From contig JAHBTJ010000002.1 of the NCBI GenBank assembly GCA_019638595.1, positions 186,001-250,000 on the forward strand: a stretch of 64,000 bases of DNA, written 5' to 3'. A program made the position numbers and the translations under genes. How positions within the stretch are numbered: the first letter of the stretch is position 1; every line of letters starts with the position of its first letter. The notes below the pieces were generated by a model. That model did no database searches and had not been told where the DNA came from. It was given only the letters and a program-made list of their open reading frames with translations. The DNA is from Chitinophagaceae bacterium (GTDB taxonomy: Bacteria; Bacteroidota; Bacteroidia; Chitinophagales; Chitinophagaceae). Below are positions 1 through 64,000 of the stretch, piece after piece.

Positions 1-1386
1 CGAATGACCGCTGATCTCTTCTTTTTCTATATACAGCATGTTCCTGATCAGCATTTCCCCATTATCGGCAGATGATTGTATGCGGTATAGTGCCTTTTTC
101 TGATCTTCATTGAGGTTGGAAATGCCCGACTGGTGCAGCAACTGGCTCCACATTTTTATGCTCGTAAAAGGTCCGCTTAAATCGTGGGATACCACGCTGA
201 TAAGTGAGTTCTTTTCAACATTAAACTGTGCCAGCTTGTTATTTTGCTTTTGAATTAATTTGTTTTGCCTGTTGAGCTGTTGATTCTTGTTCCTGATCAG
301 CAGGAGTATTACCACTGCCGAAACAGCAAGCAGGCCGGCTACTACAGTTACCAGCATAAGGTTCCTTTTGTGAAGCTTTTGCCGGTCTATTTCCAGCTCC
401 AGCTCTTTATTTTCCAGCTCCTTTTGTTTCAGATGATATCTTTCCTGCAGGCTTGCCACCGATTGCATAGTATGAGTGCTGATTAACGCCGTATCTATCC
501 GGTACCATTTATTGAAATATTCATACGCGGATTTATATTCGTTGCGTCTGGCAAAATATTTTGAATACAAAGCATATACATCCGCTTTTTTCCGTTCCGA
601 GCCAAGTATCAAAGCTATTTCTTCCGCCCTTACAAGATATTTGCCTGCTGAGTCGAACTGCTGCTTTTCCGTGTATACATCTGCAATATTCAGGCAGTCG
701 TACCATAGCATTTCCTGGTCGTTCTTCCGCACATCCTTTTCATAGTTCACAGTAAAAAAAGACAATGCCTTATCCCAGTCCTTTTTATAAAACCACGCAT
801 TACCAATGTTGTTATGCAAAGAACCAAGATCAAACTTGCCCGGGAATTTTTCTGCTAATTCTTCCGCCTGCCTGAGATACACCAGGGCGCTATCCGGCAT
901 CTCCAGCTTATTGTATACAGACCCTAAATTGGTACTGTTGGTAAATATAGAAGATGCTTCTTTTCTTACTAAAGCAATACGAAGCGCTTCTTTATAAAGA
1001 TCCCTGGTTTTTTCAGGCTGGTTGATCGTGTTGTATACAATAGCAAGGTCGCCCAGTGCTGCGGCTTCGTAATCCTGCCTTTTTAATCTGCGGGCCTCCT
1101 CTAAACACTGGTAGTAATAATCAATGGCGGAGTAATAGTCGTTTTTAAACTCCTTATAAATTCCATGTAACCTCAGCGATAAAACCCTGCCTCTTGCAAA
1201 CTGAAGCTTTTGAGAATGCTCTTCAATAAAATCAGCATAATGAATAACGGAATCCTGTTTTGTTTCATCAAAATCCAAAACCCGGTCGTAAAGATCAATA
1301 AGCGAGGTTGTATCAGTTTGTGCAAAACCGTGTTGGATTACAGCAAACCACAATAAGATCAGGGAAATGGTTTTTCGTTTCAACAT
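1..1386 (-). CDS. TPR-containing sensor histidine kinase (3' end outside window)
   Basis: The frame is open from an ATG at 1386 to the window edge, so the ATP-binding domain is cut off. The product starts with a signal-like stretch ending in GFAQT. Then come roughly 300 residues of TPR-like helical repeats, one transmembrane segment (about residues 335-357) and a coiled region. The dimerisation box contains SVVSHDL, with the predicted phospho-acceptor histidine near residue 401. This is the usual layout of Bacteroidota TPR histidine kinases with a periplasmic sensor and a cytoplasmic kinase core. It lies 48 nt downstream of the response regulator on the same strand, so the two probably form an operon and a cognate pair. 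The stimulus cannot be deduced. Confidence 0.9.
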   Translation of the reverse strand, partial: MLKRKTISLILLWFAVIQHGFAQTDTTSLIDLYDRVLDFDETKQDSVIHYADFIEEHSQKLQFARGRVLSLRLHGIYKEFKNDYYSAIDYYYQCLEEARRLKRQDYEAAALGDLAIVYNTINQPEKTRDLYKEALRIALVRKEASSIFTNSTNLGSVYNKLEMPDSALVYLRQAEELAEKFPGKFDLGSLHNNIGNAWFYKKDWDKALSFFTVNYEKDVRKNDQEMLWYDCLNIADVYTEKQQFDSAGKYLVRAEEIALILGSERKKADVYALYSKYFARRNEYKSAYEYFNKWYRIDTALISTHTMQSVASLQERYHLKQKELENKELELEIDRQKLHKRNLMLVTVVAGLLAVSAVVILLLIRNKNQQLNRQNKLIQKQNNKLAQFNVEKNSLISVVSHDLSGPFTSIKMWSQLLHQSGISNLNEDQKKALYRIQSSADNGEMLIRNMLYIEKEEISGHS

Positions 1387-1434
1387 TGTGAATATTAAGA
1401 ATAACGGGGTATGTTGCCGTTCAGGTATTCAACA

Positions 1435-2073
1435 TTACAATAAATCGTTCTTAATAGCAAATTTTACCAGCCCGATCGTGTTATTTACTCCTAATTTAGA
1501 TATCAATTTTTTTCGATGTGTTTCAACTGTGCCAACGCTAAGGAAAAGCTTTTCGGCTATTTCCATATTGCTATATTCTTTGCAAACCAGTTGCAGTATT
1601 TCAGTTTCACGCCTGGTAAGTATTTCGCGGATCTTGTTATCCGTCATCGAAACAGTTGTTTTTACATTCGGGTCGGCGGCTATATTAATGTCATTGCTAA
1701 AGTACTGTCCTCCCCCGGCAACCGCTTTTAATCCATATACCAGCTCATCCAGCTCGGCGTTTTTAAGGATATACCCCTGTATGTTGTATTTGATGAGTTT
1801 GTGCACAAGGCGTGTGCCGCGCATGATGGTAAGAAAAACGATCTTTATTTCGGGTTTTTCAAACCGTACTTTTTTTATAAGCTCTTCGGGGTCAAAATCG
1901 GGCAGGTAAACATCCAGCAGCAACATATCCGCGCTCATGTGTGGTAAAGATTGCAGCAGTTGAGCTCCATTCCTGCAGGAGCCGGTAACCTGTAACCCGG
2001 GTTGGCTATTAAGCAAAAGTGTTAAGCCTTCAAGGTACAGTTCCTGGTCCTCGGTAATGAATATTTTTATCAT
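1435..2073 (-). CDS. LuxR/NarL-type response regulator
   Basis: 212 residues, full length for the NarL/FixJ class. The N-terminal receiver domain has the acidic pair ED near residues 8-9, the phospho-acceptor Asp54 in LLLDVYLPD and a Lys near 105. The C-terminal helix-turn-helix carries LTRRETEILQLV and a recognition helix in SVGTVETHRKKL. It is a DNA-binding transcription factor activated by phosphorylation. It is the first gene of a two-gene unit with the histidine kinase just downstream, the probable partner. A DUF1501 gene ends about 100 nt upstream, so the regulator has its own promoter region. Targets are not visible. Confidence 0.95.
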   Translation of the reverse strand: MIKIFITEDQELYLEGLTLLLNSQPGLQVTGSCRNGAQLLQSLPHMSADMLLLDVYLPDFDPEELIKKVRFEKPEIKIVFLTIMRGTRLVHKLIKYNIQGYILKNAELDELVYGLKAVAGGGQYFSNDINIAADPNVKTTVSMTDNKIREILTRRETEILQLVCKEYSNMEIAEKLFLSVGTVETHRKKLISKLGVNNTIGLVKFAIKNDLL

Positions 2074-2177
2074 CTGCCAGCAAGTATGGTGAATAAAGCC
2101 GTAATAAAGCCGTGCCGGTAAAGATAATAAAAGAAGTTACACAAATTACACAGGCGCTGATCCAAATGTGCTTTGAG

Positions 2178-3755
2178 CTATTTTATTTTAAGCGCAGGTC
2201 TTACCTGCTGAAGTGGCCCGTTTTGCAAGCGTAAATAATATATACCCGGAGCTAAACCTGTGCTATCAAACGTAATAACATAGGTGTTACCATCCTGCTC
2301 TTTATCTACCAGGCGTTTTACAACTCTGCCCATACAATCAATAACCTGTACCAGGGTATGCCCGCCCTGTGTAATGTATTTTATTTTTGTTGAGGTTGTA
2401 AAAGGATTGGGATAATTAGAGATAAGGTTGATGCCTGCGTTTTTATTTTCATTGTTGTTTCCATTGCAGGTCCCGTCCTGTATAATGGGCAGCGACTGGA
2501 AGTTCTTAAGCAATACGGTTTGCAGGGCAGTGTTGTCTGCGCAAAACCATTTCTCCAGCACAGATGCGTACACACTCCGGTAATCGTACTGGTGCGGAAT
2601 ATTTATATTAGAAGAAACACTTAAGGGAATATGAGGGTTTTCTCCCAGCACACCTGATTGTACTTTGCTGCCAAATACCAGCATAGGAGCTGCGGCGCCA
2701 TGATCGGTACCAACGCTGAAATTAGATTTGATACGTCTGCCGAATTCAGAAAATGTAAACGACAGCACCCTGTCTTCTATACCCAGGAATGCCAGGTCGT
2801 CCTGGAATGCTTTAACCGCGTCCGACAGCTCTTTCAGCAGTTCCGCATGCTTTCCTATGGTAGGATCAACCGTATCGGTTTGCATGGAGTGTGTGTCGAA
2901 CCCGCTATAGCTTACCATATATACTCTTGTTTTTAAGCCCCCTTTGATCAAACGGGCAACGATCTTCAGTTGATCCCCAAGCTCATTATTATCCGGGTAA
3001 GGAAGCTGCTGGGTAGTGTTGGTAGCCGCTTTTTTTATAGAATCGGCAAATATTTCTGTCTGCCGCGCAATTTCACGAATGTATGTAAGCTCTTTGCCCG
3101 CACGTGTTGCAGGGGCAGGGTCCTGTATATCATCCACTATTTTGTAAAAAGAAGTAGGATTGGTGATGCTCATTGCCATGCCCATGCTGGGGCCGTGGAA
3201 AGTGAGCGAGGAAATTGCACCGATTTGTATAGCCAGTGGATCCGGCATGGTTGCATTGGGATATCCTACCGGGAAGTTCGGGAACTCATAATTCAGATAT
3301 CTGCCAACCCATCCGGTATCAAGTATGTGATCGCTGTCTGCAGCGCTCATCCATATATCTGTGGAACGGAAATGAGATAAATTGGGTTCCGGATAACCGA
3401 CCGACTGTATCACAGCCGCTTTACCGTTGTTGAACAATTGCTGAATGCCTGTCATTGCAGGATGTAATCCTGTTTTATCATTGCCCTGCAGTGCCAGTAT
3501 TTTCGATTCCGGTATAGCTATATTGTTTCTTGCATTGAAGTACGCCGAATAATTATCCCTGGGTATAATCATGTTTAATCCGTCATTACCGCCATTCATC
3601 TGGATAATTACAAGCACATGATCTGTTTCTGTGGCAAAATTGGTTACCGTACTTAAAAAAGGCGACGGCGCCAAAGCGGTAACGGTATGCCCGTTAACAA
3701 AGGATGGCAAAATAGCCGCCGGAATAGTATTGCGTAAGAAATCTCTTCTTTTCAT
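2178..3755 (-). CDS. DUF1501 family protein with type IX secretion sorting domain
   Basis: 525 residues. The N terminus MKRRDFLRN resembles a twin-arginine motif followed by a hydrophobic stretch. The body matches the DUF1501 family (sulfatase-like fold, function unknown): IIQMNGGNDGLNMI near residue 50, LSHFRSTDIWM near 125, and FSEFGRRI then GTDHGAAAP near 335-350. The last 80 residues, from NLISNYPNPF onward and ending in a basic strand, form a type A T9SS sorting domain, so the protein is predicted to leave the cell or be anchored to its surface. It is downstream of the DUF1800 gene with a 20-nt gap, the standard pairing for these two families. Biochemical role unknown. Confidence 0.9.
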   Translation of the reverse strand: MKRRDFLRNTIPAAILPSFVNGHTVTALAPSPFLSTVTNFATETDHVLVIIQMNGGNDGLNMIIPRDNYSAYFNARNNIAIPESKILALQGNDKTGLHPAMTGIQQLFNNGKAAVIQSVGYPEPNLSHFRSTDIWMSAADSDHILDTGWVGRYLNYEFPNFPVGYPNATMPDPLAIQIGAISSLTFHGPSMGMAMSITNPTSFYKIVDDIQDPAPATRAGKELTYIREIARQTEIFADSIKKAATNTTQQLPYPDNNELGDQLKIVARLIKGGLKTRVYMVSYSGFDTHSMQTDTVDPTIGKHAELLKELSDAVKAFQDDLAFLGIEDRVLSFTFSEFGRRIKSNFSVGTDHGAAAPMLVFGSKVQSGVLGENPHIPLSVSSNINIPHQYDYRSVYASVLEKWFCADNTALQTVLLKNFQSLPIIQDGTCNGNNNENKNAGINLISNYPNPFTTSTKIKYITQGGHTLVQVIDCMGRVVKRLVDKEQDGNTYVITFDSTGLAPGIYYLRLQNGPLQQVRPALKIK

Positions 3756-3775
3756 AGCATGGATTTAACTGGGAT

Positions 3776-5452
3776 TTATGACAAATGGTATTCGGGTAAT
3801 GCAAGCAAATATTTGTACAGCTCATTTAAACGGGAAAAAACGGTTTGATAGGCCGCCATATCAGCCGGGTTGGCTATGTAAGTATTCCATGCATTGGTCC
3901 AATATAAATCGTTGGTTTGCCCTGTAAGTAAAATATCTTTTTTCAGTTGCTGCTTCGCGTTATCCGACAATGGTATCCGGTATAAAATTTCCAATGAGTC
4001 GTTCAGCAAAACATTTGGATCGCCGGGATTGCTTAATGATTTTGCAAAAGCGATACAATCTATCTTACAATCAAATCCATTGCGGGTATAGCTGCTGAAA
4101 ATCATCGTGTCTGTAAAGTAAGTACGCTTGGGGTAGGTATCATTGTTGATCCATATTTCATGGAACAGGGGGATCTGGTAATAAGCAGGCCAGCCGGATA
4201 CGCTCGGCGGATCTCCCAAATTCTGCTGCATATACCTCAGCTCTGTTAACAGGGCGGCGTATATGGCATATTGAGTTGCATAATCCGAAGCGTCGGGAAG
4301 CTGCACATTAAATTCCCGGCACAACCCCAGGGCAAAATCTACCGGGCTTTTGATCAGGCAGCCCTGGTTCAGCACATCAAAAAAATGCTCGCTCTTCAAC
4401 AATGCTTCTACCACCGGTTTTATGTTCCAGTTGTGATTAACCAACATTTGCGCTAAAGGAGTGATCACGTTGGCATCTGCGGCGGCATCTACCTCGTAAT
4501 ACACAAACCAGCGGTATAGCTCTTTCACTATATATCTTGAGGCTTCCTGGCTCTTGTTAAAGATCATATCAATCAGGTCATCCAGCTCTTCCTGTCCTGC
4601 TGTTTCGCCACTCCGGCCGCGTATTACCGTATTATTATAAAAAGAAGAGAAAACCTTATCATCAGGGTCGTGCCTTCCGGCGTCAAAATAGGTCTCATTC
4701 AGCTCCGCATTGGTTCTCCATCCTGTCAGCACACGAGCCGCGGCTTTTACATCATCTTCGGTATAGTTAGGGTTGTTTTCCTTTCCCAGCGTAAAAAGCT
4801 CCTGCAGCTCCCTGGCATAATTTTCATCAGGAGCCCCGCGCCTGTTGAATGCCCCGTTCTGGTAAATGAGCATCAGCGGATCAACGGTGATTGCTTTTGC
4901 CAGCGCTTTAAAATTTCCCAGCGCGTTTTCACGCAATAAGGTATGATGTTTATAGGCATACCTGGCCTCTTTGGTAACTATCATTTCGGTAGCAAAATGG
5001 TTATGCCAGAACAGCGTCATTTTCTCCCGGATACTGCGTTCCTGGTTAAGGATACGTCCAACCCACCATCGTTTCAGGGATAATTTTCTGTGATCGCCCA
5101 CGTTGTCATCGGCATTGTGATCATACACCCATGTGGTTCCGGGAGCCACGCCGTTATCGGGCTCATCAGCATTGCTGGTATCATAATCTTTAAGCGGGGG
5201 AGCCGGCAGGGGTTCGGTTATATTGAGCAGTTCATTTACTGCATCTTCCATTGTTAGTCCTGAAAAATATTGTATGTCCGGCAAGGTAGCGCCAAACATG
5301 GTACGTTTAAGCAGGTGTATTGTTTCATTCTTTGTCCATGGACCTGTATAGGGAGAGGTACCGGTATTGGTACGGCCTGTTACCAGCTTTTTTTCAACTG
5401 AAGCGCTCTTCTTTCCTGTACGTGCAGCAGTAAAAAATCCACGTCTGTCCAT
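3776..5452 (-). CDS. DUF1800 family protein
   Basis: 558 residues, typical for DUF1800. Family features include HLLKRTMFGAT near residue 48, MTLFWHNHFAT near 145, NYARELQELFTLG near 212 and a C-terminal region with PPSVSGWPAY. The start MDRRGFFTAARTGKK has paired arginines but no clear hydrophobic signal core, so export is uncertain. It is the first gene of a two-gene unit with DUF1501. In many Bacteroidota and Planctomycetota the two families occur together, but I know of no established reaction. A strong terminator at 5600-5624 separates it from the thiolase gene upstream, so its promoter should lie in 5453-5599. Confidence 0.9.
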   Translation of the reverse strand: MDRRGFFTAARTGKKSASVEKKLVTGRTNTGTSPYTGPWTKNETIHLLKRTMFGATLPDIQYFSGLTMEDAVNELLNITEPLPAPPLKDYDTSNADEPDNGVAPGTTWVYDHNADDNVGDHRKLSLKRWWVGRILNQERSIREKMTLFWHNHFATEMIVTKEARYAYKHHTLLRENALGNFKALAKAITVDPLMLIYQNGAFNRRGAPDENYARELQELFTLGKENNPNYTEDDVKAAARVLTGWRTNAELNETYFDAGRHDPDDKVFSSFYNNTVIRGRSGETAGQEELDDLIDMIFNKSQEASRYIVKELYRWFVYYEVDAAADANVITPLAQMLVNHNWNIKPVVEALLKSEHFFDVLNQGCLIKSPVDFALGLCREFNVQLPDASDYATQYAIYAALLTELRYMQQNLGDPPSVSGWPAYYQIPLFHEIWINNDTYPKRTYFTDTMIFSSYTRNGFDCKIDCIAFAKSLSNPGDPNVLLNDSLEILYRIPLSDNAKQQLKKDILLTGQTNDLYWTNAWNTYIANPADMAAYQTVFSRLNELYKYLLALPEYHLS

Positions 5453-5599
5453 AGGATAATAAATATTGGATGATAAAAAGAAATAAATGATATAGGATAC
5501 ACTACTTATTCAACGCCTGTTTTGAACAAAAATGCTGCCATTGCCACATTCATTTTGAACAATTACCAAATATCAACCCCATACCGGTTATTATAAGGT

Positions 5600-5624
5600 A
5601 AAAAAAATGCCCGGTGAACCGGGC
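5600..5624 (-). terminator. Intrinsic terminator of the thiolase gene
   Basis: Read on the minus strand, a 7-bp GC-only stem apart from one pair (GCCCGGT / ACCGGGC, 5609-5615 with 5618-5624) is followed after one base by eight T residues (5600-5607). It lies about 30 nt after the thiolase stop codon. The two-base loop is tight, so the end pair may open. Confidence 0.8.
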
Positions 5625-5654
5625 CGCAGTAAAGGAGCATTTTATTAAAAAGAA

Positions 5655-6833
5655 TTAAACGATATTTTCTATTATACCGGCAATACCCTGGCCACCTCCC
5701 ACGCAGGCGGTAACAATACCGTATTTTTTATGAAGCCTTTTCAGGTCGTGCGTTATTTGTATGGTAAGCTTACAGCCTGTACAGCCCAGGGGATGTCCCA
5801 GGGCGATAGCGCCGCCATTAATGTTTACAATATCCGGGTTCATTTCTAGCTTACGGATTACAGCCAGAGACTGTGAAGCAAATGCTTCGTTCAATTCAAC
5901 GAGGTCTATATCACCCAGCTTCATCCCGGCCTGTTTTAATGCCTTGGGTACCGCTTCTACCGGGCCTATGCCCATAATGCGCGGTGGTACTCCTGCCGAA
6001 GCACATGCTACCAGGCGGGCTAAGGGTTGCAGGCCAAGCTCTTTCACCATGTTTTCGCTCATTACAATTACAAAAGCCGCTCCGTCGCTGGTTTGAGAAG
6101 AGTTGCCCGCTGTAACGGATCCGCCCGCGGCAAATGCAGGCTTTAATTTAGCGAGCACTTCTACGGAGGTATCGGGGCGGGGACCTTCATCTGTATCCAC
6201 AATAAAGCTTTTAGTTTGTTTTTTACCTTTCGCGTCAACATATACATCTTCAACGGTTATGGGTAAAATACCGTTTTTAAAATAACCATTCTTTATTGCG
6301 TGTATTGCTTTCTGGTGCGATTGAAAAGCAAAGAAGTCCTGGTCCTCGCGGCTTACGTGGTACTCTTTGGCAACAGCCTCTGCCGTAAGTCCCATGCTCA
6401 AATAATAATCCGGATCGTCTTTCGCTATTGCGTAAGAAGGAGCTGTTTTCCAGCCGGCGGTGGGCACAAGGCTCATGCTTTCCGTACCTCCGGCTACAAT
6501 GCATTCAGCCTGCCCGCTTCTTATTTTAGCGGTGGCTATAGCAATTGTTTCAAGTCCCGAAGCGCAATAGCGGTTCACGGTCATGCCCGGCACATCCAAC
6601 CCCAGCGCTCGTGCCGCTATAATGCGGCCAACCTGCAGCCCCTGCTCCGCTTCGGGTACGGCGTTCCCAACAATCACATCGTCTATTCTTTTTGTTTCCA
6701 GTTGAGGTACGCTGGCAAGCACCCCTTTAATAACTTCTACCGCCAGGTCATCCGGCCTTGTAAACCGGAAACCTCCCTTTTTTGATTTTCCTACGGCTGT
6801 CCGGTATCCTGCAACAATATAGGCTTCCTGCAT
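5655..6833 (-). CDS. Thiolase (acetyl-CoA C-acyltransferase)
   Basis: 392 residues, the standard length of a thiolase. The active-site cysteine is Cys90 in NRYCASGLE. The histidine motif is in GGAIALGHPLGCTG and the second cysteine in TACVGGGQG. NEAFASQ is also present. The enzyme cleaves 3-ketoacyl-CoA with CoA in fatty acid beta-oxidation, or runs in the condensing direction. The sequence looks more like the beta-oxidation (FadA-type) branch than a dedicated acetoacetyl-CoA thiolase, but this is judged by eye. It is a single gene with its own promoter (6870-6901) and terminator, divergent from pyrD. Confidence 0.93.
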   Translation of the reverse strand: MQEAYIVAGYRTAVGKSKKGGFRFTRPDDLAVEVIKGVLASVPQLETKRIDDVIVGNAVPEAEQGLQVGRIIAARALGLDVPGMTVNRYCASGLETIAIATAKIRSGQAECIVAGGTESMSLVPTAGWKTAPSYAIAKDDPDYYLSMGLTAEAVAKEYHVSREDQDFFAFQSHQKAIHAIKNGYFKNGILPITVEDVYVDAKGKKQTKSFIVDTDEGPRPDTSVEVLAKLKPAFAAGGSVTAGNSSQTSDGAAFVIVMSENMVKELGLQPLARLVACASAGVPPRIMGIGPVEAVPKALKQAGMKLGDIDLVELNEAFASQSLAVIRKLEMNPDIVNINGGAIALGHPLGCTGCKLTIQITHDLKRLHKKYGIVTACVGGGQGIAGIIENIV

Positions 6834-6869
6834 TGAGTAAAATTTAGTTGTTTATGCAACTTTGTCTAT

Positions 6870-6901
6870 CAAAGATAATTATTCCACTTATGTGTTCCAA
6901 A
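6870..6901 (-). promoter_or_regulatory. Predicted Bacteroidota-type promoter of the thiolase gene
   Basis: On the minus strand, TTTG (complement of 6898-6901) is followed after 20 nt by TATCTTTG (complement of 6870-6877). This matches the known -33 TTTG / -7 TAnnTTTG consensus of the Bacteroidota primary sigma factor. It would start transcription about 30 nt upstream of the ATG at 6833. Confidence 0.55.
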
Positions 6902-6939
6902 CCTCTCAACTGAGGTATCATTTGTTAACTTGCGGCGCT

Positions 6940-7992
6940 ATGTATAATTTACTCCGAAATTTTTTATTTCTTTTTTCGCCGGAATGGGTACACTACTTTT
7001 CAATGAATACGTTGCGGCTGTTATGCAGTGCCGGCTTTATACGCAATATAATAAACCGTTTTTTTACAGCCGGCTTTCATACAACTTTACTCCGAACATC
7101 GCACGGTACGCTTGAGTTTAAAAATCCTGTTGGTTTGGGAGCAGGATTTGACAAGAATGCCCGCTACCTGCGCGAACTGGAATGCCTGGGTTTTGGATTT
7201 GTAGAAATTGGAACCGTAACGCCTAAGCCACAACCGGGCAATGAAAAGCCAAGACTGTTCCGGCTTCCGGCAGATAAAGCGCTGATTAACCGGATGGGAT
7301 TTAATAACGACGGGGCTGAAATGATCGCGCAGCGGTTACGGGCATGGCAGCTTCGGCAGCCAGGCGGTAAAAAAAACAGGCTGATCATTGGCGGAAATAT
7401 TGGTAAAAATAAATCAACGCCCAATGAAGACGCGTGGAAAGACTATGAAATATGCTTTAAAAAATTATTTGACTATGTAGACTATTTTGTGGTGAATGTA
7501 AGTTCACCGAACACGCCGGGGCTCCGCGCCTTGCAGGATAAGGATTCTCTCCGGCAGATATTATCCAACCTTCAGCATATCAACCTGGCATACGATCAAC
7601 CTAAGCCCATATTACTGAAAATTGCTCCCGATCTTACAAAAGAACAGGTGGATGATGTGATAGAGCTGGCATTGGAAATAAAACTGGATGGCATTGTGGC
7701 CACCAACACCACTATCAGTCGCCAAAACCTGCAAACGCCGCTTTCTACAATAGAAAAGATAGGTGCGGGAGGATTGAGCGGGAAACCTGTTAGGGAAAGA
7801 TCAACAGAAATTGTGCAGCAAATAACAGCTCAAACAAAAGGAGCAATACCTGTTATAGCCAGCGGCGGCATATTTACCGGTAACGATGCTATGGAAAAAA
7901 TGCAGGCGGGCGCGGTGCTGGTACAGGTGTGGACGGGCTTTATTTATGAAGGCCCCGGTATTGTGAAAAAAATCTGCAAATCGCTGGGTTAA
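6940..7992 (+). CDS. pyrD: Dihydroorotate dehydrogenase (quinone), class 2
   Basis: 350 residues from ATG 6940. An ATG at 6862 is in frame but lies over the divergent promoter and adds 26 residues the family lacks, whereas MYNLLRNFLFLFSPEWVHYF is the typical class 2 membrane-associating N terminus. FMN-binding barrel motifs are GLGAGFDKNARYL, the catalytic-serine loop in VNVSSPNTPGLR, LKIAPDLT, TNTTISR and VIASGGIFTG. It oxidises dihydroorotate to orotate and passes electrons to quinone in pyrimidine biosynthesis at the inner membrane. The stop codon overlaps the stop of a small convergent gene. Confidence 0.96.
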   Translation: MYNLLRNFLFLFSPEWVHYFSMNTLRLLCSAGFIRNIINRFFTAGFHTTLLRTSHGTLEFKNPVGLGAGFDKNARYLRELECLGFGFVEIGTVTPKPQPGNEKPRLFRLPADKALINRMGFNNDGAEMIAQRLRAWQLRQPGGKKNRLIIGGNIGKNKSTPNEDAWKDYEICFKKLFDYVDYFVVNVSSPNTPGLRALQDKDSLRQILSNLQHINLAYDQPKPILLKIAPDLTKEQVDDVIELALEIKLDGIVATNTTISRQNLQTPLSTIEKIGAGGLSGKPVRERSTEIVQQITAQTKGAIPVIASGGIFTGNDAMEKMQAGAVLVQVWTGFIYEGPGIVKKICKSLG

Positions 7993-8141
7993 TTTGCAAA
8001 CAGGCCATGCGTAACTACCGACTCGGTTGTATGCTTTGCCTGGTTCTTTTTGTGAACGCTTTGTAAGGTATGTAAAACTATTACCGCAAAAATTACAAGC
8101 AGCAGTGTGATTAGGTTTTTATGCATCTCTAAATGTTTCAT
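7989..8141 (-). CDS. Small single-span membrane protein, hypothetical
   Basis: A 50-residue frame from ATG 8141 to TAA 7989-7991. It reads a short charged N terminus (MKHLEMHKN), one hydrophobic segment of about 17 residues (LITLLLVIFAVIVL then HTL) and a polar tail. A second ATG at codon 6 could be the true start. The stop overlaps that of pyrD in a tail-to-tail arrangement. I recognise no family. The support is the clean hydrophobic segment and the exact fit into the gap. It could still be chance coding. Confidence 0.4.
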   Translation of the reverse strand: MKHLEMHKNLITLLLVIFAVIVLHTLQSVHKKNQAKHTTESVVTHGLFAN

Positions 8142-8296
8142 GCAATTGAGTTAAGTGCTTTGTGGTGTTTGGTGCAATGCCTTACGTTGCAAATATCGGT
8201 ACCGCAACGAAAAATTAAAACTTATGTTGTTAAACAAGCATATACAATTATAAATGAATACTTGTTTGTGTTGTATACATCCTTTTTTATCAATTC

Positions 8297-8818
8297 TCAA
8301 CTGTCTTTATATAATTCCAAAAGTCCTTCAGGTAAAGAAACGAATACCTCCTTCTTTTTATTATCAATTTTCCTTAATGTTTCCTGGTTAAGGGGTATAA
8401 GGGCCTCTTTTCCTTCAATTATTACCTTGCATAATAGCTGGAAAGGTTGTTCAATTACCTCCGCAATTTCTCCAATAATATCGTGGTTGTTAATGATCTG
8501 GTAGCCTAGTAACGCTATAGGGGCTGATTTTGCAGCAAGCTTTTTAAAATGTTCCTCCGGCAGCCATATTTCCTTCTGAAGCAGTTTAACAGCCTTTTCC
8601 CGGGTGGTTATATCTTCCAGCAGCAGGTATACCTCGTTATCGCTTTTAATGCGGCAGGCGTTTATAAAATAGGGCAGAAAGCTTTCCTTTCTTTCCTCCA
8701 TAAATACAGCTTCCACCCCTTTAAAAGAGGTTTTTTTGCCAAGGCTGTGTACAACCACCATTTCCCCGTTCAGCCCGAAAGCGGAAACTATTTTACCAAT
8801 TTTAAAATATTCGGGCAC
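8297..8818 (-). CDS. rimM: Ribosome maturation factor RimM
   Basis: 173 residues. The N-terminal domain opens with YFKIGKIVSAFGLNGEMVV, the hallmark of RimM. The C-terminal PRC-barrel carries LLGYQIINNHDIIGEI and ALIPLNQETL. RimM assists maturation of the 30S head and binds protein S19. It follows rpsP on the same strand, the classic S16-RimM order, with a hairpin terminator in the 100-nt gap. The other usual members of the operon (trmD, rplS) are not adjacent here. Confidence 0.95.
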   Translation of the reverse strand: MPEYFKIGKIVSAFGLNGEMVVVHSLGKKTSFKGVEAVFMEERKESFLPYFINACRIKSDNEVYLLLEDITTREKAVKLLQKEIWLPEEHFKKLAAKSAPIALLGYQIINNHDIIGEIAEVIEQPFQLLCKVIIEGKEALIPLNQETLRKIDNKKKEVFVSLPEGLLELYKDS

Positions 8819-8855
8819 CTGTATTTTTTTAGAGTAATAAAAAAGGATCAGCGCT

Positions 8856-8886
8856 AAAAAAAAGCCTTGCAGTTTAGCTGCAAGGC
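8856..8886 (-). terminator. Intrinsic terminator between rpsP and rimM
   Basis: On the minus strand a perfect 9-bp stem (GCCTTGCAG / CTGCAAGGC, 8864-8872 with 8878-8886, 5-nt loop) is followed directly by eight T residues (8856-8863). It sits 33 nt after the rpsP stop and 38 nt before the rimM start, so it should end or attenuate rpsP transcription before rimM. Confidence 0.85.
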
Positions 8887-8918
8887 AAATTTCAATTTAG
8901 TTGAAGAAACCTTTATGA

Positions 8919-9350
8919 TCAGTTACCTTCTTCCTTTTGTTCAGTCTTACGGGGAGCAATAGGTCTTCTCGGCCTTCTTGACTTAGCAGCTTCTTCCTGT
9001 TTCTTTTTGATGCTACCTTCGTGTTCTTCGTGCCATTTCTGGAACTTGGACATTGCGGTGGCTTCATCAAACAAACCAAGGCTTACACCACGCAATAAAT
9101 GCTTGAGGTATAAAACACCTTTGTAAGATAAAATCCTGCGAACAGTGTCTGTTGGCTGAGCCCCTTTTTGCAACCAGTCTAATGCTTTCTGCCTGTCTAG
9201 CTGTACGGCAACAGGTTGTCCCAGGGGATTATAGGTTCCGATCTTTTGGATGAATTTTCCATCCCTTGGCGCACGGGCATCGGCTACCACTATAAAGTAG
9301 AAGGGTCTCTTCTTGCTCCCGTGACGTTGCAGTCTGATTTTAACAGCCAT
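8919..9350 (-). CDS. rpsP: 30S ribosomal protein S16
   Basis: 143 residues. The N-terminal 80 residues are a canonical S16 ([45 protein letters not shown]). The remaining 60 or so are a charged extension rich in Lys, Glu and Arg, common in Bacteroidota S16 but absent from E. coli S16 (82 residues). It binds 16S rRNA early in 30S assembly. It lies downstream of ffh on the same strand (105-nt gap) and upstream of rimM. Confidence 0.97.
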
Positions 9351-9455
9351 AAAAAATAAACATTTTAAATGGGTGATTAATATGTGTTTTCTTTCTAAAG
9401 GCTTGCGAAGATATTGTCTTGCAAGCTATTTCCCAAAATTAAAAGTACAAAAATA

Positions 9456-10775
9456 TCAACGTTTCCCAAAACCCATCCTGCCCATCGGCATCTTATTCAT
9501 CATTTTCATCATTTGTTTCATCTGCTCAAACTGCTTCATAAACTGGTTTATATCCGCCAGGTCCTTGCCGGAGCCTTTGGCTATGCGGTTTTTGCGGCTG
9601 GGGTTTATTGAATCAGGATTGGCTCTTTCAAAGGGCGTCATGGAATTGATCATCGCCTCAATACCTTTAAAAGCATCGTCGTTGATGTCTATGTCCTTGA
9701 TGGCTTTTCCCACCCCCGGTATCATACCCATCAGATCCTTCAGGTTACCCATTTTTTTGATCTGCTGCAGTTGATCCAGGAAGTCCTGGAAATCAAACTG
9801 GTTCTTCCGCATTTTTTTCTGAAGCCTGGCTGCCTGCGCTTCATCAAACTGGGCCTGGGCTTTTTCCACCAGGGTGGTAATGTCTCCCATGCCCAGGATA
9901 CGCTGCGCCATCCTTTCAGGATAAAACACATCCAACGTATCAAGCTTTTCGCCGCTGCTTATGAATTTTATCGGCTTTTGAACCGTATACTTTATGGAAA
10001 GAGCTGCCCCGCCTCTTGTATCGCCATCCAGCTTGGTAAGCACAACCCCGCTGAAATTGAGCCGGTCGTTGAACGCTTTGGCGGTATTTACCGCATCCTG
10101 CCCGGTCATCGAATCTACCACAAAAAGTATTTCCTGTGGCTTTACCGCATTTTTAATATTCTCCACTTCTGTCATCATCGCTTCGTCTACCGCCAACCGC
10201 CCGGCGGTATCTATGATAATGACATTTTTATTTTTGCTCTTCGCTTCCTTAATGGCATTTTCGGCAATAGAAACCGCGTTTTTATTATCCGGTTCGCTGT
10301 ACACATCCACGTTTATCTGCCCGCCCAACACTTTTAACTGGTCAATTGCCGCGGGCCTGTAAATATCTGCCGCTACCAGTAACGGAGATTTGCCTTTTTT
10401 TGTTTTAAGATAATTTGCCAGCTTGCCGCTAAAAGTAGTTTTACCGCTACCCTGCAACCCTGCAATTAAAATAACGGCGGGATTACCGTTTGTATTGAAC
10501 TCGCTTTCCGAGCCGCCCATCAGCTCAGCCAGCTCATCTTTTACGATCTTCACCATTAACTGCCCGGGACTAATGGCGGTAAGCACTTTTTCGCCCAGCG
10601 CTTTTGTTTTTACCGTATCGGTAAATTCCTTTGCTATCTTATAGTTTACATCAGCATCTACCAACGCGCGTCGAATATCCTTTACCGTATTGGCAATGTT
10701 CAGCTCGTTAATTCTTCCCTCTCCCTTTATCTGTTTCAGGGCCGAGTCAAGCCGCTCCGACAGTGATTCAAACAT
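9456..10775 (-). CDS. ffh: Signal recognition particle protein Ffh (SRP54)
   Basis: 439 residues with the N, G and M domains in order. GTPase motifs are GLQGSGKTT (about 106-114), DTAGRLAVDE and TKLDGDTRGG. The C-terminal methionine-rich tail (MKQMMKMMNKMPMGRMGFGKR region) is the signal-sequence and SRP RNA binding M domain. It targets nascent membrane and secreted proteins to FtsY and the Sec translocon. It lies between the primary sigma factor gene and rpsP on the same strand. Confidence 0.97.
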   Translation of the reverse strand: MFESLSERLDSALKQIKGEGRINELNIANTVKDIRRALVDADVNYKIAKEFTDTVKTKALGEKVLTAISPGQLMVKIVKDELAELMGGSESEFNTNGNPAVILIAGLQGSGKTTFSGKLANYLKTKKGKSPLLVAADIYRPAAIDQLKVLGGQINVDVYSEPDNKNAVSIAENAIKEAKSKNKNVIIIDTAGRLAVDEAMMTEVENIKNAVKPQEILFVVDSMTGQDAVNTAKAFNDRLNFSGVVLTKLDGDTRGGAALSIKYTVQKPIKFISSGEKLDTLDVFYPERMAQRILGMGDITTLVEKAQAQFDEAQAARLQKKMRKNQFDFQDFLDQLQQIKKMGNLKDLMGMIPGVGKAIKDIDINDDAFKGIEAMINSMTPFERANPDSINPSRKNRIAKGSGKDLADINQFMKQFEQMKQMMKMMNKMPMGRMGFGKR

Positions 10776-10828
10776 ACAATTGCTTTATTTCATCTTTTAA
10801 CAAAACATCCGCCATGTTAGCGGCTCAT

Positions 10829-10859
10829 AAAAAAAGCGAACAAGATCAAATTGTTCACT
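10829..10859 (-). terminator. Probable intrinsic terminator after the sigma factor gene
   Basis: On the minus strand a stem GAACAA / TTGTTC (10838-10843 with 10851-10856), extendable by two more pairs past one C-A mismatch, precedes seven T residues (10829-10835). It is 41 nt after the sigma factor stop. A TAACTTTG sequence that could be a -7 box for ffh (complement of 10875-10882) lies just upstream of it but has no -33 partner, so the two readings compete. Confidence 0.5.
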
Positions 10860-10899
10860 TTTAAAAATGCGTTGCAAAGTTACGTAAAGATGATTAGAA

Positions 10900-11769
10900 T
10901 TATGTGCCCAGGTATGTTTTTAAAAGTTTGCACCTGGAGGTGGTTCTAAGCTTGGTTATGGCTTTGTCTTTGATCTGGCGTACCCGCTCGCGGGTAAGAT
11001 TGAACCGTTCGCCTATATCTTCCAGGCTCATTGCGTTTTCTATGCCTATACCAAAAAAGAAGCGGATCACGTCCTGCTGCCGGTCGGTGAGCGCGTGTAA
11101 TGATCTTTCTATTTCCTTTTTTAAAGATTCGTGGTGTGCTATTTTATTATCTACACTGTCGGCGTTGGGGTTTTCCATTACATCCACCAGCGTACTGTCT
11201 TCTCCGTCCGACAGGGGAGTATCCATGCTTACATGGCGCGCCGCAACGCCTAAAGTGGCTGCAATTTCATCGGTATCTATTTCCAGTATTTCAGCCAGCT
11301 CTTCCGGCGAAGGTTCTCTTTCATACTCCTGCTCCAGTTGTTGAAATGCCTTATTAATGCGGTTGGTAAGCCCTACCTTATTGAGCGGCAGGCGCACAAT
11401 GCGCGACTGCTCTGCCAAAGCCTGTAAAACACTTTGCCTTATCCACCAAACAGCATATGATATGAATTTGAAGCCCCTGGTTTCATCAAAGCGCTGTGCG
11501 GCTTTAATAAGCCCTAAATTGCCTTCGTTAATAAGATCGGGTAATGACAGCCCCTGATTTTGATATTGTTTGGCTACTGATACAACAAAACGAAGATTGG
11601 CTTTTGTAAGCCTGTCCAAAGCTTTTTGATCTCCCTGCTTGATCCGTTCCGCCAGTTTTACTTCTTCTTCGGGGCCAATTAGCTCAACCCTTCCTATTTC
11701 CTGCAGGTATTTTTCAAGGCTTTGAGACTCACGGTTGGTTATTGATTTCGTGATTTTGAGTTGACGCAT
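10900..11769 (-). CDS. rpoD: Primary RNA polymerase sigma factor (RpoD/SigA, Bacteroidota type)
   Basis: 289 residues from the second ATG (11769). The family starts [22 protein letters not shown], so the ATG two codons upstream is less likely. It lacks the long region 1.1 and non-conserved region of E. coli sigma-70, as Bacteroidota primary factors do. Visible are region 1.2 ([20 protein letters not shown]), region 2 ([33 protein letters not shown]), region 3, and region 4 with [19 protein letters not shown]. It directs housekeeping transcription from -33/-7 promoters such as the one at 6870-6901. It is probably a single-gene unit. Confidence 0.95.
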
Positions 11770-12054
11770 ACTCATAAGCCTTATTTTTTTAGAGGTTTAA
11801 CGGAAATCATATTACATAGGGATTTGCTATAAAACGCTGGCTACCATAAGATATTGTACCTGGCAATTTAAGCAAATAGGATGTATAATAAAAAAATATT
11901 ATTGCTATGTTGCTCATTCTTTTTGAAAAAATAACATAAGTGCCTTTTTTGTTACCTCCTTTTAAGAAAAAATATTATTCAAAAAACTTTGATGGTTCCA
12001 TTATTTTTATATTATTGCACGCTATCTCTATATATGACCAACAGATTTTGACAA

Positions 12055-12435
12055 ATGAGTAAAAAACAATTATATACGTTAGAATATCCGGTTAGATGCT
12101 CGCCTTCTATTCTGTATGAATTTCTGTCAACACCCGCCGGATTACAGGAATGGTTTGCCGATAAAGTAGATGAGAGAGACATGATCTTCAGCTTTACCTG
12201 GGAGGGCTCTACCGACAAAGCGGAAGTGCTGGAAGGGGAGGAGGATAAGTTTATCCGTTTTCACTGGCTGCATGTTCCTAAAGACGAATTTTTTGAATTC
12301 TCAATAGAAAAATCAGAGGTTACCAATCAAACGATCCTGGTTATTAAAGATTTTGCGGAGAAAAGGGATATTCCTGATCAAAGCCGCCTGTGGGATTACC
12401 AGGTAAAAGAGCTCTTTCACCGCCTGGGTAATTGA
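12055..12435 (+). CDS. START-like domain protein (AHSA1/SRPBCC-type fold)
   Basis: 126 residues. The pattern YEFLSTPAGLQEWFADKVDE near residue 25 and IRFHWL near 70 is typical of the small START-like/AHSA1 family, a helix-grip fold that binds hydrophobic ligands. It is common in Bacteroidota genomes, usually annotated only as START-like. No substrate is known. The last 19 nt overlap the 3' end of the convergent gene at 12417-13028. The promoter should lie in the AT-rich gap before 12055, but I see no clear -33/-7 pair. Confidence 0.85.
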   Translation: MSKKQLYTLEYPVRCSPSILYEFLSTPAGLQEWFADKVDERDMIFSFTWEGSTDKAEVLEGEEDKFIRFHWLHVPKDEFFEFSIEKSEVTNQTILVIKDFAEKRDIPDQSRLWDYQVKELFHRLGN

Positions 12436-13028
12436 TCTTTGATTGTACCTGCCAGTTCCCTGAAGTTTTCTGAGAATATATCTTTTGCATCGTTCCATCT
12501 TGTAAGGGGCAGATAGCTGCTCAATTTAACAAAGGGTAATGCCTGATTACCGGTGTATTGCCTGTTTGTTTCGGTAAGGGCTGTATGGGTGGTATCGGAA
12601 AAATGATGCAACCATTCATCTCCCTGTGTTTGAAGGTACCAGTTGCCATTTCCTTTGTTTATTAAATGCTCCGTAACCGCCTCTCCGAACCGGTTGTTGT
12701 ATTGCCCTTTAAGGTGCAGTGTTATACTCATATTGTTACCCCACCAAAACATAGTGCGCACCGCCAGCACGTCCTGCCGTGTAAAATACCGCGGGTAGTC
12801 GAGCATTACATAAGGAAGCCCGTTATAATTTTCGCCCCGTGTAATTTTAGCATGTTGCATTACCGGTAAAAAAGAAAAAACGTCCGGGGAATGTTGCTGG
12901 TAGCTGTTGGCTAATGCTCCAAAAAGCTGGTAAACCTTATCAATAATGCGATTCTTTGTTAAAATCCAGCCGGTATTTAATGCCAGGTACAGTTCATCTT
13001 CCGAAAGCTGTATTTTTGCATCATTCAT
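12417..13028 (-). CDS. Conserved hypothetical protein
   Basis: 203 residues with no signal peptide or transmembrane segment. The composition is rich in aromatic residues (TMFWWGNNMSITLHLKG in the middle; FSFLPVMQHAKITRGENYNGLPYVMLDYPRYF near 65-95). The even polar/hydrophobic pattern looks like a real globular protein. I do not recognise the family. It overlaps the START-like gene tail to tail by 19 nt and is divergent from the LptF-like gene with only 40 nt between the starts, so any promoters there overlap. Confidence 0.75.
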   Translation of the reverse strand: MNDAKIQLSEDELYLALNTGWILTKNRIIDKVYQLFGALANSYQQHSPDVFSFLPVMQHAKITRGENYNGLPYVMLDYPRYFTRQDVLAVRTMFWWGNNMSITLHLKGQYNNRFGEAVTEHLINKGNGNWYLQTQGDEWLHHFSDTTHTALTETNRQYTGNQALPFVKLSSYLPLTRWNDAKDIFSENFRELAGTIKDQLPRR

Positions 13029-13068
13029 TCAATAAAGGTATCGCAGTAACCAACAGCAAGTATAAACC

Positions 13069-14616
13069 GTGATCAAAAAATTAGACAAGCTCATCCTGAA
13101 AGCCTTTGTTGGTCCTTTTATTGTTACTTTTTTTATTACCCTGTTTATATTGATCCTCCAGTTTTTCTGGAAGTATATAGATGACCTGGTTGGTAAGGGG
13201 CTCGATGCGGTTACCATTGTTCGTTTAACCGGCTACGTAAGTGCTACCGCGGTGCCGTTGGCGCTGCCGCTGGCGGTGCTTATTTCGTCTATCATGACGT
13301 TTGGTAAGCTGGGCGAAAGCTTTGAAACCGTTGCTGTTAAATCGGCGGGCATTCCTCTTTTGCGTTTTATGCGCCCGCTCTTTTTGGTATCGGTGCTTAT
13401 ATCGGTAGTGGCTTTTTTGTTTTCAAACTATGTTATACCGGTGGCCCAGCTAAAGTTTCAAACCCTGTTATACGATATTACTGTAGCCAAACCCGCTTTT
13501 AACCTGAAGGAAGGTGTTTTTTTTCGCGACTTTGAGGGATATACCATTAAAGTAGGGAAAAAAGAAAAGGACAATACCACTATACATAATATCATCATTT
13601 TTGAAAAAAACTACAGCTTACAGGACAACATCATTGTTGCTGAGCATGGTAAAATGAACATCAGTGCCGATAAGAAATTTCTTGAATTCTATCTTGAAAA
13701 CGGCTGGCGTCACGAAGAACGGGGGCCCTCCTACAGCGTTAATACCGATTATATACGGCTGGGCTTTAAGAACTATAAAAAAGTATTTGACCTGAGCTCA
13801 TTTAAAATGATGCGTACACCGGACAGTCTTTTTAAAGATAACTTCCGGATGCTGAACGTTAAACAGCTCAACAATTCAATAGATTCGTTAACCCGCACCG
13901 CTCACAGGGATATTGAGAAAAAAACAGATCGTGAAATAGGGATCAACTACGATTTAGTAAGGAAAGAGATCAATCCGCCTAAAAAGCCTGTGGTAGCGGA
14001 AAAAGTGCCCGCGTCCTCTATAGTTATCAAAGAAGGAATTAAGCCGCTGGCTCTCAAAGAGCTGAAGTATGATGCACGGCGCAAGCCTTTGATGGATGCG
14101 CTGGAATGGCCCAAACCGGTAGGATATGAGCAATTGCTCCCCGACTCGGTTAGGAAGCCGATACTTTCAAGAGCGATAGACAGGGTAAGCGCTGCCAAAA
14201 ACAGCCTCGACGCTATTGCCGAAGAGGGAAAAATAAAAAGAAAGGATCTCCGCTTTCATCTCATTGAATGGCACAGGAAATTCAGCCTGTCATTTGCCTG
14301 TATCGTACTCTTTCTTATAGGGGCGCCGTTGGGTTCTATTATCAGGAAGGGGGGAATGGGTATGCCATTGGTCATTGCCGTAATATTCTTTCTTATTTTT
14401 CACCTGTTAAATATGTTTGGTGAGAAATTTGTACGTGAAGATATTACCACCGCTTTTATAGGTATGTGGATGTCAACGCTGGTATTGTTGCCTATTGGCT
14501 TTTTTCTTACCTATAAAGCCATGCACGATTCGCAGTTGTTTAATAAGGAGTTCTATTACAGGATATTCAAGCGGATCCGTATACTGGCCGGCAAATTAAA
14601 AACATCAAAAGCCTGA
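13069..14616 (+). CDS. LptF/LptG family permease
   Basis: 515 residues from a GTG start. A TAA six bases upstream closes the frame, and MIKKLDKLILKAFVGPFI is the usual N terminus. Three hydrophobic segments near residues 15-35, 60-85 and 105-125 are followed by a periplasmic beta-jellyroll region, a linker (about 270-390) and three C-terminal segments (FSLSFACIVLFLIGAPLGSI near 405 onward). The family is the transmembrane part of the LptB2FG ABC transporter that extracts LPS from the inner membrane. F and G cannot be told apart here. The next gene starts 17 nt downstream and is probably co-transcribed. Confidence 0.93.
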   Translation: MIKKLDKLILKAFVGPFIVTFFITLFILILQFFWKYIDDLVGKGLDAVTIVRLTGYVSATAVPLALPLAVLISSIMTFGKLGESFETVAVKSAGIPLLRFMRPLFLVSVLISVVAFLFSNYVIPVAQLKFQTLLYDITVAKPAFNLKEGVFFRDFEGYTIKVGKKEKDNTTIHNIIIFEKNYSLQDNIIVAEHGKMNISADKKFLEFYLENGWRHEERGPSYSVNTDYIRLGFKNYKKVFDLSSFKMMRTPDSLFKDNFRMLNVKQLNNSIDSLTRTAHRDIEKKTDREIGINYDLVRKEINPPKKPVVAEKVPASSIVIKEGIKPLALKELKYDARRKPLMDALEWPKPVGYEQLLPDSVRKPILSRAIDRVSAAKNSLDAIAEEGKIKRKDLRFHLIEWHRKFSLSFACIVLFLIGAPLGSIIRKGGMGMPLVIAVIFFLIFHLLNMFGEKFVREDITTAFIGMWMSTLVLLPIGFFLTYKAMHDSQLFNKEFYYRIFKRIRILAGKLKTSKA

Positions 14617-14633
14617 ACTGATATCAAGTAATT

Positions 14634-15155
14634 ATGACCAACTGGAAGATTATTGGTTTTTTCTTTACGGGCACACTTGTTTTATTGTTGTTGCTCAGGT
14701 GGCAGGGAAAAGCATTGTCTACTCCCGCCGCCCCGCTTGGTATCGTGTCGCTTGAGCTGAGCTGCAATGTGGGAACGACCGCTGCTATCGTGGAGGAATG
14801 GCGCCCGGCGCTGCGGGGCACATTCAGGTGGAATATGTTACTCGATTTTTTCGCCATTCCGTTTTACGGCTTATTCCTGTATTCGCTATGCGGTTATTTC
14901 TCGGTGCTGTATGTACGGGGTATATTACAAAGAACCGGTATTTTAATGGCATTTGGCAGCCTGGTGGCAATGCTGTGTGATGTATGTGAAAACCTGCTTA
15001 TGGTCTTTTCTGTTCATGTTGCCGCTACAACCGCGGGCTCAATCCTCACCACGGCTTTTGCCATCTTAAAGTTCAGCCTCATTATCCTGGCGTTCCTGTA
15101 TATCTTTTTTTCAGCTATCTATATGTTGGGAACAAAACGGATCTTCAGCATATGA
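14634..15155 (+). CDS. Four-span membrane protein, hypothetical
   Basis: 173 residues with about four hydrophobic segments (residues 5-22, 62-85, 100-125, 135-160). Between the first and second lies an extracytoplasmic-looking stretch containing LELSCNVGTTAAIVEEW. Two cysteines sit at the third segment (MLCDVCENLLM). I do not recognise a family name, though small proteins with this layout occur in Bacteroidota. It starts 17 nt after the LptF/G-like gene and probably shares its transcript. A 10-bp inverted repeat follows at 15168-15218. Confidence 0.75.
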   Translation: MTNWKIIGFFFTGTLVLLLLLRWQGKALSTPAAPLGIVSLELSCNVGTTAAIVEEWRPALRGTFRWNMLLDFFAIPFYGLFLYSLCGYFSVLYVRGILQRTGILMAFGSLVAMLCDVCENLLMVFSVHVAATTAGSILTTAFAILKFSLIILAFLYIFFSAIYMLGTKRIFSI

Positions 15156-15167
15156 TCTATAATTGGC

Positions 15168-15218
15168 TCAGCCTTTGCCGGAACCTTCTGCAGGGGCAGT
15201 TGGACCAACAAAGGCTGA
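15168..15218. repeat. Inverted repeat downstream of the membrane protein gene
   Basis: A perfect 10-bp inverted repeat (TCAGCCTTTG at 15168-15177, CAAAGGCTGA at 15209-15218) encloses 31 nt. It starts 13 nt after the stop codon. No T-run follows, so it could act as a 3' stabilising hairpin or weak terminator. Confidence 0.45.
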
Positions 15219-15391
15219 TTATGACTTGCAATCGGGGGCGAAGATAACATTTTGCTCCTTTTCACCAAATGATTATAGTCAGGAAAAAACTAAAAATTAT
15301 TGTGTACGATAAACATCCGCAATACCGCCTGTATTCATTCTTTTCTGCCTAAATTCGTTCAGCTATTTTGTTAACCAGAAAACTTTCGATC

Positions 15392-16768
15392 ATGCAATCA
15401 TGGAAAGAATATCAATCGGCGAACAAGGACCGTTTTTTGAATGAATTACTGGAGTTATTACGTATTCCTTCTGTAAGTGCCAGGAGCGAAAATAAAAAAG
15501 ATATGATAGCCTGCGCGGAGGCTGTGCAAAAAAAACTGCTGGAAGCGGGCGCCGGTAAAGCGGAAATATATCCTACCGACGGGCACCCTGTAGTATATGG
15601 CGAAAAAATAACAGACAGCAGTAAACCAACGGTGCTGGTATACGGCCATTATGATGTTCAACCTGCCGACCCGTTGGAGCTGTGGAACAGCGGACCTTTT
15701 GATCCTGTGATTAAGGACGGAAAAATTTTCGCAAGAGGTTCCTGCGATGATAAGGGGCAGTTTTATATGCACGTAAAGGCATTGGAAACACTGGTTGCAA
15801 CCAATACCCTGGTCACTAACATTAAATTTATTATTGAGGGAGAAGAAGAAATAGGTTCTCCCAATCTTGCTAAATTCGTTACCTCGCATAAAGAGCTGCT
15901 CAAGGCCGATGTGATCCTGATAAGTGATACCGCCATGATCAGCATGGATACTCCCTCTATTGATATCGGCGTCCGGGGATTGTCGTATATAGAAGTGGAA
16001 GTAACAGGTCCTAACCGGGATCTTCATAGCGGTGTATATGGCGGGGCTGTAGCCAATCCCATTACGATGCTTGCAAAAATGATTGCTTCCTGCCACGATG
16101 AAAATAACCATATCACTATTCCCGGGTTTTATGATGATGTGGTTGAATCAACTGCCGCAGAAAGGAAATTAATGGCTGAAGCTCCTTTTGATGAAGAGGA
16201 ATACAAAAAAGATCTTGGCGTACCGGCTTTATGGGGCGAAAAGGGATATACAACCAACGAAAGGACCGGTATTCGCCCAACCCTTGAATTGAATGGCATA
16301 TGGGGTGGCTATACAGGCGAAGGAGCTAAAACCGTTTTACCTGCAAAAGCATACGCAAAAATTTCGGCCCGCCTGGTGCCCGATCAATCATCTGCCGTCA
16401 TTACCGAAAAATTATTGAGTTATTTCAGGAGCATTGCTCCGGCGGGAGTTACCGTAAAAGCAGAGGAGCATCATGGAGGAGAGCCCTACATGACGCCGAT
16501 TGATTCTGTTGCTTACAAAGCTGCGGCAAAAGCTATAGAAACTACTTTTGGTAAACCTCCCATCCCCGTGCGCGGGGGAGGAAGTATTCCCATCTGTGCC
16601 CTTTTTGAAAAAGAGCTTGGTATAAAAATCGTTTTTATGGGTTTTGGACTCGATAGTGACAATCTTCACTCTCCCAACGAAAAATTCGATATACTCAATT
16701 TTTATAAAGGCATAGAAACGATCCCTTATTTCCACCGGTATTTTGCCGAAATGAGCGGTAAGAAATAA
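15392..16768 (+). CDS. M20 family metallopeptidase (dipeptidase)
   Basis: 458 residues from ATG 15392 (MQSWKEYQSANKD). A TTG eight codons upstream is less likely. Zinc and catalytic motifs of the M20 family are in order: GHYDVQPAD, RGSCDDKGQ, EGEEEIGS and, near the C terminus, DSDNLHSPNEKF. The dimerisation (lid) domain region has LHSGVYGG. It removes or cleaves short peptides and dipeptides, probably in the cytoplasm as there is no signal peptide. It is a single gene with no clear partner. The usual annotation would be dipeptidase. Confidence 0.93.
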   Translation: MQSWKEYQSANKDRFLNELLELLRIPSVSARSENKKDMIACAEAVQKKLLEAGAGKAEIYPTDGHPVVYGEKITDSSKPTVLVYGHYDVQPADPLELWNSGPFDPVIKDGKIFARGSCDDKGQFYMHVKALETLVATNTLVTNIKFIIEGEEEIGSPNLAKFVTSHKELLKADVILISDTAMISMDTPSIDIGVRGLSYIEVEVTGPNRDLHSGVYGGAVANPITMLAKMIASCHDENNHITIPGFYDDVVESTAAERKLMAEAPFDEEEYKKDLGVPALWGEKGYTTNERTGIRPTLELNGIWGGYTGEGAKTVLPAKAYAKISARLVPDQSSAVITEKLLSYFRSIAPAGVTVKAEEHHGGEPYMTPIDSVAYKAAAKAIETTFGKPPIPVRGGGSIPICALFEKELGIKIVFMGFGLDSDNLHSPNEKFDILNFYKGIETIPYFHRYFAEMSGKK

Positions 16769-16877
16769 AATAAAGAAAAGCGGTATGCGGGTGTTGCTTT
16801 TTTGTTTTCTTATCCTGCGTTAATGTAAACCGGCTGGCAAACTGCTAGCTTTGATGCGGATGCTATAATCACATATT

Positions 16878-17753
16878 GTGAAGAGGAAAACATTTTTATT
16901 AAAAGCAGGGGTATTGGCCATGAGCAGCTTATCAGCATTTAAATCGTTTACAGGAGAATTAAATGAGCAGGATACTAAAATGCCGGTTCTTTTTATAGGG
17001 CATGGTTCGCCCATGAATGGCATTGAAAATAATGAGTTCAGCGCGTATTGGTCCAGCCTGGGAAAAGAACTGCCTGAACCTAAGGCTGTGCTGGTTGTTT
17101 CCGCCCACTGGCTAACCAGGGGTACTCATATAACAGCTATGGATCATCCCAAAACCATACACGATTTCGGAGGCTTTCCGCCTGCGTTGTATGCCGTACA
17201 ATACCCGGCGCCCGGCAACCCGGCGCTGGCAAACGAAACGCAGCAACTGATCACTTCTACCAATGTTGGACTGGATCATGACTGGGGGCTCGACCATGGC
17301 GCATGGACGGTAGTAAAACACATGTATCCCCATGCCAATATCCCCATACTGCAATTAAGCATTGATTACAGCAAGCCTGCATCTTATCATTATGATCTTG
17401 CCAAAGAAATTTTTTCGTTGCGTAAGAAAGGAGTACTGGTGATAGGAAGCGGTAACATGGTTCACAATTTAAGAATGATAGCCTGGGACAAGCTGGATGT
17501 GCCCGGTTACGGCTACGACTGGGCAATGGAGATGCATGAAATATTCAAAAACAAAATCAGTAACGGCGATCACCAGGCGCTGATACATTACGAGCAACTG
17601 AGCCCAGCCGCAAAGCTCGCAGTTCCTACTCCCGATCATTACTATCCGTTAATGTATACGCTGGGATTGCAGGATAAGAATGAAACCCCCACCTTCTTTA
17701 ATGATAAGCTGGTAGCGGGATCGCTTACTATGACATCGGTACGGTTTGGATAA
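16878..17753 (+). CDS. ygiD: 4,5-DOPA dioxygenase extradiol-like (YgiD/LigB family)
   Basis: 291 residues from a GTG start. The conserved body starts at about residue 35 with MPVLFIGHGSPMNGIENNEF. Zinc-binding histidines lie in FIGHGSP, VVSAHWLTRG and LDHGAWTV. GSGNMVHNL is conserved in the family. The first 30 residues (MKRKTFLLKAGVLAMSSLSAF) are extra relative to E. coli YgiD and look like a signal or Tat-like leader without two adjacent arginines, so the protein may be exported. The family opens catechol rings (DOPA), but the physiological substrate is unknown. It ends 5 nt from the end of convergent ade. Confidence 0.88.
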   Translation: MKRKTFLLKAGVLAMSSLSAFKSFTGELNEQDTKMPVLFIGHGSPMNGIENNEFSAYWSSLGKELPEPKAVLVVSAHWLTRGTHITAMDHPKTIHDFGGFPPALYAVQYPAPGNPALANETQQLITSTNVGLDHDWGLDHGAWTVVKHMYPHANIPILQLSIDYSKPASYHYDLAKEIFSLRKKGVLVIGSGNMVHNLRMIAWDKLDVPGYGYDWAMEMHEIFKNKISNGDHQALIHYEQLSPAAKLAVPTPDHYYPLMYTLGLQDKNETPTFFNDKLVAGSLTMTSVRFG

Positions 17754-17758
17754 AACGT

Positions 17759-19381
17759 TCATACAAAGCTGAATGTATCTCCGTCAAACAGTCCCCTGTC
17801 GCTTAGCTTAAGATGCGGTATTACCAGCAAAGCCATGAAGGAAAGTGTCATATACGGAGCGCTGAGCGTGGCGCCAAGCTCTTTTGCAGCTTTGTCTATA
17901 GCGGCATACTCCCCTGCCACCTCGTATCCGTCTTTATCGCTCATTAAGCCCCCTACAGGCAAAGGCAGTATAATTTCATGGTCTTTCGAGTAAAGGCTTA
18001 CCCCGCCCTTTTGTTCGATGATACTATTCACTGCCCTGCAGATGCTTTCATCATCTGCCCCCACCGCTACTATGTTATGACTATCGTGCGCAACGGAAGA
18101 AGCGATGGCTCCCTTCTTTAATCCAACATTTTTAATGAATGCTACCGCTACAGGCGCATCACGATAACGGTTTACAACCGCTATTTTCAGGATATCCCTT
18201 TCCACATCAATAGCATGAACGCTTCCTTCTCTTTGCCACTTACCGGTGATCAGTTGCCCATCCCGGGCCTCTATTACAGGTGCGTTTTCTTTGAGGGCAA
18301 CCGCAGCGGCGCCGGAAAAGTCGCTTGCTTTTTTCGGCGTACATACAAAGTTATTAACCGGAGGCAGGTTCTTCTTTCCTGAAAGATCAATTTTCGACCT
18401 TCCATTTTCCGCTACCAGCACACCTTTGATGTATGTTTGCCGCACTTCAAAGCGGGTCAGATCATTTACCAGGATGAAATCAGCATGATCTCCTTTTCGC
18501 AACAAACCGGTTTCAAGCGCATAGTGTAACACAGGATTAATGCAGGCGGCGCGCAGCACTTTAAATAAGTCTATTCCCTTTGCTACCGCACGGGCGCATA
18601 ATTGGTTGATATGTCCTTCCACCAGGCTGTCAGGATGCTTATCATCGCTGCAAAACATTATTTTATCAGGATGATCATTCAGCAATTCAATTAACGCGTC
18701 AAAATTTTTAGCCGCGCTTCCTTCGCGTATTAAAATATGCATGCCGTTCCTGACCTTGTGCAGTGCCTCTTCCGCGGTAAAACATTCATGGTCGGTAGAA
18801 ATCCCTGCCTCTATATATTGCTTTGCCTGTTCCCCCGTTAGCCCCGGGGCATGTCCGTCAATTGGTTTACCCAATTGACGGGCCGCTTTTATCTTGGCCA
18901 TTACTTCAGCATCTTTCATTAACACCCCGGGGAAATTCATCATTTCACTCAGGTATTTAATTTCAGGTCTTTGCAGCAGCGTCTCTACCTCCTGCACGTT
19001 CAATACTGCTCCCGCTGTTTCAAAGCCGGTTGCCGGCACACAACTGGGAGCGCCGAAATAGAAACCGAATGGCACTCTTTTCCCATCCGCGATCATATAT
19101 TCAATGCCCTCTGATCCGCAAACATTCGCTATTTCGTGCGGATCGCTGATGGTTGCAACAGTGCCATGCACTACGGCTAACCTGGCAAATTGAGAAGGTA
19201 TCAGCATGGAGCTTTCTATATGAACATGCGCGTCTATAAAACCCGGTAAAAGGTAAGGCAACGCGTTATCCGCCTGCCCGGCCAACTTTTCAATAGATTG
19301 GATCGTACCGTTCCCTATAGTAACAGCCGCAGGAAATATGTTTTGATCGGGTATGTTTACAAGCTTTGCGTGGATGATCAT
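17759..19381 (-). CDS. ade: Adenine deaminase
   Basis: 540 residues from ATG 19381 ([13 protein letters not shown]). In-frame starts at 19399 and 19525 would add residues translated from the intergenic repeat region and are rejected. Amidohydrolase metal motifs: [27 protein letters not shown] and [11 protein letters not shown]. The C-terminal adenine-deaminase domain contains [12 protein letters not shown] and [10 protein letters not shown]. It converts adenine to hypoxanthine and ammonia in purine salvage. It is a single gene, convergent with the dioxygenase gene. Confidence 0.93.
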
Positions 19382-19515
19382 GCATACTTTATTATACATG
19401 CAAAGATGATGATTTAACAGCTTAATGAGTATACTCCGGCAGGGGTTTCGCTTTTGAAGTAATGTTATATTCCAAAGGTAATGTCGTTCGTTCGGGTTGG
19501 GAATAAATGGTGGCT

Positions 19516-19715
19516 TTTCCGTCATTCCGATTGAGCCAACACGAATATTGTATTTAAATCGCTCTTTCGCGAAAGAGAACTCTTCTCACCGAAGGTAAAT
19601 CTGCCAGGCAGCAGTGCAGATGTTGAGTATTAGTGCAAAAGCCCGGCGGATTCCTCTCCCGCCGTAATACAGCTTTGGTTCAACACACATTCGGGCGGGA
19701 TCGGAATGACGGAAA
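19516..19715. repeat. Palindromic intergenic repeat, 200 bp with 16-bp inverted ends
   Basis: The ends are perfect 16-bp inverted repeats (TTTCCGTCATTCCGAT at 19516-19531 and its complement at 19700-19715). The inside holds CTCTCCCGCCG followed by GGCGGGATCGGAATGACGG. The same word order recurs, in this or the reverse orientation, at 44223-44333, 44397-44522 and in the array at 46627-47780. It carries no plausible gene. The rest of the 19382-19850 gap shows nothing else I can name. Confidence 0.7.
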
Positions 19716-19850
19716 GAGTGCTTTATTACTATTACAGCACTCAAAGGTGATACTATCGCCACTGATCTTTTTGCTAAAAGCGAAATCCCTGCATACTCCG
19801 GAACAGAATGACAGGGAATAGCTTTATTTTTGCCCCCATAAATTATTTAT

Positions 19851-20576
19851 ATGAAAATAATAAGATCACTATCGCTAATCTTTGTTGCTGCCGTAAGCTT
19901 TAATATCTGTTTCGCTCAAACTGTAGATGAAATACAGGCAAAATATATTGCAGCGCTTGGGGGCAGGGAAAAAATTGCTTCATTAAAAAATATAGTGCAG
20001 GAAGCGAATATGGAGGTGGTAGGCATGCAGATGCCCGCAAAAATATGGATAGTATATGGCGAGGCTTCGCGGCAGGAAGTAGACTTGCAGGGGCAGAAGC
20101 TGATCACTTTTATTGGAAAAGATAAGGGATGGATAATAAACCCGCTGGTACCGGGCAGCACAGGAGCGGAGCCTATACCCGACGAGGCAGTGAAAAGTGC
20201 GGCAGGCAACTTAATGCCAGGCGGAGAACTTTACAATTATAAAGAAAACGGGTATACCGCAACATACGAGGGGGTAGATACGGTGAACGGGAAACCCGCT
20301 TATACCGTAAAGCTCACGAAAGGCGATTATGTAAGTACGTATTATCTTGACACGGATACATATTACATTAGCAGGAACGTGGTGAAAGCGAGTGTAATGG
20401 GACAACCGGTAGAGCAAACAACCGGGTTCTCCGATTATAAAAAAACTACGGAGGGATATGTATTTCCTTTCAGTACCACCATCAGCAATCCCATGGTGGG
20501 AGATATAAAAGCCGTTATCAATAAAATTGAAGTAAATACACTGGTAGATATAAAGGAGCTTGAAAAAACAAATTAA
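19851..20576 (+). CDS. Secreted LolA-fold-like protein, hypothetical
   Basis: 241 residues with a clear signal peptide (MKIIRSLSLIFVAAVSFNICFAQ). The mature part starts with TVDEIQAKYIAALGGREKI and continues with beta-rich segments (GKDKGWIINPL; GKPAYTVKLTKGDYVSTYYLD; SDYKKTTEGYVFPF). This is the pattern of outer-membrane lipoprotein-sorting-like proteins (LolA/DUF4292-type half barrel) common in Bacteroidota. It is not a true LolA by length or sequence, and its periplasmic function is unknown. It converges on metE across a hairpin at 20600-20632. Confidence 0.8.
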   Translation: MKIIRSLSLIFVAAVSFNICFAQTVDEIQAKYIAALGGREKIASLKNIVQEANMEVVGMQMPAKIWIVYGEASRQEVDLQGQKLITFIGKDKGWIINPLVPGSTGAEPIPDEAVKSAAGNLMPGGELYNYKENGYTATYEGVDTVNGKPAYTVKLTKGDYVSTYYLDTDTYYISRNVVKASVMGQPVEQTTGFSDYKKTTEGYVFPFSTTISNPMVGDIKAVINKIEVNTLVDIKELEKTN

Positions 20577-20599
20577 GCTCAATCAATCCTTAAAAATAG

Positions 20600-20632
20600 A
20601 TCCGCCGGGTGAATACAATCCACCTGGCGGAT
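20600..20632. terminator. Hairpin between convergent genes
   Basis: A 12-bp stem with one G-T wobble (20600-20611 with 20621-20632, 9-nt loop) lies 23 nt after the plus-strand stop and 9 nt beyond the metE stop. There is no strong T-run on either side, so a bidirectional terminator is likely from position rather than shown. Confidence 0.55.
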
Positions 20633-20641
20633 GATAATTGA

Positions 20642-22966
20642 TCATACATTTACCGGCACCTGTTGCCTGAGATGCCTGGCGGCATTCACCATTTCCAGTA
20701 AGGCGGCTTTTGTTTCATCCCAACCACGGGTTTTTAATCCGCAATCAGGGTTAACCCACAACTGATCAGCAGGAATAACCGCTTTGGCTTTTTCCATCAG
20801 CCGTATCATTTCATTTTTCGATGGTACTCTTGGCGAATGGATATCATATACACCGGGTCCGATCTCGTTAGGATATTTGAATTCAGCAAATGCATCCAGC
20901 AATTCCATTTGCGAGCGACTGCATTCAATGGTAATCACATCTGCATCCATATCGGCAATGTTCTGAATAATGTCGTTAAACTCAGAATAGCACATGTGCG
21001 TGTGGATCTGTGTTTCATCTTTCACACAGCTTGCAGAAATGCTGAATGCTTTTACAGCCCAGTTAAGGTATTCCTGCCGGTTTTCTTTGCGGAGTGGCAA
21101 CCCTTCCCTTATCGCCGGTTCATCAATCTGGATTATATTGATCCCCGCTTTTTCCAGGTCAGCTACTTCCTCTCTTATTGCCAGTGCAATTTGGGTGCAG
21201 GTTTCGCTGCGGGGCTGGTCGTTGCGGACAAAGCTCCATTGCAATATAGTAACAGGGCCTGTAAGCATACCTTTAACCGGGCGTTTGGTTAAAGATTGCG
21301 CATAGGATGTCCAGCGAACCGTCATGGGTTCGGGCCTGCTTACATCTCCATATATAATAGGCGGCTTCACACAGCGGCTGCCATAGCTCTGCACCCAACC
21401 ATTTTTAGAGAAAGCAAAGCCATCTAGTTGTTCGCCAAAGTATTCAACCATATCATTGCGCTCAAATTCGCCATGCACCAAAACATCTATATCAATATCT
21501 TCCTGCCAGTGTATTGCCTTTTCTGTTTCTTTTGCGATTAACTCGTCATATTGTACATCAGTCAAATCTCCTTTTTTCCATTTTGCACGCCAGGATCTTA
21601 CTTCAACAGTTTGAGGGAATGAACCAATGGTAGTTGTCGGGAACAACGGTAGATGTAATGCTTTGTGTTGCTTTAATTTTCTTACAGAAAATGGGTTGAG
21701 CCGTTTAGCATCGGCATCTGTAATTGCAGCCACTCTTGCTTTTACCACGCTATTGTGAATAAGCGCGGATGTTTTTCGGTTTTGATTGGCCGCGATATTT
21801 TCTTTGAGTGTAGCATTTACTGCCTCCCTGTTTTCACCGGCAGCCAATTGCTTTAATATAACAACCTCATCTATCTTTTGTTTTGCAAATGCAAGCCATT
21901 GTTTTATTTCCGGTGTTAATACTTTCTCATTTGTTTCCAGGTCAAGATCGCAGGGCACATGCAATAAGGAGCAGGACGGTGCAATCCATACTCTTTGCTC
22001 TCCAATTTTAGCAGTTGCTTTTTTGATGAGTGCAAGAGCATGCTCAAAATTACTTTTCCAGATATTCCTTCCATCTACAACACCCAGCGAAAGTATAGTT
22101 CGGCCATGTACAAAACCAGTAGCCAGTATATCATCTAATTGCCCGGAACAACGTACAAGATCAAGATGTAAAACCTGTACAGGTAATTTAAGAACCGTTG
22201 GCAGATTTTCTCCGTAACATTCAAAATAGCTTGCGAGTATAATTTGCAGGTTCGGCAATTTATTTTTGATCTCTTCATATGTTTTGCTGAATACCCGGCG
22301 CTCCGCATCGGTCAGGTTCAGTGAAAGACAGGGTTCATCCAGTTGAACATAATATGCACCGGCCTGTTCCAGTTTGCCTAAAACTTCCATATATACGGGA
22401 AGCAGTTTTTTGATCAGTTCGAGGCGGTGGAAGCCACCTTCTTTTTCTTTACCCAGTAAAAGATATGACACCGGACCCAGCAGCACAGGCTTTGCGGGAA
22501 TGCCATTTTGCCTGGCTTCAAGGAACTCATTCACAGGCTTGCTGTTGAACAAAGTAAACTGCTGGTTAGCCGTAAATTCAGGAACAATGTAGTGATAGTT
22601 GGTGTCAAACCATTTGGTCATTTCCATGGCCGTAATATCATAGCCATCTTTCTGGTATCCTCTTGCCATGGCAAACAAAAGATCAAGGTGTGGCAGTTGC
22701 CTGTCCTGCATCAGGTTGTGATACCTTACGGGTATGGCGCCCACCATTAAACTGGTATCCAGCACCTGGTCGTAGTAAGAAAAATCGTTACAGGGCACCA
22801 GGTCAATCCCTGCCTCCTTTTGTAAAAGCCAGTTCCGGAGCCTGATGCTGCTCCCTGCCTGGCTCAGCTGCTGTAATGTTAATTTACCTGCCCAATACTG
22901 CTCGCAAGCTTTTTTAAGTTCCCTTTGGCTGCCTATCCGCGGGTAGCCCAGGTTGTGTGTTTGCAT
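20642..22966 (-). CDS. metE: Cobalamin-independent methionine synthase
   Basis: 774 residues, full length. It opens with MQTHNLGYPRIGSQRELKKA, and the two barrels are both present. Zinc ligands are seen in IHTHMCYSEFND (His and Cys), TIECSRSQME (Glu) and NPDCGLKTRGW (Cys). PTTTIGSFPQT and IIQIDEPAIREG are conserved substrate-site segments. It transfers a methyl group from methyltetrahydrofolate-polyglutamate to homocysteine. A cobalamin riboswitch in the 5' leader (about 23155-23335) predicts repression when B12 is available, implying a B12-dependent MetH elsewhere in the genome. Confidence 0.97.
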   Translation of the reverse strand: MQTHNLGYPRIGSQRELKKACEQYWAGKLTLQQLSQAGSSIRLRNWLLQKEAGIDLVPCNDFSYYDQVLDTSLMVGAIPVRYHNLMQDRQLPHLDLLFAMARGYQKDGYDITAMEMTKWFDTNYHYIVPEFTANQQFTLFNSKPVNEFLEARQNGIPAKPVLLGPVSYLLLGKEKEGGFHRLELIKKLLPVYMEVLGKLEQAGAYYVQLDEPCLSLNLTDAERRVFSKTYEEIKNKLPNLQIILASYFECYGENLPTVLKLPVQVLHLDLVRCSGQLDDILATGFVHGRTILSLGVVDGRNIWKSNFEHALALIKKATAKIGEQRVWIAPSCSLLHVPCDLDLETNEKVLTPEIKQWLAFAKQKIDEVVILKQLAAGENREAVNATLKENIAANQNRKTSALIHNSVVKARVAAITDADAKRLNPFSVRKLKQHKALHLPLFPTTTIGSFPQTVEVRSWRAKWKKGDLTDVQYDELIAKETEKAIHWQEDIDIDVLVHGEFERNDMVEYFGEQLDGFAFSKNGWVQSYGSRCVKPPIIYGDVSRPEPMTVRWTSYAQSLTKRPVKGMLTGPVTILQWSFVRNDQPRSETCTQIALAIREEVADLEKAGINIIQIDEPAIREGLPLRKENRQEYLNWAVKAFSISASCVKDETQIHTHMCYSEFNDIIQNIADMDADVITIECSRSQMELLDAFAEFKYPNEIGPGVYDIHSPRVPSKNEMIRLMEKAKAVIPADQLWVNPDCGLKTRGWDETKAALLEMVNAARHLRQQVPVNV

Positions 22967-23154
22967 GTGTAATGCTTTTAAAATGATGAATAATCAGTTA
23001 AAAGCTCTTTGCTAAACCTGCAATGTTTTTTCGTGAAAATAATAAGAAGAGAGAGGTATATGCAAAGGCACAACTATCCTGTAAAATACAAATAGCCGGA
23101 ACCATTGTGCATACCAATTTCAACAACTGCTTCATTCCACGAAAGCATCGTCAA

Positions 23155-23335
23155 ATACATAAAGGCAGGTCTCCTGGCTTGTAACATTTTTACCGTCCTT
23201 CCCATCCCGATGGCTATCGGGGCAGTGGACAACAAGGGTAAAAACGCTTGTGTTACTTACAGTTGCGGGACAGCTTGTGATTTACACACAATTCCCTATT
23301 AATCCCAACATATGTGGGAACCTTTGCTGCTTGAT
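23155..23335 (-). promoter_or_regulatory. Cobalamin (B12) riboswitch in the metE leader
   Basis: On the minus strand the diagnostic B12 box AGCCAGGAGACCTGCC is at the 3' end (complement of 23164-23179). It is preceded by the conserved core (GCTGTCCCGCAACTGTAAGT, near 23275-23256) and by CACTGCCCCGATAGCC with its hairpin (near 23230-23205). The 5' part begins near GGTTCCC at about 23325. These parts in this order define the class I cobalamin aptamer. Around 190 nt separate it from the metE start. I see no obvious terminator there, so control of translation is possible. Boundaries are approximate. Confidence 0.9.
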
Positions 23336-23357
23336 AAAGTATAGAAAGAACCGGGCG

Positions 23358-23365
23358 CGAAGGTA
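23358..23365 (-). promoter_or_regulatory. Possible -7 box of the metE leader
   Basis: TACCTTCG (complement of 23358-23365) matches seven of eight positions of TAnnTTTG. It lies just upstream of the first riboswitch base, where a start site would be expected. No good -33 element is seen at the right distance. Confidence 0.3.
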
Positions 23366-23431
23366 GAACATTTTATGCTTTGCCGGAATACCTGCACAAC
23401 AAACGCATCTAAATTACTACAACTTCAAAAT

Positions 23432-23465
23432 AAAAAAACGCATGATGAAAAGCTTCATCATGCGT
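23432..23465 (-). terminator. Intrinsic terminator of nrdB-nrdA
   Basis: On the minus strand a perfect 12-bp stem (ACGCATGATGAA / TTCATCATGCGT, 23454-23465 with 23438-23449, 4-nt loop) runs into seven T residues (23432-23438). It is 48 nt after the nrdA stop. Confidence 0.9.
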
Positions 23466-23512
23466 TGCTGAAAGTAATGGGACTATAACTTACAATACAA
23501 TTCCTTCGGTTG

Positions 23513-25222
23513 TTATGCCTCGCAGCTTTTGCAGCTAACAAGGTTGGTAACCATCTCTTTTGAAACACTCTGGCTGCGCTGGTAATACAATGTTTTAATG
23601 CCCAGCTTCCACGCTTCTATCAGCAGCTTGTTCACATCCTTTACCGGGAGATCGGCAGGAATATTAAGATTCAGGCTCTGCGACTGGTCAACATATTTCT
23701 GGCGGATAGACGCCTGCTGGATGATCTCAAGCTGGCTGATCTCCTTAAAGGTTTTGAAAACCTCTTTTTCTTCGGTCGTTAATTGCTTTAAATGCTGCAC
23801 ACTGCCATGGTTCAGCATAATGCTGCGCCAGGTATCTTCATTATCTATGCCTTTTTGCACCAGCAATTCTTTTAAATATTTATTTTTCCTCATAAAGTTC
23901 CCCTTCGACAGTCCTGCCTTATAATAATTGCTGCTGAAAGGCTCAATGCCGGGAGATGTTTGACCTAATATAGCGGAAGAAGAGGTGGTTGGAGCGATAG
24001 CGAGTAAAGTTGTATTTCTTTTGCCGTAACCTTTCAATACTTCAGGTTCACCGTATATCCATGCCAGGTCTTTGGTTGCCTTTACTGCTTTTTCATTAAT
24101 ATCGCTGAATATGGAGGAAGTGAGCTGCTTTGCCTTCATTCCTTCAAAAGGGATCATGTTTTTTTGCAGGTACGAGTGCCATCCTAAAACACCCAGTCCG
24201 AGCGCGCGATGGCGTTTAGCAAAAGTATTGGCCGCTTTCAGGTAGTGATTGTCGTCCGATTTGGCAATAAACTCCTGCAGCACCGCGTCCAGGAAAAAGA
24301 TGGCCAGCTTAACGGCATTGGTATCTTTCCATTCATCGTACAGCTCAAGGTTCATGGACGACAGGCAGCAGATAAAGGATTCATCTTCCGAAGACGGCAG
24401 CATGATCTCGGAACACAGGTTGCTGGCATGAATGGTAAGGTTCAGGTCTTTGTAAACCTGCGGTTTATTCCTGTTTACATTGTCGGTAAAGAAAATATAG
24501 GGCAACCCTTTTTGCTGGCGGCTTTCCAGCACTTTAGCCCAGATCTTTCTCTTGTTCATATCGCCATCTATCATATCCTGCATCCAGTAATCAGGCACAC
24601 ACACGCCAAAGAAAAGATTCTGGATAGGATGGCCTATATCTTTAATGGAAAGAAATTCTTCAATATCGCCATGATCAATATCCATATAAGCCGCGAAAGC
24701 GCCACGGCGCACTCCCCCCTGGGAGATCGTATCCATAGCCGTATCAAACAACCGCATAAAGCTTACGGCTCCACTGCTTTTACCGTTATCGGTAACGGCG
24801 CTTCCCCTTTCTCTCAATGCACCAAAATAGGCAGACGTTCCCCCGCCTAATTTTGTTTGCATGATCACTTCGCCCAGCTTGTGTGTAATGCCTTCTATAT
24901 AATCAGGAACGTGTACATTAAAGCAGGAGATAGGCAAACCTCTTTCTGTTCCCATATTGGCCCATATAGGAGAGCTCAGGCTCATCCAGCCGCGTTCTAC
25001 CATTTCTTTAAAGGCCTCCTTTAGTTCGGGCTTATATAAGCGTTGAGCTGCCGCGGAACAAATCCTTTCTATCGCCCCTTCTACTGTTTCACCTTTTAAT
25101 AAATACCCCCTGTTGAGTATCTGCTCACTTTCTTCATTTTTCCACCATAGCTTTTCCTGCTCACAATTGGTATTAAAAAGTTGGTCGGTGGCGGCCGGCG
25201 CGTTCGCAAATAATGTAGTCAT
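23513..25222 (-). CDS. nrdA: Class I ribonucleotide reductase, large (alpha) subunit
   Basis: 569 residues. Active-site residues are present: the redox cysteine in GLPISCFNV, the N-x-C-x-E set in NLCSEIMLP, the partner cysteine in ICCLSSMNLE, the radical-path tyrosines near LYYQRSQS, and the C-terminal shuttle pair in CKSCEA. It reduces ribonucleoside diphosphates to deoxy forms using the radical from NrdB. It is about 190 residues shorter than E. coli NrdA because the N-terminal ATP-cone (dATP on/off switch) is absent. It is downstream of nrdB with a 48-nt gap and followed by a strong terminator. Confidence 0.95.
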   Translation of the reverse strand: MTTLFANAPAATDQLFNTNCEQEKLWWKNEESEQILNRGYLLKGETVEGAIERICSAAAQRLYKPELKEAFKEMVERGWMSLSSPIWANMGTERGLPISCFNVHVPDYIEGITHKLGEVIMQTKLGGGTSAYFGALRERGSAVTDNGKSSGAVSFMRLFDTAMDTISQGGVRRGAFAAYMDIDHGDIEEFLSIKDIGHPIQNLFFGVCVPDYWMQDMIDGDMNKRKIWAKVLESRQQKGLPYIFFTDNVNRNKPQVYKDLNLTIHASNLCSEIMLPSSEDESFICCLSSMNLELYDEWKDTNAVKLAIFFLDAVLQEFIAKSDDNHYLKAANTFAKRHRALGLGVLGWHSYLQKNMIPFEGMKAKQLTSSIFSDINEKAVKATKDLAWIYGEPEVLKGYGKRNTTLLAIAPTTSSSAILGQTSPGIEPFSSNYYKAGLSKGNFMRKNKYLKELLVQKGIDNEDTWRSIMLNHGSVQHLKQLTTEEKEVFKTFKEISQLEIIQQASIRQKYVDQSQSLNLNIPADLPVKDVNKLLIEAWKLGIKTLYYQRSQSVSKEMVTNLVSCKSCEA

Positions 25223-25270
25223 TTAAAAATTTATTTTATAGGTAAAGGATAGATGATTGATGGTTTAAGC

Positions 25271-26245
25271 TTAAAACAGGTCGTGGGCGGAAATACTTTT
25301 GTCGAACTTGGTATACTCAACAGGGCGCTTTGCAAAAAAGTCATCCAGGCTGTTAGAGAATACTTCTTCCTCGAACCACAGCATCGCCGCAACATCCTGG
25401 GTACTCACGTTAAAAATAGGCTCAACGCCAATTTGCTTAAGGCTTTCATCTGCCCGGTGCTTCATAAAATTGCTGAGGTTCTGCTTGTTGATAATATCAA
25501 TTTCACCGGCGCCAAAAATCCAGTCCAGCATCCTGTTTTCTGTAGCGATGGACTGTTTTACAACCGAGCGTACATGCTCAATGGTTTCTGCTGTAAATAT
25601 TCCGGGATACTCTTCTTTCAGTTTGTTTACCAGGAAGATGCCCGCATTGGCATGTATCTGCTCATCTACGGAAGTCCACGCAATAATATTACTTACGTTT
25701 TTCATTAAGCCTTTAAACCTGGTAAAGGCCAGTATAATGGCAAACTGGCTGAACAAGCTCACGTTTTCGATCAGCAGGCTGAATAAAATAAGAGAAACGG
25801 TATACTCTTTTTTGTCGGCCGATTTTGCATTCTGCAATGCAGACGACAGGTATTGGATACGTTCTTTTATTACAGGCACTTCAATGAGGCTCTCGAACTG
25901 GTTATTGTAACCCAGCACTTCAAGCAGCCGCGAATAAGCTTCAGAATGCCTGAACTCGCATTCTGCGAACGTGGAGCCCAGCCCGTTCAGCTCGGGTTTG
26001 GGAAAATGATTATATAAATTGCCCCAGAATGATTTTACCGCAACTTCTATCTGCGCAATGGATAACAGGCTGTTTTTTATCGCGTTTTGTTCGGCCGGCG
26101 TAAGATGGGCGTGAAAATCCTGGACATCTGCTGTAAAGTCTACTTCGGAATGCACCCAAAAAGACTTATTAATAGCCTCCGAAAACTTAAGTATTTCGGG
26201 GTATTCAAATGGTTTGTACTGAACTCGTTTATCAAATAAACCCAT
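25271..26245 (-). CDS. nrdB: Class I ribonucleotide reductase, small (beta) subunit
   Basis: 324 residues, ferritin-like. The metal-site motif ECEFRHSEAY supplies Glu, His and the tyrosine expected to hold the radical. Later ligands are in LLIENVSLF (Glu) and VDEQIHANAG (Glu and His). No N-terminal ATP-cone is fused here, as it is in some Bacteroidota NrdB proteins. It generates the radical for NrdA, encoded next in the same direction. The C terminus KSISAHDLF may be the alpha-binding tail. Confidence 0.95.
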   Translation of the reverse strand: MGLFDKRVQYKPFEYPEILKFSEAINKSFWVHSEVDFTADVQDFHAHLTPAEQNAIKNSLLSIAQIEVAVKSFWGNLYNHFPKPELNGLGSTFAECEFRHSEAYSRLLEVLGYNNQFESLIEVPVIKERIQYLSSALQNAKSADKKEYTVSLILFSLLIENVSLFSQFAIILAFTRFKGLMKNVSNIIAWTSVDEQIHANAGIFLVNKLKEEYPGIFTAETIEHVRSVVKQSIATENRMLDWIFGAGEIDIINKQNLSNFMKHRADESLKQIGVEPIFNVSTQDVAAMLWFEEEVFSNSLDDFFAKRPVEYTKFDKSISAHDLF

Positions 26246-26644
26246 AACAAATAATTTTTCATAACAAGACGAAACTTCCCTCCCTGCATAAAATCAGTAA
26301 TACGGGGACGGGATTAACACTTGAATTAATAATTGGGAAGTTTTCGACCCTGTGGTGTTTATAAAGGTCACAATTAATTGATTTATGAAAAACAAAAGAA
26401 ATTAACAGTATGTGCATAAACAATTTTGCGTGCACGGCCCTGTAAAATAAAAGGCAATACCAGCAATAATATTATTACATAACATAATATAGTATGGTTA
26501 AAACAGGGCAATACAGGCATATGCTGTAGCTGTCCCGCCGGCTAAATCTTTACACTTTCATAAACAAAACTATCTTTATGGTATTTCTGTTTCAGGTATA
26601 AAGAAACTTTTCCTGCTATAATAAAAAGCTTAATCCCTTAAAAA
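26246..26644. other. Divergent intergenic region, no gene seen
   Basis: 399 bp between the divergent starts of nrdB and the FG-GAP gene. It is AT-rich with no convincing frame. Promoters for both sides should be here. I found only partial -7 matches (for example TATCTTTA near 26570) and no reliable NrdR box. Confidence 0.6.
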
Positions 26645-29600
26645 ATGAAAGCACTTTGTTTGCAAGCAGTAGGCTTCACTTTTATACTTATTTTTTTATT
26701 TTCTGCCGGACGGGCGCAGGAGTCTCCTTTATTTAAACTGCTGTCTCCCAAAGAAACAGGAGTTCGTTTCAGCAATGATATTGTTGAAACGGAAAAGCTG
26801 AACGTATTGGTGTACGACTATTTGTACAATGGAGCAGGTGTGGCTGTGGGTGATATTAATAATGATGGCTTACCTGATATTTTTTTTACGGCAAACATGC
26901 AGGCAAACAAACTGTTCCTGAACCTGGGAAATTTAAAGTTTAAGGATATTACAAAACCGGCATGCGATGAGTTACCGGGAAAGCCGGGTAGCTGGACAAC
27001 GGGAGTAACAATGGCTGACGTAAATGGCGACGGGCTGCTGGATATTTATATTTGCCGTTCAGGCAGGGTTCCGGATGAGCTCCGCAAAAACCAGCTTTTC
27101 ATTAATAAGGGCGATTTGAAGTTTGAGGAAAAAGCCGGTGAGTTTGGGCTTGATGATAAAAGCTACAGCACACAGGCCGCTTTTTTTGATTATGATAACG
27201 ATGGCGACCTTGATATGTTTTTATTGAACCACAGCACCACACAGGTTGACAATACGGAGCTGGCTGTATACAGGAAAAAAACAGACGAACTGGCTGGTAA
27301 TAAATTATATGAGAACCGCGGCGATCATTTTGTGGATGTTTCGCAAAAAGCCGGCATTATACAAAACGCGCTTACGTTTGGGCTGGGCATTGTTATAACA
27401 GATATTGATAAGGACGGGTGGCAGGATATATATGTAACCAACGATTACAACGAACCGGATTATTTATATATCAATAATCACAATGGTACTTTCAGGGAAA
27501 GCTCCGGGCAATACTTCAGGCAGTTGGCCCAGTTCTCTATGGGGGTTGACATTGCCGATTTTAACAACGACGGCTTGCCGGATATAATGTCGCTGGATAT
27601 GCTGCCTGAAGACAACCGCAGGCAAAAGCTATTGCAATTGCAGGAAAACTACGAGGCATTTCAGCTAATGGTTGACCAGGACCTGAACAAACAGTATATG
27701 CATAATGTGCTGCAGTTGAATAATGGTGATAGCACATTCAGCGAAATTGCACGTTTTGCGGGTGTTTCCGGTACAGACTGGAGCTGGAGCGCTTTATTCG
27801 CCGATTTTGATAATGACGGGTATAAGGACCTGTTCATTACCAATGGTTTTTTGCAGGATTACACCAATAAAGATTTTTTGCGCTATTACGGGGATTACAA
27901 AATAAAAAAGGCTATGGACAGGGAGCCGGTACAATTGATGGATCTTATTACGGCCATGCCTGTTACAAAGCTGAATAATTATATCTATAAAAACAATCGC
28001 GACCTGACTTTTACAAATACCGTAAAAGAATGGGGCATGGATCAGCCGGGGTTTTCCAATGGAGCGGCGTACGCAGACCTGGATAATGACGGTGACCTGG
28101 ACATTGTTGTAAACCAGATAAACAGCCCGGCGCTGATCTATAAGAATATGAGCAGGGAGCAGTTTAACTCCGGCTACCTTTCCATACAGCTTGCATTTAA
28201 AAAACCGAATATAAACGCAATAGGAGCCAGGGTATATGTATTTTCCAATGCTGCAATGCAGTACCAGGAACTGAATCCGGTGCGCGGATTTGTTTCGTGT
28301 GTTACAACCGTTTTACACTTTGGATTGGAAAAGAACAATGTTGTTGACTCTGTACGGATCGTATGGCCCGACAACAGCGTTCAATTGCTGAAAAATATTT
28401 CCGCAAATCAAAAGCTGGTTGTTAGTTATACTGGCGATACTCAGCCTTATACACCCACCCCGCTGGCAAATTCCACCCTGTTTAACAAAGCGCCCGATTA
28501 TATTAAGTATACCGGCAGGGCTATTAATGAAAACGATTTTAAACGCCAGTTGCTGATGCTGTTCATGTATTCTAAAGCCGCGCCTGTAATGGCAAAAGGC
28601 GATATCAATAAAGATGGGCTGGAGGATCTTTTTATCAGTGGAGATCAGGCGCAACCTGGCAGGATATATGTTCAAAAAGCCGACGGAAATTTTGTTGCTA
28701 CCGCTAATGTGACCGGTGATGAAACCAATACCACAACCGCCGACGCGGCTTTTTTTGATGCGAACGGCGATGGCTACCACGACCTGTATATAGCCAAAGG
28801 CGGGTATTCCTTTTATGAGCCGGGTACCTGGATGCTGCAGGATGAATTATATATGAATGACGGCAGCGGAAATTTTACACTGGCCGAAGGGTTGCTTCCT
28901 GTGCTCAACGAGTGCGCTAAATCGTGCGTGCGCCCATGCGATTTCGATAACGACGGTGATATGGATATTTTTGTTGGCGGAAGGGTCATCCCGGGAAAAT
29001 ATCCGGTAGCTCCCCCAAGCTATTTGTTGGTAAATGATGGTAATGGAAAATTTTCGTTGGCAAATATTCCCTTCTCATTCGTGGGAATGGTTACCGACGC
29101 CCGGTGGACAGATGTGGACAACGACGGAAGAAAAGATTTGATATTGTGCGGGGAGTTTATGCCTGTTAAATTGTATTTGAATAAACCGGAAGGATTTACG
29201 GATCATACGGAACAATATTTTGGAAAACAGGAAAATGGTATTTGGTTCAGCCTGCAGATCGCGGATATGAACGGAGATGGCACAGCGGATATTATTGCCG
29301 GCAATATAGGGCAAAACAGCCCCGTTCATGTATCGGAAAAAGAGCCGGCCACCTTGTATTACGCCGATTTTGATAATAATGGTTCCATTGATCCGTTCCT
29401 GGATATCTATATAGGGGGAACGAGCTACCCTTTTGTAAGCAGGGATGAATTGAATGAGCAGATAAACCCTATGCGGAGAAAGTTTACGTCTTATAAAGAG
29501 TATGCGAATGCAACGATGAAAAATATTTTCAGTAAAGAAGAGCTTGCAAAAGCTTCAAATTATACGGCCACCGAAAACAGGACCGTTTGCTTTATAAACA

Positions 29601-29935
29601 AAAGAGGAAGTTTTGAAAAAATGGTTTTACCACCGCAGGCGCAATTTTCTGTAATAACGAATATTATTGCGGAGGATTTTAATAAAGACGGGAAAACGGA
29701 TCTGCTGTTGCTGGGAAATCGTTCGGATAACCGGTTAAGGATAGGAAGCATAGATGCCAATTACGGTTGTGTGCTGATGAATGATGGTAAAGGCAATTTT
29801 AGTTATATGCCGCAGTACCAATCCGGGTTAAGCATAAAAGGTGATGTGAAAAGCGCCTTACAATTAAATATCGGGCAAAAGCCGGTGATTGCGGTAGGTA
29901 TCAGCAATGAAAAAATGCTGTTTTACGGATATTGA
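26645..29935 (+). CDS. Large FG-GAP/VCBS repeat protein with ASPIC/UnbV domain
   Basis: 1096 residues with a signal peptide (ending GRAQES). Many calcium-binding-like DxDxDG motifs occur (GDINNDGLPD, DYDNDGDLD, DFDNDGYKD, DLDNDGDLD, DFNKDGKTD), forming two seven-bladed propeller-like regions. Between them, about residues 510-600, is an ASPIC/UnbV domain (NAIGARVYV, VRGFVSCVTTVLHFGL, VRIVWPDNS). Such CRTAC1-type proteins are abundant in Chitinophagaceae, often next to SusC/SusD loci, and are thought to be secreted or surface proteins. The binding partner is unknown. It precedes the ECF sigma gene by 203 nt in the same direction. Confidence 0.9.
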   Translation: MKALCLQAVGFTFILIFLFSAGRAQESPLFKLLSPKETGVRFSNDIVETEKLNVLVYDYLYNGAGVAVGDINNDGLPDIFFTANMQANKLFLNLGNLKFKDITKPACDELPGKPGSWTTGVTMADVNGDGLLDIYICRSGRVPDELRKNQLFINKGDLKFEEKAGEFGLDDKSYSTQAAFFDYDNDGDLDMFLLNHSTTQVDNTELAVYRKKTDELAGNKLYENRGDHFVDVSQKAGIIQNALTFGLGIVITDIDKDGWQDIYVTNDYNEPDYLYINNHNGTFRESSGQYFRQLAQFSMGVDIADFNNDGLPDIMSLDMLPEDNRRQKLLQLQENYEAFQLMVDQDLNKQYMHNVLQLNNGDSTFSEIARFAGVSGTDWSWSALFADFDNDGYKDLFITNGFLQDYTNKDFLRYYGDYKIKKAMDREPVQLMDLITAMPVTKLNNYIYKNNRDLTFTNTVKEWGMDQPGFSNGAAYADLDNDGDLDIVVNQINSPALIYKNMSREQFNSGYLSIQLAFKKPNINAIGARVYVFSNAAMQYQELNPVRGFVSCVTTVLHFGLEKNNVVDSVRIVWPDNSVQLLKNISANQKLVVSYTGDTQPYTPTPLANSTLFNKAPDYIKYTGRAINENDFKRQLLMLFMYSKAAPVMAKGDINKDGLEDLFISGDQAQPGRIYVQKADGNFVATANVTGDETNTTTADAAFFDANGDGYHDLYIAKGGYSFYEPGTWMLQDELYMNDGSGNFTLAEGLLPVLNECAKSCVRPCDFDNDGDMDIFVGGRVIPGKYPVAPPSYLLVNDGNGKFSLANIPFSFVGMVTDARWTDVDNDGRKDLILCGEFMPVKLYLNKPEGFTDHTEQYFGKQENGIWFSLQIADMNGDGTADIIAGNIGQNSPVHVSEKEPATLYYADFDNNGSIDPFLDIYIGGTSYPFVSRDELNEQINPMRRKFTSYKEYANATMKNIFSKEELAKASNYTATENRTVCFINKRGSFEKMVLPPQAQFSVITNIIAEDFNKDGKTDLLLLGNRSDNRLRIGSIDANYGCVLMNDGKGNFSYMPQYQSGLSIKGDVKSALQLNIGQKPVIAVGISNEKMLFYGY

Positions 29936-30138
29936 ACGGTGCAGCAACTGCAATCGGTTGCATAAAATTTTCAACACGTGCGCCTGAAACAAATTTACAT
30001 TTAGCTAACTTTATCCTACTAACTATCCGGGCCAGGTTTCGCCGGGCCCCGAACACCACATTCATATATGGGAAATTGCATTGAGAATTGCAGTACCGGC
30101 TTTAAGTAATTATTGTACGATTAATTTCCTGAACAGGC

Positions 30139-30756
30139 ATGAACGCGGTGAGTACAAAAGTGAACATTGATGAGGACTTTTTAGCAGCTTTGTCAAAAGG
30201 TAATGTAACTGCTTTCCGGGCATTGTATGATGCCTGTAAAAATAATATTTTCAACACGGTAATGGTTTATCTCCAGGATGAGCAGGAAGCGACGGAAATA
30301 ACACAGCAGGTTTTTGTAAGGTTATGGGAAAAGAGAAGCTTATTGGTTGAAGTTGAAAAATTGCAGGATTACATATTTACTATCACCAAAAACCTGGTGT
30401 TTGATCATTTAAAGCAACTGGGGCGGCAGGCGGAACTTTTGGTCAGGTACAGGAAACAGGTAACCCATAATGCGGATAACAATGCGGAGGAAACCGTGAA
30501 CGAAAGAAATATAATGGAGCTTTGGTTAAGCATTGTTCACAAGCTTCCGGCGCAACAGCAGCAGGTTTATACCATGGTTGAGCAAAGAGGGTTAAGCCTG
30601 GACGAAGCTTCCCGGAATTTATCCATAGAAAAGGCAACCGTAAAAAAACACCTGGAATTAGCGCGCCGTTTTGTAAGGACAGCGTTAAAAAAATCCTTGC
30701 TTGAGCAACCGCTCAGCTCCGGTATTAATCAAAGCTTTTTACAGATTTTTTTTTAA
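30139..30756 (+). CDS. ECF RNA polymerase sigma factor (FecI-like)
   Basis: 205 residues with sigma region 2 (FRALYDACKNNIFNTVMVYL, ATEITQQVFVRLWEKR, YIFTITKNLVFDHLK) and region 4 (LPAQQQQVYTMVEQRGLSLDEASRNL, KATVKKHLELARRFV). It is followed 53 nt downstream by a FecR anti-sigma gene and then SusC/SusD. This is the standard trans-envelope signalling set in which glycan binding at SusC releases the sigma factor. It probably drives the locus from 32 to 46 kb. Confidence 0.95.
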   Translation: MNAVSTKVNIDEDFLAALSKGNVTAFRALYDACKNNIFNTVMVYLQDEQEATEITQQVFVRLWEKRSLLVEVEKLQDYIFTITKNLVFDHLKQLGRQAELLVRYRKQVTHNADNNAEETVNERNIMELWLSIVHKLPAQQQQVYTMVEQRGLSLDEASRNLSIEKATVKKHLELARRFVRTALKKSLLEQPLSSGINQSFLQIFF

Positions 30757-30809
30757 TTCATTACGCCTTTTTCCCGCGGCAAAAGTCTTTAGTAGTATAA
30801 GGTTACTAC

Positions 30810-32006
30810 ATGACATATCAAAGGTTGCACGAACTGATTACGGCTTATAGAGAAGGGAATTTTACCAGCGAAGAGCTGGAAGAACTGGCTGCTGTTCTCC
30901 AGGAACCTGACCTTCCCTCAGAATGGGAAGACAGGATCAGGCATTTGCTTAAACAACATTCTCCTTTACATGTTATCCATCCGGAACTTGACCGGGAAAT
31001 TTACGGATATATAGAAGCGCACGGTCATGCACAAACGCCCGACAGGCACAAAATATTTACATGGAGAAAGCTGCGCTGGGCTGCTGCCGTAATAGTATTG
31101 TGCATATCCGCCTATTTTTTGTGGCAACCCGTTTCTCAAAGAAAAATATACGCCCGGTCGAAGCAATTGATCAATACGATACAGCCCGCCACCAGCGGCG
31201 CCATACTTACGCTTGAAGACGGAACCAGGATTGTGCTTGACAGTATGGGCAACGGTGTTATAGCTAACCAAAAAGGAGTGGAACTGGTTTTTAAAAACGG
31301 CTCTTTGATCTATAACAATGCCCGGGCAAAGGGAGCCGTTGCTTATAATACCCTGCAAACTCCCAAAGGCAGGCAAATGAATATCCGGCTACCGGACGGC
31401 ACCCATGTTTGGCTGAATGCCGAAAGCTCCATTAGGTATCCCGTAGCGTTTGTTGAAAATGAACGCCGGGTGCAAATAGAAGGAGAGGCCTATTTTGAGG
31501 TAGCGCACGATAAGAGCAAGCCCTTTTTGGTGAACGTTCGGCAGGCTATGGAAATTAAAGTAACAGGTACGCACTTTAATGTGAACTCATACGAAGATGA
31601 GGGCGCCTATGCCGCTACGCTTTTGTCGGGCGCTGTTGAAATAAAGGCGCTGGATTCACTTCAAAAAACACAATCATTAAAACTTAGTCCCGGGCAACAG
31701 GGCAGGCTTGAAAAGGGCGAAAGCAATACAATAAAGCTGCTTCCATCGGTAGATACCGGCCGGGTGATGGCATGGAAAAATGGGATCTTCGATTTCAATG
31801 ACGCGTCTTTGCAGCAGGTAATGAAACAACTGTCCCGCTGGTACAATTTAACGATCGAATACGAAAACGGGGTGCCTGATATGAAATTTGGAGGGAAAAT
31901 GGGCCGCGATTTAAAGCTGGCGGATGTGCTTCATTTCTTAGAAGACGCCAGGGTAAAGTTCAGGATGGAGGAAGACAGGAAATTAATTGTGTTGCCAGGC
32001 CGTTAA
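30810..32006 (+). CDS. FecR-family anti-sigma factor
   Basis: 398 residues. A cytoplasmic N-terminal part (about 85 residues) is followed by one transmembrane helix (WAAAVIVLCISAYFLW, about 90-106). The periplasmic FecR domain has TPKGRQMNIRLPDGTHVWLNAES, FEVAHDKSKPFLV and VKVTGTHFNVNSY-like segments. The C-terminal DUF4974/secretin-like region contains FDFNDASLQQVMKQLSRWYN. It holds the ECF sigma factor inactive until the SusC STN domain signals through it. The spacing to the sigma gene supports an operon. Confidence 0.95.
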   Translation: MTYQRLHELITAYREGNFTSEELEELAAVLQEPDLPSEWEDRIRHLLKQHSPLHVIHPELDREIYGYIEAHGHAQTPDRHKIFTWRKLRWAAAVIVLCISAYFLWQPVSQRKIYARSKQLINTIQPATSGAILTLEDGTRIVLDSMGNGVIANQKGVELVFKNGSLIYNNARAKGAVAYNTLQTPKGRQMNIRLPDGTHVWLNAESSIRYPVAFVENERRVQIEGEAYFEVAHDKSKPFLVNVRQAMEIKVTGTHFNVNSYEDEGAYAATLLSGAVEIKALDSLQKTQSLKLSPGQQGRLEKGESNTIKLLPSVDTGRVMAWKNGIFDFNDASLQQVMKQLSRWYNLTIEYENGVPDMKFGGKMGRDLKLADVLHFLEDARVKFRMEEDRKLIVLPGR

Positions 32007-32230
32007 TCGAAGCTGAAATTCAACATATTCTTTAATATAAAATATAGAAGATATGAAATAACAAACCCACATTCTAATTCTTCAATATCAACCTAAAAAG
32101 TTGTTGTTGAAAACGGGGCTATTGGTTCAATAATAAACCGGAAGTGTTAGCTCCACTCCCGGCTGTTCGATTGGCCAATACCAAAACATCGGCAAGGATA
32201 TTTTATTACTTAACCAAATCACTGCAATTT

Positions 32231-35200
32231 ATGCAAAAAACTGTTAAGGGAACCTGCTGTAGTATCTCTTCGGGCATCGCCTTTAGGCATGCCGCTAAAA
32301 AGCTGAAAAGCAAGAGGTTCAGGTTCTCATCCCAAACACTGCTTGTTATGAGAATGATTACATGTTTTATTTTTTTAGCCTGCATGCATGTTTCGGCGCG
32401 TACCTCTTCTCAAACGGTAACGATATCAGGCAAAAACTCCGACATCCGAAAAATTTTGTCTTCGGTAGAAAAACAAACCGGCTATGTTTTTTTCTACAAC
32501 CAGGAAGACATAAAGCTGGCACATAAGGTTACTGTTTCGGTAACGGATATGCAACTGAACGACTTTATGGAACTCCTGTTTAAAGGACAACCATTAACCT
32601 ACAGGATAGCCGGCAATACGATCGCGCTATCTCAAAAGAACGCAGTACCGGTAATAAAGCCTTTGCCGGCCGAAAACCTGTTGCTTATACAAGTTACAGG
32701 AAAAGTTACCGATGAAAATGGTAATCCTGTAGCCGGGGCAACCGTACAGGTAAAAGGCAGGTCTCAAACGGCTGCTATTACCGACAATGATGGGAGCTTC
32801 AGTATTGATGTTGATAATGATGCAACACTCGTCATCAGCTCCGTAGGGTTTGTAAGCAAAGAAGTACCGGTTGCGGGAAAATCTGTGCTGGACATTATGC
32901 TGCAGACAGACAAGAAGAACCTGTCGGAAGTAATTGTTACAGCGCTGGGTATTGCCAGAGATGTGAAAGCGCTACAGTTTTCTGCCACAAAAGTGGATGG
33001 AGATAATTTTACACAGGCACGCGAAAATAACACGGCCAATGCTTTAGCCGGCAGGGTTGCCGGTGTAAATGTTACTAAAATAGCTTCAGGGCCCGGCGGT
33101 TCTTCCCGCGTGGTAATAAGAGGAGCCAAAACACTCGGCTCTTCTAATAATCAGCCGCTGTATGTGATTGATGGTATTCCGATGGACAATACGAATTATG
33201 GACAGGCTGGTACCTGGGGCGGTGCAGATGGTGGAGATGGCATGAGCTCTATTAATCCTGATGATATTGAATCCATGACTGTTTTGAAAGGAGCGAGCGC
33301 TGCTGCCCTATATGGATCACGGGCTGCACAGGGTGTTATACTTATCACTACCAGAACAGGCAAAGGTGCTAAAGGATTGGGCATTGAACTAAATTCCAAC
33401 TATGTGATGGAAACCGTGAACAATATTACCGATATGCAAAAAACCTATGGGGCAGGAGGTTATGTGGGCGCTACCCTGGAAACACAAAAGGCTACAAAGG
33501 CAGAAACTCTTGACCAGGTATGGAACAATAACTGGACCTATAACGGATGGGGCCCAAAACTGGATGGAAGCCCTTCGGTGCAGTTTGACGGAACAACCCA
33601 CCCGTACTCCTATACAGGCGATAACTGGAAGCGGTTTTATGATGTAGGCAATTCTTTTACCAATTCTATTTCATTAACAGGCGGCAGCGCTACCCAAAAC
33701 TTCAGAGCTTCTCTTTCTAACCTTAACAGCAATGGCGTTGTACCTAACTCAAGATACGACCGTATTAACGGAACGCTTTCTACCAACAGCAAATTCGGAA
33801 AAAAGCTGCGGATGGATGCAAAGGTTATGTATACCAATGAAAGAGTGAAGAACCGCCCCGGGCTTTCGGACGCGCCGGGCAGCGGTATTAATACCATGTA
33901 CTTTATACCCAACAACGTGGATGTATGCTCCATGATCGGCGACCCCAATAAACCCGGAGCCGTGCCCTCGCTGGCATTGCAGGAAGAAATGGGCATTACC
34001 GTTTCTGCGGGGAGAAAGCCGGGAGAAGAATATGCGTTTACACCCGATATTTATACCAACAATCCTTATTGGGTAGCCTACCAGTACATCAAATCAGATG
34101 TGAGGAACAGGATCATTTCTTCGGGATCGCTGAGATATGATTTTACGGACTACCTGTATGCACAGGTCAGGATCGGTTATGATTTCTCCACCAAGAGAGG
34201 AGCCGAGTCTACCCCGGAAGGTACCGGTTACAGGGATGAGGGCTATTTGTTTGAGTCTGAAACCCGGGTAAGCGAGTTAAACATAGAAGGCATTGTAGGG
34301 TTTGAAAAGAAATTCAATAAAATAGGAGCAAAGGCATTTGTGGGCGGTAATCAAATGAGAGGTGTGTGGGAATACATGGGCCTCGAAGGCAGGGGCTTCA
34401 ATACCCGGTTCCTTTCCAACATCTCTAACGCAACACAAAAAACATACGGGTACGATTACGGAAAATCAGGTATTAATTCCCTGTTCGGTTCTGCAGAGCT
34501 TTCGTTCAACGACTATCTCTTCTTAACTGCCACGGCAAGGCAGGATTGGTTTTCGGTGCTGAACCCCGAAACAAATTCAATATTCTACCCCTCTGTTGGT
34601 GCGAGCTTCGTATTCAGCGATGCTTTCAAAGATTTACCAGGATGGTTAAGCTTTGGAAAGCTAAGAGCGTCCTGGGCGCAGGTGGGTAATGCCAGCTCAG
34701 TAGGGTCTTACTCTACGATTGTCAGCTATCTGGCAGATCAAACCCATCTTGGTGTGCCTGTTGGCCGGCTGAACTCTCAATACAATCTGCCCAACTCCGC
34801 ACTGGTTCCCTATACCTCTACCGAAACAGAGCTCGGGATAGATATTCGCTTTTTTAATAACAGGCTGGGGCTCGATTTCACTTACTACGCACAAAAAACT
34901 ACCAATGATATTTTGAATGCCGGTATTTCAGTTGCATCCGGGTTTTCAAGTACCACCGTTAACCTGGGGCAAATCCGGAACAGGGGGATCGAATTTTTGT
35001 TATCGGGTACCCCTTATAAAAGCAGGAACCTTACCTGGGATATGTCTCTGAATTTTGCTAAAAACAACAGCAAAGTGATCAGCCTGATTGAAGACCAACC
35101 TGAATTGCCAGTGGAAGATCCGAGGACATATACGGCAGCCATCAAACATATTGTAGGATACCCCTATGGCATGATAACAGGATTTACCCAGAAAAGAGAT

Positions 35201-35830
35201 CCCGCTACCGGTTTGCTGATGTTTGATCAAAATGGTGCTCCGTTAGGGTCTGACGACTTTAGTATTCTTGGCAAAGGAGTTCCTGATTTTACAGGAGGAT
35301 TTACCAATTCGCTTACCTGGAAAGGGTTTAATCTTAGCTTCTTAATTGATTTTAAATCAGGCGGAGATATTTTTTCAGGCACGAATGTTATGATCACCAA
35401 AGCCGGTTTTCACAAACAAACATTATTGGGAAGAGAGGGTGAAGCTCCTTTGGTTGTTACTGGATTGTTTGAAGATATAAATAATCCGGGTACGTATAAA
35501 CAAGAAACAAGAACGCTGATCAAAGGACAGGCGTCAAGCTACTGGAACTATTTGGGAGACAGAAGCGCAGACAGGTTTATGTATGATGCTTCTTTTGTAA
35601 AGCTCAGGCAGATCACTTTGGGCTATTCACTTCCTTCGAGGTTGTTAAATAAAACACCTTTTAAAGGCGTGATGTTTTCCGTGGTTGCCCGCAACCTGGC
35701 AATACTTTATAAAAACACGGAGAATATTGATCCCGAATCAAGTTACACCAATTCCAACGGGCAGGGCCTTGATTATTTCGGGTTTCCCGCAACGCGCACT
35801 TACGGATGTAACCTGAGATTAACTTTCTAA
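32231..35830 (+). CDS. SusC/RagA TonB-linked outer membrane transporter with STN domain
   Basis: 1199 residues from ATG 32231. A GTG 29 codons upstream is also in frame but less likely. A signal segment (MRMITCFIFLACMHVSA) is followed by an STN signalling domain (ISGKNSDIRKILSSVEKQTG, about residues 65-135), a carboxypeptidase-regulatory-like domain (GKVTDENGNPVAGATVQVKG) and the TonB plug (LGIARDVKALQFS; VVIRGAKTLGSSNNQPLYVIDG; MTVLKGASAAALYGSRAAQGVI). The large barrel ends CNLRLTF. It imports oligosaccharides with SusD. The STN domain links it to the FecR/FecI pair just upstream. Confidence 0.95.
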   Translation: MQKTVKGTCCSISSGIAFRHAAKKLKSKRFRFSSQTLLVMRMITCFIFLACMHVSARTSSQTVTISGKNSDIRKILSSVEKQTGYVFFYNQEDIKLAHKVTVSVTDMQLNDFMELLFKGQPLTYRIAGNTIALSQKNAVPVIKPLPAENLLLIQVTGKVTDENGNPVAGATVQVKGRSQTAAITDNDGSFSIDVDNDATLVISSVGFVSKEVPVAGKSVLDIMLQTDKKNLSEVIVTALGIARDVKALQFSATKVDGDNFTQARENNTANALAGRVAGVNVTKIASGPGGSSRVVIRGAKTLGSSNNQPLYVIDGIPMDNTNYGQAGTWGGADGGDGMSSINPDDIESMTVLKGASAAALYGSRAAQGVILITTRTGKGAKGLGIELNSNYVMETVNNITDMQKTYGAGGYVGATLETQKATKAETLDQVWNNNWTYNGWGPKLDGSPSVQFDGTTHPYSYTGDNWKRFYDVGNSFTNSISLTGGSATQNFRASLSNLNSNGVVPNSRYDRINGTLSTNSKFGKKLRMDAKVMYTNERVKNRPGLSDAPGSGINTMYFIPNNVDVCSMIGDPNKPGAVPSLALQEEMGITVSAGRKPGEEYAFTPDIYTNNPYWVAYQYIKSDVRNRIISSGSLRYDFTDYLYAQVRIGYDFSTKRGAESTPEGTGYRDEGYLFESETRVSELNIEGIVGFEKKFNKIGAKAFVGGNQMRGVWEYMGLEGRGFNTRFLSNISNATQKTYGYDYGKSGINSLFGSAELSFNDYLFLTATARQDWFSVLNPETNSIFYPSVGASFVFSDAFKDLPGWLSFGKLRASWAQVGNASSVGSYSTIVSYLADQTHLGVPVGRLNSQYNLPNSALVPYTSTETELGIDIRFFNNRLGLDFTYYAQKTTNDILNAGISVASGFSSTTVNLGQIRNRGIEFLLSGTPYKSRNLTWDMSLNFAKNNSKVISLIEDQPELPVEDPRTYTAAIKHIVGYPYGMITGFTQKRDPATGLLMFDQNGAPLGSDDFSILGKGVPDFTGGFTNSLTWKGFNLSFLIDFKSGGDIFSGTNVMITKAGFHKQTLLGREGEAPLVVTGLFEDINNPGTYKQETRTLIKGQASSYWNYLGDRSADRFMYDASFVKLRQITLGYSLPSRLLNKTPFKGVMFSVVARNLAILYKNTENIDPESSYTNSNGQGLDYFGFPATRTYGCNLRLTF

Positions 35831-35848
35831 CAACTTAACTGAAACAGT

Positions 35849-37471
35849 ATGAAAAAGATATTTCATCTATATATTATTGGGGCAACTCTGCTGGTAATAG
35901 CCGGGTGTAATACCAAAGAGCTACAGGATCTTAATAATAATCCCCAGGCGCAGCCTACCATCAATCTCAATTTTTTATTTACGAATGCGCAGCTAAGCGC
36001 TGCATCGGGAGGTATTGAGGATCATGCCCGCCAGTTCAACTGGAAAACCAATGTCGGCTTATGCTCCTATGCTATTCAGCACCTGGCCTATCTCGCCGGA
36101 CCGGGCATAGGCCCAGGCGATAAGTACACCGAAGATTTTGAAGCTTCTTTCGTACCCTTTGAATACATGTATTCCGGAACGCTTAAAAATGTGAACGAGA
36201 TTTTGTACCAGGTAGATTCAGGGTTTGCCAAAGGAGAGGATTATAACAACCTGAAGCAGGCATCCAGGGTTTTAAAGGCATTTACATTTCACCGGCTAAC
36301 GGATTATTATGGAAGCATTCCATATTTTGATGCCTTAAAAAATAAGGAAGGTGTCTTTTTTCCGAGTTATGATAAACAAAAAGACATTTACATGGATCTG
36401 TTAAAGGAGCTGGATGAAGCTACTGCGGCTTTTACTGCAGCTGCACCGGATGGCTTTGCCGAAGGGGACCTGTTTTATAATGGTGATATTGATAAATGGA
36501 AACGATGGGGTTACTCCTTAATGCTGAGATTGGCCATGCGTATATCAAACGTGGACGCAGCTACCGCCAATACCTATGTGGCAAAAGCTGTTGCCGGTGG
36601 CGTTTTTACAGGCAACGATGATAATGTATATGTACCAATGGCTATAGGTCCCATCAGGGAAAATAATCAAAATGGCTTATCCAGGTCTTTTATACCGGGC
36701 GATGGCGGGCAAACAACTATTATGAGTAAAACATTGATTGATTTTCTGAAAGGCGCTAATCCTTCTTCAACTACAGACGATGACCCGAGGCTGATGATAC
36801 TTTGTGGTGGCATTGGCACATGGAACAGCGAAAACGCCTGGAATCCCATTAACACCAACCCTGTTAACCAAAAGGGAATGCCTAATGGTAAAGATGAAAC
36901 CATGCTGAGAGCCATTGAAGGTATTCCTGCAAATGCTGATTTTAATCCTAACCTGATATACTCAAAGATCAATCCCAAATTATTGGATCGCGATGAACCC
37001 TATCAAATAATGAACTATGGCGAAGTAGAGCTCCTGCTGGCAGAAGCAGCCGAAAGAAGTATCGGCGGGCTTTCACCTGCCGATGCAAAAGCCCACTACG
37101 AGAAAGGTGTGAAAGCTGCCATGCAGATGCTGGTTAAATACGATCCTTCATTTGCAATAACGGATGGGCAGGTATCCACCTACCTGACAACATATCCCTA
37201 TGGCGTTACCAAACCCGCATTAGAAATGATAGGGGATCAATTATGGGTGTGTCAGTTTTTAAACTGGTGGGAAGCCTGGAGCAATTACAGGAGAACAGGA
37301 TTTCCTGCTTTGATACCCATCAATTATCCCGGTAATGTTACCGGTGGTGTAATTCCCACGCGCCTCAATTACCCAACCGGCGAAATATCCGGTAATCCTA
37401 ATTATGCTGCCGGAGCAACTAAACCCAATACATGGACCACAAAAGTCTGGTGGGCAGGCGGTCCTGAATGA
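35849..37471 (+). CDS. SusD/RagB-family outer membrane glycan-binding lipoprotein
   Basis: 540 residues. The lipoprotein signal ends LLVIAGCNTKELQDLNNNPQA, with the lipidated cysteine near residue 20. The N-terminal pattern (NPQAQPTINLNFLFTNAQLS) and C-terminal MNYGEVELLLAEAAERS and DQLWVCQFLNWWEAWSNYRRTG place it in the SusD-like superfamily, probably the branch known as SusD-like 2. It caps the SusC barrel and binds glycan. It starts 18 nt after SusC, so the pair is co-transcribed. A hairpin follows at 37502-37558. Confidence 0.95.
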   Translation: MKKIFHLYIIGATLLVIAGCNTKELQDLNNNPQAQPTINLNFLFTNAQLSAASGGIEDHARQFNWKTNVGLCSYAIQHLAYLAGPGIGPGDKYTEDFEASFVPFEYMYSGTLKNVNEILYQVDSGFAKGEDYNNLKQASRVLKAFTFHRLTDYYGSIPYFDALKNKEGVFFPSYDKQKDIYMDLLKELDEATAAFTAAAPDGFAEGDLFYNGDIDKWKRWGYSLMLRLAMRISNVDAATANTYVAKAVAGGVFTGNDDNVYVPMAIGPIRENNQNGLSRSFIPGDGGQTTIMSKTLIDFLKGANPSSTTDDDPRLMILCGGIGTWNSENAWNPINTNPVNQKGMPNGKDETMLRAIEGIPANADFNPNLIYSKINPKLLDRDEPYQIMNYGEVELLLAEAAERSIGGLSPADAKAHYEKGVKAAMQMLVKYDPSFAITDGQVSTYLTTYPYGVTKPALEMIGDQLWVCQFLNWWEAWSNYRRTGFPALIPINYPGNVTGGVIPTRLNYPTGEISGNPNYAAGATKPNTWTTKVWWAGGPE

Positions 37472-37501
37472 TGATATACTGTAACGGAATTCCACAGCAT
37501 A

Positions 37502-37558
37502 GTGTGTGCTCATGTGAGATGTGAGGCGGAGTTCGTCTCGCATCTCACGGTAACACAC
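37502..37558 (+). repeat. Two-part hairpin after susD
   Basis: An 8-bp stem GTGAGATG / CATCTCAC (37514-37521 with 37541-37548) is nested in an outer 6-bp stem GTGTGT / ACACAC (37502-37507 with 37553-37558). No T-run follows. It may stabilise the susC-susD transcript or mark a processing or attenuation point before the hydrolase genes. Confidence 0.5.
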
Positions 37559-37645
37559 AGCAGGTATAATTTGATGTAGATATAACATGTACATAATCCC
37601 TTGTTAGAAAGATTATGAATCATCTCTTCATCAAAAATTTTAACT

Positions 37646-38899
37646 ATGAAAAAAAGCTTAATTGCGATTGCCGTAGCCGGTTTAACACTCTTTGCCTGTA
37701 AAAGAGATTCTCATCATGGTAATGGTAAAGACTATAAGCCAGGCACACCGCCGGGTGAGGTAAAACAATGGATCCATCAGGCCAGCGAAAAATCAACTAC
37801 GGTGCCTTCAGACTTTGTAGGTATGCACCTGCACCGGTGGCCGAATATAGCGGAATGGGAAATAGAATATGGCGGAGAACCCAGCCCAAAACCACCTTTT
37901 CCCTATGGCGCCAGGCGGCTGTGGAACTATGCCGATGCTACCGCCTGGTGCGCTGTTGATGTAGGATATATGCAGTCGGAAACAAATGAAGACCGCTATT
38001 GGCCGATGCTGGACGAAGTAATGAATACAGAAGCCGCCGAAGGTCATAAGCTGATGATCACCATTAACGGAACACCTAAAACATTGTCGAGCCATCCCGA
38101 GCGCCCGGGGGCATACCCCGGTTGGCCGGGTCACCAGTATGCACCTAAGGACGCCGCCGCTTTTGATAAGCTTCGTAAGTATGTTGCCGATCTTGTTGCA
38201 CGCTATGGGAACAAGCTCTCTTACATTGATACCAATAATGAGCCTGACCCGGAAAACCCGATACCGGAAGAAAAGAATTATTGGGTTGGCACTAAACAGG
38301 AACATGCTGAATGGCATAGAATGCAACGTCTCGCTGTTCCCCGTGGAGATAATGCACCGCTGCTTATCGGCCCATCAATGGTTGTTTGGGATTGGGAACA
38401 AAATAAGGCGCATGAATACTCCCTTTCTGTACTGACTGCCGAAGATTCAGAGGGAACAAGATTGATTGATCACCTGGATGCTTATGGCTTTCATTACTAT
38501 ACCTGGCCGGATGCGGATCCCATTGAGTACTGGCAAACCCTCACTGCCGTAAAAGCAACGCTTAAAGCTGCCGGCAAAGAAGATATGGCTATTTATGACA
38601 CCGAACATGGAGCGCTTGACGGGATGGGATGGAATGATGAGTCGCGTCAGCAACAGGCAATACAGGTATTGCGCCATAGTATCATTGCAGCAGGTTTTGG
38701 CGTAAAGATGATCGCCTGGTATTCAGGAGATGGCAACAACCTGGGGCAGCCTTCCAATGGCGGAGCGGTTTCTGATGCGCTTACAAAAGTATATAATGAT
38801 CTTACCGGTCTTGAGGTTTACGAAACCGCCATTCTTGATGATGGCCGGTGCTGGATAAGAGGCATAAAAGATAGAAAAACAGTTGAGTTTATTTATTAA
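37646..38899 (+). CDS. Lipoprotein glycoside hydrolase of clan GH-A type
   Basis: 417 residues with a lipoprotein signal (LTLFACKRDSHHG). The fold looks like a TIM barrel. A predicted acid/base Glu199 sits in DTNNEPDPENP, and a predicted nucleophile Glu320 lies in IYDTEHGALDG, 121 residues later, the expected clan GH-A spacing. GMHLHRWP near residue 60 and DHLDAYGFHYYTWPDAD near 275 are also barrel-like. GH39 is the family it most resembles, but I cannot assign it safely. It is the first enzyme gene after susD, presumably outer-membrane or surface attached. Confidence 0.8.
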   Translation: MKKSLIAIAVAGLTLFACKRDSHHGNGKDYKPGTPPGEVKQWIHQASEKSTTVPSDFVGMHLHRWPNIAEWEIEYGGEPSPKPPFPYGARRLWNYADATAWCAVDVGYMQSETNEDRYWPMLDEVMNTEAAEGHKLMITINGTPKTLSSHPERPGAYPGWPGHQYAPKDAAAFDKLRKYVADLVARYGNKLSYIDTNNEPDPENPIPEEKNYWVGTKQEHAEWHRMQRLAVPRGDNAPLLIGPSMVVWDWEQNKAHEYSLSVLTAEDSEGTRLIDHLDAYGFHYYTWPDADPIEYWQTLTAVKATLKAAGKEDMAIYDTEHGALDGMGWNDESRQQQAIQVLRHSIIAAGFGVKMIAWYSGDGNNLGQPSNGGAVSDALTKVYNDLTGLEVYETAILDDGRCWIRGIKDRKTVEFIY

Positions 38900-39095
38900 T
38901 AATTGTTTATTACAGGTTCTTTCCTAAACCCTGAATGCATGCCTGATATGCGGCCGCTGCTATCCAACCAATAAACCACTATGTTTAGTATGGTTTACAG
39001 GTAATGCTAATGTACAAAACACACCTTAATCATCCGGGGAGATGAACGTTGATTTATCTCCCTTTTTATTTTTTTACTTTTCAAAAAAAACGGCG

Positions 39096-40013
39096 ATGAA
39101 GATCCCTGCTTTCTTTTTAATATTCCTTGTATGTGCGGCATCGTGTAAACAAGGCGGCAAATTTGATCCTGCAACAGCATACAAAATAGAAGCTAAACAT
39201 AGCGGAAAACATCTTACATTAAGCTATAACCGTCCCTTGCAAACCATCAGTGATACCACAAATGCCGCTTTCAGATGGCAGTTGAAATATTACCCTGACT
39301 CCACAGCGCAAATCGTTTCACTCCCGTCAGAACAAGCTATTGAGCTGACAGAAGTAAAGGACCAGGTGCTGCCCTATATTACAGGCGCAGATAGTAATAT
39401 TGTGCGGCAAAGATTCAGGATAACAAAAAACAGTGACGGTTCTGTTTACCTGGAATCTGTTTACAATGCCAATTACTGTATTGATATTTCAGAGTCAGAC
39501 ACCGCTGATTTTCCTGTGATCACCACATGGCCTAAAGAAAATAATCCTAATCAAAAATGGAAGATACAGGCAACAGGCAATTCCGTTGCTTTTGTTAGCC
39601 TGTTAAACGGAAAATACCTCGCCGTTACGCCACCTGTTAACGAAGCGGGTGCAAATATCGGGCAATGGCCATTTGCAGGCAAAAAAGAACAAATATGGAT
39701 GTTGCAGGAACAGGCAAACAGCGCCTATTTAATACGCAATGCAGCTTCAGGAATGTTCCTGCAGGAATCAGATGGAAAGCTGTCACTAAAGTACAATGTC
39801 CATCAATCTCCCGATGCCGCTGCTGATCATTCATTATGGCACATGGATGATGCAGGAGATGGCTTTGTAAAGTTTCGCAATAAGGCTTCAGGACTTTGTA
39901 TGGATGTAAGAGACGGTGTGCCGTATAACGGCGCTAATGTAATGACATATGATTGTAATGATGCCGGCGATAACCAGGTTTGGAAAATAATGGAAGCAGG
40001 CAACAGCAAATAA
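39096..40013 (+). CDS. Lipoprotein with ricin-type beta-trefoil lectin domains
   Basis: 305 residues from ATG 39096 (MKIPAFFLIFLVCAASCKQ, lipoprotein signal). An ATG 18 codons upstream would hide the signal peptide. The body contains RICIN-like repeats: YKIEAKHSGKHLTLSY, NPNQKWKIQATGNSVAFVS, YLIRNAASGMFLQ and a last unit with FRNKASGLCMDVRDG and GDNQVWKIM. The W/Q-x-W units match the ricinB_lectin_2 pattern. There is no catalytic domain, so it is a glycan-binding accessory of the locus. A long imperfect hairpin follows the stop. Confidence 0.85.
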   Translation: MKIPAFFLIFLVCAASCKQGGKFDPATAYKIEAKHSGKHLTLSYNRPLQTISDTTNAAFRWQLKYYPDSTAQIVSLPSEQAIELTEVKDQVLPYITGADSNIVRQRFRITKNSDGSVYLESVYNANYCIDISESDTADFPVITTWPKENNPNQKWKIQATGNSVAFVSLLNGKYLAVTPPVNEAGANIGQWPFAGKKEQIWMLQEQANSAYLIRNAASGMFLQESDGKLSLKYNVHQSPDAAADHSLWHMDDAGDGFVKFRNKASGLCMDVRDGVPYNGANVMTYDCNDAGDNQVWKIMEAGNSK

Positions 40014-40020
40014 GCAATTA

Positions 40021-40073
40021 TTAAGAGTGAGAAGTGAGATGTTAGCAGTGAAATTCTCACCACTCACTCTTAA
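40021..40073 (+). repeat. Long imperfect hairpin after the lectin gene
   Basis: An 11-bp outer stem (TTAAGAGTGAG at 40021-40031 with 40063-40073) and a 6-bp inner stem (GTGAGA / TCTCAC, 40034-40039 with 40055-40060) are separated by a 2x2 internal loop. It lies 8 nt after the stop. It lacks a strong T-run. Confidence 0.55.
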
Positions 40074-40131
40074 CAATAAGATAAAAGAATTTAATTAGCT
40101 CAACACTTCAAATAGTTTTACAATAATCATC

Positions 40132-41625
40132 ATGAGAAAACAAATTTTGATTGCGCTGTTTATCCTTGGTCCCTTCGCACTGTTGTCGCAAAATGCCGTA
40201 CAGCTTTCACCTGCTATCAACGGCCCGTTAAAGCACCTCGATTCAAATCCTAATTATTTTACCGATAATACCGGCAAAGCAATTTTTCTAACAGGGTCGC
40301 ATACCTGGGAAAATTTCCAGGATATATACTCTGAAGAAAAAATGCCAAAGCTCGACTGGACAACCTACCTGGACATGATGGAAAGCAAGCATCACAACTT
40401 TATGCGTTTCTGGGTTTGGGAGCACCCTTATGGGGCTTCGTGGAGCAGCATGCCTATTATTATTGAACCTATGCCCTACCAGCGAACCGGTAAGGAAAAA
40501 GCGTTTGACGGTAAACCTAAATTTGACCTGGATAAATGGAATGAAGATTATTTTAAAAGAATGAGAGAACGGGTAATTGATGCGGGCAAAAGAGGAATAT
40601 ATGTTTCCGTAATGCTGTTCCAGGGATGGAGCTTAAACAAGATGAGCATTAAGGGAATGGACACATTTGACTCTCATCCTTACAATATAAAAAACAATAT
40701 AAACGGCGTAGATGTAAAAGATAAAGGAATAGATAAAGAGGGTGCACCTACCCTGCACAGCCTGGCTAATAAAGAAGCGCTTGCCCGGCAGGAAGCCTAC
40801 GTAAAAAAAGTAATTGAAACGGTTAATGACCTTGATAATGTATTGTATGAAATCATTAACGAAGGCGGCACTACGGAATGGTGCTATCATATTATCAATT
40901 ACATAAAAGAAGTGGAGAAAAAAATGCCCAAGCAGCATATGGTTGGGCTTGGCAGCAGGATTGGTCCGCCCATGCTGAACAAATTACTATGGGACAGCCC
41001 GGCAGATTATGTTTCACCCGGGTGGGAACCGCAGGGATGGGCAGTGCCCGGCTCGTCTGCTGTTGATGATTATGCTAAAGACCCGCCGCTTCCTAAATCC
41101 AGCAAAGTGTGCATTATAGATACGGATCATCTCTGGGGATATGGCGGGCATTATGTATGGGCATGGAAAAGCTTTATGCGTGGACTGAATCCCATCTTCA
41201 TGGATTCGTGGAAACCCATTCCCGGCAAAATGACGACCAAGGAAATGGATTGGGCTTTTGTTACGGGTGAAATTATCCGGCTTGACAAAGATTTTCCCGA
41301 CTATGCCCCGTTAAGAGATAATATGGGTTATATAAACGACCTGGCGAAACGCGTTGACCTGAAGCATATGAAGCCCAGGGGCGACCTAACCACTACGCGA
41401 TTCTGCCTGGCAAACCCGGGTAGCGAATATCTTGTATACTACCCGCATTTTACCATTACCGCAACTGTAGATTTGTCGGCGGTTGATGGCGAGCTGAGCA
41501 TTGAATGGTTCATTCCGTCTATAAACCGTACCATTAAAGCACCTGCCACTATAAAAGGCGGCTATTTTAATACAATAGAAGCGCCAACGTCTATGGATGC
41601 TGTATTATACCTGAAGAAAAAATAA
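40132..41625 (+). CDS. Secreted clan GH-A-like glycosidase, family uncertain
   Basis: 497 residues with a signal peptide (LIALFILGPFALLSQ). Barrel-like features are AIFLTGSHTWENFQD near residue 50, a region rich in aromatics (MRFWVWEHPYGASW) and a predicted acid/base Glu244 in LYEIINEGGTTEW. The C-terminal 90 residues (YLVYYPHFTITATVDLS; NTIEAPTSMDAVLYLKK) look like the small beta domain found at the end of DUF4038 and similar enzymes. It probably hydrolyses a glycan linkage outside or in the periplasm. Exact family and substrate are unknown. A collagen-binding-type C-terminal annotation is also possible. Confidence 0.75.
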   Translation: MRKQILIALFILGPFALLSQNAVQLSPAINGPLKHLDSNPNYFTDNTGKAIFLTGSHTWENFQDIYSEEKMPKLDWTTYLDMMESKHHNFMRFWVWEHPYGASWSSMPIIIEPMPYQRTGKEKAFDGKPKFDLDKWNEDYFKRMRERVIDAGKRGIYVSVMLFQGWSLNKMSIKGMDTFDSHPYNIKNNINGVDVKDKGIDKEGAPTLHSLANKEALARQEAYVKKVIETVNDLDNVLYEIINEGGTTEWCYHIINYIKEVEKKMPKQHMVGLGSRIGPPMLNKLLWDSPADYVSPGWEPQGWAVPGSSAVDDYAKDPPLPKSSKVCIIDTDHLWGYGGHYVWAWKSFMRGLNPIFMDSWKPIPGKMTTKEMDWAFVTGEIIRLDKDFPDYAPLRDNMGYINDLAKRVDLKHMKPRGDLTTTRFCLANPGSEYLVYYPHFTITATVDLSAVDGELSIEWFIPSINRTIKAPATIKGGYFNTIEAPTSMDAVLYLKKK

Positions 41626-41757
41626 TGATCTTGAAACAACACATATAATAACTTGAAAGACTGATCGCGGTACCCTGTGAAACTTATGGATTGAATAAAA
41701 ACGCCATTAGCTGATTGTAAACCCTTCTTCCATTAAAGTCGTATAAAAGAAAAAGAA

Positions 41758-44169
41758 ATGCCTTACTTGAAAAATTGTTTAACGGGATTGATCTTCGTTA
41801 TTTTTCTTAGCAACACTTTCGCCCAGACATCCGGCAATATATTTACGCTGAGCAATAGCGAAAAGATGCGGGTTGATGTTTTTACGAACGGCATCTTCCG
41901 TGTGCAAATGAATAAGGATGGTGTGTTTAATAATTCGCTGATGGAGCGGTATGAGCTTATTAATAATCAACCGGGCAGTGAAAAAGTAAATGCCGGGCAG
42001 AATGACAGCTCCTATACGCTTGAAACACCGGCATATACTTTACTGGTGAATAAGCAGAACGGCAGCATAACGATATTTAAAAAGAATGAAAACAAAATAT
42101 TAAAGCATGTAAGGTTCAACAACCTTGTAAACGACCAGGTGCAGCAGTTTACTGAATCAATAAAAAATGAATTTGGTGAGCTGGTAAAACGTGATGCCAT
42201 TATTGGAGATACTACAAAGGATTTAACCGTAAAAACCACAGATGAAACACAGCTCCAGAATCAAAAAAGCCTGATTGACATCAGCCTGCAGCCAGGTGAA
42301 AGATTTTATGGCGCCGGTGCGGCCAGCAGAAAAAATATACAGCACCGGGGTGAGCTGCTGAGAATATGGGCAACATATCAGAAAAGTGATATGGTAACGC
42401 CGTTTATTATGAGTACTAACGGGTGGGGCATTTATAACAACAGCACACGTGTAAATTATTTTGATGTGGGGAAGTTTTCAAAGAGTGCTCTGCTGATATA
42501 TAACAGCGAAGAAAATATTGACTTCTTCCTGTTTCTTGGCAATGGCATGTATGATGTAATTGACAAATATACACTTGTAACAGGGCGCCCCTATTTATTG
42601 CCCACCTGGGCTTATGGCCTGGCATTTGGCGGCAACAAAATGGAAAACCAGATTGATATGATGAATGATGCTGTCCGGTTTCGTGAAGAAAAAGTTCCCT
42701 GCGATATTTTCTGGATAGAACCTCAATGGATGGCAAAATATTATGACACTTCAACAAGCAAAAGCTGGAACCAGGACAAATTTCCCGGGGAGGTTTTCTG
42801 GGAAGAAAAAAATAACAAGAAAAAATATGAGCAGCCGTACTTGTTCATAGGCAGGTTGCATAAGCTGGGATTTAAGCTGGCGCTATGGTTATGTATAGAC
42901 CATGATTTAAGTGTGGAAGCAGAAGATGAAATTGCCGCGAAACAGGGCAAGCCGCTATCCGGCAGGGAACATTGGTTTCCGCATTTAATGAAATTTGTTG
43001 ACCAGGGTGTGGACGGCTTTAAGCTTGACCCGGGGAGAACATTAGATGAGCATCCTGACCGAAAATACTATAACGGTCTTACTGACAAAGAAATGCATAA
43101 TGTAAACCAGGTACTGATGCCGAAGCAGATGTATACAACGTTCAGAGATCATACCGGCAAACGAAGCTTTCATCATTATTGCGGTGCTTATGCAGGTACA
43201 CAGCGTTGGGCCGCAAGCACCAGCGGTGATAACGGTGGCGGCCGGGATGCACTGTATGACCAGTTGAACTTAGGTATCAGTGGATTTGTAAATACTTCCG
43301 CTGATGTGCTGGAAGTAACCAACAGGACTTTTGATCCTGAAACAAACATGAAGCTTTCCTTCAATGGAATGCATCTCGGCTTTTTTCTGCCCTGGGTACA
43401 AATAAACAGTTGGTATGGATTGCATCATCCCTGGTACCTTAGCCCTGTGGAGAAAGAAGCGATCACTTTTTATGCCCAGCTTCGCAATATATTGCATCCT
43501 TACATATACTCCGCTGCCATAGAAGGAAGCCGTACCGGGAAGCCTATACTGAGAGCCATGCCATTGGAATACCCGGACGACCCGGCGGTGCAAAATATGG
43601 TATATCAATACATGTTTGGAGAAAACCTGCTGGTGGGTGTGTTCAACGATTCCGTTTATTTGCCAAAAGGAAACTGGATCAATTACTGGACAGGCAAAAC
43701 CGTGGCAGGTGGTAAAACAGTACATGCTGATGTACCAAAGAACAGGGGTGGCGCATTGTTCATTAAAGCCGGGGCTATTATACCATTTAAAAAGCTGTCT
43801 CAATACGTTGAAGAATTTCCTGTTGATACGCTCACAGTGAAAGTATACCCCGGGGGAGAAAGTGAATATACGCTCCTGCAGGATGATGGTATTTCCTTTG
43901 AGTATGAAAAAGGAAATATTGCTTCTACAACATTTAAATGCGCTAAAACAAACAGCGGCATTAGCTTTACTGTCAGCCCGGTTAAAGGCTCCTATAAAAA
44001 CATGCCGGAGAATATGGTGTATACGATTGAGATGGCGGTAAAACAAAAACCGAAGCAGGTGAAAGTAAATAATAAGATCAATAGTCAGTGGAAGTGGAAT
44101 AACGGGGTACTAACATTGGATATGGCACGCAATGCAACACAGTTGCTAAAGCTGGAGATTTTGCAATAA
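41758..44169 (+). CDS. Glycoside hydrolase family 31 (alpha-glucosidase/alpha-xylosidase type)
   Basis: 803 residues with a signal peptide (IFLSNTFAQTSG). The N-terminal galactose-mutarotase-like domain includes LQPGERFYGAGAASRKNIQHRG. The TIM barrel begins PTWAYGLAFGG. The predicted nucleophile is Asp424 in VDGFKLDPGRT and the predicted acid/base is Asp491 in STSGDNGGGRD. A C-terminal domain region has GNWINYWTGKTVAGG. GH31 removes non-reducing alpha-linked glucose, xylose or galactose. The substrate is not fixed by these motifs. It sits in the middle of the utilisation locus and probably acts on imported oligosaccharides. Confidence 0.9.
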   Translation: MPYLKNCLTGLIFVIFLSNTFAQTSGNIFTLSNSEKMRVDVFTNGIFRVQMNKDGVFNNSLMERYELINNQPGSEKVNAGQNDSSYTLETPAYTLLVNKQNGSITIFKKNENKILKHVRFNNLVNDQVQQFTESIKNEFGELVKRDAIIGDTTKDLTVKTTDETQLQNQKSLIDISLQPGERFYGAGAASRKNIQHRGELLRIWATYQKSDMVTPFIMSTNGWGIYNNSTRVNYFDVGKFSKSALLIYNSEENIDFFLFLGNGMYDVIDKYTLVTGRPYLLPTWAYGLAFGGNKMENQIDMMNDAVRFREEKVPCDIFWIEPQWMAKYYDTSTSKSWNQDKFPGEVFWEEKNNKKKYEQPYLFIGRLHKLGFKLALWLCIDHDLSVEAEDEIAAKQGKPLSGREHWFPHLMKFVDQGVDGFKLDPGRTLDEHPDRKYYNGLTDKEMHNVNQVLMPKQMYTTFRDHTGKRSFHHYCGAYAGTQRWAASTSGDNGGGRDALYDQLNLGISGFVNTSADVLEVTNRTFDPETNMKLSFNGMHLGFFLPWVQINSWYGLHHPWYLSPVEKEAITFYAQLRNILHPYIYSAAIEGSRTGKPILRAMPLEYPDDPAVQNMVYQYMFGENLLVGVFNDSVYLPKGNWINYWTGKTVAGGKTVHADVPKNRGGALFIKAGAIIPFKKLSQYVEEFPVDTLTVKVYPGGESEYTLLQDDGISFEYEKGNIASTTFKCAKTNSGISFTVSPVKGSYKNMPENMVYTIEMAVKQKPKQVKVNNKINSQWKWNNGVLTLDMARNATQLLKLEILQ

Positions 44170-44222
44170 GTATGCTGTTGTTTGTAGGACAGTATGGTTG
44201 TATTGAACTAAGTGCGTATTCT

Positions 44223-44333
44223 GGCGGGAGAAGCAGCCTCCGAGATTTGAAAGATGAATATGCACGAGGATTGCTTCTCCCGCCGGGGCCTTGCTTCAAC
44301 TCAAATGTTGATGCAGGCGGGATCGCAATGACG
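44223..44333. repeat. Palindromic intergenic repeat copy
   Basis: A 13-bp perfect inverted repeat (GGCGGGAGAAGCA at 44223-44235 with 44272-44284) is followed by GGCGGGATCGCAATGACG at 44316-44333. The order of words matches the repeat at 19516-19715 and the 46.6-47.8 kb array. No gene is seen in 44170-44724. Confidence 0.7.
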
Positions 44334-44396
44334 TGCAAGTGATTGAGTAATTAGATATTTTGCTTTAGTGCTGATTGTAAAACCTAAACACTTTTA

Positions 44397-44522
44397 CTGT
44401 CATTTCGATCCCCCGCCCTCCAGTTGTATTGAATTAAATGCATGTTGCGGCGGGGGTGAGAAATCCGTTGGGCAGTAATACACGTGCTGAACACCAGCAC
44501 AAAAGCCAGGCAGATTTCTCCA
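44397..44522. repeat. Palindromic intergenic repeat copy, opposite orientation
   Basis: CTGTCATTTCGATCCCCCGCC at the left pairs in part with GGCGGGGG (44410-44417 with 44449-44456). GAGAAATC at 44458-44465 pairs with 44513-44520, and GTGCTG/CAGCAC forms an inner hairpin (44484-44500). Reverse-complemented, the stretch aligns by eye with the 19.6 kb repeat. The remaining bases to 44724 show nothing further. Confidence 0.65.
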
Positions 44523-44724
44523 TCGCAAACGAGTGATTAAATTATAGTGTCCGTGTTGGCTCAGTCGAAAGGACGGGGCAAGGGGTTGGGCTAATATATG
44601 CTTTGCCTTGGCGCTGATTGTAAAACCAAATACGTCATTGACAGGCACGGAAATCTATTACAACATAATGCTCTGCTCAGGTCGGCATGATTTATTATCT
44701 TTCCTTACCAAAACATACTAAATA

Positions 44725-46395
44725 ATGATAACAGGTTTTATCACGGCATGGAAAAATACATTGTATATTATCTCCGCCAGCTTTTTCTTTGCCTGCAACA
44801 ATACAAGTCAAACCATTTCTGTTCCGCAATGGACAAGCCATGAGATCAGCATTCAATCAGAAAAAGAATATGCTAATCCCTATACGGATATAGATGTATG
44901 GGCATCGTTTGTAAACGATAAAGGCGATAGCCTGGTAAGACCTGCTTTTTGGGATGGCGGCAATACCTGGAAAATACGTTTTGCTCCTCCCGATACAGGG
45001 CAAAAATGGAAATGGAATATTTACTCGTCGGTTGATGATAAAGACTTACAAAAAGCCGGTGAATTATTTTCTGTGCCTTATACCGGTAACAACAAACTGG
45101 TAAAACATGGTTTGCTGCGCATGTCTGCCGGCAAAAGAAATATTGAATATGCAGATGGCACGTCTATGTTGCTGGTAGGCGATACACCCTGGTCGCTCCC
45201 CTATCGGGCCACAACAGAGCAGGCAACCATATATGCTGAAGACCGGCAAAAGAAAGGTTTTAACACGGCATTACTCATAGCCGTGCAGCCGGATAAAAAA
45301 GCGGAAGGCCCCAATGCAAGAAATACCGTGGAAGGATTTGCCCGTGGCTTTGATGATATACCCGAAGGTCATTTGAATAAGCTCAATCCATCTTACTTCC
45401 AAACACTCGATTCTCTTATTGCTATTTTACACGACCACGAAATATTGCCTGTTTTTGCGCCACTGGCGCATGGTTATGGCTGGAAGGGAAAGAACTCCTT
45501 TGGTCCAACAGCGCCCGGTGATGAATATGCCCGTTTCGTAAAATATTTGCTGGCAAGATACGGAAGCCGTACTGTCTGCTGGCTGCTGAGCTTAGACGGG
45601 CATGGAGATGCCCCCGGCGTTGTGCCTGCGGGTGAGACATTAGAAAAATGGGATGCGTATAAGCAACCAACAGGTTTACATTATAATCCCTGCGATGATT
45701 TCCTCGCTACCTGGGCGGTGAATGACAGCAGCCACTGCTTTCATTACAACCGCAAACACCAGGATGCTGCCTGGCTCGATTTTCAATGGGCGCAAACAGG
45801 GCACGACGGAAAACATTTATACCATAAAGTGGAGAGAATGTATGATAATAAGCCTACCAAAGCTGCGATGAACGGAGAGCCTACGTATGAAAAAATGAGC
45901 GAAGGTAAGCACGGTTTAGGCTGGTGGCAGGGAGAAGATGCATGGAACGAGCTGATGCATGGTGGAACGATGGGCGTGGTATATGGCGCGGCATGCTTAT
46001 GGCAATGGAAGATCACGCCCGACGAGCCGGGCTGGGAAGAATGGACCAATGCGCCTTATTCGTGGAAAGACGCCTTGAATTTTGAAGGCGCCCAGTATGT
46101 GGGCGCTATATCCCGTGCTTTTGATGGGTTTGATTGTAAAGATATGGAGCGCAGATGGGATCTTACAGAAAACAACCTGCCCCTGCTGGCAAAAGAAGGT
46201 GTTTTCTATGCTTCGTACCTGAACAACGGCGGAGCTATCACGATAAAAACCATCCCCGACAATATGCCCTGTTACTGGTTTGACCCGGTAAAGGGAAATG
46301 TCGTTTCTGAAAATAACACGGGAACCAATAAATCATTTACGGCTCCGGACAACTTGCAGCCCTGGGTATTTATGGCAGGGAATAAAAGAAAATAA
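44725..46395 (+). CDS. DUF5060/DUF4038-type glycoside hydrolase (apiosidase-like)
   Basis: 556 residues with a hydrophobic, lipoprotein-like N terminus (ISASFFFACNNTSQ). Residues 40-120 resemble DUF5060 (VRPAFWDGGNTWKIRFAPPDTG). The barrel matches the DUF4038 pattern: GTSMLLVGDTPWSLPY, FNTALLIAVQPD, VFAPLAHGYGWKG, CWLLSLDGHGD, AAMNGEPTYE. The C-terminal domain, ending in NLQPWVFMAG, is like the putative collagen-binding domain of this family. GH140 apiosidases share this architecture, but the substrate here is unknown. It is the last gene of the locus and is followed by the repeat array. Confidence 0.82.
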   Translation: MITGFITAWKNTLYIISASFFFACNNTSQTISVPQWTSHEISIQSEKEYANPYTDIDVWASFVNDKGDSLVRPAFWDGGNTWKIRFAPPDTGQKWKWNIYSSVDDKDLQKAGELFSVPYTGNNKLVKHGLLRMSAGKRNIEYADGTSMLLVGDTPWSLPYRATTEQATIYAEDRQKKGFNTALLIAVQPDKKAEGPNARNTVEGFARGFDDIPEGHLNKLNPSYFQTLDSLIAILHDHEILPVFAPLAHGYGWKGKNSFGPTAPGDEYARFVKYLLARYGSRTVCWLLSLDGHGDAPGVVPAGETLEKWDAYKQPTGLHYNPCDDFLATWAVNDSSHCFHYNRKHQDAAWLDFQWAQTGHDGKHLYHKVERMYDNKPTKAAMNGEPTYEKMSEGKHGLGWWQGEDAWNELMHGGTMGVVYGAACLWQWKITPDEPGWEEWTNAPYSWKDALNFEGAQYVGAISRAFDGFDCKDMERRWDLTENNLPLLAKEGVFYASYLNNGGAITIKTIPDNMPCYWFDPVKGNVVSENNTGTNKSFTAPDNLQPWVFMAGNKRK

Positions 46396-46626
46396 AATTC
46401 CTGAAAAGGCAATCAAATTCCCATAAACGTAACATTAAAGCAACCTGACGCCGTTATATTGCACCCAATATAAAAATATTAAGTCCGGGCATTACGGCTA
46501 TTTCGCAGTTGGTTTATGGTAAATAGTTTTAGGGTATGCCCGGCACTAATTTTTCCCGAACGAAGTAACAGTGGTGATTCGTCCTCTGAAATTAACCGCT
46601 GTTGCTTTGTTTTAGCGCTCAATACG

Positions 46627-47780
46627 GCAGTCCTCGCAGCAGGAAAATGCAGCATCACGAGGATGGCTTCTCCCGCAAAGCAACATGGTACTTCAGGATT
46701 TGTTTAAGCGGGCTTGCCATGACGGGTAAAAAGGTTGACGGCTTCGCAACCTTCATGATCATTCAGGTGTACAAATAATCCACCCTTTCGCCAAATTCCG
46801 TGTTTTGCCAGGCATACCTGCTCCAATAATTATACATACCCCTTCCCGGTAGAAACAAGTTACAAAAACAAAATACGCTCGCATCGCGTCTCTGCGAACC
46901 CGCCGGCATCAAAATTTGAATTGAATGAATCTTAAGGCGGGTGAAGCAGTCCTCGCAGTGGGAAAATGCAGCCCCACGAAGATGGCTTCTCCCGCAAGGC
47001 AACCTCGTATTTCAGGATTTGTTTAAGCGGGCTCGCCATGACGGGTAAAAAGGTTGACGGCTTCGCAACCTTCATGATCATTCAGGAGTATCAATAATCC
47101 CTCCTTTCGCCCACTCCCGTGTTTTGCCAGGCATACCTGCTCCAATAATTATATACCCCCTCCCGGTAGAAACAAGTTACAAAAACAAAACACACTCGCA
47201 TCGCGTCTCTGCGAACCCGCCCACAGCTTGCATGGAATTAAAGGTATATTACGGCGGGTGAAGCAGTCCTCGCAGCAGGAAAATGCAGCCCCCCGAGGAT
47301 GGCTTCTCCCGTAAAGCAACATGGTACTTCAGGATTTGTTTAAGCGGGCTCGCCATGACGGGTAAAAAGGTTGACGACTCCGTAACCTTCACGATCATTC
47401 AGGTGTATCAATAATCCCTCCTTTCGCCCACTCCCGTGTATTGCCAAGAATACCCGCTCCAATAATTATATACCCCCTCCCGGTAGAAACACCGTTACAA
47501 AAACAAAACACACTCGCATCGCGTCTCTGCGAACCCGCCCACAGCTTGCATGGAATTAAAGGTATATTACGGCGGGTGAAGCAGTCCTCGCAGTGGGAAA
47601 ATGCAGCCCCCCGAGGATGGCTTCTCCCGCAAAGTAACATGGTACTTCAGGATTTGTTTAAGCGGGCTCGCCATGACGGGTAAAAGGTTGACGACTCTGT
47701 AGTCTTCACGATCTTCAGGTGTATAAATAATCCACCCTTTCGCCCACTCCCGTGTATTGCAGGCGCGCCTGCCCTGCTAA
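46627..47780. repeat. Tandem array of about 318-bp repeats, 3.6 copies
   Basis: Unit starts marked by GCAGTCCTCGCAG occur at 46627, 46946, 47263 and 47581, giving periods of 319, 317 and 318 bp. The last copy breaks off near 47780. Each unit carries GGCTTCTCCCGC, then GCGGGCTCGCCATGACGGG, a GGTTGACG hairpin, and CGCATCGCGTCTCTGCGAACCCGCC. Copies 3 and 4 are most alike. Minus-strand frames of about 80 codons recur within units but lack any start context or protein-like pattern. The 230 bp before the array (46396-46626) hold only an 8-bp inverted repeat CCGGGCAT/ATGCCCGG. Confidence 0.9.
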
Positions 47781-47785
47781 TTTTA
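47757..47785 (+). promoter_or_regulatory. Possible promoter with central palindrome before the AsnB-like gene
   Basis: TTG (47757-47759), 18 nt, then TAATTTTA (47778-47785, seven of eight matches to TAnnTTTG) would start transcription about 20 nt before the ATG. A perfect 14-bp palindrome GCAGGCGCGCCTGC (47759-47772) fills most of the spacer and could be an operator. Confidence 0.3.
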
Positions 47786-47812
47786 AATGAACCCTTTACG
47801 CTGTACTAATTG

Positions 47813-49174
47813 ATGAATGATCCCTACATTTGTTACCTCAGCAAAATGAATATCATGAATCAGTATGTCAGCGATTTTGTAAGCCTTCTTGATAACGGCA
47901 ATAACACTATTTTCAATATGACGCCGGCGGAAGCTTCCGCCGCGGTTGCTTCCGGCGATCCGGGAGCTGTGCGTAAAATAGAAGGGCAGTTTGCCATAGT
48001 GGAAAAAGTGGGGCAACAGGTTTTTATGGCACGTTCTATCGGAAGACCTATGCGGTATTTCCTGGCAAAACAAACCGCGGGGCCACTGTTGATAGTGGCG
48101 GAACGTATGGACGAAATTTATGACTACCTTAAGCAAAAAGGGCTGCATAAGCAATTCCATCCTTCTTATACAAGAATGGCTCCGGCGCATCATGTAGTAA
48201 AGCTGGAAGTGATTGGCTGCCCCGATCCCAATCCTGTTTATACCCGGTTTTTTGAGCCTGAAAGAAATGTGCTTCCAACCGACCTGGATGCCATTGGTAA
48301 AAAATATATTGAAACATTAGCCAACGAATGCCAGAAATGGCTGCTGTCAATTCCGGAGAAGGAGCCGGTAGGCGTTTTATTTTCGGGTGGTATTGACAGC
48401 GGATCTGTTTTCCTTGTTCTATATCATTTGATGCTGAAGCTTGGCATGTCTCCGCAAAGACTGAAGGCGTTTACTATTTCGGTTAACGGTGGTGCAGATG
48501 CGGAACAGGCACACCAGTTCCTGGATAAGCTGGGGCTTTCTCTCTTCCTGGAAGTGATGGATGTTCCTGTGGCTGATATAAGCTATAAAGATGCCATTAA
48601 GGTGATAGAAGATTATAAACCGCTCGACCTTGAAGCTGCCACTATGGTGTTGGCGCTTTGTAAAAAGATCCGTGACACATATCCCGGCTGGAAATACCTG
48701 GCGGATGGTGACGGAGGGGATGAAAACCTTAAGGACTACCCGATAGAAGCGAACCCTGAGCTTACCATCAGGAGCGTGCTGAATAACACGATGCTTTACC
48801 AGGAGGGGTGGGGTGTAGATAAGATCAAGCATTCCCTCACTTATTCCGGGGGACAGAGCCGGGGGCATATCCGTTCGTATGCGCCTGCCAGGAAATACGG
48901 GTTCAAAGGTTTTAGTCCGTATGCGTTGCCCAATGTAATTGAAGTGGCGGAAGGCATTCCTTTTATAACGCTTACCAACTGGAAAGAAGAGGTGTTGTAT
49001 GCGTTGAAAGGAGAGGTGGTAAGCCGGGGCATAAAGGCTGTAACAGGCTTTGATATGCCGGTTTTTGAAAAACGCAGGCTACAATCAGGAGCAATTTCCC
49101 CGGATGGCTTTAAAAAGGTTTTTGCCGGGAGCGATATAGAATACCGCACCTATTTCCATTCTTTATATGCATGA
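47813..49174 (+). CDS. Asparagine-synthetase-like ATP-dependent ligase
   Basis: 453 residues from ATG 47813. The PP-loop SGGIDSGS is at residues 191-198, and the second family signature GDGGDENL lies near 300. Together they mark the AMP-forming synthetase domain of AsnB-like enzymes. The N-terminal 150 residues look like a degenerate Ntn domain (IEGQFAIVEKVGQQVFMARS), but no Cys occupies position 2 (the first Cys is residue 7), so glutamine hydrolysis is not expected. A ligase using another amine or an internal nucleophile, as in beta-lactam synthetase or lasso cyclases, is an inference. The stop overlaps the next gene by 8 nt. Confidence 0.85.
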   Translation: MNDPYICYLSKMNIMNQYVSDFVSLLDNGNNTIFNMTPAEASAAVASGDPGAVRKIEGQFAIVEKVGQQVFMARSIGRPMRYFLAKQTAGPLLIVAERMDEIYDYLKQKGLHKQFHPSYTRMAPAHHVVKLEVIGCPDPNPVYTRFFEPERNVLPTDLDAIGKKYIETLANECQKWLLSIPEKEPVGVLFSGGIDSGSVFLVLYHLMLKLGMSPQRLKAFTISVNGGADAEQAHQFLDKLGLSLFLEVMDVPVADISYKDAIKVIEDYKPLDLEAATMVLALCKKIRDTYPGWKYLADGDGGDENLKDYPIEANPELTIRSVLNNTMLYQEGWGVDKIKHSLTYSGGQSRGHIRSYAPARKYGFKGFSPYALPNVIEVAEGIPFITLTNWKEEVLYALKGEVVSRGIKAVTGFDMPVFEKRRLQSGAISPDGFKKVFAGSDIEYRTYFHSLYA

Positions 49175-50105
49175 TGGATATAATGGCCATACGATCACCG
49201 CGCTGCGCCCGGCAAAAAACAGGGTAGATCCTTATATTCCCTATCATTTTCTCCACGAACAGGAGCCTGGTTTATCCGGAGGATTTGAAACAGTGAATAC
49301 TGTTTTTCTTACAGGCAGGGAATGCGCTTTCAAATGTTTGATGTGCGATTTATGGAAAAACACGCTTGATGAAGCTGTGCCGGGTGCTATTCTTAAACAG
49401 GTTGACTACGCGCTGGAGCGGTTGCCGCCGGCGAAGCATATTAAGCTGTATAACAACGGGAACTTCTTTGATACCAAAGCCATATCTCCCGGCGAATACT
49501 CGGCGATAGCAGATCGCCTCCGCGGTTATAAAAAGGTGATCGTGGAGAATCACCCGAAGCTAAGCAACCGGCATTGCCTGGAATTTAAAGCATTGCTTGC
49601 AGGAAGGCTGGAAATAGCTATGGGACTGGAAACTATTCACCCGGAAATATTACCCCGGCTGAATAAGCAATTGACTGCGGAAGACTTCCGGAAAGCCACC
49701 ATTTACCTTAATAGCCACAACATAGATGTTCGTGCTTTTGTGCTTTTGAATCCTCCCTTTCTTACCAATGAAAGAGAGAGCATTGCCTGGACAATACGAT
49801 CATTAAAATTTGCTTTTGAAAGCGGTGCGGTACGCTGTTCAGTTATTCCTGTAAGACCCGGCAATGGCGTAATGGATATGTTGTTGAAAGCGCATGATTA
49901 TGTACCTCCCACGCTGGGTATGCTGGAAGAAGTTTTTGATAAAGCCTTATCCTTAAAGCTGGGGCAGGTTTTTGCAGATACCTGGGATCTTCGCTTCTTG
50001 TCAAAATGTTCTCTTTGTTTTGATCAACGGGTAAAGCGCCTGGAAGAGATGAATCTCACACAACAGATTAAGCCACCTATACAATGTACCTGCGGAAATG
50101 ACTAA
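49167..50105 (+). CDS. Radical SAM protein resembling archaeosine synthase RaSEA
   Basis: 312 residues. The [4Fe-4S]-SAM motif is C53-x3-C57-x2-C60 (GRECAFKCLMCDLW). Downstream segments IKLYNNGNFFD, VIVENHPKLSN, LEIAMGLETIHPEILPRLNK and VRAFVLLNPPFLTNERE follow the Elp3-type Radical SAM pattern and, in my reading, match the archaeal RaSEA family best. Four cysteines close the C terminus (281, 284, 307, 309) and could hold a metal or second cluster. Archaeosine is not known in Bacteroidota, so another substrate is likely. It overlaps both neighbours by 8 nt, indicating translational coupling. Confidence 0.87.
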   Translation: MHDGYNGHTITALRPAKNRVDPYIPYHFLHEQEPGLSGGFETVNTVFLTGRECAFKCLMCDLWKNTLDEAVPGAILKQVDYALERLPPAKHIKLYNNGNFFDTKAISPGEYSAIADRLRGYKKVIVENHPKLSNRHCLEFKALLAGRLEIAMGLETIHPEILPRLNKQLTAEDFRKATIYLNSHNIDVRAFVLLNPPFLTNERESIAWTIRSLKFAFESGAVRCSVIPVRPGNGVMDMLLKAHDYVPPTLGMLEEVFDKALSLKLGQVFADTWDLRFLSKCSLCFDQRVKRLEEMNLTQQIKPPIQCTCGND

Positions 50106-51612
50106 TAACGTATTTGAATGTGATATCCTGGTTGCCGGCGCCGGATTTGCCGGTTCTCTTACTGCTCTTGTTCTTAACAACTGTGGGTTTAAAGTGTGCC
50201 TGGTAGAAAAGGGAAAGCACCCGCGTTTCGCTATCGGCGAATCTTCCACACCTATTGCCGATATGATACTGCGTTCCTTATCATCTCAATACAACCTGTC
50301 CTGGCTGTATGATTTCTCAAGATATGGAAGCTGGCAGCAGGCGCATCCTGAAATTGCCTGTGGCATTAAAAGAGGATTCAGTTATTTTAAGCACTATCCC
50401 GGGAAATCTTTTTTTACAGACGACCTTCATTCAAATGAGTTGCTGGTGGCAGCCAGCGCGAGTGATACGCTGTCTGATACGAACTGGTTTCGTGCAGACT
50501 TCGACGCTTTCCTGGTATGGCAAGTGAAAGCGTATGGCATTGACTATTTTGATATGACATCAATTGAAACGGCTGTAAGGACCAATAACAAATGGACTTT
50601 CAATGCAAGCCGGGAGGAAGGAGCGATCACTATACGGGCTTCCTTTTTTATAGACGCTACCGGCAGCGGTTCATTACAGGAAAAATTGTTTTCGGTGAAA
50701 TCATCCGCTGAAAGCTTTTTGACCCATTCATTCGCGGTGTTTTCGCATTTTAATGCGGTGCCGGAGTGGACGGGCATATTGCAACAAAAAAATATCCCGA
50801 CAGGTGATTATCCTTACAACGTGGATCATTCCGCCCTGCACCACGTATTGGAGGAAGGATGGGCCTGGGTACTGCGGTTCAACAACAACCGCACAAGCTG
50901 GGGCTTTGCTTTGAATGGAGATGACAGCAGCTTGCGGGACAAATCTGCTACAGAAATATGGAACGCGATGCTGGCAAAATATCCCGACATCCATAACGTT
51001 ATCGGAAATGTTCCCCTGTCGCCTGAACCGGGTCGGATCATACGGTCGCCCAGGCTGCAGCGAAAGCTTGAAAAATGCTTTGGCGATGGCTGGGTGGCAA
51101 TGCCTCATACCATCGGTTTTATAGATCCTCTTTTCAGTACAGGCATCGCGTATTCGCTGGCGGGTATAGAACGGGTAGCGGGCATACTGTCGGAAAACCG
51201 GGATTTCAAACAGCCGCTCTATGCGCAGTTGAAAGCGTATGAGCATACTGTTTTTGAAGAGTTAAAGCTGATAGATATGCTGGTGGCCGGATGCTACAAA
51301 ACCATGCGGCATTTCCAGCTCTTCAATGCATGGAGCATGCTGTATTTTACTTTTACGATTGTATACGAGCAGCGCCGCCTGAACAAGCTGCCTGTTAAAT
51401 ATTTCCTGGAGGCAAACAACCCTGATGTGCAGGCGATCGCTTCCTGCACCTATAATGAATTGCAGGAATTAACGGAACGGCCAAATATATCGCAACAGGA
51501 TATAGAGATGTTTACGGCTAATATAAGAAAGCGCATAGCGCCCTATAATACAGCCGGCTTGTTAAAACCGGCTGCCAAAAATATGTATCACCACACGGCG
51601 GCAAATTTATAA
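50098..51612 (+). CDS. FAD-dependent oxidoreductase of the tryptophan-halogenase type
   Basis: 504 residues. The dinucleotide fold GAGFAGS is at residues 14-20. IGESSTP (46-52) aligns with the GEATIP segment of flavin halogenases. FIDATGSGS and GFIDPLFSTGIAYSLAG are FAD-site motifs of the same superfamily. The halogenase tunnel motif W-x-W-x-I-P appears only in part as GWAWVLRF, so halogenation is doubtful and another oxidation or reduction is possible. It is the third gene of the overlapping operon (8-nt overlap upstream) and ends 45 nt from the convergent TPR/FG-GAP gene. Confidence 0.87.
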   Translation: MTNNVFECDILVAGAGFAGSLTALVLNNCGFKVCLVEKGKHPRFAIGESSTPIADMILRSLSSQYNLSWLYDFSRYGSWQQAHPEIACGIKRGFSYFKHYPGKSFFTDDLHSNELLVAASASDTLSDTNWFRADFDAFLVWQVKAYGIDYFDMTSIETAVRTNNKWTFNASREEGAITIRASFFIDATGSGSLQEKLFSVKSSAESFLTHSFAVFSHFNAVPEWTGILQQKNIPTGDYPYNVDHSALHHVLEEGWAWVLRFNNNRTSWGFALNGDDSSLRDKSATEIWNAMLAKYPDIHNVIGNVPLSPEPGRIIRSPRLQRKLEKCFGDGWVAMPHTIGFIDPLFSTGIAYSLAGIERVAGILSENRDFKQPLYAQLKAYEHTVFEELKLIDMLVAGCYKTMRHFQLFNAWSMLYFTFTIVYEQRRLNKLPVKYFLEANNPDVQAIASCTYNELQELTERPNISQQDIEMFTANIRKRIAPYNTAGLLKPAAKNMYHHTAANL

Positions 51613-51656
51613 TAGTGTTATCAGGGAACCCGCTTTTCAGTATTCTGTATGGCTGT

Positions 51657-54600
51657 TCAGGGCTTCAGCGCATTCTTAAAATCGTCTGTTGATACCTTGC
51701 GTGTGTTGTATTCCTGCATATAGGCTTTGTGCTTTTCAAACGGATAGCGGCTATCATTTTTATAGGGATAGGAAGGCATGTTGTGGAAAGGCAACGGTTC
51801 AACAGTTTGTCCATGAGCGGTGTTCAGGTCGCCGTCTTTTACCCATCCTTCGCTGTAAACCAGGAAATCCCTCTTCCATCCTTTTGGCAAAGCAGGCAGG
51901 CTGCGGGCATCAAAATCAATGGTTATTTCATCGCCGGAATTACAAATAATGTATTCATCATCGGCTTTCTGCAGCAGTGGCAATACATCTCCATAGCGGG
52001 TATAGTACCCCGTAAGGTCGCGCCATTTTTGCCCACCGGTAGCTTGAGCGTAATCAAACCAATGGGGTCCGTATGGCCCGCCTTTCCGGTACATAGAGGA
52101 ATATCCCCTGAACGAAAGCCCGGCTTTTGTCATTGTAAGGTCGTGCATATTAACCGGCGCCTGCGCTGTTCCATTTGAGTAAAATATCTCATCCCAGTAT
52201 AGCTGCATGTTGGTGCGTATCCTTATTTTCCGGTTATCGGGAGTAAGAAATTTGTCTTTCAGGTCAACGATCACCATCTTGTCTTTTCCCATCGGGAAAC
52301 CAATATCGGGTATTACGGTTTGCCATTCACCTTTTTGATTGATCACCTGCAGGAGGGGAGGCATCATTTTATATTCTGCAGATTGCGCCGCAGCGGCATT
52401 GATGCTGGCATCTGAAGGAAAGGTCCAGCCGCGCAAAAACAGGTACAAACTGTCTTTTCCTGCCTGCGCTCCCAGATCCAGCACCAGGTCATGATCTTCG
52501 GCCAGTCCCTGGTATTTGCCTAAATTAAAATGAGATGTATACCGGAAGTCGTATGCCAGTATCCGAGGCAGCACATCATTACCGTTGCCATCGGTAGCGC
52601 TAACCGGATAGTGTTTGTTGGCAACGGCATATACTTTTTTACCGGGAAAAGGAGGGAGCACAAAACGTTCATCGGCAAATACATCCACTGAGTCGGGATG
52701 ATCTACCGCCACCAGCGCTGCCTTATCGAAGTATACGGTTTCCCACAGCTCCTCTGTGATCTTTATAGAGTAGGTATTGTCACGCGGTTTTATTTTTTCA
52801 CCGGGTATCAGCAGGTATTCTTTTGAAGCGTCCGAAAAAGCGTACATGGTATCCTTTCCGTTTACCGCCAGCGGCATGCCCAGTGCGCTCCGCCACATCA
52901 TATCCTTTAAAAATTCATACTCCTTACCATTCCATACAAACAAAAACGGGCAGGAGCCTTTTAACATTTGTTCTTCTATTATCCTTTCTTTTGCCGACGG
53001 ATCTTTTATGACCTGTGGGGCGCCGTTGGGCCAAATAATGCGAACAGCATCAACGGATCCGCGCGCGCCCAGCCCAAAATTGGTAATAGCCCTTTTAATT
53101 GTTCTTAACTGGTATAGATCTCCGGACTTCAGCTCAACCTGCGCTCCTATACCTAAACGGTTATTTTTATTATTGCCATAGGAAAGCCCGGTCAATTGCA
53201 CCTGCATGTAATGATTTAAATTGCCGCCGTCATTTCTTAACAGCTTCACGCCGTTGGGGGTGGCTAAAAAAACATCATCATCGCCATCAAGATTAAAGTC
53301 GGCAATAGCGATGCGGGTAGCCTGCAAAGGCGTTTGCGGTAATAAGTGCGATGCTTTGCTGAAGCCTTTTGTACTGTCGTTATGGTACAATTGTATACCA
53401 CGGGAGGAAGCATTGCCGGCAATGCCGGTTACTATTAGATCCAGGCGCCCATCGTTATCAAAATCTATAAAAGCAGCATCTGTTACTTGTATGTTCCGCA
53501 GGTCTTCGTTAAATATTTTAGAGGCGGGATCAACAGCAAACCCGGAGCCGTCAACATTCTTAAGTAACCAGCTTTGCGATGCTCCCCCCGCGATAAACAG
53601 ATCGGGCATACCATCGTTGTTATAGTCTGCCGAAACAACCACCCTTCCTTTAAATTTTTCATTTTTTAGCCTGGCTGACTGGGTAGCTTCGCTGAACTTC
53701 GAACGCCTGTTGTTATTCCATAAACGCGGCCCGCCGGCATCGTCAATAGTTACTATATCCAGGTCTCCATCCACATCATAATCCGTAAAGTCCATAGCGC
53801 TTGTTCCTCCCGGCGCTGTAAGCCCCATCATATTTGCCTGCTCTGTAAAACTGCCATTGCCATTGTTGCGAAAAAATTTGTTTGTTTCCTTGGTGGCCGC
53901 GTATAGATCAATATCGCCGTCCTGGTCAAAATCGGCAAACAGCATTTTTTCCACATTGGCAGCATTGTTCAGTCCTATATCCCGTTTATAGGGCATGAAC
54001 GAACCTGCCCGGTTTTTGTATATCAAAATTCCTTTTGTGGTGGCTATCAAAAGATCCGGGTATCCATCGTTGTCGTAGTCAATAAAGGCCACGTCAAGAT
54101 CGCGTGCGGAATGATTGATACCCTCCCCCTCAACTTTGGTTTCCTGGAAGTTCCCTATCCGGCTGGTCAATAAATAACATTCCTGTTTTCCTGCTATCAT
54201 GCTGCTGCTGTATAAATACATTTCGCCTGCCTCCGAATAATCGGTTACCGCTATAACGGCGTTACCTGTTTTATTTTGGAGTGAATTATCCAGGCCAATG
54301 GCGCTCGAGGCATCTGTGAACCTCGTATTGCCTACAGTAACGCGCCGCGTGCCCGGCTTCTTATTGCCCGACGCGAAATCTGCATATCCCGATGATAATC
54401 CCGGGCCATCCAGCATGAGCTGCGATTCGATGCAGGCGCCTGTTACCCGGAACAGATCATGAAACTTGCTTAAATATACCAGCGCCCCGGAGAACTGCCT
54501 GCCCCTGAGCGCCTGTATGGCCTGGTGGTAAGGAGTATTGATCGCCGGGGAAAAATCGGGTGCGATCTTTTTTATTTCCTGCAGGTAAAAAACTGCTGAA

Positions 54601-55181
54601 TCCGCTTTATGGTCGCGTGTAAGCGCTTCCGCCAAATGTAAAAGTATTACAACATTACCGGGCGCTATGGAAAGCGCTTTAAGCAAATATGCTTTTTTCG
54701 GTTCCGCTGTATGAAGGTTTGCCAGTGCATAGTATGCAAAAGTATTTTTCCCGTTGTTCCTGATAGCGGTATTCAGCTCATTGACCGCGTTTTGCTTTTC
54801 TCCTTTCCGGATATATATCTTAGCCAGCACAGACCTCATTTCATCATTCCCGGGGTTTAGCTTTAGTCCTGCCCTGGCTATATTTTCGGCCTTGCCGTAA
54901 TTTTTCTCCGTTAAATACAATATGGCCAAATCCCTGTAATTCAAAATCTCTGCCGGTGATATTTTAATCGCTTTTTCAAATGCGGCTTCCGCTTCGTTTA
55001 GCTGGTTCTTTTGTAAATACTGGTATGCAAGTACTCTGAGAGATACCTTATTGTCCTGGGAGAAGAGTATATGAGTCGTTAAAACAAGAATGACGGTCGC
55101 CACCAGCCTGCACCCTGCTCTGTTAGATGCAATGCTTCCCGGTATCTTTCCAATAAACTTATATATTCTATCCATCAGCAA
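51657..55181 (-). CDS. TPR/FG-GAP/ASPIC-UnbV secreted protein, copy A
   Basis: 1174 residues with a signal-type hydrophobic segment (LVATVILVLTTHILFSQ). The start could be the second ATG, two codons in. TPR repeats (about 50-240, with NQLNEAEAAFEKAIKISPAE) precede FG-GAP/VCBS repeats (about 300-640; DYDNDGYPD, DFDQDGDID, DFNLDGDDD), an ASPIC/UnbV domain (RLGIGAQVEL, RTIKRAITNFGLGA, VRIIWPNGAP) and a 420-residue C-terminal region of unknown function starting at FVWNGKEYEF. That last region is nearly identical to copy B. It is probably exported. It is downstream of copy B by 75 nt. Confidence 0.88.
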   Translation of the reverse strand: MLMDRIYKFIGKIPGSIASNRAGCRLVATVILVLTTHILFSQDNKVSLRVLAYQYLQKNQLNEAEAAFEKAIKISPAEILNYRDLAILYLTEKNYGKAENIARAGLKLNPGNDEMRSVLAKIYIRKGEKQNAVNELNTAIRNNGKNTFAYYALANLHTAEPKKAYLLKALSIAPGNVVILLHLAEALTRDHKADSAVFYLQEIKKIAPDFSPAINTPYHQAIQALRGRQFSGALVYLSKFHDLFRVTGACIESQLMLDGPGLSSGYADFASGNKKPGTRRVTVGNTRFTDASSAIGLDNSLQNKTGNAVIAVTDYSEAGEMYLYSSSMIAGKQECYLLTSRIGNFQETKVEGEGINHSARDLDVAFIDYDNDGYPDLLIATTKGILIYKNRAGSFMPYKRDIGLNNAANVEKMLFADFDQDGDIDLYAATKETNKFFRNNGNGSFTEQANMMGLTAPGGTSAMDFTDYDVDGDLDIVTIDDAGGPRLWNNNRRSKFSEATQSARLKNEKFKGRVVVSADYNNDGMPDLFIAGGASQSWLLKNVDGSGFAVDPASKIFNEDLRNIQVTDAAFIDFDNDGRLDLIVTGIAGNASSRGIQLYHNDSTKGFSKASHLLPQTPLQATRIAIADFNLDGDDDVFLATPNGVKLLRNDGGNLNHYMQVQLTGLSYGNNKNNRLGIGAQVELKSGDLYQLRTIKRAITNFGLGARGSVDAVRIIWPNGAPQVIKDPSAKERIIEEQMLKGSCPFLFVWNGKEYEFLKDMMWRSALGMPLAVNGKDTMYAFSDASKEYLLIPGEKIKPRDNTYSIKITEELWETVYFDKAALVAVDHPDSVDVFADERFVLPPFPGKKVYAVANKHYPVSATDGNGNDVLPRILAYDFRYTSHFNLGKYQGLAEDHDLVLDLGAQAGKDSLYLFLRGWTFPSDASINAAAAQSAEYKMMPPLLQVINQKGEWQTVIPDIGFPMGKDKMVIVDLKDKFLTPDNRKIRIRTNMQLYWDEIFYSNGTAQAPVNMHDLTMTKAGLSFRGYSSMYRKGGPYGPHWFDYAQATGGQKWRDLTGYYTRYGDVLPLLQKADDEYIICNSGDEITIDFDARSLPALPKGWKRDFLVYSEGWVKDGDLNTAHGQTVEPLPFHNMPSYPYKNDSRYPFEKHKAYMQEYNTRKVSTDDFKNALKP

Positions 55182-55256
55182 TTAAGTTTTCAGCACATAC
55201 TGCAGGCTATACAATACAGCTCTTGCTAAAGTATATAAGGCCGGAGGCTCGTTGTG

Positions 55257-58200
55257 CTATTGTCCACCGGGCATTCCTGTTTTTGGCTTCAACGCATTCT
55301 TAAAATCGTCTGTTGATACTTTGCGTGTGTTGTATTTCTGCATATAGGCTTTGTGCTTTTCAAACGGATAGCGGCTATCATTTTTATAGGGATAGGAAGG
55401 CATGTTGTGGAAAGGCAACGGTTCAACAGTTTGTCCGTGCGCGGTATTCAGGTCGCCGTCTTTTACCCATCCTTCGCTATAGACCAGGAAATCCCTCTTC
55501 CATCCTTTTGGCAAAGCAGGCAGGCTGCGTGCGTCAAAATCAATGGTTATTTCATCGCCGGAATTACAAATAATGTATTCATCATCGGCTTCCTGCAGCA
55601 GTGGCAATACATCCCCGTAGCGGGTATAGTACCCCGTGAGGTCGCGCCATTGCTGACCGCCCGAAGTGTTATAATAATCAAACCAGTGCGGGCCAAAGGG
55701 GCCTCCCTTCCTGTAGGAGTCTGAGTAACCCCTGAACGAGAGCCCGGCTTTTATCATCGCGAGATCGTGCATATTAACCGGCGCCTGCGTTGTTCCATTT
55801 GAGTAAAATATCTCATCCCAGTATAGCTGCATGTTGGTGCGTATCCTTATTTTCCGGTTATCGGGAGTAAGAAATTTATCTTTCAGGTCAACGATCACCA
55901 TCTTGTCCTTTCCCATCGGGAAACCAATATCAGGGATCACGGTTTGCCATTCCCCTTTTTGATTGATCACCTGCAGGCAGGGAGGAGCTACCTTGTATTG
56001 TGCGGACTGCGCCATAGAGGCGTTAATGCTGGCATCTGTGGGGAAAGTCCAGCCGCGCAGGAAAAGTAAAAGATGACCGTTCGTTGCCTGCGCTCCCAGG
56101 TCCAGCACCAGGTCATGGTCTTCGGCCAGTCCCTGGTATTTGCCTTCTGTAAAATTGGAAATATACCGGAAGTCGTAAGCCAGTATCTTAGAACGTACAT
56201 CGTTGCCCCTGTCATCGGTAGCGCTAACGGGATAATGCTTGTTTGCTATGGGGTATACTTTTTTACCGGGAAAAGGAGGGAGCACAAAACGTTCATCGGC
56301 AAATACATCTACTGAGTCGGGATGATCTACCGCCACCAGCGCCGCTTTATCAAAATATACAGCTTCCCACAGCTCCTCTGTTATTTTTATGGAATAGGTA
56401 TTATCACGCGGCTTCAGTTTTTCACCCGGTATCAGCAGGTATTCTTTTGAAGCGTCCGAAAAAGCGTACATGGTATCCTTTCCGTTTACCGCCAGCGGCA
56501 TGCCCAGTGCGCTCCGCCACATCATATCCTTTAAAAATTCATACTCCCGGCCATTCCATACAAACAAAAACGGGCAGGAACCTTTCAGCTTTTCTTCTTC
56601 AATCAGCTTTTGCTTCCGCGAAGGATCGCTGATGAACTGGGGCGCCCCGTTGGGCCAAATAATGCGCACTGCTTCCAGCGAATCGCGTCCCCCCACACCA
56701 AAGTTGGTAAGCGCTCTTTTAATTGTTTTCAGTTGATACAGGTCGCCGGACTTCAGCTCAACCTGGGCTCCTATGCCAAACCTGTTATTCTTATTGTTGC
56801 CGTAAGAAAGGCCGGTCAATTGCACCTGCATATAATGATTTAAATTGCCGCCGTCGTTCCTTATCAGCTTTATACCATCCGGCGACGTTAAAAAAATATC
56901 ATCATCGCCATCAAGATTAAAATCGGCTATAGCAATATGCATGCCGTGCAGGGGAGCTTCGGGCAATATATGCGACACGTTGCTGAAGCCTTTTGTGCTG
57001 TCGTTGTGGAATAGCTGTATACCACGGGAAGTTCCATCCATACCCGTACCCACTACCAGGATGTCTTCATGCCCGTCGTTATCGAAATCTGTAAACACTG
57101 TTTTAAAAACCTGTGTATTTTTAAGGGAGCTGGAAAACACTTCCGAAGCAGGATCTGTTATATACCCGTTTTTACCGGTATTTTTCAGCAGGAAAGAATT
57201 ACCGTTTGGAACTCCGGCAATGAACAGGTCAGGCAAACCATCGTTATTATAGTCGCCAAAACCAATGGCGCTGCCTTTCAATGCCGGGTTCTTAAGATCC
57301 AGGGAATCCGTAAGATCAGAAAATTTTGAGTAGCGCTCATTATTGAACAATTGAACAGAGCCGTTTGATAGCACAACGGCAATATCCAGGTCGCCGTCAG
57401 CGTCCCAGTCTCCGAAATCCATATCTTTTATTCCCGCGCCTGCGCCAAGATTCATTGCCTTAGCCTGCTCTGTGAACGAACCATCGCTGTTGTTACGGAA
57501 AAACTTATTCTCCTTTTTACCGGCTATATACAAATCCAGGTCGCCATCCTGGTCAAAATCAGCGATCAAAAGTTTGCTGCCGTCTGTTATATTTTCTAAC
57601 CCGGTATTCTTCTTTACCCTTGAAAAATTCCCGTCGCCCCTGTTTTTATAAATGATGATCCCCCGGGTAGTGGAAATGAAAAGATCCTGGTATCCGTCGT
57701 TATCATAATCGGCGAAAGCGGCATCTAATTCATCGCCGGTATGATTCATTCCCACGCTGGATGAAATATCGTTAAACGTTCCAAAATCTCTTTTAAAAAG
57801 GTAGCGTGAGGGCGGGGACCCGGGAACTGTGAAACCGGCGTAAATATAGGTGTTGCCGGTACCGTCGTCATCTGCCAGCGCCAAAACAGATTGCGTGGCA
57901 TGGATCGTTCCCTGTGTGATCAGCCCTGTTTTTTCAGCAACTTCCGTAAATTGGATATCGTTCAGGGTAACGGCACGATCCCTGTTATCGGTTTGGCCGA
58001 ACCTGCTGTCGTTAAACTCCGATTTAACGCCCGGGAACGCGGGAGGTTCTATTTCAGCAAAGCCGTTGGCATATACCCTGGTGGTTTCCATTAATTTGTG
58101 AAAGCGCTGTATAAAATAAAGCGCTTTGGAGGGCTGATCACCCTGTAAAAAAGCTATTGCTTTTTGGTATACGGTATCTACTACCAAAGGAAATTCCGGA

Positions 58201-58805
58201 GCTATTTTTTTTACGCTCTGCAGGTAAAACAGGCAAGAGTCTGTTTTATTTTCGGTGGCGAACAACTCGGCCAGTTGTAACCGAACCGGGAGATTGGCAG
58301 GACTGATCTCAAGAACTTTCAGCAAGCCCGATTTTTGGCCTTCGCTGTTCTTATTCGTTTTCATAATACCGGTAAGCATATAATAAGCTACTATGTTCCC
58401 AGGGTTGGAACCCAGTACCTCGTTTAATTCCTTTTCGGCGTCTTTGGTATTGTTTTGCTGAATATATGCCTCTGCCAGGATCAATTTCAACTCCGTATGG
58501 CCCGGCTGGATACTGAGTCCGTCCTGCACCTGTTTTTCAACATCGCTATAGCTGTTCCTGGCAAGGTAAAGAAGCGACAGGTCAATATAGTTGAGGATAT
58601 TATCCTTATCTGTTTTGATAGCCTTTTTAAAAGCGACTTCCGCTTCGTCGAACCTGCCATCCCACAAATATGAAAGCGCGGTAACCCTGGGGGAATTATT
58701 ATCCGCTTCTTTATGCTCCTTTGTTTTACAGGCTGTAAAAACCTGGAGCAATAGTGCTACTGCTGTTATATAAAAAAGATGAATACAGCTCTTTTTTTGA
58801 TACAT
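55257..58805 (-). CDS. TPR/FG-GAP/ASPIC-UnbV lipoprotein, copy B
   Basis: 1182 residues. A lipoprotein signal (LLLQVFTACKTKEHKE) replaces the plain signal peptide of copy A. The order is the same: TPR (GRFDEAEVAFKKAIKTDKDN), FG-GAP repeats (DYDNDGYQD, DFDQDGDLD, DWDADGDLD), ASPIC/UnbV (RFGIGAQVEL, VRIIWPNGAP) and the long C-terminal region. The TPR part differs strongly from copy A (roughly a third identical by eye), whereas the C-terminal half is almost the same. It is the first gene of the minus-strand pair and diverges from the UnbV-like gene across 124 bp with two palindromes. Function unknown. Confidence 0.88.
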   Translation of the reverse strand: MYQKKSCIHLFYITAVALLLQVFTACKTKEHKEADNNSPRVTALSYLWDGRFDEAEVAFKKAIKTDKDNILNYIDLSLLYLARNSYSDVEKQVQDGLSIQPGHTELKLILAEAYIQQNNTKDAEKELNEVLGSNPGNIVAYYMLTGIMKTNKNSEGQKSGLLKVLEISPANLPVRLQLAELFATENKTDSCLFYLQSVKKIAPEFPLVVDTVYQKAIAFLQGDQPSKALYFIQRFHKLMETTRVYANGFAEIEPPAFPGVKSEFNDSRFGQTDNRDRAVTLNDIQFTEVAEKTGLITQGTIHATQSVLALADDDGTGNTYIYAGFTVPGSPPSRYLFKRDFGTFNDISSSVGMNHTGDELDAAFADYDNDGYQDLFISTTRGIIIYKNRGDGNFSRVKKNTGLENITDGSKLLIADFDQDGDLDLYIAGKKENKFFRNNSDGSFTEQAKAMNLGAGAGIKDMDFGDWDADGDLDIAVVLSNGSVQLFNNERYSKFSDLTDSLDLKNPALKGSAIGFGDYNNDGLPDLFIAGVPNGNSFLLKNTGKNGYITDPASEVFSSSLKNTQVFKTVFTDFDNDGHEDILVVGTGMDGTSRGIQLFHNDSTKGFSNVSHILPEAPLHGMHIAIADFNLDGDDDIFLTSPDGIKLIRNDGGNLNHYMQVQLTGLSYGNNKNNRFGIGAQVELKSGDLYQLKTIKRALTNFGVGGRDSLEAVRIIWPNGAPQFISDPSRKQKLIEEEKLKGSCPFLFVWNGREYEFLKDMMWRSALGMPLAVNGKDTMYAFSDASKEYLLIPGEKLKPRDNTYSIKITEELWEAVYFDKAALVAVDHPDSVDVFADERFVLPPFPGKKVYPIANKHYPVSATDDRGNDVRSKILAYDFRYISNFTEGKYQGLAEDHDLVLDLGAQATNGHLLLFLRGWTFPTDASINASMAQSAQYKVAPPCLQVINQKGEWQTVIPDIGFPMGKDKMVIVDLKDKFLTPDNRKIRIRTNMQLYWDEIFYSNGTTQAPVNMHDLAMIKAGLSFRGYSDSYRKGGPFGPHWFDYYNTSGGQQWRDLTGYYTRYGDVLPLLQEADDEYIICNSGDEITIDFDARSLPALPKGWKRDFLVYSEGWVKDGDLNTAHGQTVEPLPFHNMPSYPYKNDSRYPFEKHKAYMQKYNTRKVSTDDFKNALKPKTGMPGGQ

Positions 58806-58837
58806 AAATAAATAAAATGAATTATGCCGGTTGAAGA

Positions 58838-58864
58838 TAATAATAATCAGCCTGATTATTATTA
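58838..58864. promoter_or_regulatory. Perfect 13-1-13 palindrome in a divergent intergenic region
   Basis: Bases 58838-58850 (TAATAATAATCAG) are the exact reverse complement of 58852-58864, with one central base. It lies 33 bp from the copy B start and 65 bp from the UnbV-like start, where a dimeric regulator could control both genes. Confidence 0.55.
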
Positions 58865-58911
58865 AGCAAAGTTTATTGTTTACTTTTATACACTTACTTA
58901 TTTCACTTTTA

Positions 58912-58929
58912 AACTAAAAATTTTTAGTT
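58912..58929. promoter_or_regulatory. Perfect 18-bp palindrome abutting a start codon
   Basis: AACTAAAAATTTTTAGTT ends one base before the GTG at 58930. It could be an operator or, in mRNA, a weak hairpin over the translation start. AT-rich palindromes can arise by chance, so the site is tentative. Confidence 0.4.
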
Positions 58930-60738
58930 GTGAAAATGCCCAAAAAAACTGCTCAGGTCATAACTGCTGTTATTTTTGTAGCGCTGCTGGCAGTTACATT
59001 TATTGCCTCGCGCAACAACCGGGGTACCACAGCCGGCAGCGCAGCCTATACTGTTGAAAAAGAAGCTGCATTAAAAAAATATGGCTTTTACCTTGAACCT
59101 GTTAATGAAGAGACCGGTATACACTTCCGGCATATTTGCCCCGATGTTGACCCTAAAGTAAGTAATATTAAAATGCAGATCGCGTCGCTGGGCGCTTCTG
59201 CCGCAGTTTGTGATTTTGATAATGATGGTTGGAATGATATTTATTTTACCAACAGCCAAACCGGGAGCATGAACGCGCTATACAGGAACCTGGGCAACGG
59301 AAAATTTGAAGATGTTGCTGCTAAAGTGGGTGTGGCGGATGTAAATATAAAAAGTACGGGAGTTTCTATGGGGGCTGTTTGGGGCGATTATGATAATGAT
59401 GGATTTAAAGACCTGCTTTTATATAAGTGGGGGAAAGCCGAATTGTTTAAAAATAACGGCGGAAAAGAATTTGAAAGGGTTACAGAGGAAAGCGGGTTAC
59501 CCGGCTGGGCTAATATTAATTCCGCCATCTGGTTTGATGTTAACAACGACGGACTGCTTGATATTTTTTTAGGAGGATATTTTAAAGAGATCTTTCACCT
59601 GGACAGCCTGAATACCACCAAAATAATGCCTGAGAGCTTTAAGTATGCCAACAACGGGGGGCGGAATTTTCTCCTGAAAAACATAGGTAATGGCAGGTTT
59701 AAGGATGTTACCGAACAGTATGGGCTAACTACCACCAAATGGACGCTTGCAGCCGCAGCCGCTGATTTTAATGGAGATAACTTCCCGGAATTATACGTAG
59801 CCAACGACTATAGCGTAGACGAGTTTTATGTAAATAAAAACGGGGAAGCATTTGAGGAAACTGGCAGCCAGGCCGGTATAGGCCGTATTCCTAAAAGTGG
59901 AATGAATGCTTCGTTTGGCGATATAAACAACGACGGGAACCCTGGCATATACACAACAAATATTACCGAAAAAGGCATATTGATCCAGGGCAACAACTAC
60001 TGGCAACCTAAAAACGGCGATATGCAGGCTCCTTCCTTTGTAAACCTTGCCCAGCTTTCCGGTATTGAAAATGCCGGGTGGAGCTATGGCGCTCAGTTCG
60101 GAGATCTGAACAATGATGGGTTTATGGACCTGTATGTTGCCAACGGGTTTATTTCCGCCAGGGAAAATACCTCTTACTGGTACGATTATTCAAAAGTTAC
60201 GGGCGGCAACAGCAATATTATAGGTGATGCTAAAAACTGGCCCGATATGGAAGGTAAGAGCCAGTCGGGCTACGAGCAGGACAAAATATGGCTGAACAAC
60301 AGCGATGCTATTTTTGAAGATGTATCGGGCAGGGTTTGTCCGCCGGCAACATACGACGGGCGTTCCGTTGCTATGGCGGACTTATGGAACAGGGGTGTAC
60401 TGGATATTATTGTAGCCAATCAAAACAATATTCCCGTTATTTATAAAAACACGGCCGCAAACAATAATCACTGGGTGGCTTTTGACTTACAGGGAACGGC
60501 ATCTAACGCAGATGCGGTAGGCGCAAAAGTTCAGGTGGAATGGGATGATAAAAAACAGGTTCAGATAGTTACGGGCGGAATGGGCTTTTCGTCGCAAAAC
60601 CAGCACAGGCTGCATTTTGGGCTGGGAGAAAGCAATAAGATAGACCAGGTTACCATTTATTGGCCATCGGGCCGTATTGATAAGATACAGAGCCCCGCCA
60701 TTGACAAATTACACATTGTAAAAGAAAGCCAACAATAA
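58930..60738 (+). CDS. CRTAC1/UnbV-type FG-GAP protein
   Basis: 602 residues from GTG 58930 (ATG 58936 is equally possible). One N-terminal membrane or signal segment (VITAVIFVALLAVTFIA) is followed by FG-GAP repeats: DFDNDGWND, DYDNDGFKD, DVNNDGLLD, DFNGDNFPE, DINNDGNPG, DLNNDGFMD. A C-terminal ASPIC/UnbV domain follows (DAVGAKVQVEW, GGMGFSSQNQHRLHFGLGE, VTIYWPSGR). UnbV proteins of this type are conserved in actinobacterial enediyne clusters with UnbU. The gene ends 4 nt before the UnbU-like gene. Molecular function is not established. Confidence 0.88.
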   Translation: MKMPKKTAQVITAVIFVALLAVTFIASRNNRGTTAGSAAYTVEKEAALKKYGFYLEPVNEETGIHFRHICPDVDPKVSNIKMQIASLGASAAVCDFDNDGWNDIYFTNSQTGSMNALYRNLGNGKFEDVAAKVGVADVNIKSTGVSMGAVWGDYDNDGFKDLLLYKWGKAELFKNNGGKEFERVTEESGLPGWANINSAIWFDVNNDGLLDIFLGGYFKEIFHLDSLNTTKIMPESFKYANNGGRNFLLKNIGNGRFKDVTEQYGLTTTKWTLAAAAADFNGDNFPELYVANDYSVDEFYVNKNGEAFEETGSQAGIGRIPKSGMNASFGDINNDGNPGIYTTNITEKGILIQGNNYWQPKNGDMQAPSFVNLAQLSGIENAGWSYGAQFGDLNNDGFMDLYVANGFISARENTSYWYDYSKVTGGNSNIIGDAKNWPDMEGKSQSGYEQDKIWLNNSDAIFEDVSGRVCPPATYDGRSVAMADLWNRGVLDIIVANQNNIPVIYKNTAANNNHWVAFDLQGTASNADAVGAKVQVEWDDKKQVQIVTGGMGFSSQNQHRLHFGLGESNKIDQVTIYWPSGRIDKIQSPAIDKLHIVKESQQ

Positions 60739-60742
60739 ACCA

Positions 60743-61591
60743 ATGCAACAACAGGAGCGCGAACTTCAGGGAAGTGTTACTTCACAATGGATCAAAAAGA
60801 ATTTCCAGTATATACCCCCTGCTTTCATCACATTAATATTGCTGGTAGGGCAGCTTACGTTCGGTATTCTCGACAGCTATGTTAACCTGGTAGTGGCAAT
60901 AGCTACTTCCATACTGGCAGAAATGATCCTGGCAAGGTTCGTATTAGGCACTACTAAAAACCTTGCCAGCGCTTACATAACCGGCATAAGCGTTGGCATC
61001 TTAATACGCTCCAATGTAATATGGCCGTATTTTGTTACTGCGCTGCTTTCCATCATGTCTAAATATGTGCTCAGGTATAAAGGCCGGCATTTGTGGAATC
61101 CATCCAACTTCGGCGTTTCGTGGATGCTGGCTTTAAGCACCATGAGCGTGGCAGGCCTTAGCACCCAGTGGGGAAGTAATTTTGCCGCCCTGTCGGTGAT
61201 CTGGATACTGGGATTGATCATAGTGAACAGGGCTAAGCGATTACACGTAACCGTTACCTATGTAACCAGCTTTATTATACTGGCCTATGTGCGCTGCCTT
61301 ATAACGGGCGACGCTTTTCTTGCAGAATTATCTCCGCTAACCGGCCCTATGTACCAGTTATTCATCTTCTTTATGATCACCGATCCTCCTACTTCTGTTT
61401 CTACCAAAAAGGGAAGAATAATAGTTGTGATACTGGTGGCTATAGTAGAATTTATTTTACGGCTTAATCATTCTATATACGCACCTTTTTATGCGCTTTG
61501 CCTGGTGGGACCCATCGCTAAGTTTATTGATCTGAAAATGACTGCTCCTAAAGAGCAGCCACATTCTGTGGGCGTCCTGGCAACAAAATAA
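60743..61591 (+). CDS. UnbU-like integral membrane protein (NqrB/RnfD superfamily)
   Basis: 282 residues with about eight hydrophobic segments. It has RHLWNPSNFGVSWML in the middle and FIFFMITDPPTSVSTKKGR near residue 215, both typical of the NqrB/RnfD/UnbU fold. Canonical RnfD has a flavinylated Thr in an SGAT-like motif before its ATDP segment. Here the matching stretch reads LTGPM, so covalent FMN is doubtful. The gene is 4 nt behind the UnbV-like gene, the same pairing as in enediyne clusters. A role in membrane redox or flavin handling is inferred only. Confidence 0.82.
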   Translation: MQQQERELQGSVTSQWIKKNFQYIPPAFITLILLVGQLTFGILDSYVNLVVAIATSILAEMILARFVLGTTKNLASAYITGISVGILIRSNVIWPYFVTALLSIMSKYVLRYKGRHLWNPSNFGVSWMLALSTMSVAGLSTQWGSNFAALSVIWILGLIIVNRAKRLHVTVTYVTSFIILAYVRCLITGDAFLAELSPLTGPMYQLFIFFMITDPPTSVSTKKGRIIVVILVAIVEFILRLNHSIYAPFYALCLVGPIAKFIDLKMTAPKEQPHSVGVLATK

Positions 61592-61672
61592 AGCAGCGCT
61601 GGTTTTGCTGAAGCAGCATGTTTTGTATACCCGTTAAAAATTTATACCGTATTTTTCAATAAAATTTTCTGT

Positions 61673-62989
61673 ATGCCTGCCATATTACGCTTTTCTGTAC
61701 GTAGTTTTTTATTGTTATCAGCACTGTGGTTTGTTGTTCATGTAGTGCAGGCACAGCCTTCGGAGCAGTTAATAAAGGTGGTTGTAGCGCCGGATCATAC
61801 AGATTGGACATATAAGCCGGGAGAGAAAGTAAAGTTCAGCATTACCGTGCTGCAAAGCGGGAATGTGCTTAAAAACGCGGTGCTGAAATATGAAATAGGA
61901 CCCGAAAAAATGGATCCCACCAAAAAAGACTCATTAAACCTGCCTGGAGGTACACTCACTGTAGATGCCGGCACCATGAAAACGCCGGGTTTCCTTCGCT
62001 GCATAGCTACTGCTATTGTAAATGGCAAATCGTACAGGGGCTTGGCCACAGCCGCATTCAACCCGCTGCAAATTGAGCCAACTGTTGCCAACCCGGCCGA
62101 TTTCAACAATTACTGGAACCAGGCAAAAGCGGAACTGGCTACCGTACCCATGGATGCCCGGATGACACTGATGCCGGAACGTTGTACTGAAAATGTAAAT
62201 GTATACCATGTAAGCCTGCAGAATTATCGAATGGGGACCCGATTGTACGGGATCCTTTGTGTTCCCAAAAAGGAAGGAAAATACCCCGCTATACTACAGG
62301 TGCCGGGCGCGGGTATACGTCCTTATTATGGCGATATTAACAATGCGGAAAAAGGTTTTATCACCTTCCAGATAGGTATACATGGAATACCGGTGAATAT
62401 GGAAGCTCCGGTGTATAATAATCTGATGGCGGGCGCGCTGGCGGGTTACTGGAATTATAATCTTGACGACAAGGACCGTTATTATTACAAACGGGTATAC
62501 CTGGGCTGTGTTCGGGCTAACGATTTTATAACAAGCCTGCCCCAGTACGACGGTGTAAACCTGGGAGTTACCGGTGGCAGCCAGGGCGGTGCTTTGTCTA
62601 TTATTACTGCCGCGCTCGATCCACGGGTAAAATACCTGTCGTCCTATTATCCTGCATTGAGCGACGTTACGGGTTACTTAAAGGGACGCGCCGGTGGTTG
62701 GCCACATTTGTTTGATAAAAACAACCTGGCGTTTAACAATACAAAAGAAAAGATCAATACCGCCTCTTACTATGATGTGGTAAACTTTGCCCGGCAGCTA
62801 AAGGTTCCGGGCATTTATTCAATGGGCTTTAATGATGAAGTATGCCCGCCTACATCCATGTATGCTTCCTACAATGTAATAACAGCGCCCAAAGAATTGT
62901 TCATTGTACCAGAAACCGGTCACTGGACATTTCCCGAGCAAAACGAAAAGCTCACGAACTGGCTGACAGCAAAGCTGAAAGGTGAATGA
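61673..62989 (+). CDS. Acetylxylan esterase-like hydrolase (CE7/AXE1 family)
   Basis: 438 residues with a signal peptide (WFVVHVVQAQPSEQ). A beta-rich N-terminal domain (about 25-130) precedes the alpha/beta-hydrolase domain. The catalytic triad by motif is Ser303 in VTGGSQGGALS, Asp388 in GFNDEVCPPTS and His417 in ETGHWTFP. The oxyanion region is in QVPGAGIRPYYG. CE7 enzymes deacetylate xylo-oligosaccharides and also cephalosporin C, so a non-glycan ester is conceivable given the location. It lies 81 nt after the UnbU-like gene in the same direction and may be co-transcribed. Confidence 0.9.
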   Translation: MPAILRFSVRSFLLLSALWFVVHVVQAQPSEQLIKVVVAPDHTDWTYKPGEKVKFSITVLQSGNVLKNAVLKYEIGPEKMDPTKKDSLNLPGGTLTVDAGTMKTPGFLRCIATAIVNGKSYRGLATAAFNPLQIEPTVANPADFNNYWNQAKAELATVPMDARMTLMPERCTENVNVYHVSLQNYRMGTRLYGILCVPKKEGKYPAILQVPGAGIRPYYGDINNAEKGFITFQIGIHGIPVNMEAPVYNNLMAGALAGYWNYNLDDKDRYYYKRVYLGCVRANDFITSLPQYDGVNLGVTGGSQGGALSIITAALDPRVKYLSSYYPALSDVTGYLKGRAGGWPHLFDKNNLAFNNTKEKINTASYYDVVNFARQLKVPGIYSMGFNDEVCPPTSMYASYNVITAPKELFIVPETGHWTFPEQNEKLTNWLTAKLKGE

Positions 62990-63032
62990 TAAGTTTGGAA
63001 CAAATGCGTGCTCCGGGTGCGGTACTCTTTAT

Positions 63033-63223
63033 GTAACCAGGGGTAGCGCCGATGGCGCATAATTGAAAATTACCCTTTTTGTCTACAAACGGGTTGTGCT
63101 GATGGCACAGCAAATCCGGTATGCCCAACAGCATTTTATACAGTGGAGTAACTTACTAAGAGTATTTCATTCACCCCTGGTTACGTATCTGCAATATGCC
63201 GCATAGCGGCTACCTGTTTGTAG
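63033..63223. repeat. Composite Bacteroidota-type intergenic repeat
   Basis: GTAACCAGGGGT (63033-63044) recurs inverted at 63173-63184. Three small hairpins follow the pattern stem-GAT/ATA-stem: GCGCC/GGCGC (63046-63058), TGTGC/GCACA (63095-63109) and GCCGC/GCGGC (63198-63210). CTACAAAC (63083-63090) is inverted at 63216-63223. No gene is seen in 62990-63569. Such hairpin-rich repeats are frequent between Bacteroidota genes. Confidence 0.65.
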
Positions 63224-63569
63224 AAAAAAGTAGCCGTTTTATTTACTCCGTCAGGGGCTACCCTTAAAATAAAGTGATCAGTAAAATAAGTTGCGGCAGG
63301 GTCTTCATTCAAAGCTATTGCGTGCAGCCATCAGATCCTGGTGCCGGGTGATCTGCCTATTCGTTCTACCTGTTGATATTTGATAAAAAAACTGCAAAAA
63401 AAAGATTTATCCCTGCAATATTATAGACTATTACCAGTTTTATGCAGGATAATAGTAGAAAACACTTATTTAAGAATGAGTGTTTTATTTAGGTGCTTGT
63501 AAAAGAATCTTACAGCATTGGGGTAACCTGCATGAATTTCACCAGAATTAACCTATTGAATCCAGTAAA

Positions 63570-64000
63570 ATGAAAACATTCCTGCTGGCTGCGTTATTGA
63601 TAACATTACAGCACGCTACACAATCACAGGTATCTTATACCTGGAACGGCTCCTTATCGGCATCCTGGACTACTGCCGGAAACTGGTCGCCCAACGGCGT
63701 TCCCGGGGTATTGGATGATGTGAAAATCGTGACGGCGGTTAATAATTGTACGCTTTCCGCAAGCACAACTATTAATAATATTACGCTTACCAGCGGAACA
63801 CTTGATTTGAACGGCGGAACGCTTACCGTTAACGGCGCTACTGCTGTTTTCACTTCAGGAATAATTCAGAACGGTATCCTTATTGTTTCCGCGGCTAATA
63901 CAACAACTTTTGGCACAGGCGCTGTAACGATGGATTGTGCAGTAAGCATTCACACTGCCACAATAAGTGTAAGGAATACAACTTTCCAGGGTACGGCGGA
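63570..64000 (+). CDS. Secreted repeat/beta-helix-like protein (5' part only)
   Basis: The frame is open from ATG 63570 to the window end (143 codons seen). A signal peptide (MKTFLLAALLITLQHATQSQ) is followed by YTWNGSLSASWTTAGNWSPN and GVPGVLDDVKI. It continues with short strand repeats rich in Thr, Asn and Gly (TLTSGTLDLNGGTLTVNG). This pattern is typical of large surface proteins of Bacteroidota with parallel beta-helix repeats and, commonly, a T9SS sorting domain at the unseen C terminus. Function cannot be given. Confidence 0.8.
   Translation, partial: MKTFLLAALLITLQHATQSQVSYTWNGSLSASWTTAGNWSPNGVPGVLDDVKIVTAVNNCTLSASTTINNITLTSGTLDLNGGTLTVNGATAVFTSGIIQNGILIVSAANTTTFGTGAVTMDCAVSIHTATISVRNTTFQGTA

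Follow-up and report, generated by a model that had tools for sequence, protein, structure and literature searches.

Genes A, B and C encode a real, conserved and uncharacterised three-enzyme system, for which a secreted partner, FGL, is newly identified. They lie in a stretch of 64,000 nucleotides (the window) from a Chitinophagaceae genome of 52 contigs and 7.06 Mb. The three genes run head to tail on the forward strand with overlaps at 49167-49174 (A-B) and 50098-50105 (B-C), which confirms the exact 8-nt overlap initially annotated at both junctions. Two FGL copies adjoin A-B-C, followed by a shorter protein of the FG-GAP/UnbV type (FGS) and then by an RnfD/NqrB-like membrane protein, here called UnbU-like.

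Gene A, 47810-49174, forward strand: AsnB-like ATP-dependent amide ligase with no glutaminase domain; likely true start 47846
Gene B, 49167-50105, forward strand: RaSEA-like radical SAM enzyme
Gene C, 50098-51612, forward strand: PltM-like flavin-dependent halogenase
FGL copy 1, 51657-55181, reverse strand: secreted protein with TPR, FG-GAP and UnbV_ASPIC domains (Pfam) and a C-terminal part with no assigned fold; conserved partner
FGL copy 2, 55257-58805, reverse strand: second copy (Pfam), 66% identical to copy 1
FGS, 58930-60738, forward strand: FG-GAP/UnbV protein (Pfam) of 602 aa with a hydrophobic segment at the N-terminus
UnbU-like protein, 60743-61591, forward strand: integral membrane protein of the NqrB/RnfD family (PF03116, 1.5e-8) with five hydrophobic segments; linked to FGS

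Gene order and occurrence across genomes

Scanning the GTDB species genomes with B yielded 295 relatives, the best 80 of which were used. Among these best 80 of 295, tblastn at E 1e-15 detected A in 69 loci and C in 34. Where the sequence runs on for 1.5 kb or more downstream of B (70 loci), C is present in 32. Eleven of the best 80 loci lack A, one of which (L065) holds an A fragment at a contig end. Nine genomes of the other ten (L038, L041, L044, L047, L049, L051, L056, L059, L066 and L092) carry A elsewhere, and a search of the L044 genome for A found none. The L092 genome has A only as a fragment, again at a contig end.

In a phylum-wide draw, B was found in 24 of 395 genomes. Twenty-four phylum-wide loci were analysed, comprising those of 22 of these B-bearing genomes (the window and G020 included, G657 and G689 left out) and two from an order draw (G231 and G214). 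A and B share a strand in all 24, and of the 23 with room for C, 21 have it next on that strand; an opposite-strand gene stands between A and B in four loci, and the one scanned is Wzi-like. The distance from A to B is at most 400 nt in 92 of the 101 stretches with both on one strand, a set that contains several genomes twice (e.g. L007/L117, L008/L118, L009/L119 and L043/L223); C is as close to B in 59 of 60. On these counts the homologues are far from rare companions, which bears out the conserved three-gene unit of the initial annotation. All counts were made by tblastn; the greedy ORF caller loses A or B under longer antisense ORFs. A-B-C is a real unit, patchily distributed, with an order beyond chance.

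The overlaps themselves are less widespread. The 8-nt A-B overlap occurs in 15 of the 101 stretches, the window included, and that between B and C in the window only (one of 60), where tblastn ends short of the C start may hide more. The fixed stoichiometry initially read from the overlaps is not supported, because most relatives have short gaps instead. C is absent from some clades and its inheritance is stable: five changes suffice on the tree of A, which has 83 rows labelled, whereas shuffled labels need 25 on average. This tree holds 95 rows, 91 of them different; six loci belonging to counted genomes were removed beforehand, as were loci in which A is short or over 6 kb separates it from B. 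A is present in 2 of 395 class genomes; searches found no relative of A in viral contigs and no match to B in plasmids.

Sequence families of A, B and C

Family matches agree with the three enzyme types named initially (AsnB-like, RaSEA-like radical SAM and flavin halogenase). Gene A matches PF00733 (1.5e-12), with no match to a glutaminase domain. PF00733 is the sole Pfam family in all 59 A sequences (E 0.01), in line with the earlier claim of an amide-bond ligase lacking glutaminase. A PDB profile search with A hit only asparagine synthetases, four sequences at E up to 0.01. A has the synthetase domain of asparagine synthetase B with its ATP pyrophosphate loop, and S192, G194 and D196 are present in 98 of 98 aligned rows. 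The loops SGGxDS and DGDGGDEN are invariant or nearly so in these rows, and K400 and K421 are invariant. A class II glutaminase domain with its N-terminal Cys was found in none of the 59 sequences, and no N-terminal Cys is conserved among the 98 rows. Window A scores 43.6 bits against the curated asparagine synthase model TIGR01536, far below its cut-off of 267. The called start of gene A is TTG 47810 and the next ATG is at 47813; in the alignment, residue 12 is empty in 74 rows and a Met lies opposite M13 in 84, the starts of the relatives having been set mechanically at the first ATG, GTG or TTG. As the relatives mostly begin at M13, we suggest that the true start is ATG 47846, which would give a protein of 442 aa.

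TIGR01210, the model of RaSEA, an enzyme that works with ArcS on preQ0-Lys in tRNA, is matched by all 44 aligned B members (best E 9e-37), and window B scores 99.5 bits, under the curated cut-off of 212. The radical SAM motif CxxxCxxC (C53, C57 and C60) is present in 67 of 67 aligned rows. In addition, C281 and C284 are found in 65 rows and C307 in 64, and these near-invariant cysteines suggest a putative second metal site.

In the archaeosine pair ArcS-RaSEA, ArcS makes a lysine adduct on which RaSEA then acts, and the two form a complex (PMC11298593). A-B resembles this pair in that a group-adding enzyme is partnered with a RaSEA-type radical SAM enzyme (PMC11298593). They differ in that A is AsnB-like rather than an ArcS, B scores well short of the RaSEA cut-off, and the cassette adds a halogenase and a secreted partner. 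It is very improbable that the cassette modifies tRNA or nucleosides, with B as a true RaSEA acting on 7-deazaguanine and A as its group-adding partner. The match of every B sequence to the RaSEA model speaks for it, yet the nearest family of B is the sole pointer to RNA modification, and the sub-threshold score, the patchy spread of B and the ill-fitting phenol-type halogenase and secreted partner all argue against it.

Gene C matches the Pfam family Trp_halogenase (1.4e-13), and its best solved relative is PltM (PDB 6bza, 1.8e-41). Its nearest relatives in the PDB are PltM and tetracycline 7-halogenase, the substrates of which are free small molecules. It carries the sequence features of flavin-dependent halogenases: G14, G16, G19, K91, D343, S347 and G349 are present in 51 of 51 rows, F341 in 49 and P344 in 48, which we take to be the FAD GxGxxG motif, the catalytic lysine and the FxxPxxSxG motif. 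C shares FxDPxxSxG with PltM, and K91 aligns with K87 of PltM; the operon partners of C, however, are others.

A literature search for the trio, by title and the start of the abstract, gave the ammosamide pathway as one of the closest known systems. It has a halogenase, Amm3, and a putative asparagine synthetase, Amm20 (PMC12715798). The likeness is that a flavin halogenase is combined with an asparagine-synthetase-like enzyme, which in ammosamide formation putatively amidates an aromatic acid. In contrast, ammosamide is made from a precursor peptide with PEARLs, and Amm10 resembles radical SAM enzymes in fold only, without the Cys motif (PMC12715798).

The initial suggestion of a RiPP-like product was followed by comparing 868 small ORFs of 20-90 aa that lie between A and B or no farther than about 700 bp from A, B or C. 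No conserved small ORF was found near the enzymes among the 868. The recurring matches fall either downstream, where many loci carry FGL on the opposite strand, or upstream, at loci in which A follows an FG gene; we read them as probable shadows of FG genes. With no candidate in this range, a RiPP with a small precursor of its own beside the enzymes is not supported.

The secreted partner FGL

The initial annotation left the FG-GAP/UnbV neighbours unlinked to the trio; one type of them, FGL, is the conserved partner. The fourth partner that it proposed looking for is thus found, often unlinked to the enzymes. FGL is a secreted TPR/FG-GAP/UnbV protein of ~1,190 aa. Scored on two candidates per genome at E limits of 1e-60 (order) and 1e-40 (phylum), with misses possible in B-lacking genomes, FGL is present in 41 of the 395 phylum genomes: in 24 of 24 that bear B and in 17 of the 371 others. 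This co-occurrence has a hypergeometric p of 9e-28, or 2e-14 by genus, both inflated by related lineages. In the order draw of 248 genomes, B occurs in four and FGL in the identical four. FGL is also present in 21 of 21 genomes of an A-bearing set, planctomycete records included, which omits G249 (no A) and G256 (A fragment) and shares at least one genome with the phylum draw (G647 equals G961 by coordinates). Of the 41 FGL-bearing genomes, the 24 with B all contain A and the 17 without B all lack it, so that A and B are obligate partners; FGL can do without the cassette, since these 17 genomes have neither A nor B.

Neighbour clustering placed one FG-GAP protein cluster in 53 of 84 stretches, and an FG protein lies in 20 of the 28 top-80 loci that have A and B with flanks longer than 6 kb on both sides. 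Of the 24 phylum-wide stretches, 6 contain an FG protein of any kind, two being other FG types, and the FGL-cassette link is mostly not physical in this draw. We consider it quite unlikely that A-B-C makes an exported secondary metabolite (antibiotic, metallophore or signal) with the FG-GAP proteins as mere habitat companions. A self-contained cassette with varied neighbours and a patchy spread is consistent with such a product, as is the MFS transporter gene found in seven stretches and adjoining or near A in six; however, FGL in every B-bearing phylum genome and every genome of the A-bearing set exceeds the expectation from habitat alone, and most of the top-80 loci with room on both sides hold an FG protein.

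A hydrophobic N-terminus is predicted by hydropathy in 64 of 70 FGL and 20 of 20 FGS proteins. In A and B no hydrophobic segment is seen; C has a single one, at the FAD motif. By this crude measure the enzymes appear to be cytoplasmic and the FG partners secreted. UnbV domains number 11 in the genome of the window and 6 to 21 in each of 13 other B-bearing genomes (L018 excluded). FGL, FGS and the UnbU-like protein occur together in the window, L244, L249, L250 and L254. They do so as well in L233, L241 and L242, which lack B, so the association of the three does not require the cassette. A PDB profile search with the C-terminal part of FGL gave nothing meaningful (best E 0.11). Haem in the FG proteins was considered and rejected, as neither 24 FGL, FGS and UnbU rows nor the FG queries contain CxxCH. 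UnbV and UnbU have an enediyne connection; enediyne and UnbV/UnbU terms were not found together in the literature searched.

The co-occurrence pattern also bears on a maturation role, in which the three enzymes would alter residues of FGL or FGS ahead of export, much as maturases do for enzymes with quinone cofactors. FGL is found alone and the enzymes never without FGL in the genomes searched. C also matches the QhpG, LodB and GoxB maturase models, all below their cut-offs. Moreover, distances in A correlate with those in linked FGL (Spearman 0.86, 36 loci), as they do with those in B (0.77) and C (0.90), shared ancestry being uncorrected throughout. We nevertheless hold maturation somewhat unlikely. 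Comparing 58 FGL rows from B-bearing genomes with 12 from B-lacking ones, in which a site common to both groups would escape, gave 11 B-specific conserved positions; these are Asp, Leu, Pro, Ile, Phe and Met, and a B-specific modification site at Cys, Tyr or Trp was thereby rejected. Although the co-occurrence fits both, a small-molecule product is preferred over protein modification, because FGL has no B-specific Cys, Tyr or Trp and C resembles halogenases of free substrates.

Neighbouring genes and proposed function

Among the best 80 loci, 11 contain a DAHP synthase and six a chorismatase-like RidA protein, an assignment based on one weak partial match (1e-4). The C-less Bacteroidales- and Flavobacteriaceae-type loci follow the order (Chor)-SBP-(DAHP synthase)-SBP-FGL-FG-A-B, though some loci lack one or more members. 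Genes like the hydrazine synthase alpha and/or beta-gamma subunits lie near A-B in L028, L048, L057, L069, L084 and L091; in L255 and L258 they are found elsewhere in the genome bearing A-B, and one such genome (G647) has C. Their NCBIfam matches are far under the cut-offs (beta-gamma, 237.5 bits vs 1250; alpha, 87.4 vs 800). Multihaem cytochromes are also among the neighbours in relatives and, like the hydrazine-synthase-like genes, give the cassette a redox context. Genes for aromatic supply and haem proteins are found mainly beside cassettes that lack C; one genome, G647, has both C and this gene set. In the phylum-draw loci, no common theme was seen among neighbours judged by eye.

Clusters of hydrazine-synthase homologues described in 2025 include an FG-GAP gene of the CRTAC1 family along with two substrate-binding proteins, and the key residues for hydrazine synthesis are reported not to be conserved (PMC12758564). 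The gene kinds are those of L057, L069 and L255 (PMC12758564). Its main text leaves radical SAM, asparagine and halogenase unmentioned; the link to A-B is made in the present analysis.

We tentatively propose that A-B-C is a self-contained minimal biosynthetic cassette whose product serves the secreted FG-GAP/UnbV module of FGL, FGS and the RnfD/NqrB-like membrane protein. Gene order, conservation, the A-B partnership and the co-occurrence with FGL form the basis of this proposal, from which we infer substrate and chemistry. A would adenylate a carboxylate and join it to an amine without using glutamine. B may then cleave or rearrange the adduct of A by radical chemistry, by analogy with RaSEA finishing the ArcS product, and C would halogenate (or oxygenate) a phenolic ring. 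Their probable product is an aromatic amide derived from chorismate; it might be a cofactor, ligand or redox mediator of the extracytoplasmic FG-GAP proteins. The aromatic origin, suggested by the DAHP synthase and chorismatase-like neighbours, is a lead and not a result, because these neighbours are mostly in loci without C.

It is unlikely, but conceivable, that A-B-C makes a hitherto unknown aromatic redox cofactor, halogenated in some clades, that powers FG-GAP/UnbV propellers together with RnfD-like and hydrazine-synthase-like haem proteins. If true, this cofactor would represent a new extracytoplasmic redox system spanning several phyla. The cassette also suggests that RaSEA-type radical chemistry operates outside tRNA, in bacteria. 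Altogether, the link to FGL provides a functional handle on the TPR/FG-GAP/UnbV proteins and on the published hydrazine-synthase-like clusters.

Start and upstream region of the operon

The gene for the AsnB-like ligase (gene A) probably starts at the ATG at 47846 rather than at 47813 (window 47810-47846). Directly 5' of the A-B-C operon, a ~300-nt unit occurs four times in tandem at a spacing of ~318 nt (window 46514-47767), the other copies sharing 65, 88 and 67% identity with the reference copy.

Gene sets with FG-GAP proteins

Three loci from other genomes (L233, L241 and L242) carry the module of the large secreted FG-GAP protein FGL, the shorter FGS and the UnbU-like membrane protein; neither gene A nor the RaSEA-like radical SAM gene B was found in these genomes. 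In L057 (4352-11886), L069 and L255, an FG-GAP protein gene lies alongside hydrazine-synthase-like alpha and beta-gamma genes, which are accompanied by RidA/chorismatase-like and substrate-binding proteins.

A further FG-GAP protein in the window

26645-29935, FG-GAP/UnbV protein of 1,096 aa
30139-37471, ECF sigma, FecR, TonB receptor and SusD-like genes, following the 1,096-aa protein gene

The 1,096-aa protein belongs to another FG-GAP type, and its gene is linked to a SusCD-like locus.
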